Shown: piece after piece, positions 1 through 49,240 of the stretch
Layout of the letters: each line of letters begins with the position of its first letter
Position numbering within the stretch: position 1 is the first letter of the stretch
Assembly: GCA_003218975.1 (NCBI GenBank)
Contig: QHPD01000114.1
Coordinates: 1-49,240, forward strand
Direction of reading: 5' to 3'
Length of the DNA stretch: 49,240 nucleotides
Source of the DNA: Verrucomicrobiota bacterium
GTDB lineage: Bacteria; Verrucomicrobiota; Verrucomicrobiia; Chthoniobacterales; UBA10450
The notes under the pieces: generated by a model
What the model was told of the DNA's origin: nothing
What the model saw: the letters and a program-made list of their open reading frames with translations, nothing else
Databases searched by the model: none
Made by a program: the position numbers and the translations under genes

Positions 1-235
1 AGTCTGCGGTCGTGAAAATGCGCTTGCGAGCTGCATCGGTCTGGGTCGCAAGTGTCTCTTAACTCGGCGAGAAAATCAATATTGTAGTGAGCGATTGTTT
101 CGTACGGACGAACGCCGTGCCGACGAATCGAGACCGCGCTCCAAAACGCCGCCCTCAGCTGGGCGCACATTACGCGCTTCCCGTCTTGGAGTATGGCGCT
201 GCTTCGCCGTTTTTAATCTCACCGGAGCCGAGCTG
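1..235. other. left edge, no assigned gene
   Basis: No complete gene is visible. In the third forward frame 20 codons run from the window edge to a TAA at 60-62. This could be the tail of a gene entering from the left, but nothing identifies it. Short inverted arms (CTCCAA at 139-144, TTGGAG at 186-191) flank GC-rich DNA and may be a degenerate palindromic repeat. Confidence 0.3.
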
Positions 236-1495
236 CTAGAGCTCGCCTCGGAGGATCTTAAAAACCGTTGTGCTATCCAGTATCCCTTGCAGCGCGTCTG
301 TCCCGGGACCGCTGCCAAAAACGACGACGTCCTCCACGGTGGGCAGCGCCGATTTTGTATACAACGCGGCCGGTTCCACAGGCGCTTCCGGCTGTTCATT
401 CGGCTGTTTACCCGGAATGTTCGCTGCCCCGTAAGATCTTGTGCCGTGTGGACCGGTCGCCCACGTGATCCACGGCTGGCCGGCAGAATTCAGCCCGAGC
501 AAGGCGATACCGTTGTCGTGCCGAAATGGGAAACCATTCAAAGTCATGCCACCAACTGCGACGTCGCCGCAGATAATGATTGTCGATTTTTGTCCCGCGT
601 AACGTCGCGCAACTGCGACTGCGCGATCCAATTCAACTGTTTGCATGAGCGTCCTTTCCCCATTGTTTTCCTGGGCCGCTTTCCGCATCAGACCGGCATC
701 AACCACGAGAAGGTATCCGCCGACGTTATATTGAAGCAGCTGGATCGCCCGCCGTACCATGTCCGAAAGGCTCGGTTGCTGGCCGCGTTCTTCGACTTGG
801 TTTGCAAACGCGAGGTCCGCATTGTTAAAAGCACCGAAGAGCTTCGGACGGCGCCATGCCGGGACCGCCTCCAGTTCTGCGCGAGTCCTAACGATATCAA
901 AACCGTTACCGCGGAGTTCGAGCAAAAGATCGCGCCCGTCCTGTCTCTCGCCGCCCTTTCTAGCGGGAAGAAATTGCGACGCGCCCCCACCCATTGCAAT
1001 GTCGATCTTGCCTCCATCTACGAATTCAGCCGCGATCTTCCCAAGATCGTCCGGATCAACCGGGTGTGCGTAAAAGGCGGCGCTTGTTGGATCAGTTAGT
1101 TTTGTGTCCGTTACAAGGCCGGTGGCGCGTCCATATTCTCGAGCTAACTCGATGATGCTCGTTATCGGTTTTTTATCGCCATTGATGGCGATGGCGCTGT
1201 TAGGCACTCGAACGCCGGTCGCAATTGCCGTGGCGGCAGCCGCCGAATCCGGAGCGGCGAAGTCTTTCGAATAGTTCGTCAGGAAAGCTACGTGTGGCAT
1301 TGAATCGAGGCTCAGGCGTGTGCTCGCGCCTGCGTAAGCGCGCGTCGGGGCGAGTCGCGAAGGGGAAAGGCCCTCCCCGACAAACAAAATAATGCCGAAC
1401 GGTTTCCGGATGACCCAGTGTTGAAAGTAAAGAACGCCTAGCCCGGCAAAGACGAGGAGACAAAAAAGCGCCAGCAATTGGTTGCGCCATTTCAT
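236..1495 (-). CDS. alkaline phosphatase-like protein, metal sites degenerate
   Basis: A 419-residue member of the PhoA-type alkaline phosphatase superfamily. The ATG at 1495 is chosen because it is followed directly by an N-terminal membrane anchor or signal segment (about residues 5-25). The nucleophile region (PDSAAAATAIATG) and a DPTS motif matching E. coli D153/T155 are present. Other ligands are changed: the first metal Asp is Glu (FVGEG), the E322/D327/H331 region reads VVDAGLMRKAAQ, the D369-H370 pair reads GDV, and the C-terminal His region reads PTVEDV. By alignment with known phosphatases the whole Zn1 site is lost, so it is probably a binding protein or an enzyme with altered chemistry. 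It is divergent from gpmI across a region holding a palindromic repeat. Confidence 0.8.
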   Translation of the reverse strand: MKWRNQLLALFCLLVFAGLGVLYFQHWVIRKPFGIILFVGEGLSPSRLAPTRAYAGASTRLSLDSMPHVAFLTNYSKDFAAPDSAAAATAIATGVRVPNSAIAINGDKKPITSIIELAREYGRATGLVTDTKLTDPTSAAFYAHPVDPDDLGKIAAEFVDGGKIDIAMGGGASQFLPARKGGERQDGRDLLLELRGNGFDIVRTRAELEAVPAWRRPKLFGAFNNADLAFANQVEERGQQPSLSDMVRRAIQLLQYNVGGYLLVVDAGLMRKAAQENNGERTLMQTVELDRAVAVARRYAGQKSTIIICGDVAVGGMTLNGFPFRHDNGIALLGLNSAGQPWITWATGPHGTRSYGAANIPGKQPNEQPEAPVEPAALYTKSALPTVEDVVVFGSGPGTDALQGILDSTTVFKILRGEL

Positions 1496-1502
1496 TTCAA
1501 AT

Positions 1503-1591
1503 TGTGGCGCAACTTTGCAAGTTGCGCATTGAAAGATCGCAAGTTCAAAATTCGCCACCGGACAAATCCGCGGTGGCGGACTTGCGCCACA
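1503..1591. repeat. palindromic element with TGTGGCGCAA ends
   Basis: An 89-bp element with perfect 10-bp terminal inverted repeats (TGTGGCGCAA at 1503-1512, TTGCGCCACA at 1582-1591) and a 9-bp stem, 3-nt loop hairpin at 1507-1527. It fills much of the divergent promoter region between the phosphatase-like gene and gpmI. A shorter element with nearly the same ends lies inside moaE (45907-45956). Confidence 0.75.
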
Positions 1592-1647
1592 TTGGAAAAA
1601 AAGAACGGCTTGTCGTTGTTCGCAATCATCGGCAAACTGAGGGCCGT

Positions 1648-3210
<1,563 letters not shown>

Positions 3211-3681
3211 GGCTTGTTTTGGTTCGGGAAGTCGCGATGCCGAGACGTCTAGAGCTTCAACTACTTTCCACCACTTCAGGTTGTAATCCTGCTAACTGAC
3301 AGGCGACAAAGTGGGAAATAAAATGAGCGAAACCGAGGTTAGATTCCTTCATTTCCGTTGCTGGACGGAGACGGAAGCTTTACGAATGCGGTTCTCTTCG
3401 TCAACAAACGAAGTCGGCGCGCCAGCGAGCTCCATACGTCCAAATTCCGTGTTCGCAGCCTTCTTCACCGTAGATGGCGAGGGCCTGAGATTCCGAACGG
3501 ATGTGCGCCCGGCGGACGTTCCTAAGAAAACGAAAGATTAAGACTGATAGGACGACGTAACGCGGTTTTGGAAGATTCGTCACGATAGAAGATAGGTTTA
3601 TGCCGCGGCCAATTGTGGCGCGCACTCCAGAAACGGTTTCACTAGCGGCAGTCTCCGATGAAGGAGACCCCGCGCCCTCAG
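3211..3681. other. 471-bp gap, no recognised gene
   Basis: Between gpmI and the TonB-like gene. A 76-codon forward frame (3311-3541) and a 74-codon reverse frame (3401-3625) are open, but neither resembles a known family and both have irregular composition. The gap may be debris from the event that duplicated the gpmI tail. Confidence 0.4.
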
Positions 3682-4527
3682 CTAATGCGAGGCACCGGCC
3701 ATGGTAAATTCGATAGGAATTCTAACCTTCGAGACTGTCCCAGGTTTAAATCGCCACTTTCGGAACGCATTGACCGCGGATTTATCCAAGGTCGGGTCTC
3801 CAGTGCTTTGCTCCATTGAAGCTCCGGTTACACTGCCGCTCGCCGGATCAACCGACACAATGCAAACTCCAATTCCCGTAACGCCGGGCGAACGTGCCCT
3901 AGCGGGGTACTTGGGAAGGGGCGTGAAGGTCGCAAGGGCTTTCGCCGAAGAATACGAAGTGATTTCTGGGGTACTTACGACCTCGGGTGTCTTCCTTGGC
4001 GCAATTTTCCGCCGCTTCGGTTGTGGCGGAGGAGGTGTTGCTTCTTCGACAGACTCTTGTGCAATTTGTACGGACGGTCGTGGAGTTGTCCGTTGCTGCT
4101 CAGGCTTTGATGCGGTGTCCGGATTTTGCGAAGGGCTGGCCGCTGGGCGTGCTTCTCCGATCCGCTTTTGCAGGGAAGCAATCTCGTTTCGACTGGCGTT
4201 TAATTTGCTTTCCAGTTCCGCCTTCTCGTTCTGCAGTTTCAAGAGTTCAGTTTGAGCTTTGGTCGCCTTGTTTTCTGCCTCTGCGATTTTCGCTTCTGCG
4301 CCCGCCACGGCGGTTTCGCGGGTCTTGAGTTCCGTTTCCTGAGTCACCCGCCGACGTTCAGCCACATCGCGGGCGGCAATGGCATTCGCCAAATCTGTAC
4401 GCAGCACATCCACTCTGTAACTGCCGACCAGTCCGAAAATCGCCGCGCTCACCAAGAATAGACAGGAAAGCAGTAGCAAGATGATTTTCGGTGTGACGGC
4501 AGAAATTGTGGATTTCGCGCGCAGCAT
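3682..4527 (-). CDS. TonB C-terminal domain protein
   Basis: A 281-residue inner-membrane-anchored protein. It has one transmembrane segment (about residues 12-32), a charged, heptad-like coiled coil rich in Ala/Glu/Lys (35-120), a Pro/Arg-rich linker (125-175), and a TonB-type C-terminal domain (195-278) with the typical YPxxAR start and a TLDKSAVNAFRKWRFKPG region. TonB-like proteins span the periplasm and pass energy or force to outer-membrane partners. No ExbB/ExbD is adjacent; a pair lies at 28.9-30.2 kb. The long coiled coil is unusual for a classical TonB, so a structural role is also possible. Confidence 0.8.
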   Translation of the reverse strand: MLRAKSTISAVTPKIILLLLSCLFLVSAAIFGLVGSYRVDVLRTDLANAIAARDVAERRRVTQETELKTRETAVAGAEAKIAEAENKATKAQTELLKLQNEKAELESKLNASRNEIASLQKRIGEARPAASPSQNPDTASKPEQQRTTPRPSVQIAQESVEEATPPPPQPKRRKIAPRKTPEVVSTPEITSYSSAKALATFTPLPKYPARARSPGVTGIGVCIVSVDPASGSVTGASMEQSTGDPTLDKSAVNAFRKWRFKPGTVSKVRIPIEFTMAGASH

Positions 4528-4595
4528 ACGCCAAGTTCCAAACTAAAGGAGCCGAGGCAATTCGCAACAGGCTCGTCGATGTCTGGTCAAGTGCA

Positions 4596-4772
4596 TCACC
4601 GAACACAGCGCACACCAGCAGCCTTGTGCATTTCATTTATGTCGCCAAAAACGCGGCGCAATTTCGCTGCAAGGATGGGATCCTTGCCGATGTCGCGCCC
4701 ACGCTTCTGTTTCTGCTGGGATTCCCGCAGCCAAAGGAAATGACCGGTCACCACTTGCTCGTGCGCGTATAG
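4596..4772 (+). pseudogene. duplicated 3' fragment of gpmI
   Basis: This stretch matches positions 3004-3180 of gpmI at a constant offset of 1592 bp with scattered substitutions. It encodes about the last 55 residues of the mutase (from SPNTAHTS to EMTGHHLL) and then a new stop. There is no start or catalytic part. It is the remnant of a second gpmI copy or of a partial tandem duplication, and it sits between the TonB-like gene and hemB. Confidence 0.85.
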
Positions 4773-4825
4773 CTGTCTGGCTTTTTTTAGCGTCGTTTGG
4801 CGTGTCTGGCGAGAAGTCGCCTTGA

Positions 4826-5821
4826 CTAGGATTTTTGTTCGCACAGCCATTGCGCGAGCTCGCATGCCCAATAAGTGACGATAATGTCCGCGCCTGCGCG
4901 TTTGAGGGCGGTCATGATCTCAAGAACGGCAGCGCGTTCGTCTAGGATCGCCTTTTCAGCTGCGGCTTTGACCATCGCATATTCACCGCTCACGTGATAA
5001 ACCGCGGTCGGCTTGCCAAAACGCTCACGAACGCGCCAGAGGACGTCGATGTACGGCAGAGCGGGTTTGACCATCACGATGTCCGCGCCTTCGTTGATGT
5101 CCAGAGCTACTTCACGCAATGCCTCATCTGCATTGGCAGAATCCATTTGGTAGGAACGGCGATCGCCAAATTGCGGCGGGCTCTCGGCGGCTTCGCGAAA
5201 CGGCCCGTAAAACGACGATGCGAATTTTGCCGCGTAACTCATGATTCCAATTTGATCGAAACCGTTTGCGTCGAGCGCCTCGCGAATCGCGCCGATGCGC
5301 CCGTCCATCATATCGCTCGGCGCCACCATATCTGCACCGGCAGCAGCATGAGAAAGCGCAGTCTTTACCAGAAGTTCGACAGTTTCGTCGTTGAGAACAT
5401 GAAAGTGGTCGCCGTCGATGCGCGTGACGCCGCAGTGGCCGTGGCTCATGTATTCGCACAGGCAGACGTCAGTGATGGCAACCAACTCCGGGCATTTTGA
5501 TTTGATGGCGCGTAGCGCCTCCTGAACCACGCCGTTTTCCGCATACGCGCCGCTGGCTTGTTCGTCTTTTTCCGCCGGTATGCCAAAGAGCAAAATGGCC
5601 TGGAGCCCGAGATCCTGAACGCGCCGGGCTTCGTCGACAACCTCCTCCACTGGGAGCTGAAAAACGCCGGGCATACTCGCGATTGGCCGGCGTTGGTCGA
5701 TCTTTTCGCTGACAAACAGCGGGAGAACAAAATCGTGCGCGCTCAATTGTATTTCGCGAACGAGGTTTCGCAAAGCACGAGAACGCCGCAAACGGCGTGG
5801 GCGATGCACCAATTTTCTCAC
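4826..5821 (-). CDS. hemB: delta-aminolevulinic acid dehydratase (porphobilinogen synthase)
   Basis: A 331-residue cytoplasmic enzyme that condenses two 5-aminolevulinate molecules to porphobilinogen in tetrapyrrole synthesis. The zinc cysteines C120, C122 and C130 (DVCLCEYMSHGHC) are visible, as are the two active-site lysines K199 (YAAKFASSFYGP) and K252 (VMVKPALPYID). Full length for the family. The start is a GTG at 5821. The cysteine triad indicates the zinc-dependent rather than the magnesium-only type. It diverges from coaX. Confidence 0.96.
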   Translation of the reverse strand: MRKLVHRPRRLRRSRALRNLVREIQLSAHDFVLPLFVSEKIDQRRPIASMPGVFQLPVEEVVDEARRVQDLGLQAILLFGIPAEKDEQASGAYAENGVVQEALRAIKSKCPELVAITDVCLCEYMSHGHCGVTRIDGDHFHVLNDETVELLVKTALSHAAAGADMVAPSDMMDGRIGAIREALDANGFDQIGIMSYAAKFASSFYGPFREAAESPPQFGDRRSYQMDSANADEALREVALDINEGADIVMVKPALPYIDVLWRVRERFGKPTAVYHVSGEYAMVKAAAEKAILDERAAVLEIMTALKRAGADIIVTYWACELAQWLCEQKS

Positions 5822-5931
5822 AAGGCGAGGCTACGTGCGGGGGAAGAGTGTCGCAAGCGGGGTATGCGCCAAATGGGTGAAATGGGACAGATGCTTGACG
5901 CGGGGAGCGGTTCCGTGTCTGCATTGCTCTC

Positions 5932-6699
5932 GTGGCTCGCGTATCCAGGTATGTGTTGATTGATATCAGCAATTCATTCACGAAACTGACGTTCGCTACG
6001 CGGGCGCGAATTGGGCGGCCGACGCGGCTCGGGACCGCCAGATTCAACGCCGCGTTTCTTCGTCGTTTCATAAGGCGGCGCGAGATCGACATGCTCGTTG
6101 TTTCCTCGGTTGTGCCAAAAAAAAATCGAGTCATTGAACAGGTAGCGGGGAAAACGAAAGTGCTTTGGCTGACTCCGCGATTGAAGCTTGGGGTGGGCAT
6201 CGATTATCCTAAACCCCAAACAATCGGAGCCGACCGGCTGGCGAACGCTGCCGCCGTTTGCGCGCTTTACAGCTTTCCAGCTATCGTGGTCGATTTCGGT
6301 ACGGCGGTGACTTTTGACATCGTTTCCGATCGCGGCACTTACATCGGTGGCGTGATCGCACCAGGACTCGAAGCGATGACCAACTTTCTCTACCAACGCA
6401 CGGCGCTCCTGCCGAAGCTCTCGTTGAAAGAACCGCGTCGCACTGTCGGTAGATCGACAATTCAAGCGATGTTGTCCGGCGCGGTGTTTGGTTATCGAGG
6501 GCTGGTGCGCGAAATCCTTGCGCGCATCCGAGCGGAACAGTTTCCGGGCAAAAAAGTTCATATCGTAGCGACAGGCGGATATGCGCAGCTAATCGCGCGA
6601 GAGTTGCCGGAGATCGATGCCGTGCATCCTCATTTGACCTTGGAAGGATTACGGGTCATCACGAATTTGAATTGCGTCAATTTTTCCGAGACGGACTGA
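5932..6699 (+). CDS. coaX: type III pantothenate kinase
   Basis: A 255-residue ASKHA-fold kinase catalysing the first step of coenzyme A synthesis. It has an N-terminal phosphate-binding motif (LIDISNSFTKL), the substrate-binding segment IGADRLANAAA, the DFGTAVTFD catalytic motif and a C-terminal ATGGYAQLI motif. The start used is GTG at 5932. A second GTG at 5953 would begin exactly at the family motif and is also possible. Confidence 0.9.
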   Translation: MARVSRYVLIDISNSFTKLTFATRARIGRPTRLGTARFNAAFLRRFIRRREIDMLVVSSVVPKKNRVIEQVAGKTKVLWLTPRLKLGVGIDYPKPQTIGADRLANAAAVCALYSFPAIVVDFGTAVTFDIVSDRGTYIGGVIAPGLEAMTNFLYQRTALLPKLSLKEPRRTVGRSTIQAMLSGAVFGYRGLVREILARIRAEQFPGKKVHIVATGGYAQLIARELPEIDAVHPHLTLEGLRVITNLNCVNFSETD

Positions 6700-6755
6700 A
6701 GATCACGCAACTTTCCACTTGTCAGAAGCGCGGAACGAAGCTTCAGTCCTGGCTC

Positions 6756-9700
6756 ATGAGAATCTGGGGAATTGTTGCGGTGGCAGCACTGGCGATCACT
6801 TCGTTCGGAGCGGAAAACGTGGCTCCGACGAAATCGGAACTGGAGCAAATGTACAACAAGGCGTTTCGCGAGTTCGACACGAACAACTTTCCGCAGGCAC
6901 TAAAGGAACTCGACGCCCTCGATGCCCGCCAGCCTGATCTCGCCGCCTCGCAAAATCTGCGCGGCGTCATCCTGATGCGGCAGGGCATCTATGACAAAGC
7001 TGAAGCTGCCTTGCTGGAAGCGGCACGGATCGACCCCAAATTTTGGAACGCGCGGTTTAATCTGGCCGAAATTCCATTTCTCCAAAAAAATTGGGAGGAG
7101 GCGCGGAATCGTTTCCAGAAGTTGCTTTCGAGCAGTCAATCCGATTTAGCGAGCGAAGCGACACAGCTCGTTCAATACAAGATTCTGCTCACGTATCTGC
7201 TGGAAGGTAAAGAGAACATGGTCGATTCCATTCTGGCGAAGCTGGAGCTTTCGTCCGATACCCCGGCTGTTCAATACGTCAAAGCGGCTGTCGCGCTCCA
7301 GCACAAGAATGACAAGGAGGCGAAAGATTGGATGGCAGTCGCGGAAAAGAATTTTTCGCCGCAACTGAACAAGCTGTTCGTGGAATCATTCTACGAGGTG
7401 GGCTGGCTAGAAAGACCGGGTGGCGAGGGAAGGGCCTCTATGCCGCTAATGACGGCCGCGGAGCGCAAGGAAAAAGCAAAGGCGACAGGCCGCGCGAAAT
7501 TCGAAGAGGCGCAGCAGGCGCTGCGGCAGCGCGATCTTGGGGCAGCTCGAAAACTAATCGATGAGGCGGATCAGGCGGAGCCGAATCAACCCGCGACTCT
7601 GAATTTGCGTGGCGAAATTTTGATGGAGCAGAAGGAGTTCGACCAGGCGGAGGCTTCCTTCAAAAAAGCGGCCAAACTGGATCCGAAATTCCGTGAGGCG
7701 CAATACAATCTCGCACAGGTTCCATTTAAGAAAAAAGACTACGCAAAGGCGCGAGAGCGTTTCGAAGCGTTGTTTGAGCGAACGCCCGGTGGTGACAAAA
7801 ATCAGGCTGCGGAGCTGATCAAATTCAAGATTTACATGACGCTCCTGTTGGAGGGGAAAGAAAGCCGGGCGCAGTCGATGATGGAACAATTCCAGTTCAC
7901 TGGAGATACGCCAGCACTGTATTATGCGCAGGCGGCCTGGGAATTTAGACATAACAATGGGGAGAAGGCGGCCGACTGGGTCGCGTCGGCGAAGAAGATT
8001 TATTCGCAAGGGCTGAATAATATTTTTGCCGACGCCCTTTATGACGCTGGCTGGATGCAAGCTCCAGAAGTTGCTTCCGCGCCTGCGTTTGAAGCCGGTA
8101 GTCTCGTTGCCGAGAGCGGTAGCGCTCCGGCAATTGAGCCGAGTCCTATTCCTGATGGCGTTGCCGCGGCGAATAAACGAGAAGCAACGGCGAAGGCCGA
8201 ATCGGTTGCTTCTTCGGGCCTAGTGGCGAACCCGCCGGTTGCTGGGACGAAAGTCACGAGTCTGGAACCAGCGGCTGAACAGGCTTCTGTTTTTTCGACG
8301 AAAGAGCCGAGTGCGGCTGGATTAAGCCAGCCGGAAGCGTCTCCAGCTCCTGTTACGGGATCGTCCCCCGGCGAGGAATCGACGGCCACGACGGCTGCCC
8401 CGAATGGGACGCCGATCGCTTCATCTGCCACTCTCCACGGGCAAAATGATCAGTCAGCCGTTAGTCAGCCAAATCCATCTCCGGCGCCTGTTGTCGCAAC
8501 GAGCCCCGCAACGACGGTCGCGCCGACCAAAATCTCTCAGCCTAGCGTTATCGGGACGGCGAGTCGGCGAACATGGTTTGTCGCCGGATTGCTGTTGGCC
8601 GGTATCTTTCTTTTAGCTGGGGTGGTTGTTTCCCAGCGTCGACGCTACACGTTCAATATACCAAGTCACTTCCCGAACGGATCTCTCATCGGGTCGCGTA
8701 CGTCTAATCTCAGCAAACCCACCACATCGCCCTTGGAAAAGGGCGTTGCTTTGGGTAATGGTTTTTTCGCTGGGCCCCGCCAGGTTTCGTTACAATTAAC
8801 GGCGTCGAAGCCTTTGATGCAGCGGACGGTCTTGCGTTTAACGCAATCGCACCGCGCTTTTGATAGTTCGGCGGATTTGAGAGGCTCAGTCTCACAAGCC
8901 CAAGCTTATCAAAACGCGGAAGCGGATCACAAGGCACAGCAGGTGACTGCGCCGGTCCTTGGGGGCTCAGCCGGTTTAGTTGCCGCAGAAGCTGAAGGGA
9001 CTGTAGCACCCGTCGTTGAGCCGGTAGCAGAGCCTCAGTTCGAAACAATCGACCAAGGCCAACCGGTTGGGCAAATGCTCGGGCCAGCAGAAAAGCCGGA
9101 CGAAGTCCCCGCGGTCGCTGAAGAGGCTGTGGCACCCGCGATTGAGCCGGTAGCAGAGCCTCAGTTCGAAGCAATCGACCAAGGCCAACCGGTTGCCCAG
9201 CAAATACCCATTTCCGCGACGGAACATCCTGCAATTGCGGAGGTTGCCGTGGGCCCATCTTATTCTCCAAATATTTCCAACGCACCTGTATCTTCGCCAA
9301 CAACATCTTTGACCATGCCTGAACAATCTGAACAGCCTCAACCCGCCGAAGTGCCACTCGCCGCAGACGCAGCGCGTCCTGTTTCTGCCGCACACACACC
9401 TGTGCAGCTCACTTTCTCCTTTGAGATCGTCTCTGTACAACTAACACGAACTTTCAAGGTGCGTACCTTGCAAGTGCGGCCCGCATCAAAGATCGTAACG
9501 ATGCGCCTTGCCTCATCGCAACGTTCCCAACCTCAGATTCATCCGCAGGTGGCCTTCGAAGTCGCGAAAATTGAGCCTGCAGACTCTGGTCTCGGGACAG
9601 TCCGGCTTATCAAATCGACACGTCAGCGACAGCAACTAGCGCAGCAACCAGTCGACATCGCTTTGCCTTCATTCGAGGTTACAGCCTTGCAGCCGATTTC

Positions 9701-9974
9701 GAGTTCAGACGCCGCCGCCATGGTCCAGCTTGCTCCGTCTGAGCCAGGAAAGGCCCATGTGCAGGTTACGGCAGACTTCCAGATGGCAGAGGTGGAATTC
9801 TCAACGTGCTTTGAAATAACCGGAGTCGTTCTAAATTCCACTTCTAGGCAAGTTTCTGTGCAGTTGGCTGGCGCCGATCCGAGCGCCATCGAAGGAGCAC
9901 CTGTCTTTAATGTTGCGAATGTTCGCCTTACCGGCAGCGGCGATAGCGAGATACTGGAACTCGATGCCATTTAG
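6756..9974 (+). CDS. TPR protein with signal segment, internal membrane span and repeat-rich C-terminus
   Basis: A 1072-residue protein of unknown function. The ATG at 6756 starts an N-terminal hydrophobic signal (residues 1-17); a frame open to 6672 is less likely. Two homologous TPR modules follow (about 20-230 and 245-455), sharing motifs such as LRGxILMxQ and FNLAEIPF/YNLAQVPF. Then come an Ala/Pro/Ser/Thr-rich linker, a transmembrane segment (about 605-627) followed by RRR, and a second low-complexity region containing a 42-residue tandem repeat (about 750-835, EPVAEPQFE). The last 200 residues carry several beta-like units of the form FEVxxxxL...VQL. It probably spans the inner membrane with TPRs on one face. 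It follows coaX with no clear functional link. Confidence 0.8.
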   Translation: MRIWGIVAVAALAITSFGAENVAPTKSELEQMYNKAFREFDTNNFPQALKELDALDARQPDLAASQNLRGVILMRQGIYDKAEAALLEAARIDPKFWNARFNLAEIPFLQKNWEEARNRFQKLLSSSQSDLASEATQLVQYKILLTYLLEGKENMVDSILAKLELSSDTPAVQYVKAAVALQHKNDKEAKDWMAVAEKNFSPQLNKLFVESFYEVGWLERPGGEGRASMPLMTAAERKEKAKATGRAKFEEAQQALRQRDLGAARKLIDEADQAEPNQPATLNLRGEILMEQKEFDQAEASFKKAAKLDPKFREAQYNLAQVPFKKKDYAKARERFEALFERTPGGDKNQAAELIKFKIYMTLLLEGKESRAQSMMEQFQFTGDTPALYYAQAAWEFRHNNGEKAADWVASAKKIYSQGLNNIFADALYDAGWMQAPEVASAPAFEAGSLVAESGSAPAIEPSPIPDGVAAANKREATAKAESVASSGLVANPPVAGTKVTSLEPAAEQASVFSTKEPSAAGLSQPEASPAPVTGSSPGEESTATTAAPNGTPIASSATLHGQNDQSAVSQPNPSPAPVVATSPATTVAPTKISQPSVIGTASRRTWFVAGLLLAGIFLLAGVVVSQRRRYTFNIPSHFPNGSLIGSRTSNLSKPTTSPLEKGVALGNGFFAGPRQVSLQLTASKPLMQRTVLRLTQSHRAFDSSADLRGSVSQAQAYQNAEADHKAQQVTAPVLGGSAGLVAAEAEGTVAPVVEPVAEPQFETIDQGQPVGQMLGPAEKPDEVPAVAEEAVAPAIEPVAEPQFEAIDQGQPVAQQIPISATEHPAIAEVAVGPSYSPNISNAPVSSPTTSLTMPEQSEQPQPAEVPLAADAARPVSAAHTPVQLTFSFEIVSVQLTRTFKVRTLQVRPASKIVTMRLASSQRSQPQIHPQVAFEVAKIEPADSGLGTVRLIKSTRQRQQLAQQPVDIALPSFEVTALQPISSSDAAAMVQLAPSEPGKAHVQVTADFQMAEVEFSTCFEITGVVLNSTSRQVSVQLAGADPSAIEGAPVFNVANVRLTGSGDSEILELDAI
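9006..9195 (+). repeat. 126-bp near-perfect tandem repeat inside the TPR protein gene
   Basis: Two nearly identical blocks of over 60 bp, offset by 126 bp (42 codons), encode EPVAEPQFE-T/A-IDQGQPV twice. The high DNA identity suggests recent duplication or ongoing gene conversion. Confidence 0.8.
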
Positions 9975-10076
9975 CACGAGGCCTCAACCATTGTAAGAGC
10001 GAGCGCGAACGCTCCGTGTCTCAACCGTGGTGCTTTGTTCTCCCAGCGCCGCTGTCCCGAAATGGTAGTATCGATC

Positions 10077-11195
10077 TCAGGCCCCTTTGATGAAGCGGCC
10101 GGGATTGAGTGTTTGCAGGGGGTGCGGTAAAAAGTCGCCATCTCGACGGACCAATTTACTGTCAAAGTAAATTTCCCCGCCGCCGTATTCCCGCCGCTGG
10201 ATGCTTACCATGTCCCAGTGCACCTGGCTCCGATTGCCGTTATCGGCTTCTTCGTAAGCCTGTCCCGGCGTAAAATGAAACGAACCCGCGATCTTCTCAT
10301 CGAACAAAATGTCCCGCATCGGCTGCAAAATGCGCGGATTAAACCCGAGTGAAAATTCGCCGATGTATCGGGCACCCACATCTGAATCGAGGATCTTTTT
10401 CAGTTTTTCCGTCTCGTTGCTGGTCGCGTCGACGATCTTTCCATTCTTGAATTCGAGACGGATGCCATCGAAACCAATCCCCTGATAGATGCTTGGTGCA
10501 TTAAACGTCACATGTCCTTCCACGGAATGTTTCACCGGACAGCTGAAAACTTCGCCATCGGGAATGTTGCGATCGCCGCCGCAAATCACCGCCGGAATTC
10601 CCTTGATGCTGAAGCGAAGATCCGTATCGGGTCCTTTGATTTCGACGCGATCTGTTTTTTCCATCAGCCGCTTCAGCGCCTTCATGCCAGGCTGCAGTTT
10701 GCGGTAGTCCAGCGTGCAGACGTTGAAATAAAAATCTTCAAATGCCTCCGTGCTCATTCCGGCAAGTTGCGCCATTGATGGCGTCGGCCAGCGCAAGACG
10801 ACCCATTTGGTTTTTTTTACGCGCTGGTCCTGCACCGGCTGCATTTTTTTGGCGATCAATTTCATCGTATCCACCGGCACATCGGACAATTCCGTGATGT
10901 TGTTGCTGCCGCGCACGGCGATGTATGCATCCATTTTTTTCATCCGTGCCAGTTCGTGGCTCGCCAACATGCTTAGCTGTTTATCCGAGGCTTCAAGCGC
11001 GAGCGCGCGGTTGACTCGAGCGTGATACACCTGCACAAAGGGCATCCCGCCCGCTTTACGCGCCGCGCGAATCAGCGCGATGGTCATTTCATCTGGGACA
11101 TCGAATGCTTCAATCAGGACCGTTTCATTCCGCTTGAGGCGAATGGAATATTGCACCAGAATTTTCGCCAGCTTATCAAACCGGACATCGTGCAT
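10077..11195 (-). CDS. M29 family aminopeptidase
   Basis: A 372-residue metallo-aminopeptidase of the thermophilic aminopeptidase family (AmpS/aminopeptidase T type). The C-terminal metal ligands typical of M29 are visible in order: Glu in GEVFSCP, Glu in GEFSLGFNP, His in [12 protein letters not shown], and the HWD motif (VHWDMV). It is expected to be cytoplasmic and to remove N-terminal residues from peptides using two divalent metals. It lies 47 bp downstream of the rsmB-like gene on the same strand, so the two may be cotranscribed. Confidence 0.9.
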
Positions 11196-11242
11196 AGGCG
11201 CTTATCATTCCATCAGCCGTGCCGTATGCAACTCGAGCGGGG

Positions 11243-12496
11243 TTACGCGCTTTGGACAAGTTTCGCTGCGTAAGCGCCATCAAAACCGTCGCGAAAGGGC
11301 AGCGAATATCTTTCTGCTTCCAAGCGCAAGCTCGATATCTCCGCGAGGATACGACGAACAACGTGTTCGTTTTCTTCCGGCTCGAGACTGCATGTGCTGT
11401 AAACAAGGACACCATTCGCCTTCAACAATGGAAGCGCAGCGCGCACAATCTCGAGCTGCCGAGTCTGCATACGCTTGAAATCCGCCTGAGTTAATCTCCA
11501 ACGCACATCTACGCGGCGACGCATCACGCCGGTGTTGCTGCACGGCGCATCAACTAGGATGCGATCGAATGGCGCCACAAAAGCAATTTCTTTTGGAAGA
11601 CGATCGCGTGTCCAATCGTGACCAACAGGATGAATAATTCCGGCGCCCAACCGCGTGACGTTATGCTTCAGTGTTTCCAACCGCTCCAAATCGCGGTCGC
11701 ATGCCATGATGGTTCCATGATCTTGCATAACCTCCGCGATGTAGCCCGTTTTCCCGCCCGGCGCTGCACACGCGTCGAGGATTTTTTCTCCAGGTTTCGG
11801 ATCGAGGAACTGGCAGGCGAGCACGGTGCTTGGATCTTGAATGTAGGAATGACCTGAATCGAGAGCCTTGGTCGATAGATCGTCAAACTCCACAAAATCA
11901 GGATTGCCCGCCAGCACTCGCGAGCTTGGATAAAGCTGGACAAAATTTTCCGGATCGATTTTTAGCCGATTGATTCGGCCATAAACCGGCGGAGGCAGAT
12001 TGTTCCATTTGCACAATGCTTCAGCGTTTTTATCGCCGAAATGCTGCTGCCACCGCGTAACGAGAAACTGGGGGTGCGAGGTGCGAACGAAAAGCGGCTG
12101 CGCATTGCCCCGGCTAAGCAGTTCTTCGCGTCTTCGTCCAGCGGCGCGAAGCAGGCCGTTGATTGCCCCTCGCTGCTTCTTTGGCGCCAGCGCTACGGTT
12201 TCGAAGACGGCTGCGTGTTGAGCCGTTTCCAGGAAGAAAAGTTGGTATAAGCCAAGCCGCAGGATGTCGCGAAGATCGACGTCGATGCGGGAGGCGCGCA
12301 CGCAACCGATCCAGAAATCGAGCAAAGTCAAATTGCGCAGGACGCCATAAAACAACTCGAGGGCAAACGCGCGATCGGACTTCGTAAGATCCGTCTTGGC
12401 AAACGACCGCGAAATAACGGAATCGGCAAAGCGTCTTTCTCTTCGCCATGTGCGCAGCGCCCCCAGCGCAATTTGGCGAGCTGAGAGCCGCGCCAT
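11243..12496 (-). CDS. rsmB: RsmB-type rRNA (cytosine-5) methyltransferase
   Basis: A 417-residue protein with an N-terminal NusB-like RNA-binding domain (about 1-130) and a C-terminal SAM-dependent methyltransferase domain. The SAM motif DACAAPGGKTG (241-251) and the two cysteines of the m5C family, C319 (VDAPCSNTG) and C369 (YSTCSLEPEEN), are clear. By family it methylates C967 of 16S rRNA. It heads a probable two-gene unit with the M29 aminopeptidase. Confidence 0.92.
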   Translation of the reverse strand: MARLSARQIALGALRTWRRERRFADSVISRSFAKTDLTKSDRAFALELFYGVLRNLTLLDFWIGCVRASRIDVDLRDILRLGLYQLFFLETAQHAAVFETVALAPKKQRGAINGLLRAAGRRREELLSRGNAQPLFVRTSHPQFLVTRWQQHFGDKNAEALCKWNNLPPPVYGRINRLKIDPENFVQLYPSSRVLAGNPDFVEFDDLSTKALDSGHSYIQDPSTVLACQFLDPKPGEKILDACAAPGGKTGYIAEVMQDHGTIMACDRDLERLETLKHNVTRLGAGIIHPVGHDWTRDRLPKEIAFVAPFDRILVDAPCSNTGVMRRRVDVRWRLTQADFKRMQTRQLEIVRAALPLLKANGVLVYSTCSLEPEENEHVVRRILAEISSLRLEAERYSLPFRDGFDGAYAAKLVQSA

Positions 12497-12514
12497 AGAT
12501 GTTCGCGAAAATGT

Positions 12515-13828
12515 TTATTGAGACGTCACACTCTTGCGGCCGATCGAATGATAGTGAAAACCCAGGCGTCTCATCGTTTCGGGATCCAATAGATTTCGCC
12601 CGTCAAAAACGATGGGCGTTCTCATTTTTTCCTTCACCACCGCAAGATCGACGTTGGCAAACTCGCTCCACTCGGTGGCGATGACCAGTGCTTCGGCGTC
12701 ATTCACCGCGTCGAGCGCGGAGGGTGCAAACTCGGCTGCGTCGATTGCTTTCACGCCGCGCGCCTTTTCCATTCCTTTGGGATCGTAGGCGACAACGTGT
12801 GCGCCTTCGCGCAGGAGATCCGCCAGCAGTTCAATCGCCACTGAGGAGCGCACATCGTCTGTATCCGGCTTGAACGTGAGCCCCCAGACAGCGATCCGTT
12901 TTTCCCGCAGGACCCAGAGCGTGTCTCGAATCGTTTTCAGAAAACGCCGCTTCTGGGCGGTGTTAATCCGTTGCACTTCTTTCAGCAAATCGAACGGGAC
13001 ACCAAGCTGTTCGCTGATTGCGATAAAGGCCGCGATATCTTTGGGAAAACACGAGCCGCCGTAGCCGATTCCCGCATTGAGGAAATCCCGGCCGATCCGA
13101 TGATCCATGCCGATTCCATCGGCGACTTTTTCGACATCGGCGCCGCTGATCTCGCAAATCGCCGAGACTGCATTGATGTAGGAAATTTTCAGCGCCAGAA
13201 ATGAGTTTGCACAGTGTTTGATCAGCTCGGCGCTATTGATGTCGGTCACCAGAATCGGCGCCATGAATGGTTCGTAAACCTTCTTCATGAGATCGACGGC
13301 GTGCTCACTCTGCGCTCCAATCACGATTCGATCAGGATGCATCAGATCGGCAACCGCACAGCCTTCCCGCAGAAACTCCGGGTTGCTGACCACGTCGAAG
13401 TTTGCGCCGTGACGATTGTAGCGTTTAATCGATTCGGCCACCTTTTCGCCGGTTTTCACCGGGACGGTGCTCTTGTCCACGATCACGCGATAATCGGACA
13501 ACACGCCGGCGATTTCCCGCGCGACTTTCTCAATGAAACTAAGATCGACATCGCCGTTGGGTTGTTGCGGAGTAGGAACGGCGATGAAAACGATCTGGGA
13601 GTGATCGACTCCTTCCTTGATGCTGCTGCTGAAACGCAACCGATGCGCCGAGACATTGCGATGAATGAATTCTTCCAGTCCAGGCTCGTAGATTGGCACT
13701 TTCCCGCCTTTTAACAGCTTGATTTTTTCCAGGTCGTTATCAACGCAAATGACATTATGGCCAACATCAGCGAAGCACGCGCCGGTGACGAGGCCGACGT
13801 AACCCGAACCGATAATTGCAAGATCCAT
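12515..13828 (-). CDS. ugd: UDP-glucose 6-dehydrogenase
   Basis: A 437-residue NAD-dependent enzyme oxidising UDP-glucose to UDP-glucuronate for surface polysaccharides. It shows an N-terminal Rossmann motif (IIGSGYVGLVTG), the NPEFLREG segment, K204 (ELIKHCANSFLA) and the catalytic C260 in GYGGSCFPKD. The C-terminal UDP-binding domain includes WGLTFKPDTDD. Full length. It ends 18 bp before the start of the rsmB-like gene on the same strand. Downstream of lptD, it may belong to an envelope-related neighbourhood. Confidence 0.95.
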   Translation of the reverse strand: MDLAIIGSGYVGLVTGACFADVGHNVICVDNDLEKIKLLKGGKVPIYEPGLEEFIHRNVSAHRLRFSSSIKEGVDHSQIVFIAVPTPQQPNGDVDLSFIEKVAREIAGVLSDYRVIVDKSTVPVKTGEKVAESIKRYNRHGANFDVVSNPEFLREGCAVADLMHPDRIVIGAQSEHAVDLMKKVYEPFMAPILVTDINSAELIKHCANSFLALKISYINAVSAICEISGADVEKVADGIGMDHRIGRDFLNAGIGYGGSCFPKDIAAFIAISEQLGVPFDLLKEVQRINTAQKRRFLKTIRDTLWVLREKRIAVWGLTFKPDTDDVRSSVAIELLADLLREGAHVVAYDPKGMEKARGVKAIDAAEFAPSALDAVNDAEALVIATEWSEFANVDLAVVKEKMRTPIVFDGRNLLDPETMRRLGFHYHSIGRKSVTSQ

Positions 13829-13908
13829 AAGCGAAACCGGGCGTAATCAATCACAACGCCAGTAGCGCATTGCGCCTAGCAACGTCAACGTCCTTCGGGC
13901 GTGTCTGC

Positions 13909-16149
13909 TCATTGTCCCTGGGACGTGGGATCGAAGTTCAAATCGAATCCAAATTTCGGGAACGCCTTGAGCGTCACCGTGAAGATGACGCCATATTCTT
14001 TCACCCCGGCATTGTCCCGTATCACTCCACCGATTGAGGCGACCCAACTGGATAGATCGCGGTACACCGAGTAGCGCTGTTCCTCGAGCGTGCTGGTCGC
14101 GGCTTCATATTGTTCCTGGGCGCCAACACCCCAGTTGTCATTGAGGCGGCAATATCCACCGACAACAAACAAGCTGCTGCTATTGAAAAAGGGATTGTCG
14201 TTCAAATAACGATGCCCGACCTCCAATTGCAGATTGGCCAGCGGTTGGACACGCGCGATGGTATTGACCTCCGTAAAACCTTTGGCAAACGCCGGCACTT
14301 GAGAGTTAATCGTGAAAGACATCCACGGCAGCGGAGTGAACCGGATGTTGTTATTAAAGTTTGAGTAATCGGTACGGTCGTACGGATTCTCGAAGTTCAC
14401 GTCGAAGAAGCTGTCCAGTTCAAACCAAGTCATCGTTTCGTCGTCGCGCCGCGTTTCCAAACGATTGCGAACACCGACCCGCCAGACAGTCCAACTATCG
14501 ATTGCATCGATTGGAGTAAATTGCGGAAAGTCGATCGCCCGCAGTTGTGTGGAAGGCAAAAACCGATCGAATTCCAAAATTGACGTGGGGTTCGCTCCGC
14601 TTTCCGAAACGTATGAAAAATCTGTGAATGGCTGGATCACATGCATCAGTCCATCCAGCCCGAACGCGCGGCTTTGTACGTCCTCCCATCTCCGCGAGAT
14701 TTTAAAAGAGGCCTCTGCGCCTGTATCGAAGACTGTTCGAAATGTATCTCCGTTGAACTTGATCGGGTTAGCCAACGTCGGGGGCGGGAGAATAAAGTCA
14801 GGCACAAGCGGATTTGAAGGTGGTACGAAGGTTGTCGTCCCCAGGTCCCACGTCTTACCATAGTAGGTGCCGCGAAAGCCAACCCGCGGCACGATGGAAA
14901 GCCATCCAAAGTACGTGTTTGGATAAGTTAATTGATGGAAGGTATCGAAGCGATACGTGCCATAATTCTCGAACCCCGAACCCTGGGGGAATTGTAGCCG
15001 CAAATCAGCAAAGCCAGTCTCGCCTTCATAAAAAATCGGTCCCCCGAAAAGCGCGTGACGCTTAACGTCCAATACCACTTCCGGCAAACGTTCCGTTGTC
15101 GTGAAGAACTGGTTCGCTTGAAAACGCGCGATTCCTGTCAGGGTGAAAAACGGGTTGATCTTGGTCAGCGCGACGACGTTGTCCGGGACAGGATCGATAC
15201 GAAACTCAGCCGGATAGAAGTCCTCCATAATCCATTGGTCGCTGAGTTTGGTGATATTAGCGATGCCGTAGATGTCCTGGGTAAAATTAGTTCGATCTTC
15301 CAGACTGAGCCGGTATCGTCCAGTGGGGACATCCTTTCGCGGTACCCCTGTTTGATTCAAATTCGGATTTTGATCCTGGATGTAATAGGACCTGATCTTG
15401 GCCGTACTGCTGTCGTCCTTCCCATAATCTATGGTAGAATCAAGGCCAACCGCGAGACCGCGCCGGCCCCGATAATCCAGCCGAAGTCGTGCCCGGATCT
15501 GCTCGGTGATGGGGAAACTCACCTGAGTCAGAAGAGATGGTCCCCATGAGCTCAGGTACGCCGGTGAGACGAGGAAGCTGAATGAGTCATTCAGCGATTG
15601 ATACATGTACGGCCACCAAAACACCGGCACATTGCCGATGTAAAACGTCACGTTCTGAAAAATCACCCGATCGTTCTCATACACGCGGATGGTATGCGCG
15701 CGCATGTGAAAATCGGGCTTCGACGAATCGTGCGTGGTGAAAGTTCCATTTGTTATCCGATAAGCATTCTCGGAAATCTCCGTCACTGCTTCGCCACTTA
15801 AGAAATAAGGCTGGGATTCCGTTTTCGCATTGATGGCCCGGATCTGTTTCGTGTCGATATTATAAATACCACTCTCGGCAGTATAGAAGCTCACGCCTCG
15901 GTAAATCCGCACGTTCCCTCTCAGCTCGACTTCGTGTGTGGTGGAATTGTATTGGGCGTAATCGGCGTAGATATCTGTGTCGCCCACATGAATGGCCACA
16001 TTACCTCGCGCCGTCGCCAGCCCTCCCTCGTACGTGGTTTGTCCGGTAGATGTGATCTCGATGGGAGCGTTCTCTGGCGTTTTGATCGCGCCTCTGACCA
16101 AACCGACGCCCGCGGCAAGGGCGACGAGCGATAGAAGCAGCTTTGGCAT
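13909..16149 (-). CDS. lptD: LPS-assembly outer-membrane protein LptD/OstA
   Basis: A 746-residue outer-membrane protein. The ATG at 16149 is preferred because a signal peptide follows at once (MPKLLLSLVALAAGVGLVRG); the longer frame begins with TTG. An OstA/LptA-like domain (about 25-115: TYEGGLATARGNVAIHVG, VELRGNVRIYRG) is followed by the large LptD beta-barrel region with many aromatic, alternating strands. LptD with LptE inserts lipopolysaccharide into the outer leaflet. The conserved disulfide cysteines of proteobacterial LptD are not evident. It pairs functionally with the LptF/G-type permease at 36.5-37.6 kb. Confidence 0.85.
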   Translation of the reverse strand: MPKLLLSLVALAAGVGLVRGAIKTPENAPIEITSTGQTTYEGGLATARGNVAIHVGDTDIYADYAQYNSTTHEVELRGNVRIYRGVSFYTAESGIYNIDTKQIRAINAKTESQPYFLSGEAVTEISENAYRITNGTFTTHDSSKPDFHMRAHTIRVYENDRVIFQNVTFYIGNVPVFWWPYMYQSLNDSFSFLVSPAYLSSWGPSLLTQVSFPITEQIRARLRLDYRGRRGLAVGLDSTIDYGKDDSSTAKIRSYYIQDQNPNLNQTGVPRKDVPTGRYRLSLEDRTNFTQDIYGIANITKLSDQWIMEDFYPAEFRIDPVPDNVVALTKINPFFTLTGIARFQANQFFTTTERLPEVVLDVKRHALFGGPIFYEGETGFADLRLQFPQGSGFENYGTYRFDTFHQLTYPNTYFGWLSIVPRVGFRGTYYGKTWDLGTTTFVPPSNPLVPDFILPPPTLANPIKFNGDTFRTVFDTGAEASFKISRRWEDVQSRAFGLDGLMHVIQPFTDFSYVSESGANPTSILEFDRFLPSTQLRAIDFPQFTPIDAIDSWTVWRVGVRNRLETRRDDETMTWFELDSFFDVNFENPYDRTDYSNFNNNIRFTPLPWMSFTINSQVPAFAKGFTEVNTIARVQPLANLQLEVGHRYLNDNPFFNSSSLFVVGGYCRLNDNWGVGAQEQYEAATSTLEEQRYSVYRDLSSWVASIGGVIRDNAGVKEYGVIFTVTLKAFPKFGFDLNFDPTSQGQ

Positions 16150-16242
16150 GGCGGACGCCGAAGGTAACCGCAGCAAACGCTCTCTGCAAAGTTAAAAGCA
16201 TGTGGCGCGCAGGCCGAGAAAATGTAGGAATTACGTCGAGAG

Positions 16243-17373
16243 TCATCGAATCGATAGTCGCAAACCAGCGGCCTGCTGATTGAGCCCACAACTTAACACA
16301 ATTGCGTCGTTCGCATGCGGCAGGGACAAGCGCGCAGTCGAAATCCGCAACTGGCTACTTAGCTCGGCGTGAAGCAACGGCGGCAGCTCGCCGCGTCGCA
16401 GCGCCAACGCTGCAATAATGATCTGCCACATTCCTGCCGCGCCAACGCTTTCGCCAAGCGCCGGTTTTGGCGTGTAAACCAGAGCGCCTGGAATAACCTG
16501 TGCTAATGCCTTGCGCTCTGCTTCATCGACAAATGTGCCGTTTGCGCTAGACAGAACGAAATCGATTCTGGTTTCATTGAGGTCGGAGAGAATTCGCTTC
16601 AAAATTTCTTCTGCTTCAGCGCGCTTGCGGTAATGCCCGCCCGGATTTATGCGTTCGATCATCGGCGAACCTTCTCGAGCAAGGAGGACTGCTCCTGCTC
16701 CTTCGCTCAAAATCATTCCTCGGGCGGGCTGGCGGAATGGCTCCACCGGCGGCTCGAAGCGGAGCAGTCGCCACCGGCGATACGCGTCGCACAAGAGCCA
16801 ATCGACTTCTTCCGCGCCGACGACCAGGCAATAGTCAAACGTGGCATTCGCCATCACGTCCTCGGCCATTTTAATCGCCAGCAGACCCACTGCGCCGTCT
16901 CCTACCAACGTATAAACGGCACCGGTGACACCCAGGATGGCCGCGAGATGGCTCGCCGGCGCATTGAAGACGGTCTCGGGAAACAACAGGGGACTGGCTG
17001 ATTGCGCACCCGACTCAACAATGGAGCGGTAAAAACGCTTCGTGTAGATCACTCCGCCATTCGAAATCGCGAAAACGAGAGCGATTCGTTCCGCAGTCTT
17101 TTCGTCCACGTTGACTCCTGCGTTTTTCAACGCTTCAAAACCTGCGGCTGCGGCGAATCGCGAAATCACGCTGGCACGGCGGAGCCGCGGATGCGGCGTC
17201 AAACTGGTCAACGCGGATTCAGGCACTCGGAAGGCAGTGTAAGATTGTTTGCCAAGCTGTTCGGTGATTTTTTCACCGCACGCCTGCTCGCCGCAAAGCA
17301 AACAGTTCCAGACTGCGTCCACGCCGCTCCCGAGTGGAGTGATCCACCCCATGCCGGCGATGGCCAGGCTCAT
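16243..17373 (-). CDS. ketosynthase-like protein lacking the catalytic triad (chain-length-factor-like)
   Basis: A 376-residue thiolase-fold protein related to FabF-type ketosynthases. All three catalytic positions are replaced by alignment with the upstream active KS: Cys is Gly160 (YTLVGDGAVG), the first His is Asn278 (SSANGTF) and the second His is Glu308 (KPALGESVGAAG). The conserved Lys303 remains. Its start overlaps the upstream ketosynthase stop by four bases (ATGA), a sign of translational coupling. Such pairs are typical of KS-alpha/KS-beta heterodimers in type II polyketide, aryl polyene and related systems. No acyl carrier protein, ketoreductase or acyltransferase is adjacent. Confidence 0.8.
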   Translation of the reverse strand: MSLAIAGMGWITPLGSGVDAVWNCLLCGEQACGEKITEQLGKQSYTAFRVPESALTSLTPHPRLRRASVISRFAAAAGFEALKNAGVNVDEKTAERIALVFAISNGGVIYTKRFYRSIVESGAQSASPLLFPETVFNAPASHLAAILGVTGAVYTLVGDGAVGLLAIKMAEDVMANATFDYCLVVGAEEVDWLLCDAYRRWRLLRFEPPVEPFRQPARGMILSEGAGAVLLAREGSPMIERINPGGHYRKRAEAEEILKRILSDLNETRIDFVLSSANGTFVDEAERKALAQVIPGALVYTPKPALGESVGAAGMWQIIIAALALRRGELPPLLHAELSSQLRISTARLSLPHANDAIVLSCGLNQQAAGLRLSIR

Positions 17374-18593
17374 GTCTCGAACTTATGCATCACAATGGAG
17401 GCGTTAGTTCCCCCGAAGCCGAAGGAGTTCGACATCACTGTCCGGAGTGGCGCGGGCCGGGCTTCGTTGCCAACAATGTTCAGATCAAGGGCCTCGTCCG
17501 GAGCGCGAAAATTGATATTGGCGGGGAGAAATTGATGCCGTAAAGCGAGCAAACAGACAACCGCTTCGACCGCGCCTGCTGCGCCTAACGAATGCCCCAT
17601 CATGCTTTTGGTCGAACTCACCGGCACCCCGTCAAACAACTCGCTGATGGCCTTGCCTTCGGCTGCGTCATTGAGCTCCGTAGCTGTTCCGTGCGCATTG
17701 ATGTAATCGAGTCTTAGGGCCTCTGTACCGGTGCTTTCAATCGCTCGTTCCATCGCTCGCCGCGGCCCAACGCCTGACGGATCCGGCTGCGTCAGATGAA
17801 AATTGTCCGTGGACACTCCGTAGCCGGTGATTTCTGCCAGAATACGCGCGCCGCGCGCGTGAGCGCTATCGAGATTTTCCAGCGCAAGAATGGCTGCGCC
17901 TTCCCCGAGGACCATTCCGGTGCGATGCCGATCAAACGGGCGGCATTTCTCCGGCGTCGATGCTTGGAGAGAATCAAACCCAACAAAAACCAGCTCCGAG
18001 AGCGCGTCATATCCGCCGGTCAACACGCGTTGGTAGCGCCCCGACCGCACACACTCGAACGCATGACCAATCGCGTTTGTGCCGGAGGCGCAGGCATTCG
18101 CAATCACCTGGCATGGCGCAGAAATTCCAAACGCTTCCTGCGCGTCGATCAGCGGTTTTTGCGCTGGGTAATTCGCGATCCAGGCAGGCGCGTGTCGCAA
18201 ACTTCTGTGTCGATGTAAAGATCGGTAATAATCTTCTCCGTATGACATGCCGCCGCTGGTGGTCCCAATTACCAGCAATTCAGGTTTGAGCTGAGGCTCG
18301 TACGCCAGTGCTTCTCCCAGCGCCTCAATCATCATGTGCGAGGCGCGATGCAAACGCTGCGCGCGCGTATCACGCTTTTTGTTCAGCAGGCGATCATCGG
18401 GCACCTGCCCTGCTGTCTTGCATCGACATTGAGTGACTGAAAAGCGGGTCACCGGTGTGACGCAGTCGCGCGCCTTACGCAACGCATCCAGCGTTTCACT
18501 CAAGCCGAATCCCAGCGGACTGACCACGCCCGCTGCCACCACAGCGACTCGCGCAGCGCGCTTCTTCCCATTCGCATCGCCAGATTGAGTCAT
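17370..18593 (-). CDS. beta-ketoacyl synthase (FabF/KS-alpha type)
   Basis: A 407-residue condensing enzyme with an intact active site: C168 (IANACASGTN), H301 (INAHGTATEL), K329 and H334 (STKSMMGHSLGAAG), plus the C-terminal SNSFGFGGTNAS loop. It should extend an acyl chain by decarboxylative condensation with malonyl-ACP. The tight overlap with the catalytically dead paralogue indicates a heterodimer rather than housekeeping FabF. An N-terminal basic extension (residues 1-14) precedes the fold. Confidence 0.88.
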   Translation of the reverse strand: MTQSGDANGKKRAARVAVVAAGVVSPLGFGLSETLDALRKARDCVTPVTRFSVTQCRCKTAGQVPDDRLLNKKRDTRAQRLHRASHMMIEALGEALAYEPQLKPELLVIGTTSGGMSYGEDYYRSLHRHRSLRHAPAWIANYPAQKPLIDAQEAFGISAPCQVIANACASGTNAIGHAFECVRSGRYQRVLTGGYDALSELVFVGFDSLQASTPEKCRPFDRHRTGMVLGEGAAILALENLDSAHARGARILAEITGYGVSTDNFHLTQPDPSGVGPRRAMERAIESTGTEALRLDYINAHGTATELNDAAEGKAISELFDGVPVSSTKSMMGHSLGAAGAVEAVVCLLALRHQFLPANINFRAPDEALDLNIVGNEARPAPLRTVMSNSFGFGGTNASIVMHKFET

Positions 18594-18774
18594 TTTGAGA
18601 AAGAAAAATTGATTGTGATTTCTATTGCCTTCTTACAAGAAGCATTCTAAAAGTGGGGCGAAACGGAAACGGAAGCTTGGGAGTTGGTGGATTGTCAGTT
18701 GAGTTTATTCAGTGGCGATTTGAAATCCGATAGGCGGGAACAGTGACCGGGCTGCGTTTTCCAGAATAAACTCA

Positions 18775-19131
18775 ATGGCAACTAGATTATACGTAGGCAA
18801 TCTTCCCTTCAATACGACGGAAAACGAACTGCAGGAGCTTTTCTCACAGGCTGGCGTGGTGCAGGAAGTTACTCTCATGCAGGATAAATTCACCGGCAAA
18901 TCGCGGGGATTTGCCTTTGTCACCATGGGCTCGGAACAGGAGGCCCAAAATGCGATCTCCAAATTCAATGGCCAAACGATGGAAGGTCGCCAATTGACCG
19001 TGAATGAGGCCCGCCCGCGGGAGGCTCGTCCGCCGGGTGGCGGGGGACGCGGCTACGGCGGTGGAGGCGGCGGCTATGGCGGCGGCGGTGGGTACGGTCG
19101 CCGCGAAGGCGGTTCGCGCCGAGGCCATTGA
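18775..19131 (+). CDS. RRM RNA-binding protein with glycine-rich tail
   Basis: A 118-residue single-RRM protein. RNP2 (LYVGNL, 5-10) and RNP1 (RGFAFVTM, 44-51) are intact with their aromatic RNA-stacking residues. The tail (about 84-118) is almost all Gly with Tyr and Arg, as in cyanobacterial Rbp and eukaryotic glycine-rich cold-induced proteins. It is likely a cytoplasmic RNA chaperone that may respond to cold or stress. It is monocistronic, diverging from the ketosynthase genes. Confidence 0.93.
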   Translation: MATRLYVGNLPFNTTENELQELFSQAGVVQEVTLMQDKFTGKSRGFAFVTMGSEQEAQNAISKFNGQTMEGRQLTVNEARPREARPPGGGGRGYGGGGGGYGGGGGYGRREGGSRRGH

Positions 19132-19186
19132 CGTCCGAAACCATTTTGCGAATTATCAATCGCGAAATGCGATCGATAAGTGGAAT

Positions 19187-19270
19187 TGGGCAGGGCTGGA
19201 TTCGAACCAGCGAAGGCGTGAAGCCAGCAGATTTACAGTCTGCCCCGTTTGGCCGCTTCGGTACCTACCC
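19187..19270 (-). tRNA. tRNA-Tyr (GTA)
   Basis: An 84-nt class II tRNA on the minus strand. The acceptor stem pairs GGGTAGG with CCTGCCC (one G-U), the T arm is GCTGG-TTCGAAT-CCAGC, the anticodon arm reads GACTGTAAATC with anticodon GTA (plus-strand 19234-19236), and there is a long variable arm. The 3' CCA is not encoded. It lies between the RRM gene and the DegT gene. Confidence 0.93.
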
Positions 19271-19329
19271 GCAATTGCAAGCAGAGCACAGATATCCTGC
19301 CTGCGCATGCGAACGCTAATTGTCGATGT

Positions 19330-20517
19330 TTATTCGAAAAATTCAACGATGGCGTCGACCACGTATCGCTGCGCTTCGCGTGAAATCTCCGGATAAATCG
19401 GCAGGGCAAACGCCTCGCCCGCGGCCCGCTCGGTCTCCTGGAAATCGCCCTTTTTGTAGCCGAGATATGCAAAGCATTTTTGCTCGTGCAATCCGAGTGG
19501 ATAATAGATCGCTGTCTCGATCTCGCGCCTGGCGAGATGTTCGCGCAAAACATCCCGCCTTGGCGTGCGAATAACGTATTGATGATAAATGTGGTGATTC
19601 GGTAAACCGCGCCCCCGGTAAGGTTCGGCTGGCAACGTGATTTTTTCCGTCAGTCCGGTCCTCATGAATTCCGCGCGATAAAAATCCGCAGCGGCCCGCC
19701 GCGCTGCCGACCAATTATCCAGATGCGGAAGTTTAACCGAGAGGATCGCGGCCTGCATCTCGTCGAGGCGGAAATTCCCTCCGATGACACGATGGTAATA
19801 ACGCAGTTCCATCCCGTGCTCGCGGAGGATGCGCACTTTCGTCGCCAATTCATCATCGCTGCAAATGATCATTCCCGCATCACCGGCGGCTCCCAAATTT
19901 TTCGAAGGATAAAAACTGAGCGCACCGGCCTTACCCATCGTGCCCGCCTTCGCAATTTTTCCGCCAAATCGATATTCTGCGCCAATCGCCTGCGCTGCAT
20001 CTTCGATCACATGGAGCTGATAGCGCTCTGAAATTTTTTGGATCGCATTCATCTCGCAGCACAACCCAAACAAATGCGCCGGAAGAATAGCGCGGACTTT
20101 CTCGCCGTCTGGTGTCGTTAAATCACCGCTAGAATCGGTTCGACAATTTTTTTCCAGATATTTCTGAAGGGCAGAGGCACTGATGTTGTAGGTGTCCGGA
20201 TCGATATCAACGAAGATGGGCTTTGCTCCAACGCGCGCGATGCATGCACCCGTAGCGAAAAATGCATAAGGCGTCGTAATAACTGCATCGCCGCGCCCAA
20301 TTCCAAGCGCCATCAAAATTACCAGCAAAGCATCTGTTCCGGATGAAACGCCGATCGCGTGCGGCGTGTTGGAATAGTCGCTGATCGCCTTCTCGAACGC
20401 CTTCACTTGCGGGCCGAGGATGAAGCGGCGACTTGCCAGGACAGCCTCAATTGCCTCATGGATTGGCTCGGCTAAGGCGCGATATTGTTCGCTAAGATCG
20501 AGCAGCGGCACACGCAT
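19330..20517 (-). CDS. DegT/DnrJ/EryC1/StrS-family aminotransferase
   Basis: A 395-residue PLP-dependent sugar aminotransferase of fold type I. The PLP lysine is K206 in SFYPSKNLGAAGDAGM, with the HLFG and EDAAQAIGA motifs before it. Family members aminate nucleotide-linked keto sugars used in LPS, capsule or glycosylated products. No other sugar-modifying genes are adjacent, so the substrate is unknown. Full length, ATG start at 20517. Confidence 0.9.
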   Translation of the reverse strand: MRVPLLDLSEQYRALAEPIHEAIEAVLASRRFILGPQVKAFEKAISDYSNTPHAIGVSSGTDALLVILMALGIGRGDAVITTPYAFFATGACIARVGAKPIFVDIDPDTYNISASALQKYLEKNCRTDSSGDLTTPDGEKVRAILPAHLFGLCCEMNAIQKISERYQLHVIEDAAQAIGAEYRFGGKIAKAGTMGKAGALSFYPSKNLGAAGDAGMIICSDDELATKVRILREHGMELRYYHRVIGGNFRLDEMQAAILSVKLPHLDNWSAARRAAADFYRAEFMRTGLTEKITLPAEPYRGRGLPNHHIYHQYVIRTPRRDVLREHLARREIETAIYYPLGLHEQKCFAYLGYKKGDFQETERAAGEAFALPIYPEISREAQRYVVDAIVEFFE

Positions 20518-20665
20518 GGCGCGAAAAGCATGGCAGTTTCGCCGCGCGCTTCAAGGAAGATAGACTCCCAGTCTGTCTCGGCCGACGAGCTCGCCCTGGC
20601 GAATTTGTCTAACAGATCAACCCCAGCGATTGACCCTCCACATGGAGCAAGTTAGGCTATGACCC

Positions 20666-20848
20666 ATGGCTTTTCTTCGCGGGCTTTTCTGGCTCGTTCT
20701 GTTTGTCGTCTTGGCTTTTTGTTTCGTCGTGCTCTTCCAGTACGGGCCGCAGAATTTCGCAAACGGTTTTCAGAAAGAGTTTGCCCGCGCGAAATCCTTT
20801 GTTGTTAAGCAGGTGGAGAAAGTCGAGAAACCGAAGAAACAGCGCTGA
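20666..20848 (+). CDS. small single-span membrane protein
   Basis: A 60-residue protein with one long hydrophobic span (about residues 5-26, rich in Phe/Leu/Val) and a basic, amphipathic C-terminal tail (KQVEKVEKPKKQR). GGAG lies about 20 bp upstream. No family is recognised. It is convergent with mqnD, only 1 bp from its stop. Confidence 0.6.
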   Translation: MAFLRGLFWLVLFVVLAFCFVVLFQYGPQNFANGFQKEFARAKSFVVKQVEKVEKPKKQR

Positions 20849-20849
20849 T

Positions 20850-21728
20850 TTATTCGACGAACTCTACGTCGATTGGAGTGTCGATATAGCCTTTGTCACT
20901 AGCGTCCTCCAGGAATTTCCGAATCGCCGCGCGCCCGATCTCGCCGTAATCACAGGTGAATTCGTTCACATACATCCCGATGAATTTGCCAGCCAGATCG
21001 ACGTTCATGTCGCGCGCGTAAGGAAGCGAGTGGCGCACCGCTTCGTCCCAATGGGTCAGACCGTAATCAATGCTTTCGCGGATAATCTCGAACAGATCAT
21101 GCTGCACCGGCCTCGGGATATCCTTGCGCAGCACATTCCCTCCAAGCGGAAGCGGCAAGCCAGTTTGGCACTTCCACCATTCGCCGAGATCAATAATCTT
21201 CTCAAAACCCGATCGCGCATACGTGAGCTGGCCCTCGTGAATGATTAATCCAGCGTCAGCGCGACTGCTTTTGATTGCGTCAAAAATTTCATCGAAGGGC
21301 ACGACAAGATAATCGAATTTTCCCAGAAAAAGCTGCAGCGCCAGAAACGCACTCGTCATTTCGCCTGGCACGGCGATCACGCAGCCGCGCAAGGAATCGA
21401 CAAGATCGCCATCTTCATTCGATGTTCGATGTTGGACGTTGGATGTTGGATGTTTCCGAACAACGATGGGTCCGTATCCATCGCCCATGCTCGCGCCACA
21501 GGGCAGCAGCGCGTATTTGTCTGTGACGTACGCGTACGCGTGGATCGAGATCGCGGAAATATGCAGCTCGCCGCGCCGCGCCCGTTCGTTCAGCGTCTGA
21601 ATATCTTCCAGTCGATGTTCGAATCGATAACCACGGAGATCGATTTTGTTTTTCGCGATCGCATAAAACATGAACGCGTCGTCTGGATCGGGCGAATGGC
21701 CCAATGTGAACAACCCGCGGTCTGGCAT
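20850..21728 (-). CDS. mqnD: 1,4-dihydroxy-6-naphthoate synthase (futalosine menaquinone pathway)
   Basis: A 292-residue protein of the periplasmic-binding-protein-like MqnA/MqnD fold. By family it converts cyclic de-hypoxanthine futalosine to 1,4-dihydroxy-6-naphthoate. The start at 21728 (MPDRGLFTLGHSPDPDDAF) is preferred over a 24-codon extension, since SPDPDDAFM is the family N-terminus. The motifs HEGQLTYA and LPLGGN are present. A block of about 13 residues (TSNVQHRTSNEDG) encoded by a 7-bp tandem repeat interrupts the fold in frame after GPIVVRKHP, near residue 95. The gene implies menaquinone respiration. Confidence 0.88.
   Translation of the reverse strand: MPDRGLFTLGHSPDPDDAFMFYAIAKNKIDLRGYRFEHRLEDIQTLNERARRGELHISAISIHAYAYVTDKYALLPCGASMGDGYGPIVVRKHPTSNVQHRTSNEDGDLVDSLRGCVIAVPGEMTSAFLALQLFLGKFDYLVVPFDEIFDAIKSSRADAGLIIHEGQLTYARSGFEKIIDLGEWWKCQTGLPLPLGGNVLRKDIPRPVQHDLFEIIRESIDYGLTHWDEAVRHSLPYARDMNVDLAGKFIGMYVNEFTCDYGEIGRAAIRKFLEDASDKGYIDTPIDVEFVE
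21420..21454. repeat. 7-bp tandem repeat inside mqnD
   Basis: Five consecutive 7-bp units on the plus strand (CGATGTT, CGATGTT, GGACGTT, GGATGTT, GGATGTT). They are read in frame within mqnD and encode a Ser/Asn/Gln/His-rich insert. Confidence 0.85.
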
Positions 21729-21938
21729 GATGCCCGACGCTATGTTTGACGACCAGCCGGTGCAAGAGCGAGCTCGTGTGACGGCAGCTGTGTAATACAA
21801 TTCCGGATTGAATCCGGTGAAATATCAAAGCATCGCGTTCGAAAGCGCGTCGCTGTAGCCTCGTTTGTGGGAGAAACCCGAACTCTTCAGAAGCTGTTGA
21901 GTTTGCGTTGACCGACGTGTTCCGGTAGCCTCAGGCGC

Positions 21939-22829
21939 ATGGCGAGATCGGGTCTTGGAAAAGGTCTTGGCGCACTCATTGGCACACCCGCGCCTGCTCC
22001 ACGAGCGGAGGTTGCCGAGACGGGCGAAAAAGTTCATCGGATCAACCTCGCAAGCATCACCCCGAGCCCGTTGCAACCGCGCAAAGATTTTGCGCGCGAA
22101 GCGTTGCAGGAATTGATCGATTCAATTCGGCAACACGGCATCATTCAACCGCTCATTGTTCGACAGGTTGGCACTCGATTTGAGCTCATCGCGGGCGAGC
22201 GCCGCTGGCGCGCAGCGCAGGAGATCGGCCTGACGGAAGCGCCGGTGATTATCCGGAGCGCAAGTGATTTGGAAGTGCTCGAGCTTTCTCTGATCGAAAA
22301 CCTACAGCGCGCCGATCTCAACCCAATCGAGGAAGCGCAAGGCTATGCAAGATTAGCGAACGAATTCGCGATGCGACAGGAAGATATCGCGTTGAAGGTC
22401 GGACGCAGCCGGGCGGCGGTGGCCAACGCGATGCGTTTGTTGGATCTGCATCCACAAGTCCAGGTCTGGCTCGCCCAAAATTTAATCACGGTTGGACACG
22501 CGAAAGTTTTGCTGGCGTTAAAAACGCCGGAGGAACAGCTCTTGGCTGCGGAAACCGTTCTGAGGCGCAACGCCACAGTGCGCTCCACTGAGAGGTTAAT
22601 TGCCCGCCTGCTTGGCATCGGCCGTCCCCGGCGGAAGCAGCGCGTTTCCGAACAGGCGAGCACGTCTGCGGCGATCCAGGATTTACAGAACCGTTTGCAA
22701 GAGCATCTCGCCACTCATGTGGCTATTCACCACGGAGAAAAACGTGGGCGAATCGAGATCGAATATTACGGAAACGATGATCTCCAGCGGATCGTCACCG
22801 CTCTTGGCCTGACGCCTAGTGAGAGCTGA
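21939..22829 (+). CDS. parB: ParB/Spo0J-family chromosome partition protein
   Basis: A 296-residue DNA-binding CTPase-type ParB. It opens with the typical GLGKGLGALIG, has the ParB N-terminal nuclease-fold domain (about 34-125) with the CTP-binding GERRWRA box and the ENLQRADLNPIEEA segment, then a helix-turn-helix (LKVGRSRAAVANAMRLL) and a C-terminal dimerisation region. By family it loads at parS and spreads to segregate the chromosome origin. No parA is next to it in this window. Confidence 0.92.
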   Translation: MARSGLGKGLGALIGTPAPAPRAEVAETGEKVHRINLASITPSPLQPRKDFAREALQELIDSIRQHGIIQPLIVRQVGTRFELIAGERRWRAAQEIGLTEAPVIIRSASDLEVLELSLIENLQRADLNPIEEAQGYARLANEFAMRQEDIALKVGRSRAAVANAMRLLDLHPQVQVWLAQNLITVGHAKVLLALKTPEEQLLAAETVLRRNATVRSTERLIARLLGIGRPRRKQRVSEQASTSAAIQDLQNRLQEHLATHVAIHHGEKRGRIEIEYYGNDDLQRIVTALGLTPSES

Positions 22830-22872
22830 CTTCGCTGCGTGCTGTGGCGTTGATCTGGTGAAACGTTAAAGC

Positions 22873-23790
22873 GTGAATCGGCCGCGCGTCTTTCTGGTCT
22901 TTGTTCTTTTCGGGTTAGTCATTCGCGCGGATCCAGGGCGCGCCGCGCAGGCGAAGATTTGGGAAGAATTTTCCGGCGAGAAATCTTTTGCTCACGTCGA
23001 GCAGCTGGTAGATTTTGGTCCGCGTCCGCCCGGGTCCGAGGCGCTCGAAAAATCCAGAGATTATATCGAAGGTCAGCTTCGGCTTTCAGGCTGGCAAGTG
23101 AGTCGACAGGCTTTCACCGACGACACGCCTCGTGGCAAAGTTCGCTTCGTGAATCTCATCGCGCGATTCCCCGTGCACGGGAACGGCGCACCTTCTTTTT
23201 TGTTGTGCGCCCACTACGAAACCAAGACGTTCGACACCATCCGGTTTGTGGGCGCGAACGATGGCGGCTCGGGTACAGGGTTGCTGTTAGAATTCGCGCG
23301 AGTACTCGCGCAGCACCCTGATCTCGCTGCAAAGATTGAGTTCGTGTTTTTTGACGGCGAAGAAGCGTATGAAAGTTTTTCGGAAAAGGACGGACTCTAC
23401 GGCAGCCGTTATTTCGCAAGACAGCTTGGAACCAGCGAAGCCAAACAATTTCGCGGCGGTATTTTGTTCGACATGGTGGGCCAACGTTCGTTGAAGATCA
23501 CGTTGCCGACGGATTCACCTGTTGAAATGGCGCGAGATATTTTCGCAGCGGCCGAGGCACTCAAATTGCGAAGTTATTTCACTTATCTGGACCGGGAGAT
23601 GATTGATGATCACACGCCGTTGAATGCAATCGGGATTCCGACGATCGACCTAATCGATTTTAGTTTCCCATGGTGGCACACAGCCGAGGATACGATAGAC
23701 AAGCTCAGCTCACAAAGCCTCCAGATTGTCGGTGCGGTCGCTGCGTACTACTTATCTGAATTCGCGCTAGCCAATCCGGCTCATAAGTAG
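22873..23790 (+). CDS. M28-family peptidase / glutaminyl cyclotransferase-like protein
   Basis: A 305-residue secreted or membrane-anchored zinc enzyme starting with GTG. A signal peptide covers about residues 1-24. The M28/QC-fold residues are visible: GANDGGSGTG (zinc Asp), FFDGEEAY (Glu pair), DMVGQ, and a late His in FPWWHTAEDT. The FPWWHTAEDTIDKLS ending is closest to the glutaminyl-peptide cyclotransferase branch, so N-terminal pyroglutamate formation is as likely as peptide cleavage. Confidence 0.82.
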   Translation: MNRPRVFLVFVLFGLVIRADPGRAAQAKIWEEFSGEKSFAHVEQLVDFGPRPPGSEALEKSRDYIEGQLRLSGWQVSRQAFTDDTPRGKVRFVNLIARFPVHGNGAPSFLLCAHYETKTFDTIRFVGANDGGSGTGLLLEFARVLAQHPDLAAKIEFVFFDGEEAYESFSEKDGLYGSRYFARQLGTSEAKQFRGGILFDMVGQRSLKITLPTDSPVEMARDIFAAAEALKLRSYFTYLDREMIDDHTPLNAIGIPTIDLIDFSFPWWHTAEDTIDKLSSQSLQIVGAVAAYYLSEFALANPAHK

Positions 23791-23800
23791 TCTACCGTTT

Positions 23801-23884
23801 ATCATTCCGACCGAGGTGGAGGAATCTTTTGCCATAAAAAAAAGCAGTGATCCGCTGGAGAGGGAGACTCGCTCGACATGACAG
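23801..23884. repeat. TCATT-type palindromic repeat
   Basis: An intergenic element of about 84 bp. Its left end (ATCATTCCGACCGAGG) is roughly the inverted complement of its right end (ACTCGCTCGACATGACA). The ends resemble those of the elements at 39697-39872 and 40912-41022, so it belongs to the same dispersed family. Confidence 0.6.
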
Positions 23885-23985
23885 CAAGCAAAACTGGAAG
23901 GCCCACGAACTTCTGCATTGCCTGCCAGTGGTTTTGCCCGCAGTTTTGATGAGGAATTTCGGCCGCTAGGGAGCGCCGGACGCCC

Positions 23986-25116
23986 ATGTCCCATCCAACG
24001 CACAAGAAGATTGGAGTGATCGGTCTCGGAATTATCGGTCGCGGAGTGACTGCGAATCTGCGCCGCAAAGGGTTTCAGGTTTTCGTTTGGAACCGGACGC
24101 CGCGTCCCGTTCCTAATTTTGTCGGCTCGCCTGCGGAACTGGCCCAGCTCTGTGATTACATTCAAATTTTTGTCTCGGACGATGAGGCGCTGCTGGAGAC
24201 TGTGCAGCGTCTGAGCGGAAAGCTCGCGCCTAAACACATAGTTCTTGCGCATTCAACAGTTGCCCCCGATTCCATGCGCGCCGCGGCGGACATTATCGAA
24301 CGTGGCGGGGCGCGGTTCGTCGATGCGCCGTTTACCGGGAGCAAGCTTGCTGCCCAAAAGGGTGAGCTCGTTTTTTACGTTGCGGGAAGTGAAGCAGCAT
24401 TGCGCGAAGCGCGTCCCATTCTTGAAGCGAGCGGCAAACAGATCATTGAGATTGGCGCGATCAGCCAGGCGACTGCGATCAAAATCGCAACCAACATGAT
24501 TACGGCGGCGAGCGTCCAGGCTTTGGCGGAAGCGTTGGCGTTGACGCAGGCTTTAGGTGTGCCGGTGGAAAAGTTCGTCGAAGCCATGGAAGCCAATGCC
24601 AGTCATTCCGCCACTTTGGCGATGAAACTGCCAAAAATAACCCAACGCGATTTTGAACCGCACTTTTCCGTGAAGCACATGCTCAAGGATATGCAGATCG
24701 CCAATCAACTTGGTTTATCGCACAATCTCGACCTCGGGGTGACCGCCGCCGCCCGCGACCGCCTGCTGGAACAAATGCAGTGGGGGCGTGGCGACGAAGA
24801 TTATTCTGCGGTCGCGCGAAAGTATTTTTCAGAAATTGACCCGGCGAATCACGCGGAGCCTCAAGCGATCGCCCAGGACCTGCAAGCCACCGCCGACCCC
24901 ACTCCGCCAGCTCCCGGGATGATGAGTGTTTCGGAAGAGCCCAAGCTTCATCAGGAAACTCCTATCGTTGCCGCCGTTGAACCAACGGCGGCGAGTTCGT
25001 CCGGTGGAAAGGCAAAAAAAGAGGTGCAACCGCGTCGCGGCTTTCTCAGGCAGCTCGTGCAGCGCGTGCGGCAACTTCGAAAGCATTCGACGGCTGTTTC
25101 GCCCAAAGAAGGATGA
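23986..25116 (+). CDS. NAD(P)-dependent beta-hydroxyacid dehydrogenase-family protein
   Basis: A 376-residue protein of the 3-hydroxyisobutyrate dehydrogenase/GLYR family. The Rossmann motif IGVIGLGIIGRG (9-20) is followed by the substrate motif DAPFTGSKLAAQKGEL, the catalytic Lys segment (TAIKIATNM) and the FSVKHMLKDMQIA motif. After about residue 290 a non-homologous Pro/Ala/Lys-rich tail of 85 residues ends in a strongly basic segment, which is unusual. The tail may bind nucleic acid or membrane. Its stop overlaps the next start (ATGA), so it is coupled to the ygfZ-like gene. Confidence 0.82.
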   Translation: MSHPTHKKIGVIGLGIIGRGVTANLRRKGFQVFVWNRTPRPVPNFVGSPAELAQLCDYIQIFVSDDEALLETVQRLSGKLAPKHIVLAHSTVAPDSMRAAADIIERGGARFVDAPFTGSKLAAQKGELVFYVAGSEAALREARPILEASGKQIIEIGAISQATAIKIATNMITAASVQALAEALALTQALGVPVEKFVEAMEANASHSATLAMKLPKITQRDFEPHFSVKHMLKDMQIANQLGLSHNLDLGVTAAARDRLLEQMQWGRGDEDYSAVARKYFSEIDPANHAEPQAIAQDLQATADPTPPAPGMMSVSEEPKLHQETPIVAAVEPTAASSSGGKAKKEVQPRRGFLRQLVQRVRQLRKHSTAVSPKEG

Positions 25117-26012
25117 GGACACCCAAAGCCTTCTTTCTTGATTTTCCCGGACGCACAAAGCTTCGCATCACCGGGAGCGATCGTCTTCGTTTTCTGAATG
25201 GGCAGATCACCAATGATCTGCGCAAGGCCAGTGAAACCGCTGCAATCGAAGCGTGCGTACTCAACGGAAAAGGCAAGATAAACGCGCACATTTTCGTTTC
25301 CGCCGGGCCGGACTGCTTTTTCGTCGATGCCGATCCCGAATCGCGAGAAATGCTGCCGGCCAGGCTGGAGCACTACGTGATCGCCGACGATGTTCAGATC
25401 GAAGACGTCACCGACCAATTTTCCATCTTTCATGTATTGTCGCCGGTCGCGCCGAGTCTGAGCAATTGCCGGCTTGTTTCCGCGCGCCGTTCCGGCGAGC
25501 CCGGATGGGACATATGGACTGACATCGCCGTTCATAATGCTGTCTTGCAGCAATTATCATCTGCGCTTGAGCTTCTCGATTTTAACGCTGCGGAGATCAT
25601 GCGAATCGAACAGGGCATCCCTCGTTGGGGATGTGAACTCACGGAGGAGATCATTCCCGTCGAAGCCAACTTGGAAGATCGCGCGATCAGTTACGAGAAG
25701 GGCTGTTACATTGGCCAGGAAGTGATTTCGCGGATCAAGATGTCCGGTCAGACCAATAAAAGATTATGTGGCCTGATTTCGCTGCGCGACGTGCCGCTCC
25801 AGCCTGGCATGAGACTCGGCGCCGCCTCCGCCACTGGCAAAGAAGCCGGCTGGATCACGAGCGCCACGCGCAGCGAACGAATTGGAAAGGAGATCGCCCT
25901 CGGCTACGTGAAACGCGGTTTCAACGATGTGGGCGCGAAGCTCGAAGCATTCCTGCCGGATCGCCAGACAACGCGATTTCTGGTCGAAGTTGTCTCGCTT
26001 CCATTTGTGTAA
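25113..26012 (+). CDS. ygfZ: YgfZ/GcvT-like folate-binding protein
   Basis: A 299-residue aminomethyltransferase-fold protein with the YgfZ signature EKGCYIGQEV (about 195), whose Cys is needed in E. coli YgfZ for repair or assembly of some Fe-S enzymes with folate. The N-terminus (LRITGSDRLRFLNGQITND) is typical. It overlaps the preceding dehydrogenase by 4 bp. Confidence 0.88.
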   Translation: MRTPKAFFLDFPGRTKLRITGSDRLRFLNGQITNDLRKASETAAIEACVLNGKGKINAHIFVSAGPDCFFVDADPESREMLPARLEHYVIADDVQIEDVTDQFSIFHVLSPVAPSLSNCRLVSARRSGEPGWDIWTDIAVHNAVLQQLSSALELLDFNAAEIMRIEQGIPRWGCELTEEIIPVEANLEDRAISYEKGCYIGQEVISRIKMSGQTNKRLCGLISLRDVPLQPGMRLGAASATGKEAGWITSATRSERIGKEIALGYVKRGFNDVGAKLEAFLPDRQTTRFLVEVVSLPFV

Positions 26013-26028
26013 GATCAACATCGCTGTA

Positions 26029-26049
26029 GCCGGCATCGCTGATGCCGGC
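26029..26049. terminator. hairpin after ygfZ-like gene
   Basis: A perfect 9-bp stem (GCCGGCATC / GATGCCGGC) with a 3-nt loop, 17 bp after the stop codon. There is no U-run, so it may be a repeat-type palindrome as much as a terminator. Confidence 0.5.
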
Positions 26050-26173
26050 TCGCCAGGAAATCTGAGCCAGCTCTAATTGCGTTCGCCCCGCAGCTTGCAT
26101 AAATTTTAATGTTGCGTTTTAAAGATAGCGCCGTGTAAAGTCCCCCGCTTCTGTTTTTCAGTTTTTCACTTTT

Positions 26174-26812
26174 ATGAATCAACGTTTAATCGCAGAAATT
26201 GGCCGGACCCAACGGCTCGAAATTATCAACTCGCTCAAGCGCACCAAGGGCATGTCCGTCAACGAGCTGGTTGAAAAAATGGGGATGAGCTACATGGGCA
26301 TCAAACAACATTGTCTAACCCTTCAACGCGACGGCTACCTGGATACCTGGCGCCGGCCACAAAAAATGGGACGCCCGGAGATGGTTTACCGGCTTACCCG
26401 CCGCAGCCATGATCTTTTCCAATCCGATAGCAACCAGCTCACGCTCGAGTTGTTGAGATCAGCTCGGGAAATCTACGGAGCGAACGCGCCGGAAAAGCTC
26501 CTTTACAATATCTTTGAGAAAAAGACCGCGGCGCTGAAAGCCAAGGCGAGAGGAGGTACCGTGGTAGAGCGCGCCAAATGGCTCGCTCGCATCCGTGATG
26601 CGGAGGGATACATGGCGCAGTTCAAGGGCGACGGAGAAGGCGGCCCACACATTTTGGAATGTCACTCGCCCATCATGAACATGCTCGAGCGTTACCTGAT
26701 CATCGCCCGCCTTGAGCAGGAGATGTTCGAAGCGGTGCTTCGCGCTCCTGTGCGCCGCCAAATGATTCGCAACTCGGGACTCTACGAGTGCGCGTTTTAT
26801 TTCGCGGTGTAA
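26174..26812 (+). CDS. winged-helix transcriptional regulator, SufR/DeoR-like
   Basis: A 212-residue regulator. A winged helix (about 10-75) contains the recognition helix region MSVNELVEKMGMSYMGIKQH and the wing RRPQKMGRPEMVYRLT. The C-terminal part resembles SufR-type sensors with the order ARxGxxxERA, ILECHSPI, and a late YECAF cysteine. Fewer cysteines are present than in cyanobacterial SufR, so Fe-S sensing is uncertain. It precedes glgE by 70 bp but there is no direct evidence that it controls it. Confidence 0.75.
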   Translation: MNQRLIAEIGRTQRLEIINSLKRTKGMSVNELVEKMGMSYMGIKQHCLTLQRDGYLDTWRRPQKMGRPEMVYRLTRRSHDLFQSDSNQLTLELLRSAREIYGANAPEKLLYNIFEKKTAALKAKARGGTVVERAKWLARIRDAEGYMAQFKGDGEGGPHILECHSPIMNMLERYLIIARLEQEMFEAVLRAPVRRQMIRNSGLYECAFYFAV

Positions 26813-26882
26813 TCCCGCATACCTTCTTAGATCACGGCGATTTTTCTTTCGCAGCCGGTGAATTTCGGTTGATTGATGGCCC

Positions 26883-28829
26883 ATGCCTCGGGCCTTTCCT
26901 TCCGCGGTCATCGAGAATCTGCAACCGTTGGTCGATGGCGGCCGTTATCCGGTAAAGCGCGTCATCGACGAAGATCTCGTTGTTGAGGCGGACATTTTCA
27001 AGGACGGACACGACGTGGTTGCTGCCGTCTTGAAATGGCGCGCTGTGGGAAAGCGCGCCTGGCGGGAAACGCCCATGGTATTCGTCGATAACGATCGGTG
27101 GCGCGGTGTTTGCACTCTCTATGATCAGGGCACTCACGAATACACGGTCGAGGCGTGGACAGACACTTTTCGCAGCTGGCAACGCGAGTTCACGGCGAAG
27201 TTTGAAGGCGGCATTACTTCGCTGCGGAGCGAAGCGTTGGAAGGTGCAGCTTTGGTCGAAGCGGCAGCTCAGCGCGCACGCGACCGGTCGGACGCGACGC
27301 GGTTACTGGAATTTTTCGAACAAATCGCCACCGGTGCGAATTCAGAGATTAACGCCATCGCGCAATCCGGCGAGCTCGAGGTGTTGATGGCGACTTATCC
27401 GGACCGTTCGAACGCGAGTGAGTTCACTCCGGCCCTGCGCGTTAATGTGGATCGTCCAGCGGCGTTATTCGGCGCATGGTATGAATTTTTTCCGCGCTCT
27501 GCAGAAGGTCGTGGCGATCGTGGCTCGACGTTTCGCGGTTGTTTGCCGCGGGTCGATGACGCAAAGGCGATGGGTTTCGATGTCATTTATTTTCCGCCGA
27601 TTCATCCGATCGGTTACACGAATCGCAAAGGACGCAATAACTCCGTCGTCTGCGAACCGGGTGACCCGGGCGTACCGTGGGCAATTGGCAGTGAAGCGGG
27701 CGGCCACAAGGCGGTCGAGCCATCGCTCGGCACACTTGCGGACTTCGACTGGCTCCAAAAACAGGTGCGAAAACGCGGAATGGAAATCGCGCTCGATTTC
27801 GCACTCAATTGCTCGCCCGATCATCCCTACGTCGAGGAACATCCCGAATGGTTTTACAAACGACCGGACGGTACCATCAAATACGCCGAGAATCCGCCGA
27901 AAAAATACGAAGACATTTATCCGCTCAACTTTCGGTGCGAGAACGGGCGCGCATTGTGGGCCGAGACAAAGAGCATCGTCCTTTTTTGGGCGAAGCGCGG
28001 TGTGCGCATCTTTCGCGTGGACAATCCGCACACCAAGCCCGTCGCGTTCTGGGAATATTTGATCGAGGGCGTCCGGGAAAAATTTCCTGATGCGATTTTT
28101 CTCTCTGAGGCATTTACCAGGCCGAAGATGATGAAAGCGCTGGCCAAAGCCGGCTTCAACCAAAGTTATACCTATTTCACCTGGCGAAATTCTAAGCGCG
28201 AGCTGATTGAATATTTTACTGAACTGACCCAGACCGAGCTGAGCGAATATTTTCGGCCGAATCTTTGGCCGAATACGCCGGACATATTGCCGTTCGTGCT
28301 GCAGGAAGGCGGCCGGCCGACGTTCATGATTCGCGTGCTCCTGGCTGCGACGCTCTCCACTCTCTACGGCATCTATAGCGGATACGAACTTTGCGAGAAT
28401 GAGGCGTTGCCGGGCCGCGAAGAATATCTCGATTCCGAAAAATACCAGTTCAAGGAACGCGACTGGAATGCGCCAGGAAACATCAAGGATTGGATCGCCC
28501 GCTTAAACAAAATCCGAAGGGAAAACCGCGCGCTTCAATCTTACACCAATCTGCGATTTTATCCGGCCGAAAACGACGCCATTCTCTTTTACGGCAAGAT
28601 GACGCCGGCGCGGGACAACATCATTCTTGTTGTCGTGAATCTCGATCCGCATCGCAAACAACATTCATATGTCGATGTTCCGATCGATCAGTTCGGGCAA
28701 ATGGAGAGCGATGTCTATCAAGTGCAGGATTTGCTAAACGATGCGATCTACACCTGGGGCGGTCGCAGAAATTATGTCGAGCTCGATCCGCAAATTCAAC
28801 CGGCGCACATTTTCCGCGTGCGCCGCTGA
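26883..28829 (+). CDS. glgE: alpha-1,4-glucan:maltose-1-phosphate maltosyltransferase
   Basis: A 648-residue GH13_3 enzyme that transfers maltose from maltose 1-phosphate onto alpha-1,4-glucan, the polymerising step of the trehalose-to-glycogen GlgE pathway. After the N-terminal beta domain, the catalytic residues appear with the spacing of Streptomyces GlgE: D380 (IFRVDNPHTKP), E409 (IFLSEAFTRP) and D467 (NTPDILPF). No treS, mak or glgB is adjacent. Full length. Confidence 0.95.
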   Translation: MPRAFPSAVIENLQPLVDGGRYPVKRVIDEDLVVEADIFKDGHDVVAAVLKWRAVGKRAWRETPMVFVDNDRWRGVCTLYDQGTHEYTVEAWTDTFRSWQREFTAKFEGGITSLRSEALEGAALVEAAAQRARDRSDATRLLEFFEQIATGANSEINAIAQSGELEVLMATYPDRSNASEFTPALRVNVDRPAALFGAWYEFFPRSAEGRGDRGSTFRGCLPRVDDAKAMGFDVIYFPPIHPIGYTNRKGRNNSVVCEPGDPGVPWAIGSEAGGHKAVEPSLGTLADFDWLQKQVRKRGMEIALDFALNCSPDHPYVEEHPEWFYKRPDGTIKYAENPPKKYEDIYPLNFRCENGRALWAETKSIVLFWAKRGVRIFRVDNPHTKPVAFWEYLIEGVREKFPDAIFLSEAFTRPKMMKALAKAGFNQSYTYFTWRNSKRELIEYFTELTQTELSEYFRPNLWPNTPDILPFVLQEGGRPTFMIRVLLAATLSTLYGIYSGYELCENEALPGREEYLDSEKYQFKERDWNAPGNIKDWIARLNKIRRENRALQSYTNLRFYPAENDAILFYGKMTPARDNIILVVVNLDPHRKQHSYVDVPIDQFGQMESDVYQVQDLLNDAIYTWGGRRNYVELDPQIQPAHIFRVRR

Positions 28830-28943
28830 GATCCTCGGAATCAAATTTGTTTAGCAACCGCGCGAGCTAGTTTGGGTTTGATCTTGCGGTTGTGTATTTG
28901 CATCACTGACCGCTCCGCATATCGTTATGCGATTTTTGGCAGC

Positions 28944-29714
28944 ATGAAGAATTTGTTTCTGCTCTTTGCCGCGCTGGCGAGCGCGCCTTCCCTACTGGCA
29001 CAGACTGCCACGCCTCCCTTGGTGCCTGAGGTTTCCCGCTCCCAGACGATCATGGACACGCTCATCAAGGCGGGGCCGGTCATGATTCCACTTTTTCTCT
29101 TGTCGATCTTTTTCGTGATGCTCGTGATCGTTTATCTGATGACCATCAGGCGAGGCACTGTGGTCTCCAGCGGTTACATGGCAACGGCGGACGCGCTTTT
29201 GCGCAAACGCGATTATCTCGGGTTGCTCGCCGTTTCGAATCGGCACGGCGAAGCCATCGCGCGAGTGGTGCAAAAAATGCTCGATTTCACAACCAAGAAT
29301 CCGAATGCAGATTTTCAGCAAGTCCGTGAGATCGCCGAGACGGAAGGCACCCGGGTCGCGGCGAGCCTGAACAATCGCGTGATTTATCTCGCCGATGTCG
29401 GGATGATCGCGCCGCTACTCGGCCTGCTCGGGACGGTTTTTGGAATTATCCATTCCTTTGGCGCGCTCGGAGCCGATGTTGGATCGGCTCGTTACGTGGC
29501 ACTCTCGCGAGGGATCAGTGAGGCGCTCGTCAACACCGCAGCAGGGCTAGCCATTGGCATCCCGGCTATGATCTTCTACGCGTTTTTCCGCGGCAGAGCG
29601 CAAAAGCTCATTTCAGAATTGGAAGCGGCTTCGACCCATGTTTTGGCTTTGCTCTCCTTGCAGTATGGTAAGCGGATGGAGCGCACTCCGGTGCTCATTG
29701 AAGACGAACTGTAG
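28944..29714 (+). CDS. exbB: MotA/TolQ/ExbB proton-channel protein
   Basis: A 256-residue inner-membrane protein. The ATG at 28944 is preferred over a frame open to 28872, because it starts a signal-like segment (MKNLFLLFAALASAPSLLAQ). Three membrane spans follow: about 40-62, 145-167 (GLLGTVFGIIHSF) and 190-212. The conserved LGLLGTVxG and NTAAGLAIGIPA motifs form the proton path. It is first in an operon with exbD and a TPR protein. Confidence 0.88.
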   Translation: MKNLFLLFAALASAPSLLAQTATPPLVPEVSRSQTIMDTLIKAGPVMIPLFLLSIFFVMLVIVYLMTIRRGTVVSSGYMATADALLRKRDYLGLLAVSNRHGEAIARVVQKMLDFTTKNPNADFQQVREIAETEGTRVAASLNNRVIYLADVGMIAPLLGLLGTVFGIIHSFGALGADVGSARYVALSRGISEALVNTAAGLAIGIPAMIFYAFFRGRAQKLISELEAASTHVLALLSLQYGKRMERTPVLIEDEL

Positions 29715-29765
29715 GCTGGCCGGCTCGTCAATGGTTCGCAAGCTCGATATCCTTCCTTTGCTCAT

Positions 29766-30173
29766 ATGAATCTGCGTGGTCACGCGCCGCTGCATCATCC
29801 CGGCATTCAATTGGCGCCGCTGGTGGATGTGCTCCTGCTGTTGTTGATTTTTTTCCTGTTGACGTGGAACGCAGCGCGCACTGAGACGGAACTGGACGTG
29901 AAAGTGCCGAAAGCGTCGGCTGCCAAAGAAAAAAGCGCGCCCATTGGAGATGTTGTTGTGAATGTGAAGGCGGACGGCAGCGTGGTCGTAAACCGCCGCT
30001 CGTTGAGTGGAGCTGAACTGAGCGAGTTGCTCAAAAGCCTGGTTCAACTCAACGCCGAACAGGCTGTCGTAATCCGCGGCGACGAGGCGGGCGCCTACAA
30101 AAACATCATTGGCGTTCTCAATATTTGCAGCGAAGCCGGGGTCACTAACGTAGCTTTCGCGACCGCGAAATGA
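29766..30173 (+). CDS. exbD: ExbD/TolR-type biopolymer transport protein
   Basis: A 135-residue protein with one N-terminal transmembrane helix (about 16-36) carrying the functional Asp (IQLAPLVDVLLLLLIFFLLT), then a periplasmic ExbD/TolR domain (VVVNVKADGSVVVNRRSL, AVVIRGDEAG). With ExbB it couples proton flow to work across the periplasm. Its stop overlaps the start of the next TPR gene (ATGA). Confidence 0.92.
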   Translation: MNLRGHAPLHHPGIQLAPLVDVLLLLLIFFLLTWNAARTETELDVKVPKASAAKEKSAPIGDVVVNVKADGSVVVNRRSLSGAELSELLKSLVQLNAEQAVVIRGDEAGAYKNIIGVLNICSEAGVTNVAFATAK

Positions 30174-32659
30174 AAAGGACGCGAAGCGCAGCTGGTCTCT
30201 TGGGGCTGGCGACGCTGGCTTGGACAACGGCAACGGCGCTCGCGCAGTGGACGCCGGAAGTGCGCCGGGCGCGGCCAGTCGATGAGCCGCCAGTCGCACG
30301 CGCGTTGCCGTTGGATGAACTGAACGCCGCTCCGCCGCGCCGTTCCACAGAAGAAGCGCACGAGCCGCGCACGCGCGATAGTGAAGCGCCCGATCGCCGT
30401 CAGCTCGACTACGCAAACGCGCTGTTCACCCGCAAACTTTACGATCTGGCAGCGCCAGAATACCAGAAATACCTGGACGACTATCCCGGATCACGCGGCC
30501 GGGCCAACGCTTATTTTTCGCTGGGCGAATGCTACCGGAATCTCAATAAACCGTCGAACGCGCGCACAAATTTCCAGAAGGTACTGAATGATTTTGGCGA
30601 CAGCGAGTTTGCCGGTCCTGCCGCCTACGCACTGGGGGAAATGGCTTTCACGCAGAAAGACTACGGTGCAGCGCTTCCGCTTTTTCATCGTTCCGCGGCG
30701 AAATCAAAAGAACCGGCCGTGGCGCTTTCGGCGCACTATTTCGAGGCACGCTGTCTCGAAGCGCTTGGTCGCAAGGAGGAGGCCTCCGATATCTATTTGG
30801 AGATTGCCGAAGTGGGGAACCCAAATCCCTACCGGGAAGACACGCGGTGGACCGCTGCCTCTATTCTCGTGGGGCGAGGCAGAAAAATCGATGCGCTGAA
30901 ACAATACGAAGCGCTCTCCAACGAAACGCAGAAGCCGGCTTTAAAAGCTGAGTCAGCCGTGCGCGGAGGCATGATCGCGCTGGACCTTATCCAGGCAGAC
31001 AAGGGCAAGATTGACAAGACACTGGTTGACCGGGCCACAGCGTTACTGCAAAAAGGCCGCACTTTGCCTGAAGCTGGAAAATTCCGCACGATTGCGCAGG
31101 TCGGTTTGCGCCGGTTGCAATATCAGACCGGACAATACACGCAGTTGCTGGCCGATTACAAAAAAGAACAGGATAAACTTCCCGAGGCAGCTCAGGCAGA
31201 GGTGTTGTTGCTGGCTGCAAACAGCGAACGGCAACTTGGCCACGCCGATAAAGCCGAAGAACTCTATCGCCAGATCATAACGAAATATCCAGACCGCGAG
31301 GAGGCTAGGGACGCCGCTTATCAACGATTGATCAACGTCTATAACTCCGATCCCTCAGCTCTAATTACCCAAGTAGATGAATTCTTGACCACCAATCCTA
31401 CCGACGAGCGCGCCGATCAGGCCAGGCTTTTAAAAGCGGAAGCACTCTACAAACAACAGAATTACCGCGAAGCTGCGGCCACCTATGGAGAGCTGCGCTC
31501 CTCTCAGCTTTCGCCCAAGCTGCGCGCCGAATCGGCGTACAAGCTTGGCCTGTGTCAGTTGCAGATGAAAAGCCCGCCGGACGTGATCGAAGCCTTCACT
31601 TATTACGTGCAGACGTTTCCAGACGGCCCGCAAGTGACGGCGGCCTTGGCTCAGCGCGCCCTGGCTTACGAACAGGATAAAAACTACAACGCCGCGCTTT
31701 CGGACTTAGACCTTATTCTCTCGAAATATCCTACCGCGCATGAGCGGGAGGCGGCATTGCAAATGAGGGCTTTGATCCTGGGCCAGCAGGAAAATACCAA
31801 AGGAATGGAGGAGACGTTTCGCCAGTTACTGAAAGAATTCCCGAAGAGTTCTGTCGCAGCGCAGGCGCAATATTACATCGGCAAGGCCGCATTCGAGGCG
31901 AAAGATTATAAAACGGCGATGGCCGCGCTCAACGCGGCCCGGCAACTAAACAAAGAGCAATACTACAACCTCGCGTCGCTCCGGCTCATTCTGTGCCAGT
32001 TTTATCTGAAAGACCGGCCTGCCCTCACCAAAGAGGTGAACAATTTCATGGCAGCCAGCCCGAATGTGAATGTGCCGCCGGAAGTTCTGGAATGGCTCGG
32101 CATCGAGTATTACAACGAAAAAAATTACGAAGCCGCGGAAAAGTATCTGAGCGCGCTGGCAAAGATCGACAATCGGGGGAGCGTCAAACCTGATTTTTTA
32201 TTTTATCTGGGAGACGCTGCAACGAAGCGGAAAAATCTCCCCGAAGCGGAAGACGCCTTCGCAAAGTATTTGCAGATCGCCAAGGATCCGGCAGGCAAGG
32301 CTAAGGTGTTGCTGGCGCTCGGTGCGATCAAGATCAGCCTCCACAAACCGGATGACGCGCAGAAGATTGCTGAGGAAATCATGGTGCTGCAACCTGAGGG
32401 TCGCGTAAATGCGGAAGCGCGTCTTCTGGCGGGCGACGTCCAACTGGAGCGCGGAAATTTCGATGACGCCGGTAAAGCGTTCAAAGGGGTCGCCTTGCTT
32501 TATGATGATCCCGCGATCACGCCGCGCGCTTTGGATAAAGCAGCATCTGCCTATCAACGCGCTGGTAAAACCGCCGAAGCAGATCAGCTGAGTCGAGAGT
32601 TGCACGAGCGATATCCGAATTACGTTGCAGTAGCCACGCCGCTGCCTGCCGCGCCGTAG
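30170..32659 (+). CDS. periplasmic or outer-membrane TPR-repeat protein
   Basis: An 829-residue protein with a signal peptide (1-26, cut near ALAQ) and TPR-like helical repeats along nearly its whole length. These include YbgF/BamD-like motifs (YxKYLDDYPGSRGRANAYFSLGECYRNL; RQIITKYPDREEARDAAYQRL). Translational coupling to exbD suggests it is the envelope partner of the proton channel, comparable in position to YbgF in Tol-Pal operons, though much longer. Confidence 0.85.
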   Translation: MKRTRSAAGLLGLATLAWTTATALAQWTPEVRRARPVDEPPVARALPLDELNAAPPRRSTEEAHEPRTRDSEAPDRRQLDYANALFTRKLYDLAAPEYQKYLDDYPGSRGRANAYFSLGECYRNLNKPSNARTNFQKVLNDFGDSEFAGPAAYALGEMAFTQKDYGAALPLFHRSAAKSKEPAVALSAHYFEARCLEALGRKEEASDIYLEIAEVGNPNPYREDTRWTAASILVGRGRKIDALKQYEALSNETQKPALKAESAVRGGMIALDLIQADKGKIDKTLVDRATALLQKGRTLPEAGKFRTIAQVGLRRLQYQTGQYTQLLADYKKEQDKLPEAAQAEVLLLAANSERQLGHADKAEELYRQIITKYPDREEARDAAYQRLINVYNSDPSALITQVDEFLTTNPTDERADQARLLKAEALYKQQNYREAAATYGELRSSQLSPKLRAESAYKLGLCQLQMKSPPDVIEAFTYYVQTFPDGPQVTAALAQRALAYEQDKNYNAALSDLDLILSKYPTAHEREAALQMRALILGQQENTKGMEETFRQLLKEFPKSSVAAQAQYYIGKAAFEAKDYKTAMAALNAARQLNKEQYYNLASLRLILCQFYLKDRPALTKEVNNFMAASPNVNVPPEVLEWLGIEYYNEKNYEAAEKYLSALAKIDNRGSVKPDFLFYLGDAATKRKNLPEAEDAFAKYLQIAKDPAGKAKVLLALGAIKISLHKPDDAQKIAEEIMVLQPEGRVNAEARLLAGDVQLERGNFDDAGKAFKGVALLYDDPAITPRALDKAASAYQRAGKTAEADQLSRELHERYPNYVAVATPLPAAP

Positions 32660-32736
32660 CTGCGCGAAGGCGGTGAGGCGAACGAGATCGACATCTTTAG
32701 TTGTCAACGGCTGCGCAATCTGATTGCATCCCAGGC

Positions 32737-33423
32737 ATGACCAGGTTTCGACCATTGCTCGCAGAATTCATCGGGACATTTGCGCTGATCTTTGTCGGCA
32801 TCGGCGCGATCAAAACCGCCGGGCACGACGTCCTCGCCGTCGCACTCGCCCACGGTCTCACCATTGGAGCTTTTGTTTCTGCGACCCTGCATATTTCTGG
32901 CGGGCAATTAAATCCCGCGGTGACTTTCGGGCTGGTTTGCGGGGGTCATATGAAGTGGTCGAACGCTCTTCGTTATTGGATCGCGCAATGTCTCGGCGGA
33001 ATCTCGGCTGCTTTGATTTGCCTCGGTTTGTTCGGACGCGATGTGGTCGTGACTGGCACTCCGCAACTGGCAATTAATCTCACGGCGGCGCAGGGGATCC
33101 TGGTCGAAGCCATTCTCAGTTTCTTCCTCGTCTTTGTGGTTCATGGGACTGCGGTCGATGAACGCGGGCCGCGGCGCATAGCGGGCCTCGTGATTGGAGC
33201 GACAATCACGCTCGACATCTTGTTCGGAGGCCCGCTAACGGGCGCGGCCATGAACCCCGCGCGCGTCTTCGGGCCGGCTGTCGCCGCAAATTTCTGGCAC
33301 GACCATTATGTCTATTGGATTGGGCCGCTCGTGGGCGGCGCGGTGGGCGGTTTTGTCTATCGCCTTTTGATCGAACGCAGACGTCCGGAGTCAGGTCGGA
33401 CAATCAGCCCGCCAGGTGGCTAG
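32737..33423 (+). CDS. MIP-family channel (aquaporin/glycerol facilitator)
   Basis: A 228-residue six-helix channel. The ATG at 32737 is preferred over an upstream TTG. Both pore motifs are intact: NPA at 59-61 (SGGQLNPAVTFG) and at 173-175 (TGAAMNPARVFG), with the selectivity-filter Arg at 176. The sequence is closer to water-selective AqpZ than to GlpF (inference). Its stop lies 8 bp from the imuB half on the opposite strand, at the proposed inversion boundary. Confidence 0.92.
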   Translation: MTRFRPLLAEFIGTFALIFVGIGAIKTAGHDVLAVALAHGLTIGAFVSATLHISGGQLNPAVTFGLVCGGHMKWSNALRYWIAQCLGGISAALICLGLFGRDVVVTGTPQLAINLTAAQGILVEAILSFFLVFVVHGTAVDERGPRRIAGLVIGATITLDILFGGPLTGAAMNPARVFGPAVAANFWHDHYVYWIGPLVGGAVGGFVYRLLIERRRPESGRTISPPGG

Positions 33424-33431
33424 TTGCGATC

Positions 33432-33953
33432 TTACGAGATTGCGAGCGTTTCAATCGGCAACGGCGCAAGAAATTCTTTCGGGTTCTCAATTTGCAAAAC
33501 CGGATGCGCCAGGTGGGCAATGAGAAGACTTGCATCCAGCGCGGGAGCAATCCCGGCTTGAGCCGTGATGTCGCATTCTGCCAATTGTTCGATTACACGC
33601 GAAAGCTTCGGCACAAGATTGCGATTGTCTGTAAATTGAATGGTGCAAATGCTCGGGGCGGTGTTTTCCACAAACGGGCTGAGCGTAAACGCATGGTGAA
33701 GCAAAATTTCCTGGATCGAATTTTCTTGCGACTGTACGCGCGTTTTGATGACGACCTGCAAACATCGCGCCAAAGCCTGGCTCGGCGTCATCCATTTGCA
33801 AATTCTGGCATTTTCCGCAGCCTGGTTCAGTTGAATGATAAGGGGTTTGCGTTCCTGTTCTTCAATCAAGGCTACGGGCTTTGCGCGCAGTTCCGGCTGA
33901 TGACGTATTGCCGCCTGCAAATAAAAATTCGGCAGATAAATTGTCGCGAACAT
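33432..33953 (-). CDS. imuB: ImuB N-terminal half (truncated Y-family polymerase-like protein)
   Basis: 173 residues matching only the N-terminal third of ImuB, the catalytically inactive Y-family scaffold of the ImuA-ImuB-DnaE2 mutasome. It starts ATYLPNFYLQAAIRHQPEL-style (ATG at 33953, ATGA overlap with the imuA stop) and runs through MTPSQALARC and QAGIAPALDASLLIAHLA to PLPIETLAIS, then stops. In family members this point is followed by a helix-hairpin-helix segment, which is found instead at 39928 on the other strand. Operon order lexA-imuA-imuB is kept. Whether this half folds alone is unknown. Confidence 0.88.
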   Translation of the reverse strand: MFATIYLPNFYLQAAIRHQPELRAKPVALIEEQERKPLIIQLNQAAENARICKWMTPSQALARCLQVVIKTRVQSQENSIQEILLHHAFTLSPFVENTAPSICTIQFTDNRNLVPKLSRVIEQLAECDITAQAGIAPALDASLLIAHLAHPVLQIENPKEFLAPLPIETLAIS

Positions 33954-34600
33954 CAATAACTGACCTCTGATCTGAGATGAGATCGCTGCACACGAAAACG
34001 CAATTGCGAGATCGCATCGACTTCTTTGAACGTTTCGAGGCTCCACGAATTTTCGAGAACCATTTTGAGTTGTGCGCTACTGACCATTCCGTGCCGCGTG
34101 AGAACCAGACATGCTGTAGGCGCCGATTCGACGAGCCGTTGCAGGCGATACCAGCTTGTCTGCGGAATTTTGTGCAATTCTTCCACCGGATTGAGTACAA
34201 GATCGACAATCACCAGCGAAAAATTCCCGTCCCGCAAAAGCAGATCCGCCGCTTTAATTGCCTCTAAAGCTTTGGTGCAACGCACCCAAAGCAAGTGACG
34301 CAGCGAGGAATGGTCAAGCGCGCATGGATCGAACGAGTCGCGACCATCAATCAACGCGACAAAATAATAATTTCGCAGCGCCGATTGCAGCAGCGCGTGA
34401 ATGAGCGATGCGGTTCCTGCACTTGCTCGTGGGCTAATTAATTCCGTGATCGCGCCGTTTGGCAATCCACCGCCGACCGCTTGGTCGAGGAAAGGTAACC
34501 CGATAATGAAACGCGTCGCTGCCGCGGCCCCGATCTGTCGGGGGGGGAAACGCTCCGCCAACAGTTTCCGAAGATCGATAATCTTGCCGCTTGCAGTCAT
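33953..34600 (-). CDS. imuA: ImuA, RecA-like mutasome protein
   Basis: A 215-residue RecA/SulA-related protein that works with ImuB and DnaE2 in SOS mutagenesis. The start at 34600 (MTASGKIIDLRKLLAERF) is preferred over a frame open to 34705, because a LexA box at 34629-34642 lies within that extension and would sit properly 28 nt upstream of this ATG. The region GLPNGAITELISPRASAGTAS is a degenerate Walker A, as usual in ImuA. It overlaps imuB by 4 bp. Confidence 0.88.
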   Translation of the reverse strand: MTASGKIIDLRKLLAERFPPRQIGAAAATRFIIGLPFLDQAVGGGLPNGAITELISPRASAGTASLIHALLQSALRNYYFVALIDGRDSFDPCALDHSSLRHLLWVRCTKALEAIKAADLLLRDGNFSLVIVDLVLNPVEELHKIPQTSWYRLQRLVESAPTACLVLTRHGMVSSAQLKMVLENSWSLETFKEVDAISQLRFRVQRSHLRSEVSY

Positions 34601-34628
34601 CAAAGAAAGATGGCAGGCAGGTGATATA

Positions 34629-34642
34629 TGTTCAAGGGAACA
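34629..34642 (-). promoter_or_regulatory. LexA box of imuA
   Basis: TGTTCAAGGGAACA matches TGTTC-N4-GAACA exactly. It lies 28 nt before the imuA ATG (34600). Read toward imuA the extended sequence ATGTTCCCTTGAACATAT is nearly identical to that at 39885. Confidence 0.9.
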
Positions 34643-34841
34643 TTTAAATACGATAACGACCACGGCAGACTGACGTTGCAGCAATTTGCGCAACCGCTTA
34701 GTCACTCAAGCTAGGCGTTTAAAAAGCCAAATTCTTCTTGATCAATCGTTTCGTTGCTGCTGCAGCCGCTTTAGATCTGATAGTTGGCCGAATCCGGGCG
34801 CACGACTTCTGAACTTTGAGTTCTCGCCTCTGACTTCTCAC

Positions 34842-35459
34842 TCAGTGTTTCTTGCGCCGTTCTTGCTTGCGCACCAGCGAGACCATCACGCCTTGAATCT
34901 TCAGTTCGCGGGCTGGAAGTAAATTGGGATAACGTGGGTTTTCCGCCTTGAGATACGGCCGGCCATGCTCAATCACGTATCGTTTCAGCGTTGTTTCGCC
35001 GTCGATCAGCGCGGCGACAATATCGCCATCGTGCACCTCTTTGCTGTCTTCCAAAATCACGATGTCGCCGTCGATAATATGCGCGTCGATCATCGAGTCG
35101 CCGCGGACTCGCAGCGCAAATGTGCCGCGATTTTTTGAGACGTTGGCGGAGCGTGTATCGAGTGAGACATGACCTTCGATTGTCTGTTCAGTCAGCGCTG
35201 ACATCCCGGCTGGGATCTGGCCGTAAATGGGAACATCAGTGATCCGGACTTTCGTGGCCGGAGTAATCAATGCTCGTGCCTTGCGCGCATGCCGGTCTAC
35301 AAAACCTTTGCGTTCTAGCGCCGCAATGTATTGCATCACCGATGTCTGACTGGCGAAACCGAAATGACGCTGGATTTCGCGCGTGCTGGGCGTAAAGCCT
35401 TTTTCGCGCTGTTCACGCTGAATGAAATCGAGGATGTTTCTCTGGCGCTCGGTCAGCAT
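34842..35459 (-). CDS. lexA: LexA SOS repressor
   Basis: A 205-residue repressor/self-cleaving protease. The N-terminal winged helix (1-65) includes STREIQRHFGFASQTSVMQY. The cleavage bond is A84-G85 (IPAG), and the catalytic dyad is S122 (GDSMID) and K159 (ETTLKRY). It represses itself and imuA through the TGTTC-N4-GAACA boxes found here, and is inactivated by RecA-stimulated cleavage. It heads the lexA-imuA-imuB series on the minus strand. Confidence 0.97.
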   Translation of the reverse strand: MLTERQRNILDFIQREQREKGFTPSTREIQRHFGFASQTSVMQYIAALERKGFVDRHARKARALITPATKVRITDVPIYGQIPAGMSALTEQTIEGHVSLDTRSANVSKNRGTFALRVRGDSMIDAHIIDGDIVILEDSKEVHDGDIVAALIDGETTLKRYVIEHGRPYLKAENPRYPNLLPARELKIQGVMVSLVRKQERRKKH

Positions 35460-35491
35460 TCTTTATTATCGCCAAAAGCGGAACCTGTTCA

Positions 35492-35505
35492 AGTTCAAAT
35501 GAACA
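35492..35505 (-). promoter_or_regulatory. LexA box of lexA
   Basis: AGTTCAAATGAACA fits the motif with one mismatch, 32 nt before the lexA ATG. An overlapping TGTTC half-site starts at 35486. It fits autoregulation. Confidence 0.8.
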
Positions 35506-35561
35506 GATAACAGAACGGCAGCGAGGTGGCTTGGATGCGTCAAGAACCTGAGTCGTGCTAA

Positions 35562-35933
35562 TCAGACAGCAAAACTTTCGCCGCAGGAGCAGTGCGCGAC
35601 CGCGTTTGGATTTGTGACTTTGAAGCCGCCTTTTTGCAAGTCGTCGCTGTAATCGAGCACCGAGCCGCTGACGAAGAGCGCGCTCTTCGGATCAACAACC
35701 AATCGCACGTTGGAGGTCGGCACGAGAATATCGCGCTCTTTAGGACCGTCCACCAAATCCATCATGTATTGCAGTCCGGAACAGCCGCCGCCCACGACGG
35801 CGAGGCGCAAGGCGCCACTGGGTTTGCCTTTTTCTTCAAGTAGCCAGGCTAGTTTGCTCGCTGCCTTGTCGGTGACTCTGATCAGACGCTCATTACCGAT
35901 CTTGTAATTGAGTGGTGGAGCTTCGGTGGTCAT
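35562..35933 (-). CDS. A-type iron-sulfur cluster carrier (IscA/SufA/ErpA family)
   Basis: A 123-residue HesB/IscA-type protein with the three cluster cysteines: GGGCSGLQY near residue 50, and CSCGESF at the C-terminus. It accepts and delivers Fe-S clusters. The N-terminal 15 residues extend beyond the core fold. It lies between lexA and the lptF-like pair on the same strand and inside the inverted segment. The DinG-type helicase nearby needs an Fe-S cluster, but no specific link is shown. Confidence 0.93.
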   Translation of the reverse strand: MTTEAPPLNYKIGNERLIRVTDKAASKLAWLLEEKGKPSGALRLAVVGGGCSGLQYMMDLVDGPKERDILVPTSNVRLVVDPKSALFVSGSVLDYSDDLQKGGFKVTNPNAVAHCSCGESFAV

Positions 35934-35948
35934 TTAAGGAACTGATTC

Positions 35949-36455
35949 TCACGGCGCCGCCGCGGCTGTACCTAACAGTTGCGCAACTTCACCTTGCACG
36001 TTTTCCAGTTCATCCAGTCGCAATTGTGGATCGGGCACGATGAATACGTCTCCGGTGGCGTTGTGTTCATAGATCAAAACACGCCCTTTTGGACCCTGTT
36101 CAGTCTTTACTTGTTTTAAGAGGCGTTTCCGCTCGAGCATCACAGCCAGGACATAACATGCGTTTGCCGGCGGGTCGTTCGAGGCCATCAGATGGCAAAA
36201 GAGTTGTTCTGCATTTTCCCTGATTAGAGGCTCCGGAGTTCGCTGCGGTTCATAACGCGATTTCCAGAACGAGAATGGCTGAATGTTCTGGTTCCGGTTG
36301 AACCAAGCTTCTTCGCTCAAATCTTCTCGGCGGTAGCCATCGGCATCGTGAAAGAGCAGGGTGTAGAAATATTCGCCGGGCACAAAACGCCGCTGCGTCA
36401 CAGCACATGCATCGGCGCGATGCCTGATCGCCCATTCACTTGGAAGCGGGTTCAT
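35949..36455 (-). CDS. conserved hypothetical protein coupled to LptF/G-type permease
   Basis: A 168-residue soluble protein. The ATG at 36455 overlaps the permease stop (ATGA); a longer frame to 36743 is a shadow of the permease gene. The sequence has several aromatic motifs (EYFYTLLFHDADGYRREDLS, PFSFWKSRYEP) and an ACYVLAVMLERKRLL helix. I recall similar proteins as hypotheticals in Verrucomicrobia and Planctomycetes. Coupling suggests a link to envelope transport or simple co-expression. Confidence 0.7.
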   Translation of the reverse strand: MNPLPSEWAIRHRADACAVTQRRFVPGEYFYTLLFHDADGYRREDLSEEAWFNRNQNIQPFSFWKSRYEPQRTPEPLIRENAEQLFCHLMASNDPPANACYVLAVMLERKRLLKQVKTEQGPKGRVLIYEHNATGDVFIVPDPQLRLDELENVQGEVAQLLGTAAAAP

Positions 36456-37591
36456 CGTGAAACTATACGCCGTGCCGTGAAAAGATGAAAGCCAGGCGCT
36501 TCGCGATTGGACGCACGAAGATAAAAAAGATACAGCCCGATCGCGGCGAAGAGCAGATTCGGCGTCCAGGCCGCGACCCAGGGAGAAACGCGGTCGCCTT
36601 CGCCGAGCGCGAGAAAGAGATGCACGAGAAAGTTCATTGAAAAAACCAGAACGACGGCAGCCGCGACGCTGGATAGCACGCCCCGGCGCGAGTAGCCGAT
36701 TCCAAGCGGAGCGGCGATACAGACGACCACCAGGCACGTCCACGGTAGAGCCAGCCGATACTGGAAGTGCGTCCGGAACGGTGCGAGCAGCGTTGCGGGA
36801 AAATCAGCATTGAAGTGGAGATATTCCTGCAGCTCCGGCAAGCTCAGAAATTCCGCGCGCACATTCGCGCTCCCGAGCCGGAACGGCGTTTCGCTCCATT
36901 GCTGGATTGTCAGCGAGGGATAAATTCGCTCGGTGGTGATGTTGCCGGCCTGATCGTAGTGGACGACTTTTACGTTCTCCAAATCCCACGTTTTCGTTTC
37001 TGGCCGGTAGAAAGCGTGAGCCGCAACGTAATTGGTGGCGATATTGTCGTTCGCGTCCTGCTGGAGAACCTGCACATTGTTAAACGTGTTGCTGCCGAGG
37101 CGAAAATTCTGAATAAACCAGGTGCGAGCGTCAGTCCGATTGCGAAAGATTTGTCCTTCGATATTGCGTTCGGGCCGCGCTCGCGCTTCGGAGAGAAAAG
37201 CTTTGCGCGCGAGCTCGGCGTGCGGTGCAAGCGAATAATTGAGCGCCATGCTTGCTGCTACCGTGAGTAGTCCTATGCCGATCAACGGCAGGAGCACGCG
37301 CGGCAGACTCACGCCTGCGGTCAGCATGGAGACGATTTCGTTCGACCGCGACATTCGCCCCAGGGTAAAAAGAAGCGCGAGCAGCAGGGAAACCGGCAGT
37401 AGAATAATGAAAACTTCTGGGACCTGCGTGCCATAATAGCGCACCGCGAGAAGCAGACCGATGCGCTCGTCGATAAATGTGGAAATGTTGTCGCTGATAT
37501 CAAAGATCAGCCAGATGGAGACGAAGCCTGCGATGCAGTAAAAATACACCTGCAAAAAATTGCGAAGGACGTAACGATCAAGCAGTCTCAC
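36452..37591 (-). CDS. LptF/LptG-family LPS export permease
   Basis: A 379-residue YjgP/YjgQ-family inner-membrane protein. Two membrane helices at about 15-35 and 50-80, a periplasmic beta-jellyroll of about 170 residues, and further helices at about 275-365 match the LptF/LptG plan. It starts MRLLDRYVLRNFLQVY, the family signature. Within LptB2FG it extracts LPS toward the LptA-LptD bridge. Only one of the usual F/G pair is in the window. It is divergent from dinG across 95 bp. Confidence 0.9.
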   Translation of the reverse strand: MRLLDRYVLRNFLQVYFYCIAGFVSIWLIFDISDNISTFIDERIGLLLAVRYYGTQVPEVFIILLPVSLLLALLFTLGRMSRSNEIVSMLTAGVSLPRVLLPLIGIGLLTVAASMALNYSLAPHAELARKAFLSEARARPERNIEGQIFRNRTDARTWFIQNFRLGSNTFNNVQVLQQDANDNIATNYVAAHAFYRPETKTWDLENVKVVHYDQAGNITTERIYPSLTIQQWSETPFRLGSANVRAEFLSLPELQEYLHFNADFPATLLAPFRTHFQYRLALPWTCLVVVCIAAPLGIGYSRRGVLSSVAAAVVLVFSMNFLVHLFLALGEGDRVSPWVAAWTPNLLFAAIGLYLFYLRASNREAPGFHLFTARRIVSR

Positions 37592-37686
37592 TGGATTTTC
37601 GAATTTCGATTTGCGATCGCCGAATTACAATAGCATTTCCGCTATCCTGACTCAGCGTTAAGGCGCTGGCCATATTTCCACTTCAA

Positions 37687-39669
37687 ATGATCGCGCTAAA
37701 AAAAATCTTGGGCAGTGAATTTGTCGAGCGAATCCACGCAATTTTTTCCGATAAGGGCCTGCTCTCCAAGGCAAAGAACTTCGAGTTTCGTCCGCAACAG
37801 CAGGACATGGCGGCCAGCGTGGCGCAGGCGCTTGAGGAAGAACGGCACCTTGTGGTCGAGGCCGGCACAGGGGTCGGCAAATCACTCGCTTATCTGGCTC
37901 CGGCAATTTTATTTGCGCGTGCGCAGCACAAGAAGGCAGTCGTCTCCACGCACACAATCAACCTTCAGGAGCAACTTCTCTACAAAGACATCCCCATCCT
38001 GAAAAAGATTCTCCCGGTCGAGTTCGAAGCTGCGCTTATCAAAGGCCGGCAAAATTATCTTTGCCCGCGACGACTCGACCGTGCGCTGCAGCAGGTAAAC
38101 GAGCTTTTCACCGGGCCCGAGCAAAACGAGTTGAACCGCCTGGCAGAATGGGCGCGCACCACGCACGATGGCTCGCTCAGCGATCTCGCAGTCGAGCCCG
38201 ACCCGAAAGTATGGACGCAAGTCTGCAGCGAAGCGCACATCTGCACACAGAAAACGTGCGGCCAGGATCCGCGCTGTTTTTATCAACAAGCGCGCAAACG
38301 TCTGCTGGCGGCCGACGTCCTGGTGATCAATCACACCCTGCTCTTTATGCTTTTGGGAAGCCCCGAGGCGCAAGAAGAACGGGAGAGCGGTTTCCTTTTC
38401 CCGAATGATTTCCTCATTTTGGATGAAGCGCACACGGTCGAGCAGGTCGCCTCGCGACAGATCGGCATCGGGATTTCGCAATACGGCCTGAGATCGACAA
38501 TCCAGAGGCTCTATAACGCGCGCACGCGCAAAGGGCTCTTCACCGTCATGCGCGACGCGGAGGGAGTAAGGCTCGCGGCTAATCTGGTGGACGATGCAGA
38601 GAAGTTTTTCAGCGCAGTCGAATCGAAATGCGATTTCAAAAAAGGCCGCGAATTTCGCGTGCGCGATGTCGATCTTGTTCCGGACACGATCACTGGCCGC
38701 CTGACCGCGCTTCACGCACGAATCACCGAGGTTGCGAAACGAGCCAACGACGAGTTCCTGAAGGCGGAATTACAGGAATACGCCAGGCGGATTCGTGATG
38801 CTCGCACTGGTGTCGCGGCTTTCCTGGAGCAGAGTGCGCGCGAGCATGTCTATTGGGTCGAGCGCACGGGAAAGATAGCGCAATTTCTTACACTCAACGC
38901 GGCGCCAATCGATATCGCGCCCGTGCTACGCCGCATGATTTTTCGCGACAATTGCTCGTGCATCATGACCAGCGCCACGCTCTCAGTGGGCCGCCCCGAT
39001 CTCGCTTATTTCCGGGGACGCATCGGCGCGGACGAATCCGAGCCGCTGCTGCTCGGCAGTCCATTCGATTTTCGCAAACAAATGAAGGTGTTCATCGTGC
39101 AGAAAATGCCCGATCCACGCGACTCCGGTTACGAGGAAGCGCTGGAGCGCTGGATCGCGCATTTTGTCGAAAAGACCGAGGGCTGCGCGTTTGTCCTTTT
39201 CACGAGCTATCGCGGAATGCAGCAAGTGGCAGAACGGATGCGTGAATTTTTTTCGCGCAAGAAATTACGTCTTCTCATGCAAGGCGAAGGCACGCCGCGA
39301 AGTCTTTTGCTGGAACAGTTTAAGACAACCCGACGCGCGGTTCTCTTCGGCACAGACAGTTTCTGGATGGGCGTGGATGTTCCCGGCGAAGCGCTTTCCA
39401 ATGTCATCATTACCCGCCTGCCATTCGCCGTGCCCGATCATCCCCTCATCGAAGCAAAACTCGAATTGATCGAGGAGCGCGGCGGCGATCCCTTCACGGA
39501 ATATTCGTTGCCGGAGGCGATCCTTAAACTTCGCCAGGGCGTAGGGCGCTTGATTCGAACGAAAAGTGACCGCGGCATTATCGTCATTCTCGACAATCGC
39601 ATTGTGACCAGACCCTACGGCCGTGCTTTCCTGCAAGCGCTCCCAAGGTGTCACGTGGAAATAATTTGA
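37687..39669 (+). CDS. DinG-family ATP-dependent DNA helicase
   Basis: A 660-residue XPD/DinG-type superfamily 2 helicase. Walker A is GTGVGKS (60-66), the DEAH box is D246-H249, and five cysteines (C126, C180, C186, C191, C197) span the Fe-S cluster domain between them. C-terminal motifs include SATLS, GTDSFWMGVDVPG and LRQGVGRLIR. It unwinds 5'-3' and resolves R-loops or D-loops. No LexA box is seen in its 95-bp upstream region. It ends near the right boundary of the proposed inversion. Confidence 0.93.
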   Translation: MIALKKILGSEFVERIHAIFSDKGLLSKAKNFEFRPQQQDMAASVAQALEEERHLVVEAGTGVGKSLAYLAPAILFARAQHKKAVVSTHTINLQEQLLYKDIPILKKILPVEFEAALIKGRQNYLCPRRLDRALQQVNELFTGPEQNELNRLAEWARTTHDGSLSDLAVEPDPKVWTQVCSEAHICTQKTCGQDPRCFYQQARKRLLAADVLVINHTLLFMLLGSPEAQEERESGFLFPNDFLILDEAHTVEQVASRQIGIGISQYGLRSTIQRLYNARTRKGLFTVMRDAEGVRLAANLVDDAEKFFSAVESKCDFKKGREFRVRDVDLVPDTITGRLTALHARITEVAKRANDEFLKAELQEYARRIRDARTGVAAFLEQSAREHVYWVERTGKIAQFLTLNAAPIDIAPVLRRMIFRDNCSCIMTSATLSVGRPDLAYFRGRIGADESEPLLLGSPFDFRKQMKVFIVQKMPDPRDSGYEEALERWIAHFVEKTEGCAFVLFTSYRGMQQVAERMREFFSRKKLRLLMQGEGTPRSLLLEQFKTTRRAVLFGTDSFWMGVDVPGEALSNVIITRLPFAVPDHPLIEAKLELIEERGGDPFTEYSLPEAILKLRQGVGRLIRTKSDRGIIVILDNRIVTRPYGRAFLQALPRCHVEII

Positions 39670-39696
39670 GGTTGGTCCATGGTCCTTCAGGGAAAT

Positions 39697-39872
39697 CTGT
39701 CATTTCGAGCAAGGCTGAGACGAAGTCGAGAAGGAAGCAGCTTGGGAAGCTGCGACATAGACGGGAAGGCCGAAGGCTGAGCGAACGGGAAGTGAGCGAA
39801 TCAAATCTCTTAACGTATAATCGGATCAGAAAAACAATAAGAGATGCCCTTAGACTTCGCTCGACACGACAG
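39697..39872. repeat. CTGTCATTTCGAGC palindromic repeat
   Basis: A 176-bp element with inverted ends CTGTCATTTCGAGC and GCTCGACACGACAG and an inner TAAGAGA/TCTCTTA-type pairing. It lies between dinG and the imuB C-terminal half, 13 bp from a LexA box. Confidence 0.7.
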
Positions 39873-39885
39873 AAGTAGACAAAAA

Positions 39886-39899
39886 TGTTCACTTGAACA
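39886..39899 (+). promoter_or_regulatory. LexA box before the imuB C-terminal half
   Basis: TGTTCACTTGAACA is a perfect TGTTC-N4-GAACA site, and the palindrome extends to 16 bp. It sits 28 nt before the ATG at 39928, exactly the imuA spacing. This places the orphan half of imuB under probable SOS control. Confidence 0.9.
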
Positions 39900-39927
39900 T
39901 ATTGATCGTTCGCCTTAATTTGAGCGC

Positions 39928-40908
39928 ATGAAGCGCTCTTCGTTATCGAATTCCCCAGCAGATCGACAACCTGAGATCCACCAAATCCTGGCGATCCTCC
40001 ACAAGTGGGGGATTCATACCCTTGGGCAGCTTGCGGCGCTGGATAAGGAGCAGCTTGGCGCACGCCTTGGCCCCGAAGCCATCCGAATGTGGGAGCGCGC
40101 GAACGGGCAATCCAATCGAGTGCTCAAACTGGTTCGACCGCCGGAGTCATTCGAGGAGAGTTTCGAATTTGAAAATGAAATTGAAACGGCCGAGCCGCTC
40201 CTGTTCATGCTCCGCCGCTTTTTGGAGCAGCTCGCAGTGCGGTTGAGCGCGATTTATCTCGTCGCAAAAGAACTGACGCTACGAATCACTTTTGCAGGCA
40301 AACACAATTACGAGCGGGTTTTCAAAATTCCGCAGCCGACCAATGATGTCGATCTTCTCTTCCGCATGCTGCACACGCATCTGGAGAATTTTAAATCGGA
40401 GCATCCGATCATTGCTGTCGCGCTTAGTGCGCAGCCAATTAAACCCGCCAGGGAACAATTCGGATTATTTGAAACCACATTACGCAATCCCAATCAGCTT
40501 TATGAATCGCTGGCGCGATTGACCGCATTCCTCGGCGCTGATCGAGTCGGCACGCCGGTTTTGGAAGAGACCCATCGACCGGATGCATTTCGAATGGAAC
40601 CGTTCACGTGGCATGGGCTTCCAGCCCATCCTATCGACAAGATGTCGATGCCACGGCCTGCGCTACGAAGATTTCGGCCCGCCGCACCTGCATCAGTCTT
40701 GTTGGATGAAGACACGCCTGCGCACGTTCGCGGCGTAGATTCCTGCGGCAAAGTCGTTAGGCAACACGGCCCCTATTTGTCTTCTGGAAATTGGTGGGAC
40801 GAAAAATGGTGGACGCGCGCCGAATGGGATCTGCAACTGGAGGACGAGAGTTTGATTCGGTGCCACGAGAGCGAAGGAACCTGGAACATTGATGGAATCT
40901 ATGACTGA
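39928..40908 (+). CDS. imuB: ImuB C-terminal half (separate gene)
   Basis: 326 residues homologous to ImuB from just after the point where the 33432-33953 half stops. A helix-hairpin-helix segment (LHKWGIHTLGQLAALDKEQLGARLG) comes first, then a Y-family little-finger-like domain (about 55-215), the FGLFE motif that resembles a beta-clamp or ImuB-type interaction site, and the GNWWDEKWW...EWDLQL C-terminal domain. The first ten residues (MKRSSLSNSP) are not family sequence and look newly acquired. A 47-bp palindrome at 40608-40654 adds about 16 residues in frame. dnaE2 follows on the same strand. Confidence 0.88.
   Translation: MKRSSLSNSPADRQPEIHQILAILHKWGIHTLGQLAALDKEQLGARLGPEAIRMWERANGQSNRVLKLVRPPESFEESFEFENEIETAEPLLFMLRRFLEQLAVRLSAIYLVAKELTLRITFAGKHNYERVFKIPQPTNDVDLLFRMLHTHLENFKSEHPIIAVALSAQPIKPAREQFGLFETTLRNPNQLYESLARLTAFLGADRVGTPVLEETHRPDAFRMEPFTWHGLPAHPIDKMSMPRPALRRFRPAAPASVLLDEDTPAHVRGVDSCGKVVRQHGPYLSSGNWWDEKWWTRAEWDLQLEDESLIRCHESEGTWNIDGIYD
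40608..40654. repeat. cloverleaf-like palindrome inside imuB C-terminal half
   Basis: Outer arms GTGGCAT (40608-40614) and ATGCCAC (40648-40654) enclose two hairpins: ATGGGCT-TCC-AGCCCAT (40613-40629) and CGACA-AGA-TGTCG (40635-40647). It is read in frame as TWHGLPAHPIDKMSMPR, which interrupts the family stretch between DAFRMEPF and ALRRFRPA. Confidence 0.8.
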
Positions 40909-40911
40909 AAT

Positions 40912-41022
40912 TGTCATCTCGAGCGGGGCGAGGGATCTCATAACAAGGCGATCGATCACTCTCAGTCTCCAGCGTGATCAATGCGCCGTAGGGAAGATCT
41001 TTCGCTTGCGCTCAGGATGACA
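40912..41022. repeat. TGTCATCTCGAGC palindromic repeat
   Basis: A 111-bp element with ends TGTCATCTCGAGC and GCTCAGGATGACA. It fills almost the whole gap between the imuB C-terminal half and the dnaE2 start at 41027. Confidence 0.7.
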
Positions 41023-41026
41023 TGCC

Positions 41027-42283
41027 ATGTGTTACATCGAGTTACATGCGTGCAGCGCGTTTAGCTTTTTGCGGGGCGGTTCGTTCCCGGAGCAATTAGC
41101 TGAAGTCGCGGCCGAGTTGGAAATGGCGGCGATGGCTTTGCTCGATCGCAATGGCATTTACGGCGCACAACGATTTTCTGTCGCCGCGCTGGAAAATAAT
41201 GTGCGGCCGATCATCGGCTGCGAGTTATCGATGGAAGACGACAGCATTCTGCCTGTGCTGGTCGAAACCCGGGTCGGCTACAAAAATTTGTGCGAACTCC
41301 TGACCCAGGCGCATTTGCGCAGTGAGAAAGGAAAATGCGCAGCGCGGTGGGATGAACTGCAGCAATTCGCGAAAGGCTTGGTCGTTTTTCTGGGTAGCGC
41401 ATGCGTCTCGCGTGCTGGCGAGGGCGTCCTCGCCATCGCGAACTTTTCTGGACGTGCGAATTCCATGACGAGTGGCGAATCCTCAGAAAGATTGTTTCGG
41501 CGCGACGCCGAAACCAGCACGCGAGACGCATGCGCTCCCCAGATTCGTGCCCAGTTTCTCATCGATGCGTTCGGTCCTGAAAATGTGTTCGTGGAAATCC
41601 AGCGGCATTTCATTCGCGGCGAAGACCGCATCAATCGTGAACTTGTCGATCTTGCGCGTACAAATCGATTGTCGATCCTGGCCACGAACGGTGTACAGTA
41701 CGCGAAGCCGTACGGGCGCGAAGTGCTGGATGTCTTCACCTGCATTCGCGAGCACACTCATCTGGATACTGCCGGAAAGTTGCTCGCGCAAAATGCCGAG
41801 CGCCATTTGAAAAGCGATCGTGAAATGCGCGAACTTTTTCGCGATTTACCAGAAGCGATTGAAAATACGTCGCGACTGGCCGAGCGGCTCACGTTTTCGC
41901 TGGAAAATCTTGGGTACGAATTTCCTGAATATCCGGTGCCGGCCGGTCATACGATGGATTCATTCTTGCGCACTATTGTCTGGTTTGGCGCGCAACAACG
42001 TTATGCTGCGATCAGCATCAAGGTGAAGCACCAGCTCGAAGAAGAACTCGCACTCATTACGAAGCTCGGTTTTGCCGGCTATTTTTTGATTGTCTGGGAC
42101 ATCGTCAATTTCTGTCGCGAACACAACATCATGGTTCAGGGCCGCGGCAGCGCCGCGAACAGTGCGGTTTGTTATTGCCTAGGGATCACGCCGGTTGATC
42201 CGGTGAGCAACCATCTCGTGTTCGAACGTTTTTTAAACGAGAGCCGCAAAGGCTGGCCGGACATCGATCTCGATCTTCCCTGA
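41027..42283 (+). CDS. dnaE2: DnaE2 error-prone polymerase, N-terminal fragment
   Basis: 418 residues covering the PHP domain and the palm start of DnaE2, the C-family translesion polymerase of the ImuA-ImuB cassette. It opens MCYIELHACSAFSFLRGGS with PHP motifs, and a 153-bp palindromic element is read through in frame (about residues 122-172). It continues through AGYFLIVWDIVNF and QGRGSAANSAVCYCLGIT to WPDIDLDLP, where D414 and D416 match the two catalytic Asp of E. coli DnaE (D401, D403). A frameshift then gives a stop at 42281-42283. The rest continues in another frame. Confidence 0.88.
   Translation: MCYIELHACSAFSFLRGGSFPEQLAEVAAELEMAAMALLDRNGIYGAQRFSVAALENNVRPIIGCELSMEDDSILPVLVETRVGYKNLCELLTQAHLRSEKGKCAARWDELQQFAKGLVVFLGSACVSRAGEGVLAIANFSGRANSMTSGESSERLFRRDAETSTRDACAPQIRAQFLIDAFGPENVFVEIQRHFIRGEDRINRELVDLARTNRLSILATNGVQYAKPYGREVLDVFTCIREHTHLDTAGKLLAQNAERHLKSDREMRELFRDLPEAIENTSRLAERLTFSLENLGYEFPEYPVPAGHTMDSFLRTIVWFGAQQRYAAISIKVKHQLEEELALITKLGFAGYFLIVWDIVNFCREHNIMVQGRGSAANSAVCYCLGITPVDPVSNHLVFERFLNESRKGWPDIDLDLP
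41390..41542. repeat. 153-bp palindromic element, copy 1, in frame within dnaE2
   Basis: Terminal inverted repeats of 29 bp with one mismatch (begins CTGGGTAGCGCATGC; the inner 23 bp at 41396-41418 and 41514-41536 match perfectly). Inner hairpins are GGCGAGG-GCGT-CCTCGCC and GTTTCGGCG-CGA-CGCCGAAAC. Length is exactly 51 codons with no stop, so the gene reads through it. Copy 2 at 43639-43791 has the opposite orientation. Confidence 0.92.
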
Positions 42284-44229
42284 ACTTTTCGCCGAGCATT
42301 ATTGATCGGTTCTCGCACCTGTTCGCGAATGGCGATTTCCCACACACCATGGATTTGGAATCTCAGATCGAGCAGGCGGGTTTGCCAAAAAATCATCCGC
42401 GCATGCCGGCGTTCATTCGATTGTATCACGCGATTTATGGATTGCCACGACACCTTGGTCAGCATTCTGGTGGCATGATTATCTGCCAGAACAAACTCAG
42501 TTTGTTTGTCCCGCTGGAAAACGCCTCGATGCCAGGTCGTGTCGTCGCGCAATGGGACAAGGACGATTGCGAAGACCTAGGCATCGTGAAGGTGGACTTG
42601 TTAGGCCTCGGCATGATGTCGGTGATGCAGGACGCGTTTGAGTTATGCCGCGAACGCGGCCGGCCACTCGATCTGGCGCACATCCCGAAAGATGACGAGA
42701 AGACGTTCGAGATTATGCAGCGCGCCGACACGATCGGCATTTTCCAAATCGAGAGTCGCGCCCAAATGGCCACTTTGCCGCGGATGAAACCGAAATGTTT
42801 TTACGATGTCGTGATTGAAGTGGCAATCATTCGGCCGGGACCGATCCAAGGTGACATGGTGCATCCGTATCTGGCGCGTCGCGCTGGACGCGAACCGCCC
42901 ACATATTTTGATCCGCGTCTGGAGCCTGTTTTAAAACGCACGCTCGGTGTCCCGTTGTTCCAGGAGCAAATGCTCAAGATCGCAATGGTAATGGCGGATT
43001 TTTCCGGCGACGAAGCGGAAGAGTTGCGTCGCGCGCTGAGCTTTCATCGTTCTGAAGAACGGATGAACAAGGTCTGTGCAAAATTGCGCATAGCGATGGA
43101 ACGCAAAGGTGTGACCCCGGACAAGATCGACAAAATCGTCCAGTCCATCTCATCGTTTGCGCTTTACGGATTTCCGGAGTCACATGCGATCAGTTTCGCC
43201 ATTCTGGCGTATGGCAGCGCGTATTTAAAAGTGCATCGTGCGCCGGAATTTTATGCGAGCCTGTTGAACAACCAGCCGATGGGTTTTTATACGCCTGCGA
43301 CGATTGTCAAAGATGCGCAGCGGCATGGGCTGAAGATCAAGCCGGTTTGCGTCTTTCAATCCGAATGGCGTTGCACGGTCCTCGATGACAACACGGTGCG
43401 GTTGGGATTTTGCGTGGTGAACAGATTGCGGCAGGAACACGCTGAGGAACTCGTTAGGCAACGACGGGATCGACCATTCGATTCGTTGGATGATTTCAAG
43501 CGTCGTGTCCCGCTTTCAAGAGATGAATTGCGCACAGTAGCGGAATTGGGTGCGCTCAATTGTTTTGCTGAGCATCGCCGTGCGGCGATGTGGGAAGTGG
43601 AGGAGGCGCTGCACGATGACTTGCTCGATCGGACGACTCTGGGTAGCGCATGCATCTCGCGTGTTGGTTTCGGCGTCGCGCCGAAACAATCTTTCGAAGG
43701 ATTCACCACTCGCCATGGATTTCGCGTGTGCAGAAAAGTTCGCGATGGCGAGGGCGCCCTCGCCAGCACGCGGGACGTGTACGCTACCCAGAAACTGCTA
43801 TCGCCGCTTCAGCGAATGACCTTACCCGAACGCGTGCGGGCCGATTACGAGACTATGAACCTGACGACCGGGCCACATCCGATGAAGCTTTTGCGCAGAA
43901 GGTTGCCGAATATTTGGCGGGCAATCGATCTTCCGCACGCGCGACACGGTTCGATCATTCAGATCGCTGGAAATGTCATTTGTCGTCAGCGTCCGGGCAC
44001 GGCGAAGGGATTTGTTTTTATCAGCCTCGAAGACGAAACCGGCGTTTCAAATGCAATTGTCGAGCCAGACTTGTTCGAACGGTTCCGGCTGGTGATCACT
44101 GAAGAAGCCTTTCTGCTCATCGAAGGCGAAGTGCAGAATTCTGACAATGTGGTTTTGATTAAAGCGCGCGAGATCAGACCGGTTGCGCACGAACAACTCG
44201 TCGGAAGCGAGTCACACGATTTTCATTAA
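42283..44229 (+). CDS. dnaE2: DnaE2 error-prone polymerase, C-terminal fragment
   Basis: Homology resumes at 42283 in a different frame (NFSPSIIDRF...), and a possible new ATG is at 42349, which would give 626 residues. It includes LPRHLGQHSGGM, the third catalytic Asp (VKVDLLGLGMM, D83 counted from 42349), the fingers region, the helix-hairpin-helix domain and an OB-fold end (AGNVICRQRPGTAKGFVFISLEDE). The highly conserved DnaE2 segment that normally follows DIDxDF (ITYRxRSAxRxVGKxLG type) is missing, so some tens of residues are deleted. A second 153-bp palindrome is read in frame. Polymerase activity is doubtful. Confidence 0.87.
   Translation, partial: NFSPSIIDRFSHLFANGDFPHTMDLESQIEQAGLPKNHPRMPAFIRLYHAIYGLPRHLGQHSGGMIICQNKLSLFVPLENASMPGRVVAQWDKDDCEDLGIVKVDLLGLGMMSVMQDAFELCRERGRPLDLAHIPKDDEKTFEIMQRADTIGIFQIESRAQMATLPRMKPKCFYDVVIEVAIIRPGPIQGDMVHPYLARRAGREPPTYFDPRLEPVLKRTLGVPLFQEQMLKIAMVMADFSGDEAEELRRALSFHRSEERMNKVCAKLRIAMERKGVTPDKIDKIVQSISSFALYGFPESHAISFAILAYGSAYLKVHRAPEFYASLLNNQPMGFYTPATIVKDAQRHGLKIKPVCVFQSEWRCTVLDDNTVRLGFCVVNRLRQEHAEELVRQRRDRPFDSLDDFKRRVPLSRDELRTVAELGALNCFAEHRRAAMWEVEEALHDDLLDRTTLGSACISRVGFGVAPKQSFEGFTTRHGFRVCRKVRDGEGALASTRDVYATQKLLSPLQRMTLPERVRADYETMNLTTGPHPMKLLRRRLPNIWRAIDLPHARHGSIIQIAGNVICRQRPGTAKGFVFISLEDETGVSNAIVEPDLFERFRLVITEEAFLLIEGEVQNSDNVVLIKAREIRPVAHEQLVGSESHDFH
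43639..43791. repeat. 153-bp palindromic element, copy 2, in frame within dnaE2
   Basis: Same length as copy 1 and closely similar to its reverse complement, so inserted the other way round. Ends are CTGGGTAGCG and CGCTACCCAG. The terminal repeats have several mismatches. It is read as 51 codons without a stop (GSACISRVGFGVAPKQ...), between the HhH region and the linker to LPERVRADYETMNL. Confidence 0.9.
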
Positions 44230-44231
44230 TG

Positions 44232-44289
44232 CGTTGAAGCGTTAAAGCGGTGTCGAAACGCGTCACTCCCCCGCGCCAACGCTTCAACG
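44232..44289. terminator. 12-bp inverted repeat between convergent genes
   Basis: CGTTGAAGCGTT (44232-44243) and AACGCTTCAACG (44278-44289) are perfect inverted copies with a 34-bp spacer. It fills the 65-bp gap between the convergent stops of dnaE2 and gnd. It could act as a bidirectional terminator or be another dispersed palindrome. Confidence 0.6.
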
Positions 44290-44294
44290 ATTCC

Positions 44295-45779
44295 TCACTC
44301 GCCCGCGTGATGGGGCTCGGGTGTTTTCGGTTCGGTCGGTTTTTCGGTGGGTTTTTGCTCCGACTCGATCCACTCGGTGTGGAAAACGCCTGGTTTATCG
44401 ATGCGCTCGTAAGTGTGCGCGCCGAAGAAATCGCGCTGTGCTTGCAAGAGATTCGCTGGCAAACGCGCCTGACGATAGCTATCGAAATAGGCGAGCGAGG
44501 CGAAAAACGCGGGGACAGCTACGCCGTGTTTAATGGCTGTCGATACCGCAACGCGCCAGTTGCGCTGCGCTTTCTTAATAATCTTCGTGAAATAGCGATC
44601 GAGCAGAAGGTTTTGTAGCGCAGCGTCGCGCTGGTACGCCTCGACGATCCGGTTCAAGAATTTCGCGCGAATGATGCAACCACCCCGCCAGATGGTAGCG
44701 ATGTCGCTGAGGTTGAGGTTCCACTTGTATTCACCGCTTGCTGCTCGAAGCAGTTCCATTCCCTGCGCGTAAGAGACGATTTTAGACGCGTAAAGCGCGT
44801 CGCGCACTGCATCCACGAGACGGTTACGATTGCCTTTGAATTTTCGTGCTCTCGGCTGCGGCAGAATTTTCGACGCAGCCATGCGCTCTTCTTTCCGTGA
44901 CGACACAACGCGCGCTTCAACGGCGGCGTTAATTGTCGAAATTACGACAGATTGCCTGATGGCGGATTGAAGCGTCCAGATGCCCGTTCCTTTTTGTCCG
45001 GCCTTGTCGAGGATCATATCAATCAGCGGCTTGCCAGTCTCAGGATCGATTTTGCGAAAAATTAGCGAGGTGATGTCGATTAGGTAACTGTCGAGCTCGC
45101 CCTCGTTCCATTCGGCGAAAATCTCGGCTAATTGCGAGGCGTCCATCTCTAAGACGTTCTTGAGGATGGCGTAGGCTTCGCAGATCAATTGAATGTCTCC
45201 GTACTCGATTCCGTTATGTACCATTTTGACGTAATGACCGGCGCCATCGGGGCCCATATAACGACAGCATGGCTCGCCATCCACTTGCGCGGCGATCTTG
45301 CGGAAAATAGGAGCGATGATTTCCCATGACTCGCGTGAACCGCCAGGCATGAGCGAAGGGCCTTTGAGCGCACCTTCTTCGCCTCCCGAAACACCCATGC
45401 CGACAAAATGAATTCCTTTGCCTTCCAATTCTTCACCCCGACGTTGCGTATCGGTGAAAAGGGAATTTCCCCCGTCGATGATGACATCGCCTTTTTCGAG
45501 CAGCGGCGCGAGCTGATTGATAACGGCGTCCACAGGCGCGCCCGCTTTCACCATCATCATCGCTATCCGAGGTTTTTTGAGCGCAGCGACGAATTTCTCC
45601 ATCGTGCGCGTTGGCTGAATGTTTTTTCCTTGGGCGCGTCCGGCAGCGAATTTCTCGGTGACTTCGGTCGTGCGGTTGAACACGGCGACAGAAAAGCCCT
45701 TCGATTCCATGTTGAGGGCGAGGTTTTCGCCCATGACACCTAGACCGATCAGCCCAATATCACATTGATTCGGAATCAC
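44295..45779 (-). CDS. gnd: 6-phosphogluconate dehydrogenase, decarboxylating
   Basis: A 494-residue cytoplasmic enzyme of the oxidative pentose phosphate pathway giving ribulose 5-phosphate, CO2 and NADPH. The N-terminal Rossmann motif is GLIGLGVMGENLA, followed by VSGGEEGALKGPSLMPGG and the catalytic Lys/Asn segment HYVKMVHNGIEYGDIQLI. The C-terminus ends in a Pro/Glu-rich tail. GTG start at 45779. Confidence 0.95.
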   Translation of the reverse strand: MIPNQCDIGLIGLGVMGENLALNMESKGFSVAVFNRTTEVTEKFAAGRAQGKNIQPTRTMEKFVAALKKPRIAMMMVKAGAPVDAVINQLAPLLEKGDVIIDGGNSLFTDTQRRGEELEGKGIHFVGMGVSGGEEGALKGPSLMPGGSRESWEIIAPIFRKIAAQVDGEPCCRYMGPDGAGHYVKMVHNGIEYGDIQLICEAYAILKNVLEMDASQLAEIFAEWNEGELDSYLIDITSLIFRKIDPETGKPLIDMILDKAGQKGTGIWTLQSAIRQSVVISTINAAVEARVVSSRKEERMAASKILPQPRARKFKGNRNRLVDAVRDALYASKIVSYAQGMELLRAASGEYKWNLNLSDIATIWRGGCIIRAKFLNRIVEAYQRDAALQNLLLDRYFTKIIKKAQRNWRVAVSTAIKHGVAVPAFFASLAYFDSYRQARLPANLLQAQRDFFGAHTYERIDKPGVFHTEWIESEQKPTEKPTEPKTPEPHHAGE

Positions 45780-45843
45780 TTTAGTATCTTCTTTCCTGAT
45801 GCGTTAGAGTGGGAGAAACCACTGTAGCGAGGAGATGGAGAGC

Positions 45844-46356
45844 ATGGCAAATTTTGTTTGTGAGGTTTTGCTGACCGAAGCGCCCTTGGAGGGGGGAGCG
45901 CAAGAATGTGACGCAACTTTGAAAGTTGCCTCCTGCAAGTTACAAACTTGCGCCACCTCAGATGTCGATCTCGCTGCCGGAGCGGTCGTCGATTTTTGGG
46001 GCGTGGTTCGGAGACTTGAAGATGGACATGTGATCGATGGAATCGATTATGAAGCGCATCGGGAAATGGCCGAGCACCAGTTGAAGGGGGTTGCGGAGCA
46101 GGCTGCAGAGAAATTTGGGCTTACGCTTGTTATCATCCATCACCGGATCGGATTTATCGCTGTTGGGGAGCCATCACTTTTTATGCGAGTGGCCAGTTCG
46201 CATCGGGACGAAGCGTTTCAGGCCAGTCAATGGATCGTGGATGAGTTAAAGAAGAAAGTGCCGATTTGGAAGCGGCCCGCCTTCGCCAACCCGCCTTCGC
46301 GCAAGGCTACGGCGAGTCGGGAGGGCAACCCGCTAACGAGCATGACGATAAAATGA
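45844..46356 (+). CDS. moaE: molybdopterin synthase catalytic subunit MoaE, with repeat-derived inserts
   Basis: A 170-residue protein that transfers sulfur from MoaD to precursor Z in molybdopterin synthesis. The family core is clear: GAVVDFWGVVRRLEDG, IDYEAHREMAEHQL, the HRIGFIAVGE segment, SSHRDEAFQASQWIVDELKKKVPIWKR with the catalytic Lys. The start at 45844 (MANFVCEVLL) fits the family. Between the first strand and the core, a palindrome (45907-45956) adds about 17 residues (ECDATLKVASCKLQTCATS). After VPIWKR a repeat-derived tail (PAFANPPSRKATASREG) runs to the stop, which overlaps the pgsA ATG. No moaD is adjacent. Confidence 0.88.
   Translation: MANFVCEVLLTEAPLEGGAQECDATLKVASCKLQTCATSDVDLAAGAVVDFWGVVRRLEDGHVIDGIDYEAHREMAEHQLKGVAEQAAEKFGLTLVIIHHRIGFIAVGEPSLFMRVASSHRDEAFQASQWIVDELKKKVPIWKRPAFANPPSRKATASREGNPLTSMTIK
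45907..45956. repeat. TGTGACGCAA palindrome inside moaE
   Basis: Ends TGTGACGCAA (45907-45916) and TTGCGCCAC (45948-45956), with an inner CAACTTTGAAAGTTG palindrome. The same ends occur at 1503-1591. It is translated in frame. Confidence 0.75.
46276..46326. repeat. REP-like sequence forming the moaE 3' end
   Basis: CCCGCCTTCGCCAACCCG followed by GCCTTCGCGCAAGGC, a short hairpin, and GGCGAGTCGGGAGGGC. It encodes the Pro/Ser/Arg-rich tail that replaces or extends the normal MoaE C-terminus. Confidence 0.5.
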
Positions 46357-46931
46357 ATTGGGCGAACCGAATTACTTTGAGCCGGCTGCTGTTGACGGTG
46401 CTTTTTGTGGTGGCGCTCAATTGCTCCTGGCAGTATGCACGCACTGCTGCGCTAGTGATTTTTTTGGTTGCCGGTCTTACAGATTTTATCGATGGCGAGA
46501 TTGCGCGGCGCTACGGAGTCATCACCAATTTTGGCAAATTGATGGACCCCCTCGTGGACAAGATCATGATGGCAGCAGCCTTTATTTCGTTGGTTCCTCT
46601 TAAGGCTGTGCCGGCGTGGGCGGCTACGACAGTAGTAGCGCGAGATTTTCTTGTCACTGGTTTGCGCATGATGGCCAGTGCCAAAGGCCGGATTCTTCCA
46701 GCCGAACGGCTCGGGAAACAAAAGACATCGTGGCAAATCATCACTATTATTTTCTTTCTTGCCCTCCTTTCGATGGTGGAACTGCGATACGCGAATGAAA
46801 CATCAACATGGTGGCTGCGTGCATGGCGTGAAGCCGGTCCCGTCCTGGTGTGGATTACCGTAGCGCTGACGATTTATTCCGCTGTGGGCTTCACCTGGCG
46901 CAACCGCGAGCTGATTGCGCCAGATCAATAG
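46353..46931 (+). CDS. pgsA: CDP-diacylglycerol-glycerol-3-phosphate 3-phosphatidyltransferase
   Basis: A 192-residue multi-span inner-membrane enzyme making phosphatidylglycerophosphate for phosphatidylglycerol and cardiolipin. The start at 46353 (MNWANRITLSRLL) is typical and overlaps the moaE stop. The CDP-alcohol phosphotransferase motif is complete: D-G-x2-A-R-x8-G-x3-D-x3-D in DFIDGEIARRYGVITNFGKL followed by MDPLVDK. Its stop codon (46929-46931) overlaps the end of a tRNA fragment on the other strand. Confidence 0.95.
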   Translation: MNWANRITLSRLLLTVLFVVALNCSWQYARTAALVIFLVAGLTDFIDGEIARRYGVITNFGKLMDPLVDKIMMAAAFISLVPLKAVPAWAATTVVARDFLVTGLRMMASAKGRILPAERLGKQKTSWQIITIIFFLALLSMVELRYANETSTWWLRAWREAGPVLVWITVALTIYSAVGFTWRNRELIAPDQ

Positions 46932-46954
46932 CGGGCAACGGGAATCGAACCCGC
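46930..46954 (-). pseudogene. 3' fragment of a tRNA (tRNA-Gly-like), probable attachment site
   Basis: Read on the minus strand: a T arm GCGGG-TTCGATT-CCCGT, the acceptor 3' strand TGCCCGC and discriminator T. The matching 5' acceptor strand (GCGGGCA) and a D or anticodon arm are not found in the next 120 bp, so it is only the 3' end. GCGGGCA...TGCCCGC acceptors are typical of bacterial tRNA-Gly. Such 3' fragments are left by integration of elements at tRNA genes. Confidence 0.7.
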
Positions 46955-47244
46955 ATTTCGTTTGTCCAAATTCGGCATCTTCATAGGTAGGATAGCCTGA
47001 AAACTGCGGAGATACGTGCTGGTCAGAACGTTTGGTCAGAACAAGACCACTGATTTCAGGCACGTTCAACGTTGTTTATTGAAGTCGGTTTCTGTGATGC
47101 GAAGCTCTCGGCAGAGTTGTCGATGCAGTTCGAGTCTGAGCCTTCTTTTTTCTGTCGCCCTTACCGGTTCGAGGCCATGTCCCCCCACGACCGGGGGCGT
47201 CTTGCGCAGATTACGTGCTAAAAAGGCCTCACACCAGCAACAAA
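46955..47244. other. gap after tRNA fragment, no recognised gene
   Basis: About 290 bp. Short reverse frames are open, including one of 88 codons that runs through the tRNA fragment and one of 82 codons at 47066-47314. I do not recognise integrase or other motifs in them. A C-rich tract lies at 47181-47186. Confidence 0.4.
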
Positions 47245-47724
47245 ATGTTGCTTGAACTCGCGAGAGAAATTCGAGGCGTTGAAAGAAAGCGCAGCAAGAA
47301 ATTATCAACAGCACAATACAAAGCGATTTTCGATAAGTGGGAAGCCGCCTCGCTGCCGTTCTTACGAGCAGGACACGATTATTTTACTGAACTTCTCGCT
47401 AAGCTGAACTGCGTGACTGTTCCCAAAGGCGAAACTCTAGGCGCGGCATTTGAGCGAGCAAAGGTGAAGCCACCACCGGCGAAGGTGTTGTTGATTGGCA
47501 ACGACGGCCTGCGCTTACTAGCAAGCCTCTGCCGCGAGCTTCAAGAAATGGCCGGTGATCAGCCATTCATGCTCTGTCAAATGAATGTTGCGAAATTATT
47601 CGGACATTCTGATCACAAAAACATTTCCAACTGGATTCGGGCACTAAAAACACTCGGGCTGTTGAAACTGGCAGAAGCCGCCATCCCAAATGCTCGAGCA
47701 GCGCGATATTTTTACGTGGAGTGA
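47245..47724 (+). CDS. hypothetical protein with C-terminal winged-helix-like region
   Basis: A 159-residue protein, start uncertain (ATG 47245 or GTG 47215). The last 65 residues (LLASLCRELQEMAGDQPFML, then LFGHSDHKNISNWIRALKTL and ARAARYFYVE) look like the helix-turn-helix seen at the end of plasmid and phage replication-type proteins, in which a helix choosing loop precedes LGLLKL. This is a pattern-level judgement only. Its location after a tRNA fragment fits a mobile-element origin. Confidence 0.6.
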   Translation: MLLELAREIRGVERKRSKKLSTAQYKAIFDKWEAASLPFLRAGHDYFTELLAKLNCVTVPKGETLGAAFERAKVKPPPAKVLLIGNDGLRLLASLCRELQEMAGDQPFMLCQMNVAKLFGHSDHKNISNWIRALKTLGLLKLAEAAIPNARAARYFYVE

Positions 47725-47850
47725 AATGCCCCGAGCTGGTCAAGACAGCGGCTGAGGGACTCCGAGCGTTCTAGCGGCCTTCTTCTTTAAACGTTCCGAC
47801 CGATTCCGCTTCCGACATGCGGAACAATTCGCCACAATTCCCGCGACGAC

Positions 47851-48813
47851 GTGCACGCTGTAATCGCATTGCTCTTTTGCCTGTTCCTTGGCGTGATGGT
47901 CAAGGTGCAGGGTTTCTCGGCTCTACTCTGGTTGCCTGTTGGCTTTGTAATCAGCCTCTACGTTACCGCCCAGATCGCCTTGCCAGTGATGCTCGGGATG
48001 CCACGCGCCATCCGTCTTGTGGCCAACCGGCAGATGCGGGCGGGCGTTTTCATTCGTCTGCTTGTCGTTCCCGCGATTTGGGCCATGGCGGTGTTTGGAG
48101 GGCTATTTCTGCTTGGCTATTTTTGGCCGTCAGTCGCAACTTTTGTCGAGGCTAATCCCGCGCTCAACCTTGGCTTGTGGCTCGGGACTGTCGCCATCAT
48201 CCTCTCACCCCTTTCGAGGAAATCTCGCTCGGACTTCAGGGAAGACTTTGACCGGGCTTACTCTTGTTACTACAAACCAACACAGCGGAAACAAGTGGAG
48301 ACCGTGGTCACGGTTGCGACCAATCTATACCTGCACACGATTCCAGAAGCAGAGGATGCACCCGCTCCTTTGCAGTTTAGTCTCCCAGATTCGAGGTATC
48401 GCTACATGATCTTTTGTTTGAGTGCCGTGCTAGCGGCGGCACTGGCATACGACGAGAAAAAGCAAATTCAGCCCGAGGCGCTCATCGAAGGATGCTTACG
48501 TGCTGCGAACATAATCGCCACAAAAGATGCTCAAAAATACCTCGGCGGTTCAGCGAGTTCTCAAGAACCTGTCGAAAACGCCAGCGCGTGTCTCAAAGAG
48601 TTCCTCAAACACTGGTCGCGATGGCCCGAACTCGAAAAAGAAGGCAGAAACGCCGAAATTATCGATCTCATTTCCTCTATGATCCACACCACAGAATCTA
48701 AAAACTCTGTTACGGAAAGCGATAAAAAGCGCCTCGGCCCACTTGCTCTTCAAATTGATTGCTGGCTTCCGACAATGCGCGGCGCGATGCTCGGTCTCGC
48801 CAGTAAGGGCTGA
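47851..48813 (+). CDS. hypothetical membrane protein
   Basis: A 320-residue protein with a GTG start. Hydrophobic spans lie at about residues 2-20, 23-48, 67-92 and 103-118, followed by a soluble C-terminal half of about 200 residues with a further weak span (YMIFCLSAVLAAALAY, about 184-199). No family is recognised. It belongs to the accessory block beyond the tRNA fragment. Confidence 0.6.
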   Translation: MHAVIALLFCLFLGVMVKVQGFSALLWLPVGFVISLYVTAQIALPVMLGMPRAIRLVANRQMRAGVFIRLLVVPAIWAMAVFGGLFLLGYFWPSVATFVEANPALNLGLWLGTVAIILSPLSRKSRSDFREDFDRAYSCYYKPTQRKQVETVVTVATNLYLHTIPEAEDAPAPLQFSLPDSRYRYMIFCLSAVLAAALAYDEKKQIQPEALIEGCLRAANIIATKDAQKYLGGSASSQEPVENASACLKEFLKHWSRWPELEKEGRNAEIIDLISSMIHTTESKNSVTESDKKRLGPLALQIDCWLPTMRGAMLGLASKG

Positions 48814-48866
48814 GCTTCTTCTCGTAGATGGAAACCAATCGCTCCAGCTAACCGCTGGCCGTCGCG

Positions 48867-49097
48867 ATGCCTAGCTCACAACACGTTTACGAAGTCAGAC
48901 CGCGCCGGGATCATCGCGGCGTCGATCTAATCTCCGATGCGCTGCCGTTTGGTTCACTCTGGTACACCAAGCCGGACGACGCAATCGAGTACGCGAAGTT
49001 TCGCAGCCGATCATGTGATGCCGTGATTCGCGTTTACGATGTAGCGGGCAACGTGATCGAAACGCGCGAGAACGCGGGCGATTTCAAAGAGTGGTGA
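48867..49097 (+). CDS. small conserved hypothetical protein
   Basis: A 76-residue protein (VYEVRPRRDHRGVDLISDA... ending NAGDFKEW) with alternating strand-like segments (DAVIRVYDVAGNVIETRE). I recall very similar small proteins of unknown function in many soil bacteria, which supports a real gene. No motif shows a function. Confidence 0.7.
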   Translation: MPSSQHVYEVRPRRDHRGVDLISDALPFGSLWYTKPDDAIEYAKFRSRSCDAVIRVYDVAGNVIETRENAGDFKEW

Positions 49098-49132
49098 GTT
49101 CCGTCTTGTAATGGGCGTCCGTTTTTGGGACC

Positions 49133-49240
49133 CTACAACCCGCCGCTCGGATCCCAATAGTAAACAGCTGACTTTACCGCTGAGTTGGTGAGCCCTGATT
49201 TGTAGCCGATAGCTTTCAAAGTCATCCCAGCCGCTGGCGG
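49133..49240 (-). CDS. C-terminal end of a gene entering from the right (partial)
   Basis: 35 codons are open from the window edge to a TAG at 49133-49135 on the minus strand (PPAAGMTLKAIGYKSGLTNS...YYWDPSGGL). The peptide looks protein-like but is too short to identify. The gene could instead start at its internal ATG as a 30-residue peptide. Confidence 0.4.
   Translation of the reverse strand, partial: PPAAGMTLKAIGYKSGLTNSAVKSAVYYWDPSGGL

Follow-up and report, generated by a model that had tools for sequence, protein, structure and literature searches.

REPIN copies in the reading frame of dnaE2

The window (the whole stretch analysed, 49,240 nucleotides of contig QHPD01000114.1 from a Verrucomicrobiota bacterium) contains a dnaE2 gene that is read in two parts, each holding one copy of a 153-bp palindromic element in frame, and a Y-family-like gene as its neighbour. 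This neighbour is probably imuB, in which case dnaE2 would belong to an SOS mutagenesis cassette. The features of the locus are the following:

39928..40908, plus strand: Y-family-like neighbour gene (Pfam IMS_C, 30.7 bits)
41027..42283, plus strand: 5' part of dnaE2 with the insert, covering the PHP domain and the beginning of the palm and ending at a premature TGA (Pfam PHP, 78 bits; DNA_pol3_alpha, 135 bits; translation)
41390..41542, plus strand: REPIN copy 1, 153 bp, 51 codons, in frame (sequence, self-match, translation)
41390..41418, plus strand: left REP, GGGTAGC and the hairpin GCATGCG-TCT-CGCGTGC (sequence; 29-nt self-match, 97%)
41417..41434, no strand: inner hairpin A, GGCGAGG GCGT CCTCGCC (sequence, fold)
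41449..41485, no strand: variable spacer of about 38 nt, where the recG copy has its RAYT gene (differences between copies; alignment of the recG copy)
41494..41514, no strand: inner hairpin B, GTTTCGGCG CGA CGCCGAAAC (sequence, fold)
41514..41542, minus strand: right REP, inverted, with the tag here GGAG (sequence, self-match)
42280..42281, plus strand: junction of a deletion of ~127 nt, 42 palm codons plus 1 base, causing a frameshift (blastn against five sister loci)
42349..44229, plus strand: 3' part of dnaE2, fingers, HhH and OB fold, with REPIN copy 2 (Pfam; NCBIfam error-prone DNA polymerase)
43639..43791, minus strand: REPIN copy 2, 153 bp, inverted relative to copy 1 and 90% identical to it, in frame within the 3' part of dnaE2 (self-match, translation)

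Directly after the dnaE2 stop lies an inverted repeat (44232-44289, 19-nt arms, 84%), which could be a terminator-like or a repeat-derived hairpin.

Copy 1 consists of 51 sense codons without a stop and reads as LGSACVSRAGEGVLAIANFSGRANSMTSGESSERLFRRDAETSTRDACAPQ; its start at 41390 and its end both fall on codon boundaries of the open reading frame that begins at 41027, and the corresponding frame of the opposite strand contains a stop. The initial annotation, which had described a stop-free in-frame palindrome of 153 bp at this place, gave its limits exactly, and the 29-bp terminal inverted repeats and two inner hairpins that it had reported are both recovered, the former as a 29-nt self-match and the latter by sequence and fold. 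The arms of the element (41389-41428 and 41504-41543) show 88% complementarity along 40 nt, and as single-stranded RNA it folds with -94.5 kcal/mol versus -56.2 for shuffles (z = -9.0). This z score and the existence of more than 30 copies rule out a chance palindrome. A GTAG tag stands at the foot of the short hairpin in the left arm; in the right arm of copy 1 it reads GGAG, and GTAG in most copies. By this anatomy, in which GTAG-tagged REP hairpins face each other around two inner hairpins and a centre that varies between copies, the 153-mer is a REPIN.

Inverted REP pairs of this type are dispersed in multiple copies in the same genome and also in the sister species examined. BLAST returned 67 matches in the genome of the window, corresponding to 15 full-length copies (77-100% identity) and many halves (20 or more partial copies), half-matches being frequent because the central ~40 nt are variable. 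When 29 of these places were read in context, 3 interrupted a recognisable protein (dnaE2 twice and recG once) and the rest, in the usual manner of REPs, were intergenic, which rules out for this genome that the copies lie generally inside genes. The length from GGTAGC to GCTACC is a multiple of three in both dnaE2 copies versus 3 of the 12 measurable intergenic copies. Counting the copies within coding sequences, a check proposed in the initial annotation, therefore gives a divided answer: the pair in dnaE2 are the only REPINs here that break up a recognisable protein, but both sites are in frame in about 30 sister species.

In these sister species dnaE2 is present and, as far as the contigs permit, its frame stays open across the insert sites; G046, with a frameshift, is the one exception. 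Sites 1 and 2 contain either in-frame inserts of the copy-1 family, in either orientation, or short scars, and they also hold inserts of the GSTGCQPV, GSAGASPAVSRASRDT and GSARLQR types, with a further type, CHPERSEGP..SARDD, at site 2. That unrelated palindromic families re-use the same dnaE2 loops suggests that insertions are filtered by what the protein tolerates. Copy 1 lies in a tolerant PHP-domain loop, in line with the likely surface loop of the initial annotation, and a structure search with DnaE, whose matches included no DnaE2, placed the insert between segments matching residues ~151 and 178 of PDB 5lew. The outcome for DnaE2 is probably a flexible, near-neutral loop of roughly 45-51 residues. 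A third in-frame site with a different repeat was also observed in dnaE2 of four sister loci, L149, L150, L154 and L155 (PSPQSS..RGGREA inserts, PSPQSSPWPGRGGREAPVR), and the third-site insert of G046 (L151) coincides with its frameshift.

The dnaE2 frame of the window is broken ~740 bp downstream of copy 1 by the deletion listed above, which seems to be either a genuine later loss, unrelated to the insert, or an assembly fault. This frameshift makes the translation of copy 1 doubtful here despite its open frame, and the gene may be dead. The initial annotation had named a pseudogene with a frame kept by chance as what would refute its reading; that concern partly applies to the gene in the window, but the in-frame claim is upheld in its core by about 30 sister species, where dnaE2 is intact and both sites are in frame.

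RAYT elements inside host genes

A search of the same genome for Y1 transposases identified three inside long open frames, namely metH, recG and carB. The RAYT embedded in recG (C63:50282-50731) is flanked by the same REPs, with both halves of the 153-mer in unchanged order, positions 3-59 of the query on one side (82%) and 97-152 on the other (88%), so that the 153-mer corresponds to that element with the RAYT replaced by ~38 nt. At L188 (2747-2804) and other recG loci a stop-free REP-derived peptide, RQAAANNRLAACAPQ-M..., comes before the recG reading frame, so that REPs also abut or extend the recG start. The other two host genes have peculiarities of their own. Two in-frame RAYTs (C150:3-311 and 2271-2717) lie in metH, in one 1230-aa frame that is cut by the contig end (L118, G000:C150:1-8000), and a divergent RAYT stands in frame between the halves of the sole carB (L120, G000:C161:10000-19500), a RAYT being present in carB at 12 more sister loci as well.

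Among 36 listed Y1 matches in 35 genomes of the genus, most of them fragmented MAGs, the frames measure 569-1619 aa and the hosts are carB, recG, metH, alaS, a tsaC/Sua5-like gene and rarA. The HVH motif is present in all of these matches and the catalytic Tyr-x-x-NP in nearly all. The MAG G022 has two recG copies (C334 and C129), one 99% and the other 91% identical to the genome of the window; it is likely a mixed bin and unsuited as a fully independent relative.

Using an alignment of embedded RAYTs, we then scanned 84,980 named species and obtained 79 loci, all of them in Verrucomicrobiota (Chthoniobacterales, Limisphaerales, Akkermansiaceae, Prosthecobacter and others). Embedded copies account for 72 of them (recG 31, alaS 24 at two sites, metH 13 at two sites, thrS 3 and priA 1) and stand-alone genes for 7, in a sample that the query, made from embedded copies, biases towards the embedded clade; the host names thrS, metH and priA rest on motifs seen in the translations. 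In an even sample of the class, the 16 closest matches are without exception parts of 730-1398-aa frames, and several come from genomes of 10-40 contigs, whereas across the phylum most RAYTs are ordinary stand-alone ORFs of 150-280 aa. Embedding is thus a habit of this lineage and is not common to all RAYTs.

In the genomes checked, the alaS that carries a RAYT is the only alaS, and its two halves together score 785-850 bits (cut-off 457) with 0 profile positions missing; the RAYT-interrupted sole carB of the window's genome likewise lacks no profile position and reaches 1503 bits versus ~1530 for uninterrupted relatives, and a 907-aa fusion passes the RecG equivalog cut-off. The domain excised from this RecG fusion scores 82.6 bits and passes NF047646 (NCBIfam REP_Tyr_transpos, cut-off 80), the whole fusion scoring 76.9; against the IS200 family cut-off of 55 it obtains 25 bits, which places it outside IS200/IS605 TnpA. 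The only solved relative found for the embedded RAYT is the TnpA_REP of PDB 4er8 (E 6.5e-4). In recG, the RAYT has a dN/dS of ~0.12, a value for which few pairs are unsaturated; host-side values for alaS (0.45-0.55) were left out, as that alignment looks faulty. Of the 72 embedded copies, 7 have an in-frame ATG in the stretch of 30 codons that precedes the RAYT fold, whereas in most stand-alone RAYTs a Met directly precedes the REP peptide. This scarcity suggests translation through from the host, with GTG or TTG as possible internal starts. On these sequence features, the host enzymes appear to be made with the transposase inside. The AlphaFold model of the RecG-RAYT fusion (mean pLDDT 58, pTM 0.35) is usable only for the disorder of the REP-encoded linkers at ~355-409 and 552-583 (pLDDT ~30) and for a RAYT core of moderate confidence (pLDDT 63-84); a fold search with this model recovered RecG (1gm5) and was otherwise uninformative.

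A tree of 90 RAYTs requires 22 changes of host gene versus 53.6 with shuffled labels, which corresponds to a long stay in one host gene and yet repeated host switches. In sister species the recG site is empty, scarred, occupied by a REPIN only (G044) or occupied by RAYTs with different REP types. Genomes whose recG carries a RAYT of matching type have more REPINs per Mb (p = 0.0006; counts saturate at 25 scored candidates, and phylogeny and completeness are uncorrected), and a second REP family shows a weaker effect (p = 0.04, n = 4 versus 9, equally uncorrected for phylogeny and completeness). Mobilisation of REPINs by the recG RAYT would be consistent with this correlation in copy density.

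Relation to known elements

Intragenic GTAG-REPs and REP dimers were described in 2013, with the verrucomicrobium Opitutus terrae, where uvrA is a host, as the richest case and with dnaE2 genes among the hosts (Di Nocera 2013, PMC3733652); the initial annotation had known of no such description for Verrucomicrobia. Those dimers share with the present element the GTAG foot, the hairpin, the inverted dimeric arrangement, the multiple copies and, in some cases, the in-frame position in DNA-repair genes of one verrucomicrobium, but they typically encode 20-30 aa (PMC3733652), whereas the present element has 51 codons and two additional hairpins. Beyond what was described for them, several families re-use the same protein sites across the genus and the RAYT itself is found in frame in host genes. 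The 153-mer itself belongs to the already described intragenic GTAG-REPs, and what appears to be new is the RAYT in frame inside single-copy enzymes, an arrangement for which a literature search, with thin coverage of subscription journals and preprints, found no earlier report.

The RAYTs of Pseudomonas fluorescens are stand-alone genes in intergenic REPtrons, unlike the present RAYT, which is encoded within RecG, AlaS, MetH and CarB as one of their inner domains. Inverted REP pairs and a RAYT flanked by the same REPs are common to both systems (Bertels and Rainey 2011, PMC3116915). In TnpA_REP subclass 2.4, REPs occur in frame inside the tnpA_REP gene and leave its coding sequence unbroken (Quentin 2018, PMC6006769); there the REP lies within tnpA_REP, but here REP and RAYT together lie within host genes. 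Unexpectedly long proteins were dropped from that survey as fusions or annotation errors.

The initially proposed likeness to the Rickettsia palindromic elements (RPEs) holds insofar as both are palindromes inserted in frame in protein genes, as the dnaE2 copies are, but not in kind, the present element being a GTAG REP dimer tied to a RAYT. We know of no transposase for RPEs. These are palindromes of 105-146 bp fused in frame in protein genes, and one host enzyme, Gmk, was shown to be active (PMC2229807). RPEs belong to another phylum, and RPE-4 and RPE-6 are of the CGTC type, whereas the present element is of the GTAG type and the CGTC tag was not found in it; the GTAG tag and the RAYT link rule out an RPE. 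In-frame RPEs and MITEs had been described before 2013.

With homing-endonuclease inteins the embedded RAYTs share a nuclease domain in frame in conserved single-copy genes. Unlike inteins, they have no splicing motifs, they occupy tolerant loops or linkers, and their peptide is expected to stay; the intein splicing residues (C/S at the N-terminus, HN before C/S/T) were not found at the inspected ends of embedded elements.

Origin of the insert and alternative explanations

We consider it likely that the 153-mer is a non-autonomous REPIN that arose from a RAYT element in its own genome when a short spacer took the place of the transposase, moved by an HUH enzyme and surviving in frame in permissive loops. 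The HUH transposase would move both the REPIN and the RAYT forms via single-stranded DNA, and insertions into genes would survive only in a permissive loop or linker and only if their phase and length leave the frame intact. The REP ends would then give a disordered peptide in the host protein, and RecG, AlaS, MetH or CarB would be produced with the RAYT as one of their inner domains, so that the element would borrow the promoter, the start codon and the essentiality of its host. What is read directly from the DNA in this account is the REP anatomy, the recG element with the same ends in order, the repeated in-frame dnaE2 sites and the in-frame RAYTs with catalytic residues. With somewhat less assurance, we favour the wider proposal of a RAYT lineage that lives inside single-copy essential enzymes (RecG, AlaS, MetH, ThrS, CarB), with an ORF running through both REP ends and normally lacking an ATG, and that seeds REPINs, as an intein-like parasite without splicing.

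The recurrence of the same dnaE2, recG and alaS sites in many species would also be expected if insertions targeted specific DNA in host genes and were not filtered by protein tolerance; we regard such hotspots as an unlikely cause, because unrelated families (CHPERSEGP..SARDD and PSPQSS..RGGREA) occupy the same or nearby dnaE2 loops and the sequence contexts differ between host sites. It is rather improbable that the RAYT or the hairpin has been domesticated and kept for host benefit, for example as a RecG-tethered HUH nuclease at stalled forks or as a ribosome-pausing hairpin between domains. The purifying selection on the RAYT, its long retention in one host gene and the frequency of DNA-repair hosts (recG, dnaE2, priA, rarA) would fit that proposal, but alaS, metH, carB and thrS are equally frequent and share no DNA function, recG sites are empty, scarred or REPIN-only in sister species, and an active selfish element, which has to spare its host, would likewise be under selection on its transposase frame.

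Decay or artefact, with the frame kept by chance in pseudogenes or produced by misassembly, gains some weight from the frameshifting deletion in the dnaE2 of the window and from the majority of MAGs among the genomes. The same in-frame architecture nevertheless recurs in many species that were assembled independently, some of them in 10-40 contigs, sister dnaE2 genes are intact, and the catalytic motifs and dN/dS of the RAYT are constrained, which makes this explanation very unlikely and leaves it largely refuted for the family as a whole. Removal of the insert after transcription, by protein splicing, RNA splicing or ribosomal bypass, recalls the intein-like choice of conserved single-copy hosts but is scarcely credible: the ends read G-S-A/T...A-T/P-Q, with no terminal His-Asn or conserved splice residue, a strict frame and sense codons would be needless for bypass or RNA splicing, and partial scars persist in dnaE2 (GSACATQ in G004, GAGAPQ in G019 and GSTEG in G040).

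In the prevailing view REPs are extragenic and RAYTs are lone domesticated genes, and long RAYT proteins have been discarded as errors. If the fusion proteins are produced as the sequence indicates, the transposase can persist as part of an essential enzyme, which would explain how RAYTs are retained without a promoter of their own, and the embedded lineage would offer a direct handle on how RAYTs are maintained and move REPINs. The insertions also offer natural domain-insertion maps for AlaS, RecG, MetH, CarB and DnaE2, and they carry the warning that automated annotation will miscall RAYT-carrying host proteins. One alaS (G140:C141:5850-9950) contains two RAYTs at different sites within a single 1398-aa frame.

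Follow-up and report, generated by a model that had tools for sequence, protein, structure and literature searches.

The window analysed here is the whole 49,240-nucleotide stretch of contig QHPD01000114.1 (assembly GCA_003218975.1) from a Verrucomicrobiota bacterium. It holds a dnaE2 (imuC) gene, preceded by part of an ImuB-like polymerase gene and carrying two inverted copies of a 153-bp element, with the following features:

39928..40908, + strand: ImuB-like Y-family polymerase, C-terminal part (IMS_C), upstream of dnaE2
41027..42283, + strand: dnaE2 (imuC), 5' part, with the PHP domain and the start of the polymerase domain
41390..41542, - strand: copy 1 of the element, in the PHP domain (dnaE2 site 1) and opposite in orientation to copy 2
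42282..42283, + strand: deletion junction, 127 bp shorter than in same-genus orthologs, with frameshift and stop
42286..44229, + strand: dnaE2, 3' part past the deletion, with the remainder of the palm, the finger, HhH, element 2 and the OB fold (ORF start codon at 42349)
43639..43791, + strand: copy 2, GTAG-type REPIN in dnaE2 site 2 (HhH/OB linker), encoding LGSACISRVGFGVAPKQSFEGFTTRHGFRVCRKVRDGEGALASTRDVYATQ
43639..43667, + strand: outer REP of copy 2, GGTAGC head and hairpin
43668..43686, + strand: inner hairpin of copy 2, TTTCGGCG-TCG-CGCCGAAA
43747..43764, + strand: second inner palindrome of copy 2, GGCGAGGGCGCCCTCGCC
43763..43791, - strand: outer REP of copy 2, inverted, CCAGCACG...GCTACCCAG

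The two copies lie ~2.1 kb apart and align over 153/153 bases without a gap, at 89.5-90% identity. Copy 1 begins at codon 122 of the ORF 41027-42283 and copy 2 at codon 431 of the ORF 42349-44229, each in frame and stop-free, which bears out the inverted in-frame pair described in an earlier note on this DNA. That note's placement of both copies in one gene stands in part: the two ORFs are parts of a single DnaE2, matching the error-prone polymerase profile PRK05672 at positions 5-397 and then from 464, but the gene is discontinuous in this assembly. After '...DIDLDLP', 127 bp found in relatives are absent (CTTCCC joined to TGAACTTTTCGCC), so that a TGA follows immediately. The deletion reflects either a true pseudogene or an assembly error, and because the genome's own dnaE2 is broken, the window copies could now sit in a pseudogene. 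The in-frame claim therefore rests on 22 same-genus genomes in which the dnaE2 frame stays open for 1029 codons or more. In an AlphaFold model of the window's 626-aa DnaE2 part, the overall fold is that of Pol III alpha, and the element models as a disordered linker: residues 429-481 have pLDDT < 50 and nearly all lack secondary structure, between well-modelled flanking domains. The further suggestion that the pair could promote inversion of the 2 kb between its copies finds no support; no such inversion was seen, the window is collinear with its relatives, and genome G010 carries an inverted pair of copies of the same family (family A) yet its dnaE2 frame is intact over 1094 aa.

The element is a GTAG-type REPIN, consisting of paired inverted REPs that each carry a GTAG head and hairpins. 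In the consensus of 65 full copies, each inverted end shows the GTAG head, a GCACGCG-TCT-CGCGTGC hairpin and an inner hairpin, and the middle, ~40 bases long, is variable; a GTAG (or GTRG) head followed by an imperfect hairpin is also seen in the site alignments, and the two inverted REPs around the spacer make up a long hairpin. As single strands, the window copies fold far better than shuffled sequences (z = -5.9 and -9.6). The element's own genome has 48 matches, ~16 of them full length, which puts the element far from chance; in the census of this genome, which covers 457 kb picked around matches, the copies are dispersed and mostly extragenic. Of 34 other genomes in the genus, 33 contain the element, which is rare beyond the family. 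Close records by sequence are soil Verrucomicrobia and Chthoniobacterales MAGs, and the element has no relative among the phage records searched and no match in Rfam. A direct duplication of copy 1 might have given rise to copy 2, which nests in a clade of site-1 dnaE2 copies but, at 89% identity, stands no nearer to copy 1 than to the copy of G003 (89%); three copies from outside dnaE2 share this clade.

How far the reading frame constrains these copies was assessed on 79 distinct full copies, a sample chosen by match in which the dnaE2 loci were deliberately included. Seventeen lie in dnaE2, and G003 has one in a uvrA-like gene; a few more show weak open read-through, and the remainder fall outside long ORFs. 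This assignment uses a read-through ORF test, since a strictly thresholded codon-score test of the flanks failed to classify most copies and overlooked the greater part of dnaE2. Thirteen of the 17 dnaE2 copies share one class of length modulo 3, and the 61 other copies are spread 23/23/15.

The earlier note had taken the stop-free reading of copy 2, on the opposite strand of the element, as the mark of a sequence selected to be open in many frames. The comparison with shuffled sequence that it proposed was run, and it agrees with this idea to a degree: dnaE2 copies have 3.65 open frames vs 2.18 in shuffles, and copies outside dnaE2 show a mild excess, 2.82 vs 2.00 in dinucleotide shuffles. 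The depletion in the latter is located mainly in the conserved ends, however, and so amounts to one family-level fact rather than many. The family consensus is open in three of six frames, a value that shuffles often equal (P = 0.37), and family-wide stop-codon depletion as a trait was rejected at this level. In 93 of 103 ends outside dnaE2, one of the three frames is closed by the TAG of the GTAG head, and the lengths of those copies are unconstrained. For the family as a whole, selection for many-frame openness is largely refuted and, as an account of the element, quite improbable; openness is needed only in the frame that the RAYT ORF described below also uses. Length, consensus and head together indicate that openness is a condition for survival in dnaE2 and not a trait of every copy. 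What holds from the earlier claim is openness in two orientations at dnaE2, where site-1 family-A copies occur in intact genes either way round, + in G003, G010, G012, G021 and G034 and - in G007 and G028, the latter being also the orientation in the window (- strand).

Across the genus, the two dnaE2 sites are occupied over and over. Site 1, in the PHP domain, holds an insert in 24 of 27 readable genomes, and the other three have short remnants, for example GGTAGCGCGTGCGCTACCCAG. At site 2, in the linker that joins the HhH and OB domains, 30 of 31 genomes hold one and the last has a remnant. No insert was found at either site in five outgroup genera. About six insert families occur at site 1 and about ten at site 2, and many of the inserts have GGTAGC or GGGGAGC as shared outer ends, set in one codon phase, and differ in their hairpins. 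On the DnaE2 tree, the Fitch minimum is at least 13 changes at site 1 and at least 16 at site 2, counts that are approximate since family labels were assigned by eye and remnants were scored as states. Between species, pS is 0.18-0.21 in the element vs 0.57-0.58 in dnaE2, so that the copies either postdate the divergence of the species or have been homogenised. The ratio pN/pS reaches 0.73 and 0.52 in the element vs 0.15-0.16 in the rest of dnaE2; the inserted peptide is thus little constrained and probably does nothing for DnaE2.

These values bear on whether the inserts are under selection for some role in the host protein, for instance in modulating the mutasome polymerase or the mutation rate. 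PMC3733652 speculates on such a role for REP-tagged repair genes, and DnaE2, RecG, UvrA and RarA are indeed DNA repair proteins, with both dnaE2 sites occupied near-universally in the genus. Against such a function, unrelated peptides fill the same site, some species have remnants only, the pN/pS of the element is far above that of the remaining gene, and MetH, CarB, AlaS and Sua5 are hosts as well. We regard it as improbable, if slightly less so than many-frame openness.

Other repeats were observed at or near these sites. Directly upstream of the window's dnaE2, at 40913-41021 (- strand), lies a repeat of another family, of HPERSE/ARDD type ('GTCATCCTGAGCG...'), and this family fills dnaE2 site 2 in G026 and G016. 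Half of a different GTAG palindrome, CTGTAGCCGGGATCGGTGATCCCGGC, is found at 26024-26051; its family fills site 2 in G028, G008, G019 and G004. In two more distant Verrucomicrobia (L152 and L186), site 2 holds the unrelated repeat peptides PLPAGEGQGEGE and NVEHAPGTSKFDVQRS.

A search of the element's own genome for Y1_Tnp located a RAYT inside recG, with family-A ends on both sides and a single 926-codon open frame running through the whole. The parent-type unit, REP end-RAYT-REP end, thus stands in frame in recG in the same genome as the 153-bp element. The in-frame, RAYT-like Y1_Tnp loci are as follows, the host names beyond recG, metH and carB being given from sequence:

L017 (G000), 9085-11808: recG
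L021, 27-3695: metH, in an ORF that also starts with a second RAYT fragment
L022, 12431-16492: carB
L288, L289 and L295: alaS
L281: rarA-like gene
L297 and L298: sua5/yrdC-like gene

The metH and carB loci belong to the same genome as the recG unit of L017, the genome of the 153-bp element, and each of these three genes is single copy there. The ends of the recG unit match copy 2 at 42-50 of 55 bases on each side; copy 2 runs antisense to this unit, and copy 1, read on the gene strand, has the same polarity as it. The 153-bp element retains both ~55-bp ends, with a ~40-bp spacer in the place of the RAYT. Most of the recG RAYTs keep the HUH motif and the catalytic tyrosine (MPDHVH and YIxRNP, here YILRNP); that of G001 has lost the tyrosine. 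A RAYT is usually, if not strictly, a stand-alone gene, whereas the recG, metH, carB and alaS units lie inside the host ORF. Stand-alone RAYT ORFs also occur (L259, L260 and L266), and in a few stand-alone cases in the genus the ORF is open through both REP ends.

Within the genus, near relatives of the recG RAYT are mostly found inside long ORFs: recG is a host in 14 genomes, carB in about ten, metH in six and alaS in three, with single cases in rarA-like and sua5-like genes. The single recG site is empty in 12 genomes and holds only a REPIN in one, and the others carry A-, B- or C-type RAYT units or composites. A genome from another family of the order (G038) has a RAYT at the same recG site, and phylum-wide, well-assembled genomes included, the closest RAYTs are again within recG or alaS. 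The recG RAYT is, judged by its codons, under purifying selection as strong as RecG itself, with pN/pS of 0.17 vs 0.16 in the RecG flanks, although synonymous sites in the RAYT are near saturation. Together with the mostly conserved HUH and tyrosine motifs, this ratio makes the transposase likely to be active. The REP ends of the recG units have pN/pS of 0.70 and 0.46 at low synonymous divergence, as expected for ends conserved as DNA. One stretch was left out of these counts: the recG/RAYT regions of G022 (C334) and G000 (C63) are 100% identical, though the dnaE2 genes of the two species differ, and G022 also carries its own recG beside the G000-identical stretch, which is probably a contig shared between MAG bins.

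An in-frame position in conserved single-copy enzymes resembles that of inteins, and the inserts might accordingly be introns or inteins removed from RNA or protein. Neither a splicing domain nor a ribozyme was detected: Rfam gave no intron family at dnaE2 or at four RAYT-host loci, Pfam scans of RecG, MetH and CarB gave no intein domain, and the ends of the inserts are REP hairpins. This is the least credible of the explanations considered, and we think it very unlikely.

A stronger competitor is pure survivorship, in which an ordinary extragenic REPIN inserts at random and persists in two very tolerant dnaE2 loops, neither the element nor its RAYT being adapted to coding sequence. Most copies do lie outside long ORFs with unconstrained length, site 2 of distant relatives holds other kinds of repeats (HPERSE-type and PLPAGEGQGEGE-type), and the insert is modelled as disordered. 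Survivorship leaves unexplained the in-frame RAYTs of recG, metH, carB and alaS, whose ORFs are open across both REP ends, as well as the finding that both full-length family-A copies located in ORFs within the 457-kb own-genome sample are in dnaE2. We consider it doubtful as the full account, though clearly better placed than a host function.

We favor instead, with a probability of roughly 0.77, a reading of the element as a non-autonomous REPIN, compatible with coding sequence, whose source is a RAYT unit living inside proteins. The evidence for mobility comes from comparing draft genomes, mostly MAGs, through presence and absence across species, and it is in this comparison that the anatomy, linkage, recurrence and selection pattern are directly seen. 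The REPIN is presumably moved by a RAYT, a single-strand HUH/Y1 transposase recognising GTAG-headed hairpins, and from their linkage we infer that the recG RAYT acts on family-A ends. RAYT units with REP ends would insert as single strands. Insertion would be blind to frame, with gene-breaking copies lost, and the surviving dnaE2 copies would be those of frame-compatible length in two flexible loops. These loops may be revisited repeatedly because they are tolerant, or because an old-element remnant, GGTAGC or GGGGAGC, makes a good target that would also set the codon phase of the next element. Since the ends are stop-free in the GGT-AGC frame and nearly symmetric, a copy of suitable length can be read in either orientation. 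An in-frame RAYT may be expressed via its host gene, which would explain why its ends are translatable. The 153-bp REPIN would have arisen from the RAYT unit by internal loss; its spacer has no convincing RAYT remnant, the best match being 12 bases, so that this origin is an inference. More broadly, we envision a protein-embedded RAYT lineage in Verrucomicrobiota, read through in single-copy housekeeping enzymes, expressed via them and under purifying selection, that sheds coding-compatible REPINs which reoccupy loops as the GTAG remnant sets target and codon phase; we judge the odds for and against this wider picture to be about even.

Several known systems share parts of this arrangement. 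Rickettsia palindromic elements are palindromic repeats of similar size that lie in frame in protein genes, and the present element resembles them in its in-frame insertion into intact genes, as seen in the 22 dnaE2 ORFs of the genus. Here the phylum is different and a matching transposase is present, and the likeness is drawn at the level of description. IS200/IS605 elements have a Y1 HUH transposase, hairpin ends, and autonomous as well as short non-autonomous forms; unlike these, the unit described here has REP-type ends and is translated together with the host protein that contains it, and the recG unit leaves no room for tnpB. Closest are the GTAG REPs and REPINs with RAYTs (REPtrons) of PMC3733652 and PMC3116915, which share the GTAG head, the hairpin, the inverted doublets, the dispersed and mostly intergenic copies, and a HUH/Y1 transposase flanked by the same repeats. 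Unlike known REPINs and REPtrons, RAYT units are here found in frame inside RecG, MetH, CarB, AlaS and other proteins, and throughout one genus many families have repeatedly refilled the same two positions in dnaE2.

Intragenic GTAG REPs as such are known. According to PMC3733652, they often lie in genes of DNA synthesis and repair, including DnaE2 and UvrA, one recB site is occupied in two Xanthomonas species, and the Verrucomicrobia (Opitutus terrae) are richest in intragenic GTAG repeats; its relevant sections do not describe RAYT genes inside host ORFs. In PMC6006769, unexpectedly long Y1 proteins were discarded as fusions or annotation errors. We found no report of in-frame RAYTs in the open-licence literature, where absence is weak evidence; since the literature searched was open-licence only, their novelty is likely and not certain.

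REPs are extragenic by name, and since PMC3733652 it has been a puzzle why they turn up in genes for DNA repair. A matching RAYT in frame in RecG, with relatives in CarB, MetH and AlaS, offers a testable answer, namely that these elements can be tolerated and expressed inside proteins, and suggests a transposable-element family able to live within proteins without destroying them. The occupied positions provide a natural set of places where essential enzymes tolerate inserts, and at the two dnaE2 sites more than 12 element replacements are traceable within one genus. In alaS, two different REP/RAYT types are observed at apparently the same position in different species, and the uvrA-like ORF of G003 (L222, C127) carries two in-frame REPIN inserts from two different families.
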